From the IMG/VR virus record IMGVR_UViG_3300036826_000353, positions 1-32,604 of that record: a stretch of 32,604 nucleotides of DNA; one strand, given 5' to 3'. Numbering within the stretch: position 1 is the stretch's first letter; every line of letters starts with the position of its first letter. Below, one piece after another: positions 1 to 32,604 of the stretch. The notes under the pieces were generated by a model. That model ran no database searches and had not been told where the DNA came from. It saw only the letters and a program-made list of their open reading frames with translations. The translations under genes were made by a program, and so were the position numbers. Origin of the DNA: a virus.

Positions 1-316
1 TCGGCGCTACCTGGGCCCTCTACCCATGAAACTCAAGCCTTCTGGCGATAGACAGCAGCTCATTTCGCCCAAACTGGACGGAATGGGCCGTCCTGTTGCT
101 AAGGAAGACATGAGAAATCCATTTGCACAGCTGGCAAGGGGCCTAAATCCGGCTTCTGGAAGGAAAAGAAGGCCTTTTGCCGACACTCTCGGGGCAACTC
201 CAGCCAGAGATGGCCCTTTCTCCCTCGGAGCAGCTGACGTCGCTGCACAGAAGCCGCCCAGAGGGCGGCAGAAACGCAAGAAGTCCGCAGGACTTCCGTT
301 CTTAGGGCAGAAATGA
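1..316 (+). CDS. C-terminal end of a hypothetical phage protein, cut by the window edge
   Basis: The frame is open from position 2 with no stop before TGA at 314-316, so the gene probably begins upstream of the window; the ATG at 26 is only an internal possibility. The visible end is about 105 residues, basic and low in hydrophobic segments, with an Arg/Lys-rich stretch near the C-terminus (RGRQKRKKS). The last codons overlap the next ATG (ATGA at 313-316), which is the usual spacing in this genome and supports the reading. I recognise no family. A basic, proline-containing tail of this kind can occur at the end of many phage proteins, so no role is proposed. Confidence 0.4.
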   Translation, partial: RRYLGPLPMKLKPSGDRQQLISPKLDGMGRPVAKEDMRNPFAQLARGLNPASGRKRRPFADTLGATPARDGPFSLGAADVAAQKPPRGRQKRKKSAGLPFLGQK

Positions 317-510
317 CACAATTCACAGGAATACGTCGGGGCCGACTGCTTTATGTCGATGACGGTCCTATTATATACATCCCATTCCCCCTGATGAAAT
401 CTGTCCTCCCATGCACCCACATTACGCTAGAAGCTGATCAGACCAAGCATGGGGGCTGGATTGCTAAGAGAATTCTCATAGCTAGGATAATGCGGAATAG
501 GCATGCGTAG
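313..510 (+). CDS. small hypothetical protein, 65 aa
   Basis: The ATG at 313 overlaps the stop of the upstream frame by four bases, pointing to translational coupling. The product begins MTQFTGIRRGRLLYVDDG and has a mixed beta-rich pattern with a basic C-terminus (ARIMRNRHA). No domain is recognised. A perfect 8-bp hairpin follows directly after the stop at 511-529, which fits the end of a transcription unit. It is short and has no independent support beyond coupling and composition. Confidence 0.5.
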   Translation: MTQFTGIRRGRLLYVDDGPIIYIPFPLMKSVLPCTHITLEADQTKHGGWIAKRILIARIMRNRHA

Positions 511-529
511 CCCACGCCTTCGGCGTGGG
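511..529 (+). terminator. hairpin with TTCG-type loop after the first gene pair
   Basis: CCCACGCC (511-518) pairs perfectly with GGCGTGGG (522-529). The stem is tight and GC-rich but is not followed by a T-run, so it may be an mRNA-end stabiliser rather than an intrinsic terminator. Confidence 0.4.
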
Positions 530-534
530 GCCCT

Positions 535-637
535 GCACCCCCCGCATAACCCTCGGGGGTCTCTCCTTCCGTCACCCCATGAACCCTTGACTCTCTCCAT
601 CCATGTGATATGTCCAGAGAGCACCCCCCGCATAACC
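535..637. repeat. pair of 17-bp direct repeats
   Basis: GCACCCCCCGCATAACC occurs exactly at 535-551 and 621-637, 86 bp apart. Similarity continues weakly afterwards: both copies are followed by a GGGG run and then by CTCC..CCGTCAC. The function is unknown; the position is between the left-edge genes and a strong terminator. Confidence 0.7.
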
Positions 638-675
638 TGACGGGGCGGCTCCGTCCGTCACTGAGGTGATGCAAG

Positions 676-709
676 CCCCTGGGTTGCCTATGGCAGCCTG
701 GGGGTTTTT
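676..709 (+). terminator. strong intrinsic terminator
   Basis: A 13-bp stem (676-688 with 692-704, including three G-T wobbles) closes a three-base loop and is followed by TTTTT at 705-709. It would end plus-strand transcription coming from the left edge. Confidence 0.75.
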
Positions 710-763
710 CTATGCTCTGGGGGCATGGAGGGGCCGCCTGGAGGGCCCCGAAGGGCTTGGGGG

Positions 764-844
764 GTCCCGAAGGGACCATGGCCAAAATTTGGGCGGGGGA
801 GGAGGTGTCCCGAAGGGACCATCCCGAAGGGACCATCCCGAAGG
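764..844. repeat. short palindromic repeats around TCCCGAAGGGACCA
   Basis: The 14-base unit TCCCGAAGGGACCA occurs at 765-778, 808-821 and 822-835, with a partial fourth copy at 836-844. A related CCCCGAAGGG occurs near 747. Each unit contains CCC-gaa-GGG, so each can form a mini-hairpin. Two of the copies are directly adjacent. Confidence 0.75.
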
Positions 845-1042
845 TGGCACGGAGGGGACAAGCACCTAATTGGTGCATTTCACCATACACACCAGCCAGT
901 GCGACGGATGTCTTGGCGGGCTCCTCACGTCTCAGGCGCTCCCACCCCCCTAGGGTCACATATGCCGCAATGGGGAGTTGGGATCACAAAGACGTGAGGC
1001 GACCGTTTATCTGCCTCGCAACCAGGGGCTCGGGGGCCACAC

Positions 1043-1130
1043 CCACTCGGTGTGCACATACGAGTGGCGGTTGCGGTGAGTTCGAGGCGGGCACACGGCC
1101 GGGCGCTAGGCCACTCGATCTCCGAACTCA
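1043..1130. other. pseudoknot-compatible inverted repeats
   Basis: CGAGTGGC (1061-1068) is complementary to GCCACTCG (1110-1117), and TGAGTTCG (1077-1084) to CGAACTCA (1123-1130). The two helices interleave (A-B-A'-B'), as in an H-type pseudoknot. CCACTCG at 1043-1049 can pair with 1061-1067 instead, giving a switch-like alternative. Confidence 0.5.
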
Positions 1131-1156
1131 TGATGCGAATATACCAGCTGGACCGC

Positions 1157-1217
1157 CGAGACACAACTCACGATTTTGTGATCGAGATGGGAGGCATTCC
1201 CCGCATCTTGCGTCTCG
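1157..1217. other. cloverleaf-like inverted repeats
   Basis: CGAGAC (1157-1162) pairs with GTCTCG (1212-1217). Inside lie two local hairpins: TCAC/GTGA (1168-1171 with 1178-1181) and CGAGATG/CATCTTG (1183-1189 with 1204-1210, one G-T). It lacks the T-loop and acceptor features of a tRNA. Confidence 0.4.
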
Positions 1218-1321
1218 TGAGGCGAGCGCGTAATCCCCACAGCATGCCTCGCACTCGCACCTGGATTGCCATCGAGTGGATGTGCGTCGCATATCTTGGT
1301 CTGGCCCTGCGGGCCAGGTCT

Positions 1322-1346
1322 GGGGTCTGGGGTCTGGGGTCTGGGG
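1322..1346 (+). repeat. perfect G-quadruplex motif
   Basis: Four GGGG runs (1322, 1329, 1336 and 1343) are separated by identical TCT linkers on the plus strand. The tract lies just beyond the terminator of the minus-strand gene at 1392-1832. Confidence 0.8.
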
Positions 1347-1353
1347 CATAGGC

Positions 1354-1378
1354 AAAAAAATGGCCCCTTTCGGGGCCA
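1354..1378 (-). terminator. intrinsic terminator of the minus-strand gene at 1392
   Basis: Read on the minus strand, TGGCCCC-GAAA-GGGGCCA (1378 down to 1361) forms a perfect 7-bp stem with a GNRA tetraloop and is followed by seven Ts. It lies 14 bp after the stop codon. Confidence 0.9.
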
Positions 1379-1391
1379 GGTCTGCGGTAGG

Positions 1392-1832
1392 TTATTTCTT
1401 GACCTTCGCCAGGTTCTCGGCGGCCGCCTTTATCACCTCCTCACTCGCCCCGGCCTTGCGGAGGGCCAGGATGGCTGCGGCGGTCGGGTCTTGTTTGACC
1501 GACGCAGCGGAGACGATATCACGCAGGACGTCGATCTCCTTGAGGTAGTTGGGATCGACCTTGAGAGACGGGGCGGAGTTTGCTGCCGTCCTCAGGAGGG
1601 CCTGCGCCTTCACCGTGGCCCCATACATGGCCAAGATGATAACCTGCTCCTCGGTGCAGCGGCTAAAGTCGAAGATGGCGTCCTTAGTCTGTTCGGGGGC
1701 GTTCTGGTACGGGCGCCACTTGAAACGACGCCGCACTTTCTTCCCACCGAGATACTGGGTGTCACCAATCTCATTTGCTTCCTCGTTAGCCTGGGAAGCC
1801 TTCACCTCAGCCTGCTTGGCGATAGTAGCCAT
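1392..1832 (-). CDS. hypothetical phage protein, 146 aa
   Basis: This is an isolated minus-strand gene with a complete set of signals: a promoter with an operator-like palindrome at 1885-1913, the ribosome-binding leader ATAGGTGACAC before the ATG, and a strong terminator after the stop. The N-terminus is alanine- and glutamate-rich; residues 31-45 are basic and aromatic (GKKVRRRFKWRP); the rest is predicted helical with a lysine-rich end (AENLAKVKK). No transmembrane segment or known catalytic motif is seen and the family is not recognised. Basic and helical character would fit a nucleic-acid-binding or virion-associated protein, but that is inference. Its monocistronic, separately controlled arrangement suggests a product made at its own time or level. 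Confidence 0.8.
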   Translation of the reverse strand: MATIAKQAEVKASQANEEANEIGDTQYLGGKKVRRRFKWRPYQNAPEQTKDAIFDFSRCTEEQVIILAMYGATVKAQALLRTAANSAPSLKVDPNYLKEIDVLRDIVSAASVKQDPTAAAILALRKAGASEEVIKAAAENLAKVKK

Positions 1833-1884
1833 GTGTCACCTATGAGAAAGAGCCCTGCGGGCCTCATGGCACCGCATTGACGCC

Positions 1885-1913
1885 ATTGTGCCAGGAGCTA
1901 GCTCCTATCGCAA
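1885..1913 (-). promoter_or_regulatory. minus-strand promoter with 14-bp palindromic operator
   Basis: Read on the minus strand: -35 TTGCGA (1913-1908), a 17-bp spacer and -10 CACAAT (1890-1885), about 46 bp ahead of the gene starting at 1832. The spacer contains the perfect palindrome AGGAGCTAGCTCCT (1893-1906), a likely repressor site. Each hexamer matches consensus at four of six positions. Confidence 0.5.
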
Positions 1914-2106
1914 GTCACGGTTTCGTGATCTCCTGGATGTGGCCCATCAGCTACATGTGGCAACGGGGCCGCTAGGGCCCAGCGGTGCGGGGTCTGCCGG
2001 AGGTGCATCTCCCGTCTACGGGGGGTCCAGGGGGTGTCTGCTGCCTTGGCCTGGGATGGACTGGGGTCTGCTGGTGCGATGGGGATAGAGAGAGGTGATA
2101 GGACGC
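1914..2106. other. non-coding spacer between divergent promoters
   Basis: I see no gene. The stretch contains a small CCGCT/AGCGG hairpin near 1970-1987 and G-rich sequence. It separates the minus-strand promoter at 1885-1913 from the plus-strand promoter at 2107-2135. Confidence 0.5.
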
Positions 2107-2140
2107 TTGACATCTGGGACCGGATGTGCCATAATGGCAC
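2107..2140 (+). promoter_or_regulatory. strong sigma70 promoter overlapped by a palindromic operator
   Basis: Consensus -35 TTGACA (2107-2112), a 17-bp spacer, an extended TGC and -10 CATAAT (2130-2135). The perfect inverted repeat GTGCCAT-A-ATGGCAC (2126-2140) lies right on the -10 element, so a bound repressor would block it. It drives the gene at 2177 and perhaps the small genes after it. Confidence 0.8.
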
Positions 2141-2176
2141 CACGATGCACTTCGGCATCGGTCTTGGGGGCTTCCC

Positions 2177-2419
2177 ATGATACTCGCAAGCGCATTCCAC
2201 GTTGCGGCTATGGCCATAGTCCAGGGCCATCCTTCCAAACAGGAGGCTCGGGCTCTGGTGGGTTATGTCAAGGGAGCGGTCAAAGGCCGCAGCATGACCC
2301 AGGAGCAGGGCCTTGGGGTGTTCATCGACATCCTGGCTGCCGGCATCTTGTATGAGCGGTGGCCCTCCTTAGGGGAAAGGCCCTTGGGAGAGGAGCCCAG
2401 AGTTCCCCCGATGGCCTAA
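2177..2419 (+). CDS. hypothetical small protein, 80 aa
   Basis: First gene after the best promoter in the window; the ATG follows a GGGGG-type ribosome site. The N-terminal half is hydrophobic and helical (MILASAFHVAAMAIV), the middle is basic and glycine-containing, and a second hydrophobic stretch follows (GVFIDILAAGILYERW). The C-terminal 20 residues are proline- and glutamate-rich. It might associate with the membrane, but the segments are short and interrupted by charges. A UUCG-loop terminator follows at 2435-2460. A strong repressible promoter and a short product are typical of early host-takeover genes; that role is inference. Confidence 0.7.
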   Translation: MILASAFHVAAMAIVQGHPSKQEARALVGYVKGAVKGRSMTQEQGLGVFIDILAAGILYERWPSLGERPLGEEPRVPPMA

Positions 2420-2434
2420 CAGCCATCCACCTCG

Positions 2435-2460
2435 GTCGCCCTTCGGGGCGACTGTCTTTT
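2435..2460 (+). terminator. intrinsic terminator with UUCG loop
   Basis: GTCGCCC (2435-2441), loop TTCG, GGGCGAC (2446-2452), then TGTCTTTT. It ends the unit of the gene at 2177-2419. Confidence 0.8.
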
Positions 2461-2483
2461 AGGCCATTTAGGCCAGCTCAAGC

Positions 2484-2499
2484 CGATAGGTGACATATG
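2484..2499 (+). promoter_or_regulatory. reused translation leader, copy 1
   Basis: CGATAGGTGACATATG, which contains the AGGTGA ribosome site and the start codon of the gene at 2497. A 15/16 match occurs at 2772-2787, and ATAGGTGACACATG occurs on the minus strand at the 1832 start. Confidence 0.7.
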
Positions 2500-2700
2500 A
2501 CAGGTCGTTCCTACTACGATGACAACTTTGGCCACTGGGACATCGAGGACCAGGATGATATCGACTTCTATCATCAGGTCCAACGAGAGAACGTGGAGAA
2601 GAGGTGTCGTGGATGTGGTCAGATGGTTCGCATCAGACCTGAGTATGCATATTGCAACAGCTGTGCAGAAGAGAGGTGGCGATCTGCCTGGCTGCGATGA
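2497..2700 (+). CDS. small zinc-ribbon-like protein, 67 aa
   Basis: The acidic N-terminal half (YYDDNFGHWDIEDQDDID) is followed by two CxxC pairs, C37-x2-C40 and C53-x2-C56, the spacing of a zinc ribbon or knuckle. The C-terminus is short and basic/aromatic. Such small acidic zinc proteins are common in phage early regions and often bind host proteins or nucleic acids, but this one has no recognised family. It starts from a reused AGGTGA leader and is flanked by hairpins on both sides. Confidence 0.75.
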   Translation: MTGRSYYDDNFGHWDIEDQDDIDFYHQVQRENVEKRCRGCGQMVRIRPEYAYCNSCAEERWRSAWLR

Positions 2701-2712
2701 TGACTGACCTTT

Positions 2713-2728
2713 GGGGCCATCTGGCCCC
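2713..2728 (+). terminator. possible weak terminator
   Basis: GGGGCCA (2713-2719) pairs with TGGCCCC (2722-2728), followed by CTTTGGCCCTTT. The stem is strong but the T-tract is poor. Confidence 0.4.
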
Positions 2729-2771
2729 CTTTGGCCCTTTGGCCCTCCATGGCACACTGCCGTGGAGTTCG

Positions 2772-2787
2772 CGATAGGTGACACATG
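2772..2787 (+). promoter_or_regulatory. reused translation leader, copy 2
   Basis: CGATAGGTGACACATG, differing at one base from the leader at 2484-2499, and again ending in the start codon of a gene. Confidence 0.7.
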
Positions 2788-2985
2788 CATAATCAGGTTA
2801 TCGTGACCGTCGAGACGTTCCAGGATGGCGAGTGGCATGTTCTGAATAAGGATGTGCTAAAGTCTGGGATGAGTGACGCTGAAAAGGCCGCTATTCTCGC
2901 TAGGATGGCCAGGTACAAGACTGAATGGGAGGTCACAGACTACATACGTGGCGCTCCTGTAAGGGTAATGACACACGCTGACTGA
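2785..2985 (+). CDS. hypothetical small protein, 66 aa
   Basis: The product begins MHNQVIVTVETFQDGEWHV, suggesting two beta strands, then a helix (MSDAEKAAILARMARYK) and a final strand (TEWEVTDYIRGAPVRV). It is compact and has no cysteines or membrane segment. It belongs to the run of small early genes with independent leaders. No family is recognised. A GC hairpin (3003-3010 with 3016-3023) follows the stop. Confidence 0.7.
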   Translation: MHNQVIVTVETFQDGEWHVLNKDVLKSGMSDAEKAAILARMARYKTEWEVTDYIRGAPVRVMTHAD

Positions 2986-3002
2986 CATGCACAAGATGGG
3001 GT

Positions 3003-3023
3003 CTGCCCTCCAAAAGGGGGCAG
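3003..3023 (+). other. intergenic hairpin
   Basis: CTGCCCTC pairs with GGGGGCAG around a CAAAA loop. There is no T-run, so it is more likely an mRNA stability element than a terminator. Confidence 0.4.
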
Positions 3024-3047
3024 GCTCTGACACAGGGAAATGTCAAC

Positions 3048-3332
3048 ATGCTAACAGTAGTCCGCTACCATCTGATGGAGGATCGTCCATCTTTGCATGA
3101 GGGCCAGCCGGCTATGGTCAAAGGAGAGCCTGTGTATGTGATACTGGATCAAGCGACACACAGGGCGTACTTTAGGTGCTACCTTGACCAGGACGACGCT
3201 AGGAGGGCTGCAAAGCTCATTGAGGCTGACATTGCAAGGGGAATGTACTCTCTCCTCAAGACCGACTTCCTCGATGACTGGGAGTTCACAGAGCATGTAG
3301 CGCAGGTTCAGTGGTATAAGGTAAAAGCATAG
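3048..3332 (+). CDS. hypothetical protein, 94 aa
   Basis: Start ATG at 3048 after AGGGAA. The product alternates beta strands and helices: MLTVVRYHLM, EPVYVILDQ, a helix (QDDARRAAKLIEADIARG) and a C-terminal strand (AQVQWYKVKA). It resembles small single-domain phage accessory proteins without a catalytic signature. Like its neighbours it has its own leader and is followed by hairpins (TCCGTC/GACGGA at about 3338-3354 and TATGCC/GGCATA at about 3379-3394). Confidence 0.7.
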   Translation: MLTVVRYHLMEDRPSLHEGQPAMVKGEPVYVILDQATHRAYFRCYLDQDDARRAAKLIEADIARGMYSLLKTDFLDDWEFTEHVAQVQWYKVKA

Positions 3333-3425
3333 GCATTATCCGTCTGCCCGACGGAGGTTAGGTCATAATCAGACCCGGTATGCCATTAGGCATAGCTGAC
3401 ACGCATCAGACAAGGGACACATCAG

Positions 3426-3638
3426 ATGATTCTACCAACCATCTGGTGGGATGCATACGCCCACTCTCCGGCTGCCAACGTAGTCTATCTGGTCATCTCC
3501 CACTCTGTGTTCAGGCATACGACAGAGGGGTGGGAGCATGTGGCAGATGGACTTACGCCTGAGGATGCTCAGGTGGTCATGATGCAGATGATCATGGCTG
3601 AAGAGGAGGCTGCACTCAGGGGTATGCAACGAGTCTGA
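3426..3638 (+). CDS. hypothetical protein, 70 aa
   Basis: Start ATG at 3426 with AAGGGA upstream. The product begins MILPTIWWDAYAHSP, then a predicted strand (VVYLVISHSVF) and a Met/Glu-rich helix (AQVVMMQMIMAEEEAAL). No membrane segment or known motif. It is the last of the plus-strand small genes before the convergent terminator at 3642. Confidence 0.65.
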   Translation: MILPTIWWDAYAHSPAANVVYLVISHSVFRHTTEGWEHVADGLTPEDAQVVMMQMIMAEEEAALRGMQRV

Positions 3639-3641
3639 GGG

Positions 3642-3672
3642 AAAGCCCCTGGCTTAGGTCGGGGGCTTTTCC
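3642..3672. terminator. bidirectional terminator between convergent genes
   Basis: AAAGCCCC (3642-3649) pairs with GGGGCTTT (3662-3669); the plus strand continues with Ts. The stop codon of the minus-strand gene (3654-3656) lies in the loop, so the element overlaps that gene's 3' end. Confidence 0.7.
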
Positions 3673-4310
3673 TTTGCCTTGTCAGCAACTATCACGTCAA
3701 GGGTGGGAAAGCGGCTGCGAGTTGCTTCGAGGAGGCGAGGGAGAGGGATGCCGAGCTTGTATGCGGCATCGCGAAGCTGGTCCTCGATCTGGCTATCTGA
3801 CATATTACGGATAGAGGCCTCCATAGATATGTCGATTTCCCGCTTCTCTGCAAAGCCTCCGAGGCGACCGAGGTCGAGGAGGGCTTTGGTCCACCTGTCT
3901 GGATACCTGTCTGCAAAGGCCATGATGGTCTGCGGAGTGGGAGCACACTCCATCCAGATGGCGAGGATGTCGAGGAAGGGGGTACGGTCATAGGATTGGA
4001 GCTTGAGACGGAGCTGTTCGGCGTCCCAAAGGGGCTTGAAGGATGGTCTATTTGCTGAATTGTTGGATGGGGCCCTCTTCTTCTCCTGTCCCTCACTGGC
4101 CTTGATCTTCCCCGCTCGGATCTCGTCCGCCCGCCGGCGCTTCCTCGCCCAGTGGTGCTCCTTTTGTCCAGTCGGGGCGAGGCCCAGGTCTGCCCTCGCT
4201 TGGTTCACCACGAAGCGAGCGAAGTCTGGATTCTCTGAGACGATCGTCAAGACGTCTTCTGGCGATATGGTATCTGGCAGTGTTTCCGCGGGAGTGGGGT
4301 CTGTTTTCAT
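3654..4310 (-). CDS. terminase-small-subunit-like or DNA-binding protein, 218 aa
   Basis: Start ATG at 4310 has AGGTGG four bases upstream, and the frame is closed by stops just before it. The N-terminal third (to about residue 50) is helical, then there is a very basic linker (ARKRRRADEIRAGKIKAS). The C-terminal half contains APTPQTIMAFADRYPDRW and DLGRLGGFAEKREI, a pattern I associate with phage terminase small subunits and related HTH phage proteins. The neighbouring large subunit expected for a terminase pair is not seen on this strand, which weakens the call. It follows an HTH-like gene whose frame overlaps it by 218 bp. Confidence 0.6.
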   Translation of the reverse strand: MKTDPTPAETLPDTISPEDVLTIVSENPDFARFVVNQARADLGLAPTGQKEHHWARKRRRADEIRAGKIKASEGQEKKRAPSNNSANRPSFKPLWDAEQLRLKLQSYDRTPFLDILAIWMECAPTPQTIMAFADRYPDRWTKALLDLGRLGGFAEKREIDISMEASIRNMSDSQIEDQLRDAAYKLGIPLPRLLEATRSRFPTLDVIVADKAKEKPPT

Positions 4311-4596
4311 TATCCACCTGACATGCGAGGAAGATCCACTGGTCTATCGAGGTCATAGTCGTCATCCAGTTGCCATCCGGCCTCTTGATCGCAGGGAAAC
4401 CGTATAGCTCTACCCACTGATATAACGTCACTGGTGAACGAATGCCAAGATAGTCCAAGATAGTCTTCAGGCCTGTCAACACGTTGTCTCGGGGATTTAC
4501 GTAGAGGAACGGCTCCTGGTCTGTGCCTGCCGCCCGACGGATGTTCACCCAGGCCTGGAGGCGAGACGAGCCGCTTCCCTGGTTTTGAGTAGTCAT
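4093..4596 (-). CDS. HTH (MerR/excisionase-like) DNA-binding protein
   Basis: Residues about 38-75 read as a winged-helix unit: TILDYLGIRSPVTLYQW, then GFPAIKRPDGNW, then SIDQWIF. This matches the layout of phage DNA-binding modules in which a helix-turn-helix is followed by a short hairpin and a capping helix. The open frame runs on for about 70 residues as Arg/Gly/Pro-rich sequence overlapping the next gene by 218 bp. That tail looks like a shadow frame, so either the overlap is real or the module is joined to the next frame by a frameshift or sequence error. It lies downstream of the GCGACA control region and may be regulated there. Confidence 0.55.
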   Translation of the reverse strand: MTTQNQGSGSSRLQAWVNIRRAAGTDQEPFLYVNPRDNVLTGLKTILDYLGIRSPVTLYQWVELYGFPAIKRPDGNWMTTMTSIDQWIFLACQVDNENRPHSRGNTARYHIARRRLDDRLRESRLRSLRGEPSEGRPGPRPDWTKGAPLGEEAPAGGRDPSGEDQGQ

Positions 4597-4966
4597 GTTC
4601 TGTTATAAGACCTTCGATATGGCGCCATCTGGCTGCGACGGCAGCCGAGAGAGACAGCCTGGTTCCTCGGAGGGTGGGAGGGTCTGAATGCATAGGGTGC
4701 ATTTTGGGGGTCTCAGGGAGGGGTTGGCAAGGGGGGATGACCAAATTTTGGGCATGGCAACTATACCCGTATGTGCAGTGATTCCTACTCGGCGACAAAC
4801 GACAAGACAGCGACATTAGCGACAATTGTCGCTCCGATCCCGAGCGACAGACAGCGACAAACCCCCAGTATGGGGTTGTCTTGTCGCGGTCGCTGTCGCG
4901 TCGCCATTGCCGGAGGCAGGGCTTTATGATAAATACAATGTCTCTCCCTGCCATTCGGAGTCACCT
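4597..4966. promoter_or_regulatory. divergent control region
   Basis: A 370-bp gap between the minus-strand HTH gene and the plus-strand RHH-like gene. On the minus side it holds the palindrome ATGGCGCCAT (4619-4628), the hairpin GGCTGC/GCAGCC (4631-4646) and AATGCA/TGCATT followed by Ts (4687-4705). In the middle is CCAAATTTTGG (4741-4751), then the GCGACA array (4792-4899). A weak plus promoter may be TTGCCG (4907-4912), 17 bp, TAAATA (4930-4935); TACAAT at 4934-4939 is an alternative -10. Confidence 0.55.
4792..4899. repeat. GCGACA iteron-like array; possible origin or operator
   Basis: GCGACA occurs at 4792, 4810, 4819, 4844 and 4854, and its complement TGTCGC at 4827, 4882 and 4894. Two copies form the perfect palindrome GCGACAATTGTCGC (4819-4832). 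A hairpin with CCCC/GGGG at its core (about 4857-4879) sits between the forward and inverted copies, making a large dyad. It lies just upstream of an RHH-like gene and a RepA-like helicase, which fits either a replication origin or an autoregulatory operator. Confidence 0.7.
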
Positions 4967-5209
4967 ATGAAACTCATAAAGTTTGAGGACGCTAAGCCGT
5001 CTGCTGGAGGAGATAGGGGGATCAAGTACACAGCTATATCTGCCGATGCCCGGCATGAGTTGAAGCTCCTGGCTGCGATGAATAAGTGCACCATGATCGA
5101 GATGCTGGATGTGCTTCTCCTTCACTGGTGCAACTTCAGATCGAGAAGATCCGCATCTGATAACATAAAGGCTGTAGCACACGATAAGGGGGTAAAGCTC
5201 TTTGAATAG
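4967..5209 (+). CDS. ribbon-helix-helix-like DNA-binding protein, 80 aa
   Basis: Start ATG at 4967 is preceded by GGAG at six bases; an upstream in-frame start at 4826 would lie inside the repeat array and is rejected. The product has a basic strand (RGIKYTAISADARHELK) followed by two helices (LLAAMNKCTMIEMLDVLLLHW), the layout of CopG/Arc-type RHH proteins or their accessory relatives. The gene lies directly after the GCGACA array and 23 bp before the helicase. The context suggests a dimeric protein that binds the array and controls it, or assists initiation. Family assignment is by fold pattern only. Confidence 0.65.
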   Translation: MKLIKFEDAKPSAGGDRGIKYTAISADARHELKLLAAMNKCTMIEMLDVLLLHWCNFRSRRSASDNIKAVAHDKGVKLFE

Positions 5210-5232
5210 CAGGGGCACCGGGGGACCTTATT

Positions 5233-6240
5233 GTGACAATATCGAGGCTATCAGCTGTGCCTATAAACACTGAAGGTAACTTTCTCGTGGATGGTCTGAT
5301 ACCAGCAGCGGACCTTACCGTCCTATGGGGACCTCCAAAGTGCGGGAAGACGTTCTGGGCCATAGACCTGGCGATGCATGTCGCTTCTGGTCTAAGCTAT
5401 CGCGGGAGGAAGGTGAAGCAAGGCCCTGTTGTATACTGCTCCCTGGAGGGCAATCATGAGTTCGCTGCACGAGCACACGCAGCTGCTAATGTCCTATCCC
5501 TAAAGGATCCAGATTTCTTCTTATATCGCGATAGGCTGGTGTTTACCAAGCTATCTCAATCCCACGGTCTGACTGAGGAGATACGGAAGCTATCCATAAT
5601 CCCAGTATTGGTTGTGATAGATACCCTTAACAAGTCTCTGGATGGATCTGAGAACAGCGATGAGGACATGACGCACTACACACGGTGTGTCGAAGGTATC
5701 TTCCGAGAATTCGGATGCTCTGTGATGATCCTTCATCACTGCGGAAAGGCTGCAGATAAGCCAAGGGGACATACATCCCTCACAGGAACATGTGCTGCTC
5801 AGCTGAAGATGATGCGATCTGGGAAATCTACAAATCCTATGTTGGTGTCTACTATCATTGAGTTCATGAAAGACGGAGCTGAGGGTGCTGAGATGTTCAG
5901 CTGGATAAAGCAGACAACCGTAGGATATGCAGATGACGATACACCTATCCACACCTGCTACATCCAGGACGCCCCGCATCCGTCTGATGACGATGAGGTA
6001 ACATCTACATTTATGACCCCACAGACAAGGAAGGCTCGCTCTGTGCTGGAGAATCTGCTTGAACACAGCGTCGAAGATCGCGTTACCCTAACAGCATGGA
6101 AGACCGCATGCGAAGCTCATGGCATAAGCAGGACTAAGAACGGCTTTAAGAAGGCATGGGAAAGAGCCCTGGTTATGCTAAAAGAGAGTGGAGTGATACA
6201 CATAGAAGGCCAGTGGGTACGGCTTGGATCTGACAAGTAG
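5233..6240 (+). CDS. RepA-like replicative helicase (AAA_25/RecA-like ATPase)
   Basis: The 335-residue protein starts at GTG 5233; no in-frame Met occurs before residue 48, and GGGGGA lies upstream. Walker A is GPPKCGKT (33-40) and Walker B is PVLVVIDT (124-131). The motif ILHHCGK (166-172) followed by DKPRGHTSL is typical of RSF1010 RepA-like and phage AAA_25 ATPases, which form hexameric rings that unwind DNA with ATP. The C-terminal about 80 residues (KARSVLENLLEH to the end) look like a winged-helix tail, often used for DNA or partner binding. The gene follows the RHH-like gene and the iteron array, supporting a role in initiating phage DNA replication. No primase domain is present. Confidence 0.88.
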   Translation: MTISRLSAVPINTEGNFLVDGLIPAADLTVLWGPPKCGKTFWAIDLAMHVASGLSYRGRKVKQGPVVYCSLEGNHEFAARAHAAANVLSLKDPDFFLYRDRLVFTKLSQSHGLTEEIRKLSIIPVLVVIDTLNKSLDGSENSDEDMTHYTRCVEGIFREFGCSVMILHHCGKAADKPRGHTSLTGTCAAQLKMMRSGKSTNPMLVSTIIEFMKDGAEGAEMFSWIKQTTVGYADDDTPIHTCYIQDAPHPSDDDEVTSTFMTPQTRKARSVLENLLEHSVEDRVTLTAWKTACEAHGISRTKNGFKKAWERALVMLKESGVIHIEGQWVRLGSDK

Positions 6241-6256
6241 GATAGCAGATGTAAGA

Positions 6257-6265
6257 TGCCATAAT
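6257..6265 (+). promoter_or_regulatory. possible extended -10 promoter
   Basis: TGC followed by CATAAT, the same nine bases (TGCCATAAT) as in the strong promoter at 2127-2135. No -35 is seen at the right distance, so any activity would depend on the extended -10. Transcription would begin near 6272, just before the structured region. Confidence 0.35.
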
Positions 6266-6271
6266 TTGGCC

Positions 6272-6561
6272 ACATTCATGTGTCATATTGACACCCTGGC
6301 CCACTCGGGGGCCGCACTGGGCTGGGGGGGCCGAGCCTTTCCCCCTATGCCCGATAAAGCAATCCCGTCCATTTCAGGGGCGGGCTAGTATCGGAGTTGC
6401 TAGGCCCCCCAGCCCCCTGCTCCGATACGAGACGAGACCTGGAAACCCATAGTCGACTTGCACCAGGTCTCGTCCTTCCATCTTGGGGAGATGGACTATG
6501 CAGGGAACAATACAGGTCTGCAGTATAGCGAAGGGCTATGGCCTTAGGTCATGGCCCTTTT
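6272..6561 (+). ncRNA. candidate structured phage RNA or long 5' leader
   Basis: About 290 bases with no convincing ORF and strong complementarity. GGGCTGGGGGG (6319-6329) pairs with CCCCCCAGCCC (6405-6415). GTATCGGAG (6388-6396), located inside that loop, pairs with CTCCGATAC (6420-6428) outside it, an H-type pseudoknot arrangement. Inside the loop AGCAA/TTGCT encloses a CCCG..CGGG hairpin. GACGAGACCTGG (6431-6442) pairs perfectly with CCAGGTCTCGTC (6463-6474). It ends at a terminator-like hairpin (6532-6561). It could be a free small RNA or a regulatory leader of the gene at 6588. No known RNA family is recognised. Confidence 0.5.
6532..6561 (+). terminator. terminator-like hairpin ending the structured region
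   Basis: AGGGCTATG (6532-6540) pairs with CATGGCCCT (6550-6558; one G-T), with a nine-base loop, followed by TTTTC. It lies 26 bases before the ATG at 6588, so it could also act as an attenuator. Confidence 0.5.
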
Positions 6562-6587
6562 CTGCTGTGCAGACAGGAGTAGCGTGT

Positions 6588-6839
6588 ATGTCATGTCAGA
6601 CGGGGAAAGAACAGCAAGATGTAGTCAACCAAATAAGGGCTGTAGTTCAAGATGCCCTGGCAGAGCTAGGACCACTTCCCGTACGGGAAGTTTCATTGGC
6701 ACTTTCTATCCTAATGATCCACTCAATGCGGTCAGCTCATCCCGAGGCACAAGATAAGCAAATCTTACAAGCATTATTCAAGATGCTAAAATGGGTCTCA
6801 AGGAACGTGACGATAATCATGAGGACGGACATCAACTGA
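6588..6839 (+). CDS. hypothetical helical protein, 83 aa
   Basis: The start at ATG 6588 has AGGAG eight bases upstream; a longer frame from TTG 6483 would run through the terminator-like hairpin and is rejected. The product begins MSCQTGKEQQDVVNQIRAVV and is helical throughout, with a conserved-looking core (AELGPLPVREVSLALSILM). There is no membrane segment or catalytic motif. It is the first gene after the structured RNA region and may be controlled by it. Confidence 0.65.
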   Translation: MSCQTGKEQQDVVNQIRAVVQDALAELGPLPVREVSLALSILMIHSMRSAHPEAQDKQILQALFKMLKWVSRNVTIIMRTDIN

Positions 6840-6855
6840 TGACAGGGAGAGGGGA

Positions 6856-7131
6856 ATGGAGATTCCGATCTACATCGCCGACACTCCATGTATTGTCCGC
6901 ATCTATGATGCTGATGACCATATGGAGGTCTACGCCATCGACGATCCAAAGGGGGAACGTCGTCTAACAGTTTCGAGGGAACTTCTCGATGACATCACAG
7001 ACTACCTCAAAGACCTCGCAAAGGCCGTCACGGCTAGGGGTCATGATACGCAACTTCGAGAAGGGCTTCCCGAACCGAGCATGGGTCCTAGCGAGGCACC
7101 CGGAGCGGGTGACGCAATACCTGGCGAGTAG
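6856..7131 (+). CDS. hypothetical protein, 91 aa
   Basis: Start ATG at 6856 follows a very purine-rich GGGAGAGGGG. The N-terminus has strands (IPIYIADTPCIVRIYDAD), then a helix (SRELLDDITDYLKDLAKAV). The last about 25 residues are Pro/Gly/Glu-rich and overlap the next gene by 89 bp, so this tail may be tolerated rather than functional. No family recognised. Confidence 0.6.
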   Translation: MEIPIYIADTPCIVRIYDADDHMEVYAIDDPKGERRLTVSRELLDDITDYLKDLAKAVTARGHDTQLREGLPEPSMGPSEAPGAGDAIPGE

Positions 7132-7270
7132 TTACCCCAAGGGATATGTGGCAACTATTCCAGGTCCGCACCCCGATATAGTGAAGGCTGTCGGGGATAC
7201 GCCGGAAGATGCCTTCAGCACTATGTCACTCAAGGTAATGAGGAGAAGCTTCAATGTCAAACAGGAATGA
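7043..7270 (+). CDS. hypothetical protein, 75 aa
   Basis: ATG at 7043 is preceded by AGGGG; the longer frame from 6989 is less likely because its extra residues are Ser/Thr/Gln-rich shadow sequence. The product has aromatic and basic residues (RNFEKGFPNRAWVLARH) and a short helix near the C-terminus (PEDAFSTMSLKVMRR). It overlaps the genes on both sides. No function can be assigned. Confidence 0.55.
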   Translation: MIRNFEKGFPNRAWVLARHPERVTQYLASSYPKGYVATIPGPHPDIVKAVGDTPEDAFSTMSLKVMRRSFNVKQE

Positions 7271-7607
7271 CGAGGGCCTGGAGATCGACCTGGAGCAGGT
7301 TTTGAACAGAAAGAAGGTGATTGAGGCCCTGGAGTCTGGGAAGCATAAGCAGATAACGAACGCCTTTGGACACTGGTGGAACCCCAAATCTGCTGTATGC
7401 TGGGCCGGTCTATGTATGAGGGTTCTAGACTACAACAGCGAAGACTTCCCATTTAAGCATTTTCCATCTGATTGGATAGGGAGAAAGTTAGGCATCTCGC
7501 CACAGTTAGTGCATGATTTTGTGTATGAAAATGATTGCGGCTGTTCCTTCTGGCTGCTTGCGGAGGAGATGAAGCGCCTCCCACCTCCGATCAAGATGCC
7601 TGTGTGA
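7254..7607 (+). CDS. hypothetical protein, 117 aa
   Basis: Start ATG at 7254, with GAGGAGAAG upstream, inside the end of the previous gene. The product is rich in Trp and Cys (GHWWNPKSAVCWAG, YENDCGCSFWLLAEE). The segment SDWIGRKLGISPQLVHDF reads as a helix-turn-helix, so DNA binding is plausible. No HTH family can be named. It ends before the structured leader of the gene at 7707. Confidence 0.65.
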   Translation: MSNRNDEGLEIDLEQVLNRKKVIEALESGKHKQITNAFGHWWNPKSAVCWAGLCMRVLDYNSEDFPFKHFPSDWIGRKLGISPQLVHDFVYENDCGCSFWLLAEEMKRLPPPIKMPV

Positions 7608-7630
7608 AACCCACTCTCTCACACAGGATA

Positions 7631-7690
7631 GGGAGGCTGGCTCCCCTCGTCCCGCAAGGAGTCAGTCTCCCGCCCCTTCACCGCGGGACG
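7631..7690 (+). other. pseudoknot-compatible leader before the gene at 7707
   Basis: A 14-base helix GGGAGGCTGGCTCC (7631-7644) with GGAGTCAGTCTCCC (7658-7671), fully paired if G-U pairs are counted, interleaves with CGTCCCGC (7648-7655) and GCGGGACG (7683-7690). The second helix ends just before the AAGGAG ribosome site of the next gene, so folding could control its translation. Confidence 0.5.
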
Positions 7691-7706
7691 TTAAGGAGTA
7701 TGTCGC

Positions 7707-7943
7707 ATGGCCGAAGAAGACGACGATGCCCAGCTGTCTCCGCAGGACATCGAGAAGTTGAAGACTGTGAGCAAGTATATCTCCCAGTCCCTTGCCCTTC
7801 TCAACGATATCCCTGAGGATGTCAGGGAGACGTGCGGTGAGCTGGATGATGCCATCTCCAAGCTGGAGGAGGCCGACGATCTGATTGGCACGTATATGCC
7901 GTCGGCCGAGGCTTCGGCCTCCGCGGACGACGACGGGGCCTAG
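7707..7943 (+). CDS. acidic helical protein, 78 aa
   Basis: Start ATG at 7707, with AAGGAG eight bases upstream. The product is strongly acidic (MAEEDDDAQLSPQDIEKLK ... ADDDGA) and helical with heptad-like leucine spacing, giving a likely small coiled-coil protein with a disordered acidic tail. Acidic phage proteins of this size can mimic DNA or bind host enzymes, but nothing specific is seen. The structured leader upstream suggests controlled translation. Confidence 0.7.
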   Translation: MAEEDDDAQLSPQDIEKLKTVSKYISQSLALLNDIPEDVRETCGELDDAISKLEEADDLIGTYMPSAEASASADDDGA

Positions 7944-7963
7944 CTCCGCGCCAATCAACGCCG

Positions 7964-8039
7964 CGTGAGGCGTGGCGTCGTTTCTCCCCGCCCTGGTGGT
8001 TCGGGTGTGGGGAGGACAAATCGGCCGCCACGCCTCACG
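7964..8039. other. long inverted repeat after the acidic gene
   Basis: CGTGAGGCGTGGCG (7964-7977) is perfectly complementary to CGCCACGCCTCACG (8026-8039), with an inner CTCCCC/GGGGAG stem (7984-7989 with 8009-8014). It fills almost the whole intergenic gap. There is no T-run; it may act as a structured RNA or mRNA barrier. Confidence 0.6.
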
Positions 8040-8119
8040 TAATGGAGCCTCCGCACACGGATAATAAAACGGCCAAGGTCGGGCCCGTCTGCCACCAATC
8101 AAGAGCTTGGAGAGATGGC

Positions 8120-8347
8120 GTGAGTAAGCTGTCATGGATAAAGCCCGAGCCGAAGGGTTTTAGGGATATATATTGGTGTCCCTATATGAATGAACCTGTT
8201 GTGTTGAAGTATAGGAATGGAACTAATGATAAATACTGTGAATTATGCGATAGTGGGTTAGATCATCACATCTTTATATGCCATATCAATCCTCATACCG
8301 AGAATGAAGATGGCAACCTCATGGAGAGAGTGCATGAAGAAAGCTAA
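8120..8347 (+). CDS. hypothetical Cys-containing protein, 75 aa
   Basis: The GTG at 8120 has GGAGAG five bases upstream and is preferred; an ATG at 8042 would give 101 residues but start against the inverted repeat. The product has CPY near residue 20, CELC near 40 and FICHINPH, a set of Cys and His that could bind zinc. The middle of the gene is noticeably more AT-rich than its neighbours (8160-8300), hinting at separate acquisition. Function unknown. Confidence 0.55.
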   Translation: MSKLSWIKPEPKGFRDIYWCPYMNEPVVLKYRNGTNDKYCELCDSGLDHHIFICHINPHTENEDGNLMERVHEES

Positions 8348-8483
8348 GGTAATCATAGCCACTATCATCGCCCTGACTATCCTTCCTGGAGAAGGGGATC
8401 GCTTTGAACAGCGGGGCGAGTGCTGTGTCTATAAGGGCAAGGACCAGGCCTGCGTTCCATGTAGGCCAACAAGGGAGAGTTAG
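8334..8483 (+). CDS. tiny secreted or membrane-anchored Cys-rich protein, 49 aa
   Basis: ATG at 8334 with GGAGAG upstream, overlapping the previous gene by 14 bp. The product starts MKKAKVIIATIIALTILPG, a classic signal-peptide or signal-anchor form (KK then a hydrophobic run). A short mature part follows with CC and CVPC cysteines. This suggests a small periplasmic or envelope peptide with disulfides. No family recognised. Confidence 0.6.
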   Translation: MKKAKVIIATIIALTILPGEGDRFEQRGECCVYKGKDQACVPCRPTRES

Positions 8484-8485
8484 CT

Positions 8486-8656
8486 ATGAGGATCAAGGGA
8501 ATTCAGCTGAACCTCACACTGATCGAGTTTGAGCAGCTGAAGAAGAAACTCACTGGCGATGCCAGGATGACGTCTATCATGGTAAAGATGGAGGCCATCC
8601 AGGCGAGGCTCGATGTCGCTAATAAGTTCCTGGAGCGACACACGGAGACAGGATGA
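8486..8656 (+). CDS. small helical protein, 56 aa
   Basis: ATG at 8486, two bases after the preceding stop, with GGGAGAG upstream. The product (MRIKGIQLNLTLIEFEQLKK...) has a strand then two helices with basic residues, compatible with a mini DNA-binding or coiled-coil unit. It ends in an ATGA overlap with the next gene (8653-8656). Confidence 0.6.
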   Translation: MRIKGIQLNLTLIEFEQLKKKLTGDARMTSIMVKMEAIQARLDVANKFLERHTETG

Positions 8657-8859
8657 AAGTCCCCTCTGGATCAACAGTTATCTGGGTTATGCCACCATAT
8701 CATCTGCGCATAGTCCAGTACCTCCTGGCCCAGCGCCTGGATAGCGTGACATGCTTCTGCTGGAAGAAGGGTGTGTGCTATATCATGCTGCCTCCAGGCG
8801 TTGACCAGGATAGGATGAAGGCGAAGCTCCATGGAGTAGAGTGGTTCGAGGAGAGATGA
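8653..8859 (+). CDS. hypothetical protein, 68 aa
   Basis: Starts in an ATGA overlap with the preceding gene. The sequence (MKVPSGSTVIWVMPPYHLR) alternates strands and short helices and contains the cysteines CFCW and CYIM. The pattern is compact and globular, without a membrane segment. Unknown family. Confidence 0.6.
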   Translation: MKVPSGSTVIWVMPPYHLRIVQYLLAQRLDSVTCFCWKKGVCYIMLPPGVDQDRMKAKLHGVEWFEER

Positions 8860-9071
8860 CATACATCTTTGGTCCCCGCAGGTTTCCAGACTGCGGGGAC
8901 TGCTGGCTGAGTGAAGGTCAGTGGTGGTGCGTAATGAACTGTGGAAAAGCGGAGACAGGAGATGGTAATGACCTGGTGGATGAAGCAGGGCCTAACTGCG
9001 GACATGCTCGGACTGCTGCCAGACATGATAAGCGAAGACGACCCAAGGCCAGCAAAGGAGCAGTTCGATAG
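8856..9071 (+). CDS. possible small Cys-rich protein, 71 aa
   Basis: ATG at 8856 overlaps the previous stop (ATGA), with GAGGAGAG upstream. The first 35 residues contain CGDC and WWCVMNC, a possible zinc site. The second half overlaps the next gene by 104 bp and is a basic shadow-like tail (KRRRPKASKGAV). It may be a real short gene with a long overlap, or only the 5' part may be meaningful. Confidence 0.4.
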   Translation: MTYIFGPRRFPDCGDCWLSEGQWWCVMNCGKAETGDGNDLVDEAGPNCGHARTAARHDKRRRPKASKGAVR

Positions 9072-9276
9072 CAACTATCAGCATGGAGGTGGATGGGTTG
9101 CTATGCCTAGGTTCTCGTTCGATCCTTCATCAAAGGCTATAAGATATCCAGGTGATCCACCCATGAGGCATATAGCACATACTCATCTGAGGGATGAGTG
9201 GATCCTGATATATCCCCATGCCTGGGTATGTATCGTGCAGCCAGATGGATCATTTGAAGTAGCGAGGATGGACTGA
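8968..9276 (+). CDS. hypothetical protein, 102 aa
   Basis: ATG at 8968 has AGGAG six bases upstream and is preferred over 8941 and 8962. The N-terminus is helical (MTWWMKQGLTADMLGLL), and the C-terminal half is beta-rich with aromatic residues (RDEWILIYPHAWVCIVQ). No catalytic motif is seen. It overlaps the next gene in TGATG. Confidence 0.65.
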   Translation: MTWWMKQGLTADMLGLLPDMISEDDPRPAKEQFDSNYQHGGGWVAMPRFSFDPSSKAIRYPGDPPMRHIAHTHLRDEWILIYPHAWVCIVQPDGSFEVARMD

Positions 9277-9455
9277 TGGCGCAGGAATTCAGAGTCATGC
9301 TGGACGTACCGTCTGACGTATCGCTCAAGGAGATGTGTGAGTACATCTCCGACGCCGTGAAGACACACAAGGGAGGGCTATCCCCAGACTATCCTATCTG
9401 GCACCTTGCACCGGAGTCAGTCATAGTCAAGGTAGTGCTAAAGAGACGTACGTAA
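9276..9455 (+). CDS. hypothetical protein, 59 aa
   Basis: Begins at ATG 9276 in a TGATG overlap with the previous gene. MAQEFRVMLDVPSDVSLKE suggests a strand followed by a helix (MCEYISDAVKTHKG), then a final strand (ESVIVKVVLKRR). The compact beta-alpha-beta layout is common among small phage accessory proteins. Unknown role. Confidence 0.6.
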   Translation: MAQEFRVMLDVPSDVSLKEMCEYISDAVKTHKGGLSPDYPIWHLAPESVIVKVVLKRRT

Positions 9456-9468
9456 ACGAGGCGACACC

Positions 9469-10008
9469 ATGTCCTATCCAGTCCCAGCCCCTTCGCATCT
9501 GCTCTTCATCGACGCATTCGAGCAGTTCACGCATGAGAGGCAGAAGCAGATTAACCAGGTAAGGGATCTGCATCGTCCCTATGAGATTGTCCGAGTATGC
9601 TTGGAGAAGTTCAAGCTACCGAATGACATAAAGATGAAGCTGGTCGAAGAAGGCATTGATGTTAGCATAGTCATAGGACCGGATGATCCGAAGGGGTACT
9701 TCGATCCCCTTATTACAGCCATCGGCGAAGATCTAAGGATCGCTGGACTTCACCCTGATGGACAACCTGCAATGTATGAGACTACAGGGGCATGGATTTC
9801 ATACTGGAGGTTGAGGTCTACAGATCAAATCAATCCGCCTACTATCACTATCTTAGTACAGTCGCCATTAGGAGGAACCAGGTACATCAAGATAACCAGG
9901 TGGGAGGAGACTAAAACATACAAAGCATACTGCTCGAAGTATGAGTGGCTAGACGAGCCACATGGAGAGGAGTCAAGGGACAATGAAGACGAACAGACGC
10001 CATTCTAA
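9469..10008 (+). CDS. hypothetical protein, 179 aa
   Basis: Start ATG at 9469 after GAGGCGACACC. The N-terminal about 70 residues are helical and charged (FEQFTHERQKQINQVRDL); the C-terminal part is beta-rich (WISYWRLRSTDQ, TITILVQSPLGG) and ends in an acidic tail. No known motif or cysteine cluster. It is one of the larger unassigned early proteins, and its last 26 bp overlap the HTH-like gene at 9983. Confidence 0.7.
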   Translation: MSYPVPAPSHLLFIDAFEQFTHERQKQINQVRDLHRPYEIVRVCLEKFKLPNDIKMKLVEEGIDVSIVIGPDDPKGYFDPLITAIGEDLRIAGLHPDGQPAMYETTGAWISYWRLRSTDQINPPTITILVQSPLGGTRYIKITRWEETKTYKAYCSKYEWLDEPHGEESRDNEDEQTPF

Positions 10009-10237
10009 GCCTGCCAGAGATGATGCCGTGGATGATATTAGGAAGACGGTATGCAACCTGGGTCTCAGCAATGCTGAGATATACCACAACACGTACCTCA
10101 GCCGCGGCACTATTCAGAAGCTACTCGAAGCCAGGGTAGGCAAGCCAAGGACCCGCTATCCATCTCATATGACCCTGAAAGGGGTAGCGGCTGCCGCCGG
10201 CTTCGAGTATCGTCTCGTCAGAAGGGATGAGGACTAA
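9983..10237 (+). CDS. HTH-like DNA-binding protein, 84 aa
   Basis: ATG at 9983 with AAGGGA upstream; an in-frame ATG at 9962 is less well supported. After a basic N-terminus, the segment SNAEIYHNTYLSRGTIQKLL has the helix-turn-helix form of Cro/CI-type regulators, in which the second helix contacts DNA. A basic arm follows (GKPRTRYPSHMTL) and then GVAAAAGFEYRLV. It is a likely transcriptional regulator; possible targets are the palindromic promoters at 2107 or 10615. That link is inference. Confidence 0.7.
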   Translation: MKTNRRHSKPARDDAVDDIRKTVCNLGLSNAEIYHNTYLSRGTIQKLLEARVGKPRTRYPSHMTLKGVAAAAGFEYRLVRRDED

Positions 10238-10560
10238 TGGCGGAGAAGGAGCCAAAGGACCTTATCCTCGCTAGACGAGGATATGAGGCGTTCTGGAATG
10301 AGCAGCCTCAGATATGGTTCGATCAACTATCTCATGACTATATCATGAGGTGGGTTCGAGTAGCCAGGGCGATTATGGAGGAGGTGTCCAGGAGCTCTGC
10401 AGATAAGATGAAGTCGCTTGAAGACGCTCATGCTGTCTTAGCTTCAGTCCCAAGGCGTAAGAACGGACGACTAAACATGACGGATCTGTCTGAGCAGGAG
10501 AAGAGAAAGGTCCAGTCAGCGAAACACTATATCAGCTATCATAAAAGGAGGCATGGATGA
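10237..10560 (+). CDS. hypothetical helical protein, 107 aa
   Basis: Begins in a TAATG overlap with the HTH gene. The product is helical and aromatic in its first half (GYEAFWNEQPQIWFDQL, DYIMRWVRVARAIMEEV) and very basic at the end (HYISYHKRRHG). No family is recognised. It is the last gene before the promoter at 10615. Confidence 0.65.
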   Translation: MAEKEPKDLILARRGYEAFWNEQPQIWFDQLSHDYIMRWVRVARAIMEEVSRSSADKMKSLEDAHAVLASVPRRKNGRLNMTDLSEQEKRKVQSAKHYISYHKRRHG

Positions 10561-10614
10561 GAGGACCATAGCAAGAGACTAAGTCCGACAAATTTGCGGA
10601 CTGCGATTAGGACT

Positions 10615-10643
10615 TTGACGCGGGCACATAATCGTGCCAATAT
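10615..10643 (+). promoter_or_regulatory. sigma70 promoter with an inverted repeat in the spacer
   Basis: TTGACG (10615-10620), a 17-bp spacer, extended TGC and CAATAT (10638-10643). GGCAC (10623-10627) and GTGCC (10634-10638) form an inverted repeat inside the spacer, sharing half-sites with the operator at 2126-2140. The leader to the gene at 10720 contains a GCCC/GGGC hairpin (10656-10669) and a GGACC/GGTCC hairpin (10682-10695). Confidence 0.6.
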
Positions 10644-10719
10644 GCGGCCTTCCATGCCCGTACATGGGCGAACCTAGGGGCGGACCTGAGGGTCCCCTTG
10701 ACAAGGAGCACGTCAACTT

Positions 10720-11088
10720 ATGCAGCTTAATAAAGTAGTCGCAACCCGTGGCACTAATGAGCCGCCTGTAGAGGTCGAGATTGAACTGGCGGACAATCTG
10801 CAGGAGCTCATTGGACAGTTCGGTGATGAGGTTGTCTTCAGCCACGCTAAGCGCTCGGTTATCATCGCCCTTCAGGGCTACATGCGGTCCCTCATGGACC
10901 AAGGGAGGGAGAAGGGTCAGTCGGCGGCTGAGATTGCATCGAGTATCACAGAGGCTGTCAGGACCTGGAAGCCCAGTCAGAAGAAGGCTCCTCGGTCGGC
11001 TTCGGAGAAGGCCAGGGATCTGCTGTCCAGGCTATCTCCGGCGGAGCGGGCTGCGCTGTTCAAGGAGTATCGCAGCAAGGTAGCCTGA
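10720..11088 (+). CDS. conserved-type phage early protein, 122 aa, function unknown
   Basis: First gene of the replication transcription unit; AAGGAG lies 11 bases upstream of the ATG. The N-terminal part is beta-rich and acidic, the middle contains FGDEVVFSHAKRSVIIALQ, and after a basic linker (PSQKKAPRSASEKARD) comes the C-terminal helix SRLSPAERAALFKEY. I have an impression of similarly arranged unassigned phage proteins that end in a LSPEER-type helix, but cannot name a family. The position suggests replication or recombination support. Confidence 0.75.
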   Translation: MQLNKVVATRGTNEPPVEVEIELADNLQELIGQFGDEVVFSHAKRSVIIALQGYMRSLMDQGREKGQSAAEIASSITEAVRTWKPSQKKAPRSASEKARDLLSRLSPAERAALFKEYRSKVA

Positions 11089-11096
11089 TCTGGGAT

Positions 11097-11174
11097 CAGC
11101 CTAGCTCGTCGATCCCCGCCGGACGGTCAGCTAGGCTGTAGGTGGAGGGAGGTTGTCACCTATCCTCCCTCCAC
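11097..11174 (+). other. two perfect tandem hairpins
   Basis: CAGCCTAGCT (11097-11106) pairs with AGCTAGGCTG (11129-11138), and GTGGAGGGAGG (11142-11152) with CCTCCCTCCAC (11164-11174). Both stems are perfect, 10 and 11 bp. They fill the gap before the gene at 11202; there is no T-run. Confidence 0.6.
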
Positions 11175-11201
11175 TGCTATCTGTAGACAAAGGAGATACG
11201 T

Positions 11202-11546
11202 ATGCAACCTCAGACGATAATTCCAAGCTGTCCCGAGTTGACTCTGACTAGCATCAAGCAGCATATGTCTGTCCGTATCTTGGAGGCCGACAAGGGTGGC
11301 TTCATCGTGGTATTCGAGGGACACGGCATCGCAGCAAAGAGTTCATGGGAAGAGGTGCTGGGTGCCATCGAGGAAGCCGGCTTCGAGCACATGGGGCTGG
11401 AGAAGCCAGAGCCCCTTCCCTCGATCATGAGGCCGCAGGAGAGGTCCATGCCGGATAAGGCGCTAGAGATGGTGCACTCCTTCATAGGCATGGTTGCCAT
11501 CCTTGGTGCGGCTACCGCAGCCCTCTTCGCAGTTCAGCTATCCTAA
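11202..11546 (+). CDS. hypothetical membrane-anchored protein, 114 aa
   Basis: Start ATG at 11202, with AAAGGAG upstream. The first about 65 residues form a small alpha/beta domain (HMSVRILEADKGGFIVVFEG, then a helix). After a proline-rich linker, the C-terminus is one hydrophobic segment (SFIGMVAILGAATAALFAV), giving a tail-anchored protein facing the cytoplasm. A role at the membrane during takeover or replication is possible. Family unknown. It stands alone between two structured intergenic regions. Confidence 0.7.
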   Translation: MQPQTIIPSCPELTLTSIKQHMSVRILEADKGGFIVVFEGHGIAAKSSWEEVLGAIEEAGFEHMGLEKPEPLPSIMRPQERSMPDKALEMVHSFIGMVAILGAATAALFAVQLS

Positions 11547-11694
11547 CCGACTCCCCGGTTAGGTAGAGGGGGGATAGTCCCTTGACTCCCCTCTGCCTGG
11601 GTGTGGCTCCCATGTGTCAGCTGTCGGCCTACATGGCAGAAGGGAATACACAGAAGTGATGTGGACCTCTCCTAGAACCACATCCACCACACCC
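11542..11694 (+). other. structured intergenic region, multibranch-compatible
   Basis: CCTAACC/GGTTAGG (11542-11548 with 11557-11563) includes the preceding stop codon. AGAGGGG/CCCCTCT (11565-11571 with 11588-11594) follows. Then GGGTGTGG (11599-11606) pairs with CCACACCC (11687-11694), enclosing CCATGT/ACATGG (11610-11615 with 11631-11636) and GATGTGG/CCACATC (11658-11664 with 11678-11684). This set of helices is consistent with a three-way junction. It precedes the exonuclease gene. Confidence 0.5.
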
Positions 11695-11717
11695 TTCTTT
11701 CACGCAAAGGATACAGA

Positions 11718-12725
11718 ATGACCCTTCGCCTGTATGACAACACAAGGATATCAGACTTCAGACGGTGCCCTCGCTACTATATGTATAGGCACGAGTTTAA
11801 CTGGAGGCCTAAGGGTACTAGCGTACCGTTAGTGTTCGGAGGAGCATGGCATGCTGCCATGGAGGTGATATGGGATCAGATAGGCAAGGTTCCTAAGGGG
11901 GAACTTGCAAGAAGGGCATTCTCCGCATTCCTTATCCATTGGTGTGGAGAGGGAATGCCAGCTCCATCTGACATGGACTATGAGATGGAGAAGGAGATGT
12001 CCCCCCGCACGCCTGGACGTGCGTTTGAGATGATTGTGGCCTATATAGATAAGCGCAGCATCAATGCATCGGACTTCGAGCTGGTCGCCATCGAGCGACC
12101 TTTTATTGTGCCATTAGACCCGGATGACGACACGCTTTTCTATGTAGGGAAGATTGATAAGATTGTTAAGCGGCGGGGGAAGGTGTTGGGGATAGAGCAC
12201 AAGACGACAACGGCATATAAGAAGGGTGGGCCCTTCCGTGCTGGTTTCATTGACAGCTTCTCTCCAAATAGTCAGATTGATGGATATCTATATGCCTTGC
12301 ATATGATGTTTCCGGGAGAGGTAGGAGGCGTCTGGGTCGATGCAGCCTTGGTTCATAGTAAGGAGGATGGCTTTACCTTTATCCCTGTGGAGAAGTTATT
12401 CGATCATCTTGATAGCTGGCTACATGATACCCGATGGTGGATTACTCGACTTGAGAGGGAGAAGGCTCAGTTGAAGAAGGCCACATCGACAGATAAATAC
12501 CTCAACGCCTTTCCGAAGAATACAAATAGCTGCTTTGACTTTGCATCCACCTGTCCATATCACGATCTATGCAAGGCATGGCCGAACCCTGTCGGCCGCA
12601 ATCTGCCACCGGGATATGAGGTGTCCAGATGGGATCCTCTTGACCATATCAAGGGATTAGATGCACTGAGGGAAGACAATGCCAGACAGACGGGAACTGA
12701 TCAGGCTGGGAAAGACAGCGCTTGA
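11718..12725 (+). CDS. Cas4/RecB-like PD-(D/E)XK exonuclease with Fe-S cysteines
   Basis: The 335-residue protein begins with the RecB-like signature ISDFRRCPRYYMYRHE (C17). The nuclease core has GKIDKI (D147), LGIEHKTT (E160, K162) and QIDGYLYAL (Q187, Y190), the D-ExK-QxxxY motifs of the PD-(D/E)XK superfamily. The C-terminal cysteines C272, C279 and C285, with C17, form the four ligands expected for the 4Fe-4S cluster of Cas4 and AddB-type nucleases. It probably resects DNA ends for phage recombination together with the Sak4-like ATPase and SSB-like proteins downstream. Start ATG follows AAAGGA. No CRISPR genes or array are nearby. Confidence 0.88.
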   Translation: MTLRLYDNTRISDFRRCPRYYMYRHEFNWRPKGTSVPLVFGGAWHAAMEVIWDQIGKVPKGELARRAFSAFLIHWCGEGMPAPSDMDYEMEKEMSPRTPGRAFEMIVAYIDKRSINASDFELVAIERPFIVPLDPDDDTLFYVGKIDKIVKRRGKVLGIEHKTTTAYKKGGPFRAGFIDSFSPNSQIDGYLYALHMMFPGEVGGVWVDAALVHSKEDGFTFIPVEKLFDHLDSWLHDTRWWITRLEREKAQLKKATSTDKYLNAFPKNTNSCFDFASTCPYHDLCKAWPNPVGRNLPPGYEVSRWDPLDHIKGLDALREDNARQTGTDQAGKDSA

Positions 12726-12831
12726 GGCAGGAATAGGCTGGGCGATGGTGCTTATACTCCTAGGAGTTGGCACCGCAGCCATAGCGATTACATGGAAGAT
12801 GCTCAGGACCATATGGAGAGTATTCTCATGA
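12679..12831 (+). CDS. tiny single-span membrane protein, 50 aa
   Basis: ATG at 12679, with AGGGAAG upstream, overlapping the exonuclease end by 47 bp. After a charged N-terminus (MPDRRELIRLGKTALEA) comes a clear transmembrane segment (GWAMVLILLGVGTAAIAI) and a basic tail (WKMLRTIWRVFS). The stop overlaps the next ATG (ATGA at 12828). Its role is unknown; anchoring or host-membrane modulation is possible. Confidence 0.6.
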   Translation: MPDRRELIRLGKTALEAGIGWAMVLILLGVGTAAIAITWKMLRTIWRVFS

Positions 12832-13130
12832 GGCTGGATCAGCGTGGAAACCCAGATGTATGCCGTACCGTCTATACACCAGTCGAGAAGGGACCGGCTG
12901 AAGTTGCCTTGGAGATTAAGCTCTGCACCAATAGCTTGATAAGTATATGCAGTATTCTATTACAGCAGAACCAGAGTCAGGAAGTCAGAAGGCTTTTTGC
13001 CTTAGCTGTCACTGACTTTGAGAAGGCATCGGACTGGGCAGTGAAGGCTCTGACCAGTGAAGGAGTATCATGTCCACTGGTTATCAAGGGAGTCGTAGAG
13101 AAGGTAAGGGAGTTTGAGAAACCTGAATAG
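12828..13130 (+). CDS. hypothetical helical protein, 100 aa
   Basis: ATG at 12828 overlaps the stop of the membrane peptide; the longer frame from 12792 would read through that peptide and is less likely. GGAGAG lies upstream. The protein is mainly helical (LEIKLCTNSLISICSILL, VRRLFALAVTDFEKAS) with several cysteines. No catalytic motif is recognised. Confidence 0.65.
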   Translation: MRLDQRGNPDVCRTVYTPVEKGPAEVALEIKLCTNSLISICSILLQQNQSQEVRRLFALAVTDFEKASDWAVKALTSEGVSCPLVIKGVVEKVREFEKPE

Positions 13131-13143
13131 AGGTGCGACACAG

Positions 13144-13326
13144 ATGGTCGTCATTGATATCTGGGGTGGTAAGAATAGCTGCGATCACCTAGCGCGGTTC
13201 ATGCGACCTATCGAAGAGGCTCTGCAGATCGCCCGCAACGAACTAATGAAAGGCTATCTCGTGAACCTACGCGACGAAGTTGCGTGGGGTAATGAGGAGG
13301 AGTTCGACATGAGGAATGTGCACTGA
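13144..13326 (+). CDS. hypothetical protein, 60 aa
   Basis: The ATG at 13144 is preceded by GAGGTG at about nine bases. MVVIDIWGGKNSCDHLAR suggests a strand and loop, followed by a helix (PIEEALQIARNELMKGYL) and an acidic end. Small and unassigned. Confidence 0.55.
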   Translation: MVVIDIWGGKNSCDHLARFMRPIEEALQIARNELMKGYLVNLRDEVAWGNEEEFDMRNVH

Positions 13327-13336
13327 GGGGAATTCG

Positions 13337-13705
13337 ATGAGAGAACTGAAAAAGTTAGCCCTGCCATCGGGGACTAGGATATTTTCATCCGAGATGGAGG
13401 TAATGCCAGGAACATGGGTTAAGTATGATATGTACTGTGCTATACCTAGCCCCATCAGTGAAGTACTGATGTGCGTGATAGTATCCACAGGACATGGCTG
13501 GGACCATGTATCTGTCAGTCACAGGGACAGGATACCTAGCTGGACGGAGATGGATTATATCAAGAGAATATTCTTCAAAGACGATGAGGTTGCAATGCAG
13601 CTGCATGTTACATCTAAAGATCATATCAACATCCATAACTATGTACTCCACCTCTGGAGGCCACAGCACACAGAGATACCGCTACCACCGAAGGAGCTTG
13701 TGTAA
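13337..13705 (+). CDS. DUF7694-like phage protein, 122 aa
   Basis: ATG at 13337 with GAGGGG upstream. The middle has GHGWDHVSVSHRDRIPSW, then DYIKRIFFKDDEVAMQLHV, and the C-terminus is VLHLWRPQHTEIPLPP. This order (GWDHVSVS, W-x-E-M-x-x-K-x-x-F, VMQLH, HLWRP, IPxPP) matches my memory of a widespread phage family of unknown function (DUF7694); a database search would confirm. No enzymatic role is known to me. The last codons and stop lie in a 19-bp sequence repeated 200 bp downstream. Confidence 0.75.
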   Translation: MRELKKLALPSGTRIFSSEMEVMPGTWVKYDMYCAIPSPISEVLMCVIVSTGHGWDHVSVSHRDRIPSWTEMDYIKRIFFKDDEVAMQLHVTSKDHINIHNYVLHLWRPQHTEIPLPPKELV

Positions 13706-13907
13706 TGGCCACAAGTGGACGAATACTGATGCGACTCTGGCGACGATACGCTGTAACTGTCATGGATAACTGGACGCCCATGCAGATGTTCTGGACTCTG
13801 CAAGGCGCCAAACGATTTATGGACGCTTACCCAGAATCATCTCACTTGTTTTTCTGGAACGGCGGATGGCAACGCATCGGCGGCACATCGAAGGAGCTTG
13901 TGTAATG
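13689..13907 (+). repeat. 19-bp direct repeats flanking one gene
   Basis: CGAAGGAGCTTGTGTAATG occurs at 13689-13707 and 13889-13907, exactly 200 bp apart. Each copy encodes the C-terminal KELV, the stop, the AAGGAG ribosome site and the next start codon. The gene at 13705-13905 is therefore bounded by identical junctions. Confidence 0.85.
13705..13905 (+). CDS. small basic/aromatic protein, 66 aa
   Basis: TAATG overlap with the DUF7694-like gene. The product (MATSGRILMRLWRRYAVTV ... FFWNGGWQRIGGTSKELV) is rich in Trp and Arg, with no known motif. The identical 19-bp junctions on both sides suggest that this gene was inserted or duplicated as a cassette. Confidence 0.65.
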   Translation: MATSGRILMRLWRRYAVTVMDNWTPMQMFWTLQGAKRFMDAYPESSHLFFWNGGWQRIGGTSKELV

Positions 13908-14090
13908 CTAGCAACAGAGTTTGACAAGATGATGGAGGCCATGACCAGGATTGTCGATCTCAACATACCTTGGCAGGAGAAGAAGGCTAAGATCGAGGCA
14001 TTCCTGGAAGTGAGCGAGAGTCAGGCGGGAACGTGGGAAGAGTTTATGTCATGGTGGATGGGGGGACCTAGTGACAGAGACGACAAGTGA
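13905..14090 (+). CDS. hypothetical helical protein, 61 aa
   Basis: Starts at ATG 13905 from the second 19-bp junction (AAGGAG ribosome site). Helical and amphipathic (FDKMMEAMTRIVDLN, PWQEKKAKIEAFLEV), with a Trp-rich end. Unknown role. It overlaps the next gene by 20 bp. Confidence 0.6.
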   Translation: MLATEFDKMMEAMTRIVDLNIPWQEKKAKIEAFLEVSESQAGTWEEFMSWWMGGPSDRDDK

Positions 14091-14283
14091 CATTACCTGG
14101 ATCAACGTAGCCGATCTGGAGGAACTTGCAGAAGACCTGGCAAGCGATCCAGCTATCTGCAGCTTGACCCTTGAGAATATGGACTACAGTAAGGTGACCC
14201 TAATCGCTGGCCTGGCGATTGGCTATGCGTCCAGGGCCCGTGCAATTATGAGGAAGAGAAGATGCCGAACGCCTCCGATGTAA
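14071..14283 (+). CDS. hypothetical protein, 70 aa
   Basis: Begins at GTG 14071 with a G-rich site upstream. It contains an acidic helix (DLEELAEDLASDPAI) and a small hydrophobic segment (VTLIAGLAIGYASRARAI), then a basic end. It overlaps the Sak4-like gene by 22 bp. No family recognised. Confidence 0.5.
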   Translation: MTETTSDITWINVADLEELAEDLASDPAICSLTLENMDYSKVTLIAGLAIGYASRARAIMRKRRCRTPPM

Positions 14284-15107
14284 ATATCCCACATACAAAG
14301 CGCATCCTCATGGCAGGGCGTACAGGGACGGGAAAGACGATGCAGATATGGACCCTGCCAGGAAAGAGGTTCGCATATATCTTCGATCCCAACTCCCTAT
14401 CCTCCCTCGTAGCCCAGCCGCCGTATAGGGAGAAGGGATGCAATCTGGACTATGAACTCTTCCTGCCTGAGATAAGCGATGTAGATACGTCGCTCAAGGG
14501 ATTTAACAAGGGCAGTAAGGATGACAATACCAGGAAGAGGAAGGTCGAGCCTCAACTGTATAATCGCTGGGAGGCCGATGTCCTCGGAAGGAATTTCTCC
14601 GGCTACGATTGGCTTATCATCGACAGCATGACGTTCCTGGTCAAGTCGATCATGGATCGTCAACTGTATATCAACAACCGCTATGGAGGCACAGAAGAGA
14701 TAGCTGACTATAAGGTAGTTGGCAGTAAAATGGCAGAGGTCGTGGGGGGCCTAGTAGCGTCGCCCCTAAATATCTTCTGCACCGCCCACCTCTCGGTGTA
14801 CCAGGATGAGAAGACGAGTAAGATCCAAACCGAGCTATACCTACCTGGAAGGGCTCGGACTATTCTACCATTACAGTTCACTGACGTCTTCCAGGCGATC
14901 ACTAGGGATGACGAGAAAAGAGGAACGGTGTATGAGATAAGGACAAAGCCAGATCCTAAGGGGCTCCAGGATATCAGGACATCAATACCTGGCTTGGATA
15001 CCTTTGAGGACGTGACAATAGGGCGCTTCGATGACAAGTCCTCTGACTACGGCATCGGAGCGCTCCTTTCAGGGAAGCGTCGTTTTCCGAGTGTTACCAG
15101 GAGGTAG
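14262..15107 (+). CDS. Sak4-like RecA-fold ATPase (AAA_24)
   Basis: The 281-residue protein has Walker A GRTGTGKT (19-26) and Walker B YDWLIIDS (D121), followed by a RecA-fold core with NIFCTAHLSVYQDE. This form is typical of phage Sak4/AAA_24 proteins, single-domain RecA relatives that promote single-strand annealing and usually work with a phage SSB. The next gene is indeed an SSB/DUF669-like protein, separated by one base. AGGAAGAG precedes the ATG. The set with the upstream Cas4-like nuclease makes a resection-annealing recombination module. Confidence 0.85.
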   Translation: MPNASDVNIPHTKRILMAGRTGTGKTMQIWTLPGKRFAYIFDPNSLSSLVAQPPYREKGCNLDYELFLPEISDVDTSLKGFNKGSKDDNTRKRKVEPQLYNRWEADVLGRNFSGYDWLIIDSMTFLVKSIMDRQLYINNRYGGTEEIADYKVVGSKMAEVVGGLVASPLNIFCTAHLSVYQDEKTSKIQTELYLPGRARTILPLQFTDVFQAITRDDEKRGTVYEIRTKPDPKGLQDIRTSIPGLDTFEDVTIGRFDDKSSDYGIGALLSGKRRFPSVTRR

Positions 15108-15108
15108 T

Positions 15109-15501
15109 ATGTCGTTCGTCAAGATCAATCTGAATGGGGTAAAGGAGCCGGAGATTGCCCCAGAGGGAGAGTATGATCTCAGGATTGTCAAGGTCAAGGA
15201 TGATGAGACATCCAAGGGGGAACCCATGACCATCCTGACGATCAGGATCGAGGACCCGGAAGTCAAGAACCCTGCACCGTTTCAGCACTTCATCACCTAC
15301 CCCAACGGTGGAGAGTATGACGAGATGAGGGGGCTGGAGATTAAGAGACTTCTGAATCTCTTCGATGTCGGCTTCGACGAAGGAGGGTTCGACAGCGATG
15401 AGCTGTTGGGGAAGACTGCAAGATGCCTGGTGATCCAGGAAGAGAGTAAAAAAGACGGGGTAGTTCGTAACAGAATGAAGCTGCCCCGGCTGAAGGAGTA
15501 A
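15109..15501 (+). CDS. DUF669/SSB-like ssDNA-binding protein, 130 aa
   Basis: ATG at 15109 with AGGAGG upstream, one base after the ATPase stop; a longer frame from 15031 is rejected. The start MSFVKINLNGVKEPEI, the EGEYDLRIVKVKDDE strand pattern and the TILTIRIEDPE strand resemble DUF669 or OB-fold phage SSBs. RGLEIKRLLNLFDVGFDE and LLGKTARCLVIQEESK complete the pattern. It likely coats ssDNA and partners the Sak4-like ATPase. The tail is basic rather than acidic. Confidence 0.75.
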   Translation: MSFVKINLNGVKEPEIAPEGEYDLRIVKVKDDETSKGEPMTILTIRIEDPEVKNPAPFQHFITYPNGGEYDEMRGLEIKRLLNLFDVGFDEGGFDSDELLGKTARCLVIQEESKKDGVVRNRMKLPRLKE

Positions 15502-15503
15502 GC

Positions 15504-15752
15504 ATGACAAGAGAGGACGGTCTTATCAGAGTGAATATCCGCATCTCACAGGATATGCACAAGCAGATGTCAACCCTCATACCCTGGGGGCTACGCCGAA
15601 ATGTGCTGGAGACCGTCCTCCAGCTTATTCTTGATGCAATAAAGGCGGATGGGATGGTAGTTGCCGGTGCTATCCTTGATGGGAGGTTTAAGCTAGTTAG
15701 ATCCGATATGGATGTCGCCCAAAATTTGGACATGGAAAGAGGGAATGGATAG
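15504..15752 (+). CDS. RHH-like small DNA-binding protein, 82 aa
   Basis: ATG at 15504 after AAGGAG. The start GLIRVNIRISQDMHKQMS, followed by WGLRRNVLETVLQLILDAI, has the strand-helix-helix layout of ribbon-helix-helix proteins and their phage relatives. It then has a beta hairpin (GMVVAGAILDGRFKLV). The CCAAAATTTGG palindrome (15719-15729), also found at two distant intergenic sites, lies in its last codons. It probably binds DNA; autoregulation through that palindrome is possible. Confidence 0.65.
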   Translation: MTREDGLIRVNIRISQDMHKQMSTLIPWGLRRNVLETVLQLILDAIKADGMVVAGAILDGRFKLVRSDMDVAQNLDMERGNG

Positions 15753-16029
15753 ACTAGCAAAGCTTAGACGGCCCCTGAGTGAGATGACGAATGAGGAGGT
15801 ACATGAGCTCATTCGGAAGATCAGGGCAGATCGCCGCCTTACCAAGGAGCGACCTTCAGTAAAGGTGAAGAAGGCTCGTGCTAAGGATAAGGATAAGATG
15901 GACCTGGCAAAGCTACTTGAAGGGCTATCGCCTAAGGAGATAGCCGAGCTATTCGGAGGAACGGGGGATGATGCAGATCAAGGAAGTGCCGCTCAAGGAA
16001 ATCAAGATCAAGGACAGGGCACGCCTTGA
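15748..16029 (+). CDS. basic hypothetical protein, 93 aa
   Basis: ATG at 15748 with AGAGGGA upstream, overlapping the previous stop. MTNEEVHELIRKIRADRR is helical; a lysine-rich middle follows (KVKKARAKDKDK), then LLEGLSPKEIAELFGG, and a Gln/Gly-rich tail that overlaps the ParB-methyltransferase gene by 62 bp. It may bind nucleic acid; the family is unknown. Confidence 0.6.
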   Translation, partial: DRLAKLRRPLSEMTNEEVHELIRKIRADRRLTKERPSVKVKKARAKDKDKMDLAKLLEGLSPKEIAELFGGTGDDADQGSAAQGNQDQGQGTP

Positions 16030-17266
16030 CAATGGGGATATAGCAGGCCTGGCCGCCTCAATTGAGGAGAAGGGCCTGCTACAGCCTATTACAATAGATC
16101 AGAATAAGCGCCTGTTAGCAGGGGGTCGCAGGTTCCTGGCGCATGAGCATCTCAAGCGGACTACAATCCCCTGTATCATGCGTAGGGTCGAGGGGGTGAT
16201 AGATGCTGCTGAGATTGAACTAATCGAGAATATTCAAAGAAAGGACTTGCACTGGACGGAGAGGGCGGAGCTGGAGAAGAGGATCTTTCTGCTCAAGAAG
16301 GCAGCTGATCCTAAGTGGGGACATCGTGACCAGGCGGACATGACTGGAGTGTCTAAGAGTGCCGTGGGAAGGAGGATACAGCTAGCCGAAGCCATGGAGC
16401 TTCTACCTGAGCTAAAGGACTACAAGACGGAGGACGATGCCTGGAAGGAGTACAAGCGCCTCGAGGAAGACGTCGTAAGGACGCATTTGCATCAGAGAGT
16501 GCTTCCCCACATAAAGGAGGCTATGGACAGAGCAGGGGAGCACTTCATTATAGGAGATGCCCTGGCCGGTATGAGGCAGCTGGCAGATAGCACGTTCGGC
16601 TTTGCTGAGGTAGACACTCCATATGGAGTGGACCTCGACAGGAGGAAAAGTCGAAATCAAGATGACCATCTTATGGGTGACTATAACGAGTGGTCGGAGG
16701 GGGAGTATCCCAAGCTATTCGCGACCACAGCTCAAGAGGTATATCGTCTGCTCAAGGATAACAGCTTCGCAGTATTCTGGTACGGCATGTCTTGGCATGG
16801 ATCTGTTCTGACAACGCTACGAGAAGTTGGCTTCGGAGTGCCTGACATACCGGCAGTCTGGATTAAGGGAGACTCTGGGCAGACTGCAAGTCCTAATACA
16901 ACCCTTGGCAGCTGCTATGAGCCGTTCTTCCTTGCGAGAAAAGGATCGCCTGTCCTGGCCAAGCCTGGTCGGTCTAATGTGTTTAACTTCCCGAAGCTGA
17001 TCGGAACTACCAAGGATCATCCAACACAGAAGCCGCTTGTGCTGATGAAGATGATCCTTGAGACCTGCCTGTTTCCAGGATCCTATATCATTGTGCCATT
17101 CCTGGGATCAGGCGTAACGCTGCGGGCAGCATATAAGCTGGGACACACCGGCATGGGATGGGACCTAAGCCAGCAATACAAGAATGCTTTCCTGAAGCGC
17201 ATCATAGATGATCAGAAGGAGGACGATGATGACGGAGAGGGAGAAGGCGAAGATGATGGTGACTGA
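15968..17266 (+). CDS. ParB-like nuclease domain fused to DNA methyltransferase
   Basis: The 432-residue protein has an N-terminal ParB/Srx-like domain (about 1-100), including ITIDQNKRLLAGGRRFLAH and EIELIENIQRKDLHWTERA, then an HTH-like part (DMTGVSKSAVGRRIQL). The C-terminal methyltransferase has motif IV as DTPY (216-219), HPTQKP (351-356) and motif I PFLGSGVT (377-384), an order typical of N4/N6 (beta-class) enzymes. The usual DPPY is replaced by DTPY. It may methylate phage DNA to avoid restriction. The tail is strongly acidic. A start at 15971 is equally possible. Confidence 0.85.
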   Translation: MMQIKEVPLKEIKIKDRARLDNGDIAGLAASIEEKGLLQPITIDQNKRLLAGGRRFLAHEHLKRTTIPCIMRRVEGVIDAAEIELIENIQRKDLHWTERAELEKRIFLLKKAADPKWGHRDQADMTGVSKSAVGRRIQLAEAMELLPELKDYKTEDDAWKEYKRLEEDVVRTHLHQRVLPHIKEAMDRAGEHFIIGDALAGMRQLADSTFGFAEVDTPYGVDLDRRKSRNQDDHLMGDYNEWSEGEYPKLFATTAQEVYRLLKDNSFAVFWYGMSWHGSVLTTLREVGFGVPDIPAVWIKGDSGQTASPNTTLGSCYEPFFLARKGSPVLAKPGRSNVFNFPKLIGTTKDHPTQKPLVLMKMILETCLFPGSYIIVPFLGSGVTLRAAYKLGHTGMGWDLSQQYKNAFLKRIIDDQKEDDDDGEGEGEDDGD

Positions 17267-17432
17267 GGCTCTTGAGGTATTCAAGACTATTGAGATACCC
17301 ATAGAGCTTCAGGCATTCGGGCCTTCGCTGATACAGGTCCTGATGGGGATGTGTATGCAGGCGGTTATTCATACGAATGCTCTAAGGCATATTCAGATAG
17401 TCGTGCATAGCAAGGATGCTGGCCTTGAATAA
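17229..17432 (+). CDS. small helical protein, 67 aa
   Basis: The ATG at 17229 has AGGAGG six bases upstream and lies inside the acidic tail of the methyltransferase gene. MTEREKAKMMVTEALEVFK and SLIQVLMGMCMQAVIHTN form helices, and the end is IVVHSKDAGLE. It overlaps the polymerase gene by 17 bp. No family recognised. Confidence 0.6.
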   Translation: MTEREKAKMMVTEALEVFKTIEIPIELQAFGPSLIQVLMGMCMQAVIHTNALRHIQIVVHSKDAGLE

Positions 17433-19059
17433 GACATCGCCATGGGAAGAGGGAGACCCTGAGGCAGAGATATGCCTCCTGGGCACTTCTCCATCAAAGA
17501 TAGATATGTCCTGGAAGAGACCCTTTGTAGGGCAAGAGGGAGATGTCCTAAACGACTGCCTTCGGTCAGCAGGTATTGCCAGGAAACACTGTTATATCCT
17601 GAATCTGTGGAAGGAGCATGTTCAGAAGAATAAGCAGGATCAGATGTTCCTGCATAATAGGCTGATATACGACCCAAGGAAGGGCTTCACAGACGATGGA
17701 ATGGATGCAGCCCGTGAGGCACTGGCTAAGCTGGATGAAATCCGCCCTAAGGTCACAGTAACGCTGGGTCGCCCTGCCTTCCATATGATGGCATCTAACA
17801 CCAAGCCCTTGATGAAGTGGCGAGGTTCGCCCCTATGGTCGGAGCGCTTCAAGCGGAAGTATATACCAACCGTGCATCCAGATGCCACTATATATGGTGT
17901 CTATGCATGGCGCTTCTTCATTCAGAACGATCTGGCAAAGTCCAGGCTCGAGATGGACAGCTACGATCTGGTGCTGCCTCCAAGGGAGTTGATAATCGCA
18001 CCTACCTTGGCCGATGTCTATCACTTCATGCATGAGTGCAGGGAGGCCGGAGTATTTGCGACTGACATAGAGGTTATCAATCATCAGGTGTCATGTTTCA
18101 GCCTCGCCCCTAGGTCCGACCGGGCAATGACGATCCCGTTTGTAGATGATCGAGGGCAGCCATACTGGAGTGAAGACGACGAGGTTATTGTGTGGAAGTG
18201 GTATGAGTCCCTCATGTCTGATGAGAAGCTGATGAAGGTGAATCAGAACATAGCCTTTGATATCGGCTTCCTCCTGGATCGGAACCACATAAGGACGAGG
18301 GGGCCCATAGGCGATACCATGATTGCTCAGCATATCATATATCCACACTTTCCCAAGGGACTTGACTTTATTGCCAGCTACCATACGAGGGAGCCGTACT
18401 GGAAGGACGAGGGGAAGGTATGGAAGAACCCGAAGATTGACTGGCCTACATTCCAGCGATACTGTGGAAAGGATGCGGCGGTTGCCCTTGAGGCATGGTC
18501 TCTCCTGTCCGACGAGATGAGTGAGGGAGGATATTGGGATACTTATAATATGACTATAGATATGCTAGACTCCCTAATCTACATGACAGTGCGGGGCCTG
18601 GCGGTAGATAGGGATCGACTAGAGGCGACTAAGACTGAGTTGGAGACGACTATAGAGGAGAAGCAGGCCGAGCTTGATGCGATAACATCCAGCTGGGGGC
18701 ACCTGAACCCAGCATCGCCTAAGGCATGTCAGGAGTATTTCTATGAATACCTTGGAATACATCCATATAAGAATGCCGAGGGCGGCATTACTACGGATGA
18801 CCGGGCCATGAGTCGCATCTTTCGTAAGTCGATTGAGGGCAGCAAGGAGGCAAAGCTCGTACAGGAGATAAGGGCACTGAGGAAGCTGAAGGGAACCTAT
18901 ATAGATGTCACCCTGGACCCCGATGGGCGTCTAAGGTGCAGCTGGAACCCACGAGGAACATGGACAGGTCGTCTGTCCAGCAGCCAGACCATCTTTGGAA
19001 CTGGTATGAACCTGCAGAATCTACACCCCAAGTTTAAGGGGTTTATCATAGGAGGATAG
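17416..19059 (+). CDS. DNA polymerase A, N-terminal half: UDG-like, 3'-5' exonuclease, thumb
   Basis: The 547-residue protein has three parts. Residues about 15-180 resemble family 4/5 uracil-DNA glycosylases (LLGTSPS, KRPFVGQEGD, TLGRPAF, TVHPDA), but the usual four Fe-S cysteines are not evident. Residues about 215-385 hold an intact proofreading exonuclease: ATDIEV, NQNIAFDIGFL and YCGKDAA. The rest is the polymerase thumb and early palm, with TWTGRLSSSQ and MNLQNLHPKFKGF. The protein stops (TAG) just before motif A. The missing part is encoded separately at 19778-20746. An AGGAGG in its last codons serves the endolysin gene. It must act with the second half to synthesise DNA. Confidence 0.9.
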   Translation: MLALNKTSPWEEGDPEAEICLLGTSPSKIDMSWKRPFVGQEGDVLNDCLRSAGIARKHCYILNLWKEHVQKNKQDQMFLHNRLIYDPRKGFTDDGMDAAREALAKLDEIRPKVTVTLGRPAFHMMASNTKPLMKWRGSPLWSERFKRKYIPTVHPDATIYGVYAWRFFIQNDLAKSRLEMDSYDLVLPPRELIIAPTLADVYHFMHECREAGVFATDIEVINHQVSCFSLAPRSDRAMTIPFVDDRGQPYWSEDDEVIVWKWYESLMSDEKLMKVNQNIAFDIGFLLDRNHIRTRGPIGDTMIAQHIIYPHFPKGLDFIASYHTREPYWKDEGKVWKNPKIDWPTFQRYCGKDAAVALEAWSLLSDEMSEGGYWDTYNMTIDMLDSLIYMTVRGLAVDRDRLEATKTELETTIEEKQAELDAITSSWGHLNPASPKACQEYFYEYLGIHPYKNAEGGITTDDRAMSRIFRKSIEGSKEAKLVQEIRALRKLKGTYIDVTLDPDGRLRCSWNPRGTWTGRLSSSQTIFGTGMNLQNLHPKFKGFIIGG

Positions 19060-19066
19060 CCAAGCC

Positions 19067-19462
19067 ATGACATCTGCCTTCAACTGGAGCCTCCGCTCCT
19101 CCAAGGAGCTAACCGGCATCCACCCAGACCTCCGAGCAGTAGCGGACAAGGCTCTTAAGCTATCGCCGCAGGACTTCATAGTCATCGACGGTATGCGGAC
19201 AATAGCCGAGCAACAGCACTATGTCGCAGTCGGTGCAAGCCAGACGCTCAAGAGCCGTCACCTCCACGGCTTCGCAATCGACGTGGTTCCCTTGGTGATG
19301 AAGAAGGTGCGGTGGGAACTTCCATTCTTCGTTCCCATCGTCGTGGCCTTCAAGGACGCAGCCAGTGAACTTGGCATCCCTATCGTCTGTGGATATGACT
19401 GGAAGGGACATTGGGATGCTGGGCACTTTGAACTGAGAAAGAAGGAGTACCCAGATCCATGA
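19067..19462 (+). CDS. M15-type peptidase endolysin (VanY/L-Ala-D-Glu peptidase-like)
   Basis: The 131-residue protein has SKELTGIHPDLRAVADKA at the start, DFIVIDGMRTIAEQ, then SRHLHGFAIDV, which supplies the SxHxxGxAxD zinc motif, and DAGHFEL near the C-terminus as the third ligand. It is a compact M15 peptidase that cuts peptide cross-links or stems of peptidoglycan. There is no signal peptide, so a holin would be needed for release. Its place inside a replication locus, between two polymerase halves, is unusual; the holin and spanin-like genes lie about 9 kb away on the other strand. Confidence 0.88.
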   Translation: MTSAFNWSLRSSKELTGIHPDLRAVADKALKLSPQDFIVIDGMRTIAEQQHYVAVGASQTLKSRHLHGFAIDVVPLVMKKVRWELPFFVPIVVAFKDAASELGIPIVCGYDWKGHWDAGHFELRKKEYPDP

Positions 19463-19539
19463 CAGTTCCCCTGACACTAATGTTCATGGTGCTAGTAGCG
19501 CTAGTCGTCATAGCATTCGCCATCAACGGGGATGAGTGA
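19459..19539 (+). CDS. 26-aa membrane peptide
   Basis: ATG at 19459 overlaps the endolysin stop (ATGA). The peptide, MTVPLTLMFMVLVALVVIAF plus six residues, is essentially one transmembrane helix. It is a candidate lysis helper or pinholin-like peptide because of its position directly after the endolysin, but the very small size makes this uncertain. The stop overlaps the next start (TGATG). Confidence 0.5.
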   Translation: MTVPLTLMFMVLVALVVIAFAINGDE

Positions 19540-19778
19540 TGCCTGCAAAGAGTAAGTATGCCAAGTATGATAATATTATCCTGGAGAAATATGAGGAGCT
19601 GGGACCGCAGATGCTGGGACAGGAACTTGGCATGCCGTGCAACTCAGTATGCAACCGATACTATGCACTAACCGGCCTCACAGGGCGACGGCCTAAGCCC
19701 AAGCCGATAGCTGTTAGTGATAGACACGAGCTACTTCCGGCCACCATCACTCTCCCTCGTGTGAGCCTAGATCGCTAA
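19539..19778 (+). CDS. HTH-like protein between polymerase halves, 79 aa
   Basis: ATG at 19539 in a TGATG overlap; its stop overlaps the ATG of the polymerase C-half (TAATG at 19776-19780). The segment NIILEKYEELGPQMLGQEL followed by MPCNSVCNRYYALTG reads as a homeodomain-like helix-turn-helix. A basic Pro/Lys linker (GRRPKPKPIA) and a short tail follow. No nuclease motif (HNH, GIY-YIG or LAGLIDADG) is seen. It could be a DNA-binding remnant of a mobile gene or a regulator. It translationally couples the second half of the polymerase. Confidence 0.65.
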   Translation: MPAKSKYAKYDNIILEKYEELGPQMLGQELGMPCNSVCNRYYALTGLTGRRPKPKPIAVSDRHELLPATITLPRVSLDR

Positions 19779-20746
19779 TGCTACTCGTAGAATTCGACCT
19801 GGCTGGAGCCGAGTGGGTCGTTGTGGCCTATCTCTCTGGTGATCCCAATATGCTGGAGGTAGTCAACAGTGGCAAGAGTCCGCATGTTGTTACGGGAACG
19901 CTTATCTCGGGGGCATCGGAGGAGTTTGTTCTGGCAGAGCATAAGGCTGTTGGGGCTAATACTGATCCTGACACTATTATGGGACTTCGTGAGTCTCTTG
20001 ACGTGCCTAGCGGGATCTTCTTACCTAGGTCTATGTCCATAAGACAGGCGGGGAAGAAGAGTAATCATGGGTGCAACTATTATATGCGATACAAACGTTT
20101 TGCTCTTGAGAACGAGATGCCGGAGGCCGATGCAGAGCCTATAGTTAAGTTCTATTCCGAGAAGGCATACCCTGGCCTGCAGCTATATTGGGAGGATATC
20201 AGAGAGACCCTACGAAGACAGGGGCGTGTTCTTACTAACTGCTTCGGCCGGAAGGTTCGGATGGTGGGAGAGTGGGGCGTAGAGCTATGGATGGCAGCTT
20301 ACAGCTTTAAGCCTCAGTCAACTGTGTTCGATGTATGCAGAAGAGGAATGGTCAGAGCTTTTCACGACTATAGTCTTGACTTCCTCAGCATGGAGCTTGG
20401 GGCACAGGTACATGACAGTCTCATGGCTGCGTATCCAATACCATCAGATGATAATGGCTGGTACAAGCTGGCTGCATTTATCCACAAGATGGTCTATGGC
20501 CATATGCGAAGTGAGATACAATATACAGGAGTTGTTGATAACATAGAGAGATCATTCTATCTGGGAGTTGATGCCAAGATAGGACATAGCTGGGGCGATA
20601 TGCAGGCTGTTAAGGTGACAAGGGATCTTGACACTCTTGTTAGGGAGTTAAAGCAGATCCTTAGCCTCCCCCCGGAGAACGACGCCGACGAAGAAGCTGA
20701 ATGGTCGGCCAATATGCTCCGGCATCCAGAGCTGCCATCTGCTTAG
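19778..20746 (+). CDS. DNA polymerase A, C-terminal half: palm and fingers
   Basis: The 322-residue protein begins right at motif A (VEFDLAGAEWVVV, catalytic Asp), then has motif B RQAGKKSNHGCNYY (R-x3-K-x3-H-x3-Y; the position usually Phe or Tyr is His) and motif C QVHDSLM (second catalytic Asp). It contains all polymerase catalytic residues but lacks the thumb, exonuclease and early palm, which are on the gene at 17416-19059. The two must associate. There is no good ribosome site, so translation is probably coupled to the preceding gene. The last 86 bp overlap the convergent transglycosylase gene. The C-terminus is acidic. Confidence 0.9.
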   Translation: MLLVEFDLAGAEWVVVAYLSGDPNMLEVVNSGKSPHVVTGTLISGASEEFVLAEHKAVGANTDPDTIMGLRESLDVPSGIFLPRSMSIRQAGKKSNHGCNYYMRYKRFALENEMPEADAEPIVKFYSEKAYPGLQLYWEDIRETLRRQGRVLTNCFGRKVRMVGEWGVELWMAAYSFKPQSTVFDVCRRGMVRAFHDYSLDFLSMELGAQVHDSLMAAYPIPSDDNGWYKLAAFIHKMVYGHMRSEIQYTGVVDNIERSFYLGVDAKIGHSWGDMQAVKVTRDLDTLVRELKQILSLPPENDADEEAEWSANMLRHPELPSA

Positions 20747-21629
20747 CTGGATCTTCAAAGGAGGGAACCTTGATGCCACTGCCGACAATAGCCCTACCGG
20801 CGGCACTTAGTCCCCTCCCTATGCCCGCCAATCCAACACCTGAGAAGATACCTCCGACTGTAGTTCCAGCTGATGGCTCGATCCCAGAGACGATGGGCGT
20901 AGTACCATCAATTGGCACTGATACTGGATGTCCTACCATATCCTCGTATATGGATGTCTTAGGCGGAGCGAGAGCTGTCAGCTCAGCCGCTGACATATCC
21001 TGAAGACGACGACCCTGCGGCTCGCTGGGAGTAGCTCCTTCTGGAGCAGCGCTAGCGACTCCTATATCAACCTGCGTCGGTGTTACACGAGGGATGCCAC
21101 CCCTCTCAAGCCTCGCCTCCCAGGCATCCATGAATTCCCTGCTAGTCAGGTCAGGACCAAGGGATCGAGATGCCTGCGGTATGTTACCAGCTACAGCCCT
21201 CTTAGCCCAATCTATCCCCTTCTGACGTCCCTCCGCAGTGTCAGCCATGTTCATCCAGGCAGGGCGATCTGGATTATTCATGTGTGCCTGAAGCCCACCC
21301 CATCCTTGATTATGAGCAACCCATAGCTCAACAGGCGTCGCTTCCCTTCCATACTTATTCCGGAACTCTTGCTTGTATCCAGCGAACAGACGGCCGGCGG
21401 CCATAGCATTCTGTGTCGGATCGAATATATCTCCGGTTCCGCCAGCCCTCTTGAACTCCGACGGGCTAAGCTGGAAGAGGCCATAATAGGAACCTGTGGT
21501 AGCCCTGGGATTGCCACTACTCTCTATACCTGCAATAGCCCGTAGGAAGTTGGCTGGTATCCCTACACGCTGGGATGCCAGGTTTATGGCCGACATGACG
21601 TTAGGGGAGAAGCCTCTAGTCCTTGCCAT
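20661..21629 (-). CDS. lytic transglycosylase (SLT) virion protein, 322 aa
   Basis: The start at ATG 21629 has GGGAAG upstream and overlaps the preceding gene by 14 bp; a longer frame to 21737 is shadow sequence. Residues 20-110 form an SLT domain: IPANFLRAIAGIESSGNP with catalytic Glu36, then YYGLFQLSPSEF and VELWVAHNQGWGG. The C-terminal 200 residues are Ala/Gly/Pro-rich and may form an internal or ejected part. Such proteins are packaged in podovirus virions and open the cell wall during DNA entry. The 3' end overlaps the convergent polymerase gene by 86 bp. Confidence 0.85.
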   Translation of the reverse strand: MARTRGFSPNVMSAINLASQRVGIPANFLRAIAGIESSGNPRATTGSYYGLFQLSPSEFKRAGGTGDIFDPTQNAMAAGRLFAGYKQEFRNKYGREATPVELWVAHNQGWGGLQAHMNNPDRPAWMNMADTAEGRQKGIDWAKRAVAGNIPQASRSLGPDLTSREFMDAWEARLERGGIPRVTPTQVDIGVASAAPEGATPSEPQGRRLQDMSAAELTALAPPKTSIYEDMVGHPVSVPIDGTTPIVSGIEPSAGTTVGGIFSGVGLAGIGRGLSAAGRAIVGSGIKVPSFEDPAKQMAALDAGAYWPTIQLLRRRRSPGGG

Positions 21630-24216
21630 TGCTATCTTCCCTATTACCACTAGGCACGGGAACGCCACGAGATAGAATACGCATGCCCTCGCCACTTTGT
21701 GCACGAGCCCGTGCAGCGGGAGTGATCTTGAACTCAAGGCCTCGCTGAATAGGTTGATTGCCGTGTCCTATGTCTAACGACATCCTAGTCTTACCGTTAA
21801 TCGTGTGAATAGGCTGGGGCCTCGGAGAGCCTCGATCAAACTCTCGAAGTACAGCAGATAGTCGCTGTGGAAACACTGTATCATACAGCTTAGCGATGGA
21901 CCCCTTAATCCCAGGATTATACACGCTAATAGCTGCCGCATTAGGAATAGTAATCGACTCGGCTCCGCTATCGATAGCTTCCTTGATAAGGCGTCGCATA
22001 AGGGGATCAACCCAATGGTTAAGAGCCGACATCATTACGTGATGAGATGAAGTGAGGCCTTTGTTGAACAAGTTAGTCCAATCCGACTGAATCTGATTTG
22101 CCATCAGTGTAGGCCTGCCGTCGGCATTCCTCTCTATGGATGTCATAAGAAAGCCATACGTATTAGGATCACGAGGAAAGTGTCCACCTATGAAAACACG
22201 ACCTGTCTTCTCAAGCTCCCTGAGACGCTGTATTTCATTAGCGTGTTCACCCCTAATCTCACGAACGAGCCCCCGACCTACAGCTGGTATACTCTCTGCG
22301 GGGATATTCCAGTATGAACCAATAACAGACGCATGTGCTGGGCTCATGCCTCTTAGGATATTACGAGCTTCCTCTGCCTCGTTCGTATGAAGGCGCTGAA
22401 CAATTTCCCTATGTGTCCTATTCCCAGAATTAAACGTATAATTAGTATATCGAGTCCTTGGAGCAGTTGCATTTACCTCTGATGAACGTATCAATGTCTC
22501 GACAGGGATGCCAGTAACCTTGGTCAGAGCTGCCCTGACAGGGGCATTGAGCCTGGCCATACGCAGACCTCGGAAGCTCGATACAAACGCATTCAGACCT
22601 TGAAGTGATCCAAGGTTATCCTCCATGTTAATTGCAAGCCTAGAAGTGATGCTATCAGATGCAGCGCCGGCGGGTCCTCCTTCTGCTACGAGAGCCCTCC
22701 TAAACTCCGCCTGTCCCTCTTCACTCGACAGCTTATCAAAGGCGGCCTCAGTTTCAGGGGAATAGCGAGGTCTCTCATATACGACCTCAGATGTTCTGAG
22801 ACGATGTTCGTCTATATAGTCCTCAACCTCCTTTCGTGTCACCATTCTTGGTTGGACAAGCCTAACTGTATTGCCAGCCTCATCCTTGTGTAAGCCTCTT
22901 ATAGTGTTATAGTACTTATTATTGTTGATATAGTTCTGTGTAGCAAGTTCAAGCTGTCCTTGCAGCCAGTTTATCTGATTCTGTATATGGGGAATATCAC
23001 CTTGAGGAGCTTCCCTAAGATATCTTTGTTGAATACTTATATCATTCTGAAATTTCTGGATACGATTATAGTTATCAAGGAGAGCACGCCGAGCGTTAGC
23101 AACTCCCTCTCCAAGGAGAAACTTATCCAGATCCATAGCCTGGATTTCTGTCTCTTTCACCCCTCCCTTAAGCATGTTGCCGATCACGTCCTCAGCCGTC
23201 GTCCTAGGAGGAAGAAGACCCGTAGCACGTTCGGCATGACTGTAGAGGCCAGTAGGATCAGCAGAGATGTCACGGAGCTGCGGCCTCGGGGTAACTGGAC
23301 GACTTCCACCACCTGCTCCCAGAGAGGGCCCAGCTCCGCGAGCGACAGCCCTGCCAGCAGCTCCTGGAACTCCACCTGAGGTAAAGGCACCTGCAATCTG
23401 TTGGGCCTCAGCAGCCATTTGTTCGTTAGGGACTATAAGGCCATTGTCATAGCGTTCCTTGGCTCTGGCTATGATATGGGGGATATCAAGGATATTCTTT
23501 GCAATCTGTGGAAGGGCTACGACGGCTCTTCCTGTATTGGGATCGACAGCTATAGGTGCTATCGTTCCCCTAGCCTCAAGAGTATCAGCCGGCTCCGTTG
23601 GAGCAAATACCTGCTTCGTCTTAGGGTCGTATGCAGCACCAGGGGGAAGCTGTTGCTCTATGGTTCCATCAGGCTTCTTTATGCCCATGCCTGTATCGGT
23701 AGGAACAACCTCCCCGTATAGATAATAGTGCTGCATCGTCCCTTTCTTCCCGGCGACCATGGGATTAGATGGACGATCAGCTCCTATATCAGGTGTGAAA
23801 GCGTGGCTGTATGCCAGCTCTACATCACTAGGGCTTACATTATGCGTAATATTTCTAAGGCTTCGCATCTCAAGGAAACGACGAGTATCCTGCTCCATGG
23901 GACCATGGAGCTGGGCATAACGGGCCTCTGCCTCGTCGGGAGATGCGTAGGAAGGAAATGCACGAAGGCCGCCGGCCTCTTCTATATATCGGAACAGCTC
24001 GTTCCGATCAGTGACTATCTTCCCATTCCATACTGTCGGAACGAGATATGCCCTGCCGTCAGGGCCAGTAAATGTGGCTTGATACAGAGTGGAACGAGAC
24101 CCGTCGGGGTTGTCCACACCTCCTGGGCCCCACAGGTTTGATAGATGACGCTCATAGAGAGCCCGCTCCTCAGGAGTCAGGTTAAAAAGTTCTTCGGTGT
24201 TACCAGCACCTGCCAT
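21616..24216 (-). CDS. large internal virion protein, 866 aa
   Basis: The ATG at 24216 overlaps the stop of the gene before it (TAATG). Residues about 42-83 contain YLVPTVWNGKIVTD and ELFRYIEEAGG, a motif seen in many phage virion-associated proteins. Residues 323-372 (GLYSHAERATGLLPP, GGVKETEIQAMDLDKFL) resemble domains of large polyvalent proteins. The remainder is helical and charged. Neither a membrane segment nor an obvious enzyme site is visible. Its size and position beside the transglycosylase suggest an ejected inner-core protein. Confidence 0.75.
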   Translation of the reverse strand: MAGAGNTEELFNLTPEERALYERHLSNLWGPGGVDNPDGSRSTLYQATFTGPDGRAYLVPTVWNGKIVTDRNELFRYIEEAGGLRAFPSYASPDEAEARYAQLHGPMEQDTRRFLEMRSLRNITHNVSPSDVELAYSHAFTPDIGADRPSNPMVAGKKGTMQHYYLYGEVVPTDTGMGIKKPDGTIEQQLPPGAAYDPKTKQVFAPTEPADTLEARGTIAPIAVDPNTGRAVVALPQIAKNILDIPHIIARAKERYDNGLIVPNEQMAAEAQQIAGAFTSGGVPGAAGRAVARGAGPSLGAGGGSRPVTPRPQLRDISADPTGLYSHAERATGLLPPRTTAEDVIGNMLKGGVKETEIQAMDLDKFLLGEGVANARRALLDNYNRIQKFQNDISIQQRYLREAPQGDIPHIQNQINWLQGQLELATQNYINNNKYYNTIRGLHKDEAGNTVRLVQPRMVTRKEVEDYIDEHRLRTSEVVYERPRYSPETEAAFDKLSSEEGQAEFRRALVAEGGPAGAASDSITSRLAINMEDNLGSLQGLNAFVSSFRGLRMARLNAPVRAALTKVTGIPVETLIRSSEVNATAPRTRYTNYTFNSGNRTHREIVQRLHTNEAEEARNILRGMSPAHASVIGSYWNIPAESIPAVGRGLVREIRGEHANEIQRLRELEKTGRVFIGGHFPRDPNTYGFLMTSIERNADGRPTLMANQIQSDWTNLFNKGLTSSHHVMMSALNHWVDPLMRRLIKEAIDSGAESITIPNAAAISVYNPGIKGSIAKLYDTVFPQRLSAVLREFDRGSPRPQPIHTINGKTRMSLDIGHGNQPIQRGLEFKITPAARARAQSGEGMRILSRGVPVPSGNREDSNGKD

Positions 24217-26429
24217 TACCTACGCCGCGGTGCGATGTTTTGATAAGGTGCAGCACTCACAGGAGTTGGAGCACGTCGCTGTGGTGAGGGGGTAATCCTA
24301 AATGCATTAGGATCCTGATCCCCACCTCCGCCTGCAGAGATGCCACCTCCACCACCTGATATTGACCCAGATAGGGCCTTCCCTATATTAGCAAACGCTG
24401 CCTGTATATGCAGGCGACGTTGCTCCAGCTCATTGCGAGCAGCCCTAGCCTCAGCGGACTCCGCTAATTCGAGACGACGGCGGCCCTGAGTACGCTGTTC
24501 AAGGGCTGCAGCTCGATCTTCCTGCAGACGACCAATCGCTGCTGATTCCTCCTGCTCAATCGTAGGACTGACCCTGGGATAAGAGCGACGACCTGGAACC
24601 TCCCTGGTCGGTCCGCCTACCTGAGGACCAGTAGCGCCAGGAGGTGCACTTGGATTACCTGTCTTTCCGATTGGCCTATTGAGATACAGGTCGGGGAAGT
24701 TGGTCCCCTGACTATCAGGAGACACGGGACCAGGACGCTCCGGTCCAACGCTGGAAGGGGCAACAGACGCTGGGTCGATGCCAACTAGACGAAGGACTGA
24801 AGCTGGTGCGATGCCCGACCTCTGAATAACATCAGTAACCTCCGGCGTCGCAAGGTTAGTTAACGGAACCGTACCTCCGGTTAGGGCCCTCATCTTAGTC
24901 TCATATTGCATACCAAGGCGGCCCATCATATCGGAGATGGCAGCGACAAACTGAGCTGGATTATTACTCTCACCGAGCTCCTGCAGCTGGAAGGCGACAT
25001 CTCTATCGGACAGGAACCTTCCAGTCTGACCCTTAGCGGCAGCCATGGCGAATGCGAGAGGAACCATAATCGAGTTGATTCTGGCATTCAGCTCAGCTGT
25101 ATCCTCTATCCTACCGCCAGTTTGCTGCACCCAATTGACGATCTTGGCCGTCTGTCTTGCAATAAATGCGGAGTTCTTCGGATCGGATGCAGTGTCCTGA
25201 GCCCATCTCCCAAGATCAGATGCCGTGCCTTCTCCGCCGGCTTGCCTAGGAGAGATACCGACCACATTCAGAATACCCTCCATAAAGCTGCCGATCTTGC
25301 TGCCAAGGCTAGATGGATTGACGCCGAGGTTGAACATGCCTCCGCCTGGGATGGGTATTCTCAGGGTGGCATCGAGAGCCTCAGGATTACCCTTGACCAA
25401 GGCAGCCAACTGGCTGGCCATGCTCATAGTGTCTACGACACCATTCTGTGCCGTGCCAATCTCTGTGGACAGCTTACGCATACCTATGGCATCAGACGGA
25501 ATGCGGTTCCATCCGGCCTTCATGACGTCTATGACCCTGTACCGATTATCAAGGTCGAGGCCAAGGGCAGATGCCAACTCAGGCGGTATCTCCCGCATCC
25601 TGGCAGGGACTCTTGCCTCATCCACAGCTGGAACATCGGTCGTCGGAGCGGCCTCAGGTGGCATAGTAGCTGGCTGTGTACTCCTTGGTCCAACCGTCGT
25701 GCCAGGAGGAGCCTGCGCCAGCAATGCAGGAGGTGCCCCTACATCTGTGCCAATATCCACAGGAGCTGTATCCGCTCCGGCAAGAGCAGGATTAGTCCCT
25801 GGTCCGCCGAGCATCATAGGGGAGCCGTTATCGGCCTCACCTCCAGGAGGAGCAGGAGGCTGCATGGCTGATCTAGCGAGGTCCATAAGCTGATCGGGAG
25901 GAACCTGACCTGTAAGGATCCCTCTTGTCATCTCGGCAATCTGTCCAGGCTCAGCATCGTTAGTGGACTGCACGATACCTCGACGGATACCCTCTAGAGA
26001 CTGCGGATCGAGGCCAGATATGGTATTGATAATATCCTTTGCCCTATCTCCCCTGGGATCGATGCCCAACAACTGGCTGATTTGCCTCAGGCCGAGCTGC
26101 CGAAAACCCTTGGGCATGCTGGGATCGAGGGCTCTGGACATAAGCTGGGCAAAGCGTAGATCCTGACCCCGAGCCGCCAGCATATCACGCTGCTGTTGCT
26201 GGCTTTGGAAGTACTGCTGCAGGCGACTGCCCTGCTGTGGCTCACCTTGATTAGGTGTTCCAGGAGGAGTAACTGTCGGAGCGAAGCCACCTGCTGCACT
26301 AGGAACTAATCCTCCACCTGCAGGTGGATGCTGCGCAGGTGGAACTGCTCCGAGACCAACCTGATCCCTATAGAGATCAGATGCATTCCTCGATCTGGTT
26401 CTGTCGATAGCTCCTGGAAGGTAGACCAT
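24216..26429 (-). CDS. internal virion protein, 737 aa, Pro/Gly/Gln-rich
   Basis: ATG at 26429 follows the previous gene in an overlap. The N-terminal 300 residues are low-complexity (PPAQHPPAGGG, QQYFQSQQQQ, repeated PPG), the middle (about 300-550) is helical and globular, and the C-terminal 200 residues are again disordered and Arg/Gly/Pro-rich (SGGGGGISAGGGG, APRRR). No catalytic motif. It is probably part of the ejection or inner-core complex with the neighbouring genes. Confidence 0.75.
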   Translation of the reverse strand: MVYLPGAIDRTRSRNASDLYRDQVGLGAVPPAQHPPAGGGLVPSAAGGFAPTVTPPGTPNQGEPQQGSRLQQYFQSQQQQRDMLAARGQDLRFAQLMSRALDPSMPKGFRQLGLRQISQLLGIDPRGDRAKDIINTISGLDPQSLEGIRRGIVQSTNDAEPGQIAEMTRGILTGQVPPDQLMDLARSAMQPPAPPGGEADNGSPMMLGGPGTNPALAGADTAPVDIGTDVGAPPALLAQAPPGTTVGPRSTQPATMPPEAAPTTDVPAVDEARVPARMREIPPELASALGLDLDNRYRVIDVMKAGWNRIPSDAIGMRKLSTEIGTAQNGVVDTMSMASQLAALVKGNPEALDATLRIPIPGGGMFNLGVNPSSLGSKIGSFMEGILNVVGISPRQAGGEGTASDLGRWAQDTASDPKNSAFIARQTAKIVNWVQQTGGRIEDTAELNARINSIMVPLAFAMAAAKGQTGRFLSDRDVAFQLQELGESNNPAQFVAAISDMMGRLGMQYETKMRALTGGTVPLTNLATPEVTDVIQRSGIAPASVLRLVGIDPASVAPSSVGPERPGPVSPDSQGTNFPDLYLNRPIGKTGNPSAPPGATGPQVGGPTREVPGRRSYPRVSPTIEQEESAAIGRLQEDRAAALEQRTQGRRRLELAESAEARAARNELEQRRLHIQAAFANIGKALSGSISGGGGGISAGGGGDQDPNAFRITPSPQRRAPTPVSAAPYQNIAPRRR

Positions 26430-27349
26430 CAGTGCAGTTCCCTGTACGCAACAGTTGCCTTGTCAAAGCGCCTGCCAACAGCCCAGGGCCTGACCTTCTC
26501 AACATCAGATGCCAGGACGCCGATCATGCGTTCGCCCGTGCCAGCATGGGTGTATTCATAGATAGGAATACCATCTAGAGTTTCGCTAACTGGTATAAGG
26601 TCACCCTTTACCTCATCATCAGACAGGAACGATCCAATAAGGCCGATGCCAGCGCCCAGTAGACCCACGCTAGACTGAGCATTGGCAATGTTAGCCTGCA
26701 GCTGCATTTGCCTTTGCTGGATGAATGGTATCTGAGCCTGGCCATATCCCCTTGCTGTCTGTCCAAAGGCGCCGGCAAATGTAAGTGGATCACCAATAGC
26801 CGAGGTTCGGAGAACATCCTCAGATGACTGCCTAGAGAAATCGTTCTGCTGCTCCCTTGTGATCCCCAGCTGCTCGGCTAAGGTCAGCTGGCCAGTGCGA
26901 GCACCATAGCGAAGGGACTCCGCAGATCGCATGAACTCGTCCAGGGCCTGGATGCCAGGTGTCGATGTCTCATATCCAGGACCAAGCTGTGTTTGCAGCT
27001 TATTCCTAAGGTCCTGTTCCTGCTGCTGCAGGTCACGCTCCAGGCCAGGATCGACAGGCAACTCGCCCTTGAGGGCGGCCAAGCTGCGTTCATTCAACAG
27101 GCGTTGAACCTCGTCCCCCTGTGCCCTCTTTGCCGTCTCGGCAGCAGTCATAGAGACGCCTGTAATGACACCGTGCTCGTCAACAGTTACGTCAAACCCT
27201 TCCTGCTGAGCGAGGAACGGCAAGAGGATGCGGTTCTGTGCCCGCTGTTCCTCAATAATCTGGCGCTGGAGCGCTAGAAGCTCGGCCTGATTCCTCTGTA
27301 GGTCCCTCTCTTCCGGAGATGGACCCGGCACGCTGACGCTGGTGCCCAT
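26429..27349 (-). CDS. virion protein with S74-like C-terminal segment, 306 aa
   Basis: The first 240 residues are helical and Gln/Glu-rich (ELLALQRQIIEEQRAQN), and include a short hydrophobic stretch (VGLLGAGIGLIGSFL). The last 65 residues read SDDEVKGDLIPVSETLDG, IPIYEYTHAG, MIGVLASDVEKVRPWAV, a pattern of the S74 intramolecular chaperone family, although the catalytic region is not clear. The gene overlaps the upstream GNAT-like gene by 98 bp. Probable internal or tail virion protein. Confidence 0.72.
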   Translation of the reverse strand: MGTSVSVPGPSPEERDLQRNQAELLALQRQIIEEQRAQNRILLPFLAQQEGFDVTVDEHGVITGVSMTAAETAKRAQGDEVQRLLNERSLAALKGELPVDPGLERDLQQQEQDLRNKLQTQLGPGYETSTPGIQALDEFMRSAESLRYGARTGQLTLAEQLGITREQQNDFSRQSSEDVLRTSAIGDPLTFAGAFGQTARGYGQAQIPFIQQRQMQLQANIANAQSSVGLLGAGIGLIGSFLSDDEVKGDLIPVSETLDGIPIYEYTHAGTGERMIGVLASDVEKVRPWAVGRRFDKATVAYRELH

Positions 27350-27758
27350 ATGCTCTTACCTTCCATGCATAGTAGTCATAGTTACCCTCTGTGGCATAGG
27401 GCTTCTCATCTGGAAAATACCTCTCCATGCCACGCTGAAGGATAGAGCCATGTTCTACAGATAGGATAAACGTAGATACTCCGATCTGGCTCATGGCAGC
27501 TTCATATGCTTCGCATAAGCGAAGGATGGTAAAGAGCCGCCGATAGTCGGTTCGAACCATCAGCGGCCCTGCCAGGATCATCTTATCGACAATCCTTGTG
27601 CCACAGACACCCACTAGATCATCATCTACATCGAATGCCATGATCGTAGGAAAGGCGAGGTGCTGCTTCTCCTCCACTCCCTCCTCTCGAAGGAAGCGGT
27701 GCACTGCCTGGTAGTGGCCAGGAGTAGATGCGACGACGTATCTCAGATGGGTGTTCAC
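27252..27758 (-). CDS. GNAT-like acyltransferase-fold protein, 168 aa
   Basis: Start GTG at 27758 overlaps the TGA of the previous gene (GTGA). The first about 135 residues alternate helices and strands in GNAT order (GHYQAVHRFLREEG, PTIMAFDVDDDLVGVCGTR, ILAGPLMVRTDYRR, VSTFILSVEHGSILQRGMERY). No clear acetyl-CoA P-loop is visible. The Arg/Gly/Ser-rich tail overlaps the next gene by 98 bp and is probably accessory. GNAT-like proteins do occur in phage virion clusters; the substrate is unknown. Confidence 0.65.
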   Translation of the reverse strand: MNTHLRYVVASTPGHYQAVHRFLREEGVEEKQHLAFPTIMAFDVDDDLVGVCGTRIVDKMILAGPLMVRTDYRRLFTILRLCEAYEAAMSQIGVSTFILSVEHGSILQRGMERYFPDEKPYATEGNYDYYAWKVRAYGHQRQRAGSISGREGPTEESGRASSAPAPDY

Positions 27759-28042
27759 TTAGTTTTAGTCCGATCATCAGCTTCGAGGCGATACTTGATG
27801 ATAGCCAAGTCCTGCTTTATGGAATATAGAACCTGGGACTGTTCTGACATCCTTGCATCCTGGCTCTGTGACGCCTTCTCAAGGCTCCTTATCCTTGCAT
27901 CGTGGTCACTGATAGTGACTTGATACGTGGTGTATGCAGTTGCCATAGTTCCTAAGACAGCAGCTATTGTCAGTACATGGCCCAGATTTATGGTCCAGTC
28001 GAACTTTGGCAGGTGGGATCCTTCCAATTCAGACAGCGGCAT
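27755..28042 (-). CDS. membrane coiled-coil protein, 95 aa, possible spanin subunit
   Basis: The start at ATG 28042 (MPLSELEGSHLPKFDW) is favoured over a longer shadow frame. A transmembrane segment (INLGHVLTIAAVLGTMATAY) is followed by a coiled coil (DHDARIRSLEKASQSQDAR) and a charged tail. This is the layout of inner-membrane spanins and also of small phage coiled-coil proteins. It lies in the cluster with the holin and a Cys-rich small protein, so a lysis role is plausible. Confidence 0.6.
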   Translation of the reverse strand: MPLSELEGSHLPKFDWTINLGHVLTIAAVLGTMATAYTTYQVTISDHDARIRSLEKASQSQDARMSEQSQVLYSIKQDLAIIKYRLEADDRTKTK

Positions 28043-28227
28043 AGGTAGTCCAGATCGTTGCCTTGGATGCGATCCCGCAACTGCCGAGGCAATCGCTTGA
28101 CGGCATCGAGTTCTGCCCGACTGGTGACTGTTTGGACATAGGTTTGGCAGAAAGAGTCCACTGGTCCCGGCTGCTCCCCCCGGTAGATGCCGAAGCACAG
28201 GATGAAGCATACGATACCTTCTTTCAT
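27988..28227 (-). CDS. small secreted Cys-rich protein, Rz1-like candidate, 79 aa
   Basis: MKEGIVCFILCFGIYRGEQ is a signal-peptide-like start; the mature part has a spaced set of cysteines (SFCQTY, YLCRCLNW, PTCQ). It overlaps the coiled-coil gene by 55 bp in another frame, as Rz/Rz1 pairs often do. The lipobox is not convincing, so outer-membrane anchoring is uncertain. Confidence 0.6.
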   Translation of the reverse strand: MKEGIVCFILCFGIYRGEQPGPVDSFCQTYVQTVTSRAELDAVKRLPRQLRDRIQGNDLDYLCRCLNWKDPTCQSSTGP

Positions 28228-28448
28228 GAAGACACCATCCTATCCCACAAGCCATCAGCGTCTTGATCGCTCATAGCAGCTACAGCAGCTCTTATCTCCT
28301 TCCCTCGTTTAGTCAACTCAAGAACTGCCAATGCCGCTCGAGCGATTTCCTTATCCTGGCCTGCGTCAAGAGCCTGGCGTTGAGACACCCACTTAGTAAG
28401 GGCCGTAGCCAGGTTGAGACATGCCAAGATGAAGGATGCTGTGTTCAT
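28224..28448 (-). CDS. small helical membrane-associated protein, 74 aa
   Basis: The ATG at 28448 overlaps the holin stop (ATGA). The N-terminus MNTASFILACLNLATALTK may be a short membrane or signal segment; the rest is a charged helix (DKEIARAALAVLELTKRGK). It could be an additional spanin-type or lysis-accessory protein. No family recognised. Confidence 0.55.
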   Translation of the reverse strand: MNTASFILACLNLATALTKWVSQRQALDAGQDKEIARAALAVLELTKRGKEIRAAVAAMSDQDADGLWDRMVSS

Positions 28449-28696
28449 GCTGGTTTGTTTGGGACTAGCCAGGTGACTATCATAGTCACAAATGGCGTGA
28501 TCGCTAGGATGGTATCCTGGTTTAGCCAGGTGAGGTACTTGGACAAGCCAAAGGCAGCGCCCAAGCCAGCCAGACTGGTTAGAAAGGCAGCGATTGCCTT
28601 ATCATACTGCGTAACCATCATCAGCCCCTGTTTCAGGTGACACCGGCCATTATTGGCAGACACAATCCCCAAAGGCCATGGGTCAGGCAGGTTCAT
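28445..28696 (-). CDS. holin-like two-span membrane protein, 83 aa (or 57 aa)
   Basis: Two hydrophobic segments, AIAAFLTSLAGLGAAFGL and ILAITPFVTMIVTWLVP, end with the short WLVPNKPA tail, a pattern of phage holins that form pores for the endolysin. Two starts are plausible: ATG 28696, with GGAG four bases upstream and overlapping the fibre stop, and the tandem ATGs at 28621/28618 with AGGGG upstream. Dual starts recall holin/antiholin pairs, but that is inference. Confidence 0.7.
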   Translation of the reverse strand: MNLPDPWPLGIVSANNGRCHLKQGLMMVTQYDKAIAAFLTSLAGLGAAFGLSKYLTWLNQDTILAITPFVTMIVTWLVPNKPA

Positions 28697-30057
28697 TTAA
28701 CTCCATACAGGTTGTAAGTGCCAGCGTCAAAGTTGCCAGAGCCACCGCTGACTATGATACGTAGGGCATCTATATTACTTCCATTTCCTAGATACGCTAC
28801 ATCACTGCTTATACGAGATGCGAAAAATGTTTCCTCAGCATGACTGCTTGCCAACTTAAGCTTAGGTCCGGTGTGATAGCCAAAGAGATTCATAACTGCA
28901 TTTACAACAGCATTTGCAGTATAAGTTGCATTACCCATTAAGCTAGCTATTGTATGAGCGGATGGAGTGCCATCTACGAAATCCGTACCCTTGAAGTTGC
29001 CTGCGGTGCTGTCATAATTTGATCCATTATCCACAGATGGATGTACCTGGAATCCTCTGCTTGATGTATCTATGGACAAACCCTCTATGCTGAGTATGAG
29101 ATGTGTGTAGGTCTCAGGGATATTAGTGATAGTAACCTGAGTACCTGATAGACTACCATTGGCTATGCTTTCTATGCCACCAGTGGGAGGAACATCTAGT
29201 ACAACCTCAATCCCATCACTTCTCTTATACGCCAGCTTAGACGTCCCGCTAACATCTTTAGCATAGAATCTAACCTTATCAGCTGCAGGATTGCCTGGAG
29301 GAGATATCTCCCCAATCTCAGTATAGCCCGATTGAAGTAGATTAACCAGTCCACTGAGATCCCCATTCATAGTGAAGGTGCCCCCAATAACTACATTATT
29401 GGGAAGCGTTACGGATAAGGGACGCCATCTCTGAGTTGTATTATCATACTGCAGACCCATTGACCAGCCAGGGTATATGGTAGTGTCACTTACAATTAAA
29501 AATCTATTGCCAGCTGTAGATGCTCCGTTATCATTACGGAGGATTATGGGAAAGGAACCGATGTTTTGTAGTACAATAATCCTGCCAAGCGCCCCTCCAG
29601 CAATGCCGGTTAGATCCCTAGAAGCATCGCTGCTAAGGCGGAAGCGGAATGCATCGGCATGGCCAGTAGGGGCATAGTTATTCTGATTGCTTGTAATCTG
29701 AGCTGGAGACAGATCACCCTGGAAGGATGCAGACTTAGTGACGATAAGTGTAGGTATAGTCCCTCCAATTGATTCTAGGTCAATCGCAGGAGCAATGTAC
29801 CACTGAGCTTTGCCGGTTATCCTCTTTATGCAAAATCTAAGCTGTTCTAGCTCATCAGCTAGATTACTCGCAAGCACCTCCGTTCCCAGGCCTCCAGGGT
29901 CCTGAGTTAGCTGGTGCTCGGTTAGGTTATCGGACAAAGCCCCTGACATAGCAGGGTTGAGATTGGTAATATGATTCTGGTGATCAGCATTATAGATAGC
30001 TGCCGTCAGGATAGTTCCGACAGCCCTAGTCGTATGACTATACAGACCCTGTGACAT
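28693..30057 (-). CDS. tail fibre or receptor-binding protein, 454 aa
   Basis: The N-terminus SHTTRAVGTILTAAIYNADHQ is of a type found at the start of many podovirus tail fibres, where it attaches to the tail. The middle is beta-rich with repeated turns. The C-terminal part (IPETYTHLILSIEGL, then ALRIIVSGGSGNFDAG, NLYGVK) is similar to the terminal lectin-like parts of fibres. It likely binds the host surface. The stop is adjacent to the holin start. Confidence 0.82.
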   Translation of the reverse strand: MSQGLYSHTTRAVGTILTAAIYNADHQNHITNLNPAMSGALSDNLTEHQLTQDPGGLGTEVLASNLADELEQLRFCIKRITGKAQWYIAPAIDLESIGGTIPTLIVTKSASFQGDLSPAQITSNQNNYAPTGHADAFRFRLSSDASRDLTGIAGGALGRIIVLQNIGSFPIILRNDNGASTAGNRFLIVSDTTIYPGWSMGLQYDNTTQRWRPLSVTLPNNVVIGGTFTMNGDLSGLVNLLQSGYTEIGEISPPGNPAADKVRFYAKDVSGTSKLAYKRSDGIEVVLDVPPTGGIESIANGSLSGTQVTITNIPETYTHLILSIEGLSIDTSSRGFQVHPSVDNGSNYDSTAGNFKGTDFVDGTPSAHTIASLMGNATYTANAVVNAVMNLFGYHTGPKLKLASSHAEETFFASRISSDVAYLGNGSNIDALRIIVSGGSGNFDAGTYNLYGVK

Positions 30058-30461
30058 CAGACGAGCCCACCTTGATTATGGCTGATAGCTACAACCTTCA
30101 CAGGCACTTGAGCCCTCTCTCGATCAGTGTAGCCATCTGGACTATCTTCCTGATCAGCCTGGTGAAGCTCCGCCAGCAGAGCTGGGCTCATGTCAAGGGA
30201 TAGGCACTTATTACAGCCATGGGTGATATGGGAGTACTTAGGATCCTCGAATGCTATCTTGATCTCTGTAAAATTATCCAGCCTGGTAAAGTTTCTAGTG
30301 ATAACCTTCACCCTCTCTCCGCTCTTGGTAATTTCATATCCAACAAGACGATCACATGTGTCAGCTATGACAGCCCCACAGACCTTGCACTGCATAGACT
30401 GCAGTACGCCCCTGGCATCTCTCTTAATATGATCAGGGCATGATATAAGTCCATAGGTCAT
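30057..30461 (-). CDS. zinc-ribbon phage protein, 134 aa
   Basis: Cysteines at CPDH, CKVCGA, DTC and CNKCL could form one or two zinc sites. The middle alternates strands and charged residues (SGERVKVITRNFTRLDNF). It lies between the fibre and a tail protein gene, with overlaps at both ends. Could be a small tail accessory protein or chaperone. No family named. Confidence 0.65.
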   Translation of the reverse strand: MTYGLISCPDHIKRDARGVLQSMQCKVCGAVIADTCDRLVGYEITKSGERVKVITRNFTRLDNFTEIKIAFEDPKYSHITHGCNKCLSLDMSPALLAELHQADQEDSPDGYTDRERAQVPVKVVAISHNQGGLV

Positions 30462-32077
30462 TCAGATACCCTCTCGTCCATCATTCCCATATGCACGAAG
30501 AAGCCAGCTAGGTTGATATCCTGACCAGCTCCTGAGTTATCCGCCACCAACCTTAGCCTACGTCCACTACCATCCATCTTCACACGGGCTGACCGGACAA
30601 CTGACGATGCAAGGACATCGGTGTCTAGGATAAAACTACCTAGCGCCGCACCTCCAGATCCCATATTGAATGATAGTATATCCGTTAACGTATCGTCCCA
30701 GAATACCTCAACCGTCAAGTCCCAATCACCCCGAGGTTCATAGTTGATTTCCAGGAACTGACCAGCTTTCATCTTAGTTGCTAGCTTCTGGTCATAGAAA
30801 CCGAAGTCCGTATTTGCAGTTTCAAAGGTAAACGCATAGCCAGCACCATCCTTGGACCTTACTGTATTGTCAAGTAACCATACAAAACCAGATGTGTCAC
30901 CAACTACCGGAGTTGGCACTGACTCTGCGTCAGGCTTAGTCCACATACTAACACATATATCACGCCGGGACATGAAGAAACGTCTTATCGGCTGACTGCT
31001 CTGGCTGCCAGCAGGAGGAGCTTCTATGAGTGTGACAAAACGCAGGTTGTTGTCATCGCTTCCCAGAAGGGGCACCGCCCACCAGGCTTGCTTTCTCCTA
31101 CCATACCATAGTCCCTGAACTCGCCTAAGCTTGGCGATGTTCGCATATCTCTTCATGAATGTTCTTATACGTTCTATGTCACCTATGTCGCTGGTGAAGA
31201 GGTCACCAAATTCCTGAGTTGTGCTGAGGGCATGTATACCGCCAGCTACGTCCATATATAGTATATCATTCTCGATAGGAATGATGGAGTGTTGGTTCAG
31301 CGTACCTACCGCCCTAGTCAGCGGAGTGACAGACCAGTTAGCTGGGCTGGGGTCAGATGTGCTGACTATGTAAACTCCCTGAGGATACTTCCATACGACC
31401 AGGGCTCCACGGAAGGAGAATGCCCCCGCCAGGACCTCACCCTCACCTGGATATATGGCTATAGATCCAGATCCAACTGAGGTAAAGTCCTCATGGTTAG
31501 ATATGGTGCTGTAGTATAAGCGATGCGGATCAGAGTTATTTCCACCTCCCCAGTTCCTAAAGCCGTGAACTAATCCAAAGGTGGGAAAGTTGCCAGCACC
31601 AGTCCAATCAGCCGCAGGATTGGATATAGCTGCCATAGCAGCTCCATCCCCTGACACTACCTGAACCTGGTTAGCAGCGGAGAATAGGAATAGCTTTCTG
31701 GCAGACCCAACAGCCTCACCACCTCCAACTGAGAACCATGGGGGAGGATCTCTAACACTAATAAGGCCACTTACCATAGTTGTCCCAAAGGTTCCCGCCC
31801 CGGTATCCTTTAGAACCTTCCCCCCAGATGTGAATACTACATCTCGACGATTAGCTCCAGTAGGTGTCCAGTTAATTCCACTGATGATAACAGCGCCGCT
31901 GTCCAAGGTGGATGCATTGAACTTAGATGCCCCACCCTCCTTTCGGAGGATGCCAGCCTCTAGTTCAACACCATCAGTGTATAGAAGATGCCCAGGGCCG
32001 GCCTGAGATGGATTCTCCGTCCCTGTAAAGCCCTGCTGCCCGACGGGCAGTGGCACGATTAGTCCACGGTAGCTCAT
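30458..32077 (-). CDS. tail structural protein, beta-propeller-like, 539 aa
   Basis: A beta-rich protein with many repeated strand patterns (LRKEGGASKFNAS, RDVVFTSGGKVLKD, RKLFLFSAANQVQVV, GALVVWKYPQGVYIVS), resembling propeller-like tail or stabilisation proteins of short-tailed phages. The N-terminus has the form VPLPVGQQGFTGTENPSQ seen in this kind of protein. It overlaps neighbouring genes by four bases at each end. Its position between the connector-like protein and the fibre fits a tail tube or hub. Confidence 0.72.
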   Translation of the reverse strand: MSYRGLIVPLPVGQQGFTGTENPSQAGPGHLLYTDGVELEAGILRKEGGASKFNASTLDSGAVIISGINWTPTGANRRDVVFTSGGKVLKDTGAGTFGTTMVSGLISVRDPPPWFSVGGGEAVGSARKLFLFSAANQVQVVSGDGAAMAAISNPAADWTGAGNFPTFGLVHGFRNWGGGNNSDPHRLYYSTISNHEDFTSVGSGSIAIYPGEGEVLAGAFSFRGALVVWKYPQGVYIVSTSDPSPANWSVTPLTRAVGTLNQHSIIPIENDILYMDVAGGIHALSTTQEFGDLFTSDIGDIERIRTFMKRYANIAKLRRVQGLWYGRRKQAWWAVPLLGSDDNNLRFVTLIEAPPAGSQSSQPIRRFFMSRRDICVSMWTKPDAESVPTPVVGDTSGFVWLLDNTVRSKDGAGYAFTFETANTDFGFYDQKLATKMKAGQFLEINYEPRGDWDLTVEVFWDDTLTDILSFNMGSGGAALGSFILDTDVLASSVVRSARVKMDGSGRRLRLVADNSGAGQDINLAGFFVHMGMMDERVSE

Positions 32078-32604
32078 ATTACAGGGATGGTACGGCCAGG
32101 TCTCTGGATGATCTTATCCTGACGTGGGACGATCTTTCCGGCTAGAGCATCCATCTTTGCCAGGCGGCGACGATTTTCCTTCAGCATGGCACCGAGGCCA
32201 GTGCGGGCTGCCAGGGCAACAGCGTTGCTGCGATCGTCGTTCTTGTCGATTAGAAGATAGGTCAGGGCCATGTCGCTGAGGATATGCATCCACTGAGATG
32301 GAACCAGCGGAACTGACATAGCACTGTCGCTGAGATCAGATATCTTGGGGCGGAACCTATACTCGATGCGGAATAGCTCACCCTGGTCAGATCCTCCATG
32401 AGAGAATCGGACCTGGGTCTCACTTTCGAGGCTGAATGCCTGAGGAAAGCCCGGGACAAGGCGGGCGAGTGGATATAGAACATCCATTCGCTCTGGACTT
32501 AGGCCAGTTATGGTCCAGCGATCCCTAAAGCCGATTATAGGGCTCATGATAACCTGGACGGCTGTGTCCAGGTCATACACAGTGCGAAGGAGACGAAACT
32601 TAGC
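32074..32604 (-). CDS. head-tail connector-like protein, N-terminus cut by the window edge
   Basis: The frame is open to the end of the window (AKFRLLRTVYDLDTAVQ...), so the true start lies outside; a GTG at 32580 is internal. The visible about 176 residues contain EYRFRPKISDLSDSAMS, then helical SQWMHILSDMALTYLL and a basic C-terminal helix (LKENRRRLAKMDALAG). This looks like phage connector or tail-adaptor proteins, and the position next to the tail protein agrees. Confidence 0.6.
   Translation of the reverse strand, partial: AKFRLLRTVYDLDTAVQVIMSPIIGFRDRWTITGLSPERMDVLYPLARLVPGFPQAFSLESETQVRFSHGGSDQGELFRIEYRFRPKISDLSDSAMSVPLVPSQWMHILSDMALTYLLIDKNDDRSNAVALAARTGLGAMLKENRRRLAKMDALAGKIVPRQDKIIQRPGRTIPVI

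Follow-up and report, generated by a model that had tools for sequence, protein, structure and literature searches.

What does the gene-free stretch between the helicase gene and the small gene at 6588 of this phage specify: an RNA with a promoter and an end of its own, and if so, one that acts on the operon behind it or elsewhere? The window analysed here is the whole virus record IMGVR_UViG_3300036826_000353 (32,604 bases); features of the stretch lie on the plus strand unless marked (-). An earlier note had read positions 6257-6561 as a candidate RNA, either discrete or a regulated leader of gene 6588, a reading that is plausible from the sequence. Upstream lies an AAA_25 (RepA-like) helicase gene (5233..6240; Pfam PF13481, E 2.4e-33), and downstream an 83-aa gene (6588..6839) without PHROG, Pfam or phage match, which heads the downstream operon. 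The stretch is indeed gene-free, with no open reading frame of at least 60 aa wholly inside; the two frames that enter it continue into gene 6588 (6483-6839, its upstream extension, and 6551-6757). Besides the helicase, the record encodes family A polymerase parts, one protein with matches to ParB-like as well as DNA methyltransferase families, and a Sak4-like protein, and its structural genes run leftward.

The 2.1-kb stretch around the element had no DNA match among 50,697 phage records. Relatives were gathered by protein, giving 8 polymerase loci (54-60% identity), 21 structural-protein loci and 49 exonuclease loci, with some contigs in more than one list. The region from the helicase to 9962 is variable among these relatives. 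Within the group, the AAA_25 helicase is kept by three relatives (G004, G016 and G024), and two (G003 and G008) have another protein at its position, which we take to be a D5-type primase. Gene 6588 has no relative in phages, nor in 8 related records. In search of a host, bacterial genome contigs were scanned with two protein queries, and neither gave a relative.

The promoter had been placed by the earlier note at an extended -10, TGCCATAAT at 6257, identical to that of the 2107 promoter, with a transcript starting near 6272. Exact copies of TGCCATAAT occur in the record at 2127 and 6257, and no -35 hexamer with at least 4/6 matches lies 16-18 bases before 6257, so that by itself this nonamer is weak. 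Instead, TGCCATAAT forms the upstream half of a 37-bp motif at 6254-6290 that is conserved in related phages, so the idea of a promoter of its own holds with a different -10. The motif consists of GCCATAAT and GCCACATT repeats spaced 11 bases apart and followed by an aligned -10; its block reads GCCATAAT-N3-GCCACA(A/T)T, then CATATT in this phage and TATAAT or TATATT elsewhere, although the same CATATT is found in L033. The -10 is probably this CATATT (6284-6289), and transcription would start near 6296; a start near 6272 is probably wrong. The spacing of 11 bases would fit a regulator bound on one face of the DNA. The 2127 copy of TGCCATAAT matches the first repeat only and sits in a plain TTGACA-N17-CATAAT promoter. 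The identity with the 2107 promoter thus looks coincidental, since a profile of the motif scores 2126-2143 at only E 2.1.

This profile, built from 8 relative sites with the studied record left out, matched 6255-6290 at E 7.5e-7, with that E of 2.1 as its next-best match in the record, which places the block among the promoter/operator sites of the group. A simple weight matrix likewise gave the block 39.1 against 15.2 for the runner-up. In direct DNA comparison, 6248-6295 matched DNA in front of a left-arm gene in L086 and L089/L071, and more weakly in L087 and L085/L045. The iterated profile over 95 loci gave 17 matches at E <= 0.02, which after merging of overlapping loci are the studied phage and 11 sites in 10 other contigs. 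The first relative sites came from similarity to the studied phage and the rest from a profile containing it, so even the profile without the studied record is not wholly independent, as its sites were found using that phage. The stronger support for the motif is its steady position before homologous genes and its position in G004, directly behind the same helicase gene as here. An open reading frame follows the motif in 10/10 relative sites shown, with its start codon 35-92 nt behind it (the GTG/TTG codons listed first in L033 and L045 being set aside); the 11th site, in L081, is near-identical to that of L033 and stands outside those 10. An upstream inverted repeat, GATCAC-N6-GTGATC in exact or near form, accompanies 8 of the 10 relative sites printed and is absent from the studied phage, G004 and G016.

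Behind the promoter, the three stems proposed earlier were all found as perfect Watson-Crick helices: helix A (11 bp, 6319-6329 with 6405-6415), helix B (9 bp, 6388-6396 with 6420-6428) and hairpin C (6431..6474), whose 12 bp (6431-6442 with 6463-6474), at pair probabilities of 0.98-1.0, enclose a 20-nt loop. The C-rich 3' arm of helix A lies inside the loop of hairpin B (6388..6428), and the two are therefore interleaved. Dinucleotide shuffling of 6241-6587 (1000 replicates) gave one sequence with an interleaved pair that scored 20 bp or more, four with a perfect helix of 12 bp or longer and three in which at least three helices reached 9 bp. The interleaved 11+9 bp pair is the highest-scoring of the record, yet it is not of another order, as scores of 18-19 also occur around 4800-4897, 6431-6500, 10099-10287 and 11037-11138. 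The fold of 6270-6580 reached -146.9 kcal/mol (z -4.83), and none of 100 shuffles was as good. Among 542 sliding segments of 120 nt, two from the stretch ranked 4th and 8th; the first rank went to 4801-4920, in an iteron region.

The interleaving of helices A and B is confirmed, and the pseudoknot that it had suggested is compatible with the sequence, but the connector between them (6416-6419) is only 4 nt, short for crossing a helix of 11-13 bp, which speaks against both forming at full length. The best fold from 6296 contains a hairpin at the putative 5' end (6297..6314, from the minimum free energy fold), most of helix A, hairpin C, a small hairpin of 8 pairs with a 3-nt loop (6477..6495) and a last hairpin (6516-6574). 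Relative to this optimum of -139.5 kcal/mol, helix A can be imposed on the fold for 0.6 kcal/mol and helix B for 2.3 kcal/mol (-137.2); with helix B formed, the G-run of the helix A 5' arm pairs locally within 6318-6353. As the folded prefix is lengthened, its best fold changes back and forth between helices A and B towards the 3' end. The supposed pseudoknot may accordingly be, as predicted by the folding model, two near-equal alternative folds. Allowing G-quadruplexes left the best fold unchanged, and this structure was set aside. From the alternative folds one could imagine a bistable phage RNA of a new class, so far from one phage, which, made from the phage-regulated promoter, would either set the timing of accessory-gene expression or target host transcripts as a self-masked RNA resembling the 6C family discussed below: the G-run paired far away (helix A) would hide the C-rich loop, and paired locally (helix B) would expose it. 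We consider this rather unlikely.

At the 3' end, the last hairpin (6516..6574) has, by eye, a terminator-like inner part (6531-6565) with a 13-bp stem followed by the T-rich sequence TTTTCTGC. It ends directly before AGGAG (6575..6579), a Shine-Dalgarno-like sequence of gene 6588. The terminator-like end described earlier is therefore recognizable by eye, but a scan for intrinsic terminators did not list the 6516-6574 hairpin, and the claim stands in weak form.

The same motif precedes structured leaders in other phages. In six relatives (G006, G003, G008, L079, L080 and L086) the interval from the motif to the start codon holds two hairpins, in the order of a sequence-conserved first hairpin, the linker ACAAGGG and a sequence-variable second hairpin. 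Of the 11 pairs of the first hairpin, 4 differ on both sides among the six sequences, and 90.9% of cells pair as against 23-47% when slid. The paired percentage was reached by 9/500 shuffles, the count of doubly changed pairs by 14/500 and the count of further pair types by 157/500, so that covariation gives modest support to this hairpin in six sequences. A leader model (R1) searched in 60 sources found at E <0.1 only seven gene-linked copies, and it did not match the studied phage's RNA; its best match in the record is a weak one at 13050-13113 (12 bits, E 0.042 unfiltered). Two-hairpin leader sites lie at L042 15964-15897 (-), L033 14354-14417, L045 15281-15344, L079 655-592 (-), L080 546-485 (-) and L086 1335-1274 (-), and the gene behind them is homologous to 1392-1832 (-) of the studied phage. 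This element is possibly a regulatory leader of its own. It resembles the studied RNA in having the same promoter motif directly upstream and a hairpin at the putative 5' end, and differs from it in being about 60 nt long, built of simple hairpins and placed before a conserved gene. The leader behind the motif in G004 is short only. The promoter is thus common to the group, whereas the RNA behind it is particular to the studied phage. Another gene-free leader, about 93% conserved, was seen at L033 11120-10960 (-), L044 1-160 and L045 11838-11680 (-); it contains interleaved complementary pairs (GACTAGG/CCTAGTC and TGCGGTAGA/TCTACCGCA), possibly a pseudoknot, and precedes a small gene with a C-x-H...CRxC pattern. 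It has no Rfam match; Rfam at gathering thresholds gave none in four relative loci.

The RNA body (6296-6566) itself has no homolog in the collections searched. No RNA like it lies behind the helicase in G004, G016 or G024. Blastn of 6226-6600 against related loci gave nothing below E 0.4, the promoter block provided the only matches under 0.01 in the 49 exonuclease loci, and in 22 records there were two with a match at E <=1 (18 bases in G018, E 0.0038; 24 bases in G016, E 0.0045). Phages and plasmids gave no match at E 1, and Rfam at gathering thresholds none in the studied record. A pattern scan with the hairpin C stems returned 3 loci, about the chance number by our own estimate; two look coding, and the third (L075 11928-11975) is a hairpin of greater length within a different GC-rich region.

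The stretch might have no specific RNA function, being a set of intergenic inverted repeats with a transcript end that became G/C-rich by drift or insertion within a variable region. The variability of the helicase-to-9962 region among relatives fits such an origin, as do strong hairpins in other gaps, for example 11089-11201, where two long hairpins (CAGCCTAGCT.../GTGGAGGGAGG...) are neighbours. On the other hand, the helix statistics of 1-4/1000 shuffles and the conserved promoter directly upstream speak against this. There is also no sign of a decayed gene, since the best match of 12 six-frame peptides against 125 loci (E 0.22) is the promoter block itself, and a pseudogene was rejected on this ground. 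We regard the absence of function as unlikely.

A second explanation treats the stretch as DNA, namely as the phage replication origin, read by the C-terminal domain of the helicase. Its position directly downstream of an AAA_25 helicase gene invites this, because 14 of 15 more distant AAA_25 loci have, judged by eye, an iteron array behind the helicase (the exception is L008). In those loci (L001-L005, L009, L011, L013, L015 and L018-L022) the iterons lie just behind the AAA_25 gene, with a word that varies by phage, and in most of them surround a hairpin with a CTTAG/CTAAG/CTAG-like centre. With these origins, 6257-6561 shares the position and strong inverted repeats but not the iterons, of which there are none at 6180-6660. 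The array of the studied phage (GCGACA/TGTCGC with the central hairpin CCCCCAGTATGGGG) is found instead at 4785..4905, upstream of the helicase as in G016 and G024; the record has 23 GCGACA/TGTCGC words, 8 of which fall in 4780-4915. It overlaps the 5' part of the minus-strand open reading frame 4310-4954. In a gene-poor stretch of G016, L071 7945-8080 holds 3.9 copies of diverged tandem repeats of about 36 bases. Judged by its sequence, 4785-4905 is likely the replication origin, and since the array is upstream of the helicase in all three phages, 6257-6561 is freed from that role. An origin at 6241-6587 was rejected, and we hold this reading of the stretch to be highly improbable.

In the reading that we prefer, at a probability of roughly 45%, the operon beginning at 6588 has a long structured leader (attenuator), or an attenuated small RNA, encoded in the stretch. 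The stretch combines a conserved promoter motif, a stronger-than-chance fold and freedom from genes. The phage-regulated promoter at 6254-6290 would start an RNA near 6296, consisting of the 5' hairpin, a G/C-rich region forming helix A and/or B, hairpin C and the terminator-like hairpin at 6516-6574. It would most likely act in cis, on the accessory-gene operon from 6588: some transcripts would stop near 6566, giving a stable RNA of about 270 nt, and the rest would read through by partial termination, possibly under an A/B switch or a ligand that sets it. This leader reading is supported by the motif, recovered by a profile without the studied phage and present at 11 sites in 10 contigs, by the reading frame behind it in every relative site shown, by its place behind the same helicase in G004 and by the two-hairpin leaders behind it in six relatives. 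It gains further from the fold and helix statistics and from the last hairpin abutting the AGGAG of 6588. It is weakened because the RNA body lacks a homolog in the collections searched and hence covariation, because G004 has a short leader only, because the terminator scan does not list the last hairpin and because gene 6588 lacks conservation as well.

What began as a guess from a single nonamer has become a control element common to a little-described phage group, in which one promoter motif precedes structured leaders that differ from phage to phage. Should the RNA body prove functional, it would be a phage regulatory RNA that belongs to no known family; the conserved promoter supplies a definite start site to test.

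Two known systems bear on how such an RNA could act. The put RNAs of phage HK022 are about 70-nt two-hairpin elements near early promoters (PMC9378689). By analogy, hairpins B and C, which are adjacent, 2 bases apart and begin about 90 nt after the putative start, could engage RNA polymerase and carry it past the downstream hairpins of the long operon, and the relatives' two-hairpin leaders behind the motif would agree with antitermination in cis. What the two share is a pair of neighbouring stem-loops behind a phage promoter. The studied stems are of other size and sequence and are perfect, unlike put, for which bulges and a triplex are described (PMC9378689), and B competes with helix A and is the minority fold. 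Such an action is improbable, and put serves as a functional analogy only.

The nearest Rfam model is 6C (RF01066), whose hit at 6385-6478 scores 32.2 bits (E 0.015, 421 bases searched). 6C RNAs, known from Actinomycetales, have a pair of stem-loops whose loops typically carry about six cytosines each (PMC4046766), and in B11 the C-rich loop acts on guanine tracks near ribosome sites (PMC12395582). The studied RNA shares with 6C/B11 two adjacent 12-pair hairpins and a first loop, that of hairpin B, with six cytosines (CCCCCC; this loop holds CCCCCCAGCCCCC). It could be a small RNA acting in trans in the manner of 6C/B11: its C-rich loop, or else the G-run upstream of it, would bind G- or C-tracts beside the ribosome sites of host or phage mRNAs; exposing the loop by forcing helix B costs only the 2.3 kcal/mol given above, while helix A would hide it and make the RNA self-inhibited. 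Against this, 32.2 bits is far below the gathering score of 47 and probably owed largely to the two adjacent 12-pair stems, and the second loop, AAACCCATAGTCGACTTGCA, holds only three cytosines (CCC), so that membership in 6C was rejected. The upstream G-run, moreover, can mask the first loop, and the two protein scans of bacterial contigs gave no relative by which the phage could be tied to a host group such as the Actinomycetales of 6C (PMC4046766). Action in trans appears doubtful, though it deserves a place beside the leader reading, and for how this RNA might act, 6C remains by analogy a lead.

Follow-up and report, generated by a model that had tools for sequence, protein, structure and literature searches.

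A predicted two-subunit family A DNA polymerase, cut just before motif A, in a clade of metagenomic phage contigs

Dividing a replicative polymerase into pieces is generally considered difficult. The viral locus considered here raises the question of whether a family A DNA polymerase (PolA, Pol I) encoded in two genes, with an endolysin gene lodged between them, is a working enzyme, and of what the break and its contents signify. The window, by which we mean the whole stretch of DNA analysed, is 32,604 nucleotides long and corresponds to positions 1 to 32,604 of IMG/VR record IMGVR_UViG_3300036826_000353. It has no nucleotide-level relatives in phage records.

Two polymerase halves and the gap between them

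The initial annotation described a polymerase in two ORFs (17416-19059 and 19778-20746) flanking an endolysin, with a gap of about 720 bp whose genes are joined by overlapping stops and starts. The layout is as claimed: the gap measures 718 bp and contains genes for an M15 endolysin and a membrane peptide of 26 aa, followed by an ORF of 80 aa, and the junctions read ATGA at 19459-19462, TGATG at 19537-19541 and TAATG at 19776-19780. The predicted features are as follows.

17416 to 19059, + strand: N-half of a family A DNA polymerase, 547 aa, with a UDG-like domain (aa ~12-157), a 3'-5' exonuclease (aa ~187-370), and the thumb and first palm strands (aa ~376-547)
19050 to 19055, + strand: AGGAGG, a Shine-Dalgarno-like site for the M15 gene, within the last N-half codons
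19067 to 19462, + strand: M15-type peptidase endolysin, 131 aa (PF13539, E 1.5e-7; PHROG 465 endolysin, E 6e-47)
19459 to 19539, + strand: 26-aa membrane peptide, its start in an ATGA overlap with the M15 stop
19539 to 19778, + strand: 80-aa ORF, starting with GTG at 19536 or with ATG at 19539, its stop joined to the C-half start in TAATG
19776 to 19780, + strand: TAATG, in which the stop of the last cargo ORF overlaps the C-half start
19778 to 20746, + strand: C-half of the polymerase, 322 aa (PF00476, E 5e-14), with motif A FDLAGAEW, motif B RQAGKKSNHGCNY and motif C VHDS

The N-half matches UDG (PF03167, E 4.4e-15), DNA_pol_A (E 3e-13) and exonuclease (E 2e-4) profiles in Pfam as well as PHROG 17 DNA polymerase (E 1.7e-46), and its Exo I, II and III motifs are intact. 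It ends in ...MNLQNLHPKFKGFIIGG*, so that the stop does precede motif A as first reported, although four residues follow the KGF given there as the end. The C-half begins MLLVEFDLAGAEW, six residues ahead of the catalytic Asp. As had been stated, motifs A, B and C all survive; the motif A Asp, the motif B Lys and Tyr and the motif C His-Asp are present, in columns that vary little or not at all among 53 relatives. The uracil-DNA glycosylase domain at the start of the N-half had been overlooked.

Each half was modelled alone as a single chain with AF2, giving pLDDT values of 94.0 (N-half) and 93.4 (C-half), and the Pol I fold was found over the exonuclease, thumb, palm and fingers regions. For the N-half model, with Z about 21, the aligned ranges are Bst 296-643 and Klenow 324-696. 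For the C-half model they are Bst 647-876, where Z reaches 22, together with Taq 604-832 and Klenow 699-928, Z being about 19-22 overall. The first thus ends at Bst 643 (Klenow 696) and the second begins at Bst 647 (Klenow 699, Taq 604); together the models tile an intact Pol I, lacking only the turn of two to three residues before motif A (Bst 643|647). The two ORFs likewise cover an intact homologue between them, both against Bst (296-643 plus 647-876) and against the unsplit relative L066. The stretch FKKVLFAD-EG-YILAELD of L066 corresponds to FKGFIIGG* ... MLLVEFD in the window, with replacement of the turn alone.

Among the gap genes, the M15 assignment is borne out by the PF13539 and PHROG 465 matches and by both zinc-peptidase motifs, SxHxxGxAxD and WDxGHFE, and the product is a predicted endolysin on these grounds. 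The membrane character of the 26-aa peptide agrees with a hydropathy peak of 3.2, and the peptide may be a holin-like partner of the endolysin; short membrane peptides adjoin the endolysin in two related loci, L014 and L015, too. The endolysin and the peptide probably form a small lysis module. The 80-aa ORF has no family match among Pfam and PHROG profiles, and the label "HTH-like" given to it finds no backing in either. Peptide patterns from the window's endolysin gave no confirmed match in viral contigs.

One break inherited by a clade

The same split was sought in viral sequences, and at least 33 further contigs proved to be cut at the same place, so the split is more than a chance event. 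Peptides conserved within the split clade guided the searches, so the proportions of split types among the contigs are not population estimates. The window and these 33 contigs, all of them metagenomic and none an isolate, make up the 34 members of what we call the A-clade. They form one clade in a tree of 104 rows (SH-aLRT 96), whose nearest relatives are unsplit or split elsewhere. In a mixture-model tree of 85 rows the split label needs two changes, the second of which is the unrelated locus L143. The N-half tree correlates with the C-half tree (r 0.88), and no conflict between them has strong support, indicating that the halves have been inherited together, and dN/dS is 0.03-0.16 for both halves in informative pairs, a sign of strong purifying selection. 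In each of the 34 C-halves a start codon lies 3-10 codons ahead of the catalytic Asp, and the N-half tails differ freely, with 48 extra aa in L008 and about 60 in L021. Searches of GTDB genomes with C-half patterns yielded no confirmed prophage or host.

The best explanation of these data is, with high probability, a two-subunit family A DNA polymerase that was cut once in the clade ancestor and whose halves assemble without covalent linkage. The earlier reading of the locus as a working split enzyme and not a relic is favoured by the 34-member clade, the low dN/dS and the tiling of Pol I by the models. A single cut in the phage clade's ancestor would have severed an ancestral UDG-exonuclease-PolA gene at the beta-turn that immediately precedes motif A, leaving each piece as a separate gene. 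Both polypeptides are presumably made from one polycistronic message and would come together via the palm sheet as an active polymerase. Bordered on each side by what would now be an ordinary gene end, the gap would be open to gene exchange, taking up lysis genes in the window's subclade and nucleotide-metabolism genes and small ORFs elsewhere. Translation of the C-half is probably coupled to whichever gene precedes it, since some gene almost always reaches the C-half start.

Contents and origin of the gap

It is possible, though we lean against it, that the cut was made by an ancient homing endonuclease, later lost, in the manner of mobE in nrdA; this concerns the origin of the split and is compatible with the two-chain enzyme. 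The polymerase region is a mobile-element target in relatives: L129 carries an intein-like insert, and in L143 a break falls between GTN and MQNWPH, the gap there holding a weak LAGLIDADG-like ORF while the C part has an insert. Homing endonucleases are also known to produce genes in pieces (PMC2988022). However, no homing endonuclease was found among the profiled A-clade cargo ORFs, nor did any of the window's three gap ORFs match an endonuclease in Pfam or PHROG. In L079, moreover, there is no cargo and the halves overlap by 20 nt, for which no more than a simple frameshift or an internal start codon would be needed.

Across the A-clade the cargo changes while both halves persist. The gaps measure between -20 and 3424 bp, and their contents are unrelated, namely GH25 or M15 endolysins, MazG-like proteins, ThyX, a subtilase, small ORFs or nothing. 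The gap is an exchangeable cargo slot and is not endolysin-specific. Within the window's 17-member subclade the gap holds an endolysin in 11 members by domain and a putative one in another, so the endolysin at the split, singled out at the outset, is real and recurrent in close relatives; it is not a defining feature, since gaps in the wider clade differ. In L007, L012 and L126 the split is present and the M15 endolysin lies 17-25 kb away; the split is thus independent of the endolysin.

A regulatory reason for keeping the split, whereby the C-half would be made only via translation of the cargo and polymerase dose or timing would be tied to it, is in our judgement doubtful. In its favour, a gene of at least 50 aa reaches the C-half start in 27 of the 33 loci with cargo, compared with 2.4 expected from shuffles, and most of the window's subclade carries an endolysin gene in the gap. 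Against it, cargo identity is not conserved, three loci keep the split with a distant endolysin, and overlapping gene ends are often seen in compact phage operons, so that overlaps by themselves are no proof of regulatory coupling. The suggested tie of lysis to polymerase expression reduces to a shared polycistron predicted from gene order. A broader proposal seems equally speculative and improbable to us: that PolA enzymes have a natural breakpoint, used repeatedly, in the beta-turn before motif A, and that in this clade it became a stable gene dock, with cargo, often lysis genes, translated en route to the catalytic half and polymerase assembly thereby tied to cargo expression.

Rejoining of the halves by a self-splicing intron or trans-splicing element, with the endolysin as an intron-borne passenger, is very unlikely. 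Introns or inteins do seem to interrupt wider-family polymerases (L143, and L120 and L129 with their intein-like inserts), and an intron was suspected at the split of phage MEP401 by its authors, who left the matter open (PMC10580990). Yet the initial statement that neither a homing endonuclease nor an intron core is seen agrees with Rfam and Pfam searches of the window, and no group I or II intron core matched Rfam at gathering thresholds in the window or nine other loci, a search that a divergent core could escape. Splicing is further made unlikely by the A-clade C-halves each having their own start just before motif A, usually overlapped by a cargo gene; the free variation of the N-half tails and of gap length and content also speaks against it. 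A split intein was considered and rejected, there being no Hint match and the N-half ending four residues after KGF and the C-half starting six before the catalytic Asp. Finally, a gene found in two pieces on a metagenomic contig could suggest a pseudogene in decay or an error of assembly, which 33 independent contigs, intact motifs and low dN/dS rule out for practical purposes.

The two-chain polymerase would be an enzyme cut a few residues from its catalytic carboxylate that has remained cut through deep divergence. It offers a design from nature for splitting Pol I and illustrates how an essential gene can turn into a stable slot where other functions are inserted. Separate cuts at or near the same turn occur in other phages (MEP401; L140, L145 and L154; L144).

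Comparison with known systems

T7 gene 3.5 lysozyme is a cell-wall enzyme within a replication gene cluster; it lies between genes, and the polymerase is uninterrupted. The Desulfofustis phage LS06-2018-MD01, a PHROG 17 UDG-exo-PolA, shares the domain order (about 30% identity) and a ParB-like gene just upstream, but has one uninterrupted 826-aa polymerase gene. Caulobacter phage Kuura and its exo|pol split clade have the same polymerase family in two genes with small ORFs between, but the cut falls between exonuclease and thumb and not before motif A. The word "split" is absent from the Kuura paper, and the N part is filed as hypothetical, an indication that annotation can overlook such enzymes.

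The only literature on split PolA that we found concerns the OM43 phages MEP401 and MEP402, described in 2023, in which PolA occupies two genes, the exonuclease lying in the N part and the C part running from motif A (PMC10580990). What we predict here is a clade-wide two-chain PolA; the cut turn itself was already known from MEP401, which is cut at the same turn (FLSRYGE* / MILNADAKALEW) with one small ORF in the gap (PMC10580990). MEP401 differs in belonging to another PolA group, in having no reported UDG domain, and in a gap consisting of one 77-aa ORF with no endolysin. Common descent of the two splits was rejected: the window-clade N-half profile does not match MEP401 gp13, the C match is weak, and the nearest relatives of the A-clade are unsplit or split elsewhere.

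Precedents for essential phage enzymes cut in two exist in other families. The split NrdA of phage Aeh1 is active, but its gap holds the homing endonuclease mobE (PMC2988022), of which no counterpart was found in the window. In Aeromonas phages 25 and 44RR the replicative polymerase is likewise encoded by two genes, gp43A and gp43B, with material between them, although that enzyme belongs to family B, is cut elsewhere, and has a seg endonuclease or untranslated spacer and no lysis genes between its halves; in phage 25 the halves co-purify and polymerise DNA (PMC2988022).

The window polymerase locus

In the window, a viral record of 32,604 bp, the polymerase is encoded by two ORFs, and the ORFs and junctions proposed for it in the initial annotation were borne out by the ORF and sequence check. 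The N-half contains a UDG-like domain, a 3′–5′ exonuclease and the first part of the polymerase domain, and motifs A, B and C all lie in the C-half. ATGA, TGATG and TAATG links run along the intervening cassette into the C-half.

Features of the window polymerase locus
15968–17266: ParB N-terminal domain fused to N6/N4 DNA methyltransferase, directly upstream of the polymerase
17416–19059, + strand: N-half of the UDG-exo-PolA polymerase (ORF call)
17449–17886: UDG domain of the N-half
19067–19462, + strand: M15 endolysin ORF, in the gap between the halves
Between the M15 gene and the C-half: 26-aa membrane peptide, then 80-aa ORF
19778–20746, + strand: C-half (ORF call)
20661–21737, − strand: transglycosylase-domain gene, overlapping the C-half end by 86 nt

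Around the polymerase, the + strand carries an ordinary phage replication module (helicase-like, exonuclease, Sak4-like annealing protein, SSB-like and ParB-methyltransferase), after which come virion genes on the − strand. A ParB-like gene likewise lies upstream of the unsplit PolA in Desulfofustis phage LS06-2018-MD01. Because GTSP replaces the GEAP or GQAP of most relatives, the window UDG may lack the acidic catalytic residue usual in family 4 UDGs.

Evidence for a probable two-chain enzyme

The two halves probably constitute a working two-chain enzyme, as first suggested, a reading supported, short of biochemistry, by selection, tree agreement, tiling models and phage precedents. In close pairs, dN/dS is 0.03–0.16 for both halves; several further pairs were uninformative, with silent sites saturated or sequences too alike. 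The N-half and C-half trees are congruent (r 0.88) and show no strong conflict, and AlphaFold models of each half alone are confident, with pLDDT of 94.0 (N-half) and 93.4 (C-half). Aligned to solved polymerases, the N-half model extends to Bst 643 (Klenow 696), and the C-half model picks up at Bst 647 (Klenow 699, Taq 604); the sole missing part is therefore a turn of 2–3 residues, where the unsplit locus L066 reads FADEGYILAELD. Some N-halves carry extra C-terminal residues, about 48 in L008 (4700–4844) and about 60 in L021 (4151–4340). There are phage precedents for activity in split polymerases and in split reductases (PMC2988022).

Splicing across the gap is unlikely: a start codon lies 3–10 codons ahead of the catalytic Asp in 34/34 C-halves, and N-half tails vary in length. 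The window scan for RNA families and tRNAs found none. Of the 33 loci with cargo, 27 have a gene (50 aa or longer) that reaches the start of the C-half, against 2.4 expected from shuffles; since shuffles disrupt real genes, this reflects tight gene packing, from which we infer that the C-half may be translationally coupled to the preceding gene.

The gap as an exchangeable slot

Gap size ranges from a 20-nt overlap of the halves to about 3.4 kb (L015). The overlap, in L079 (6930–7060), places the halves in different frames with no cargo; it may represent an empty site, a gene with a frameshift or an indel introduced by sequencing. Comparison among relatives showed that cargo differs between loci.

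Gap contents in the window and related viral loci
GH25 muramidase with peptidoglycan-binding domain: L002, L004, L005, L006, L008
M15 peptidase: window, L014, L015, L020, L021, L098
Putative 214-aa endolysin: L009/L010
MazG-like proteins (by sequence resemblance; PHROG matches are unnamed families): L004–L007, L009, L012, L020
ThyX: L011, L014, L015
Subtilase: L045
Small ORFs of unknown function: L030–L041 and others

In the relatives, family searches of whole records placed every GH25 gene and every gap M15 gene in the gap only, barring a second M15 match at the far contig end of L015, which is probably end redundancy. In one clade (L007, L012 and L126) the polymerase is split, yet the M15 gene lies 17–25 kb away. 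Because of this separation and the varying gap contents, the endolysin is a frequent occupant of the slot within the window's subclade and not part of the split itself. The endolysin reported at the window split is real, and its proposed tie to the polymerase represents one state of an exchangeable slot. Together with the ensuing membrane peptide, the window M15 gene looks like a small lysis module.

Distribution of the split and known systems

Relatives were gathered from viral contigs by searching with single sequences and with profiles, and all ORFs were classified by profile. Both unsplit homologues and the same split were found, and the UDG-exo-PolA family has three architectures. The uninterrupted form spans about 750–916 aa, with inserts of about 300 aa in L120, L129 and L157; the nearest annotated unsplit relative is that of the Desulfofustis phage (826 aa). 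An exonuclease/thumb split occurs in 31 loci (L017, L043, L044, L046–L078 and others), placed in two clades (27 and 3 loci) plus Caulobacter phage Kuura, whose polymerase N part is annotated as hypothetical.

The third architecture, split before motif A, is that of the window. Its 34 loci form one branch (SH-aLRT 96) in a tree of 104 polymerases; under a mixture model (85 rows) the split label requires two changes, the second being L143. Distant relatives are cut separately at the same or a nearby site (L140, L145 and L154; L144; L153; L088; L143), the tree placement of long branches such as L144 being unsure. The interrupted L143 polymerase (7136–9826) breaks at GTN|MQNWPH, where a weak LAGLIDADG-like ORF lies, and its motif B holds another insert that is intein-like. 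Unlike the gaps of the window's clade, this break with its ORF resembles a genuine intron or homing insert, although an Rfam search did not confirm it; the gene probably holds both an intron and an intein.

Such splits are already known from MEP401 and gp43. In OM43 phages, the break in the MEP401 polymerase falls at this same turn (FLSRYGE* / MILNADAKALEW), but the enzyme belongs to a PolA group other than that of the window clade. To these systems the present analysis adds clade-wide inheritance of the split, exact tiling of the halves, convergence on one turn and exchangeable lysis cargo.
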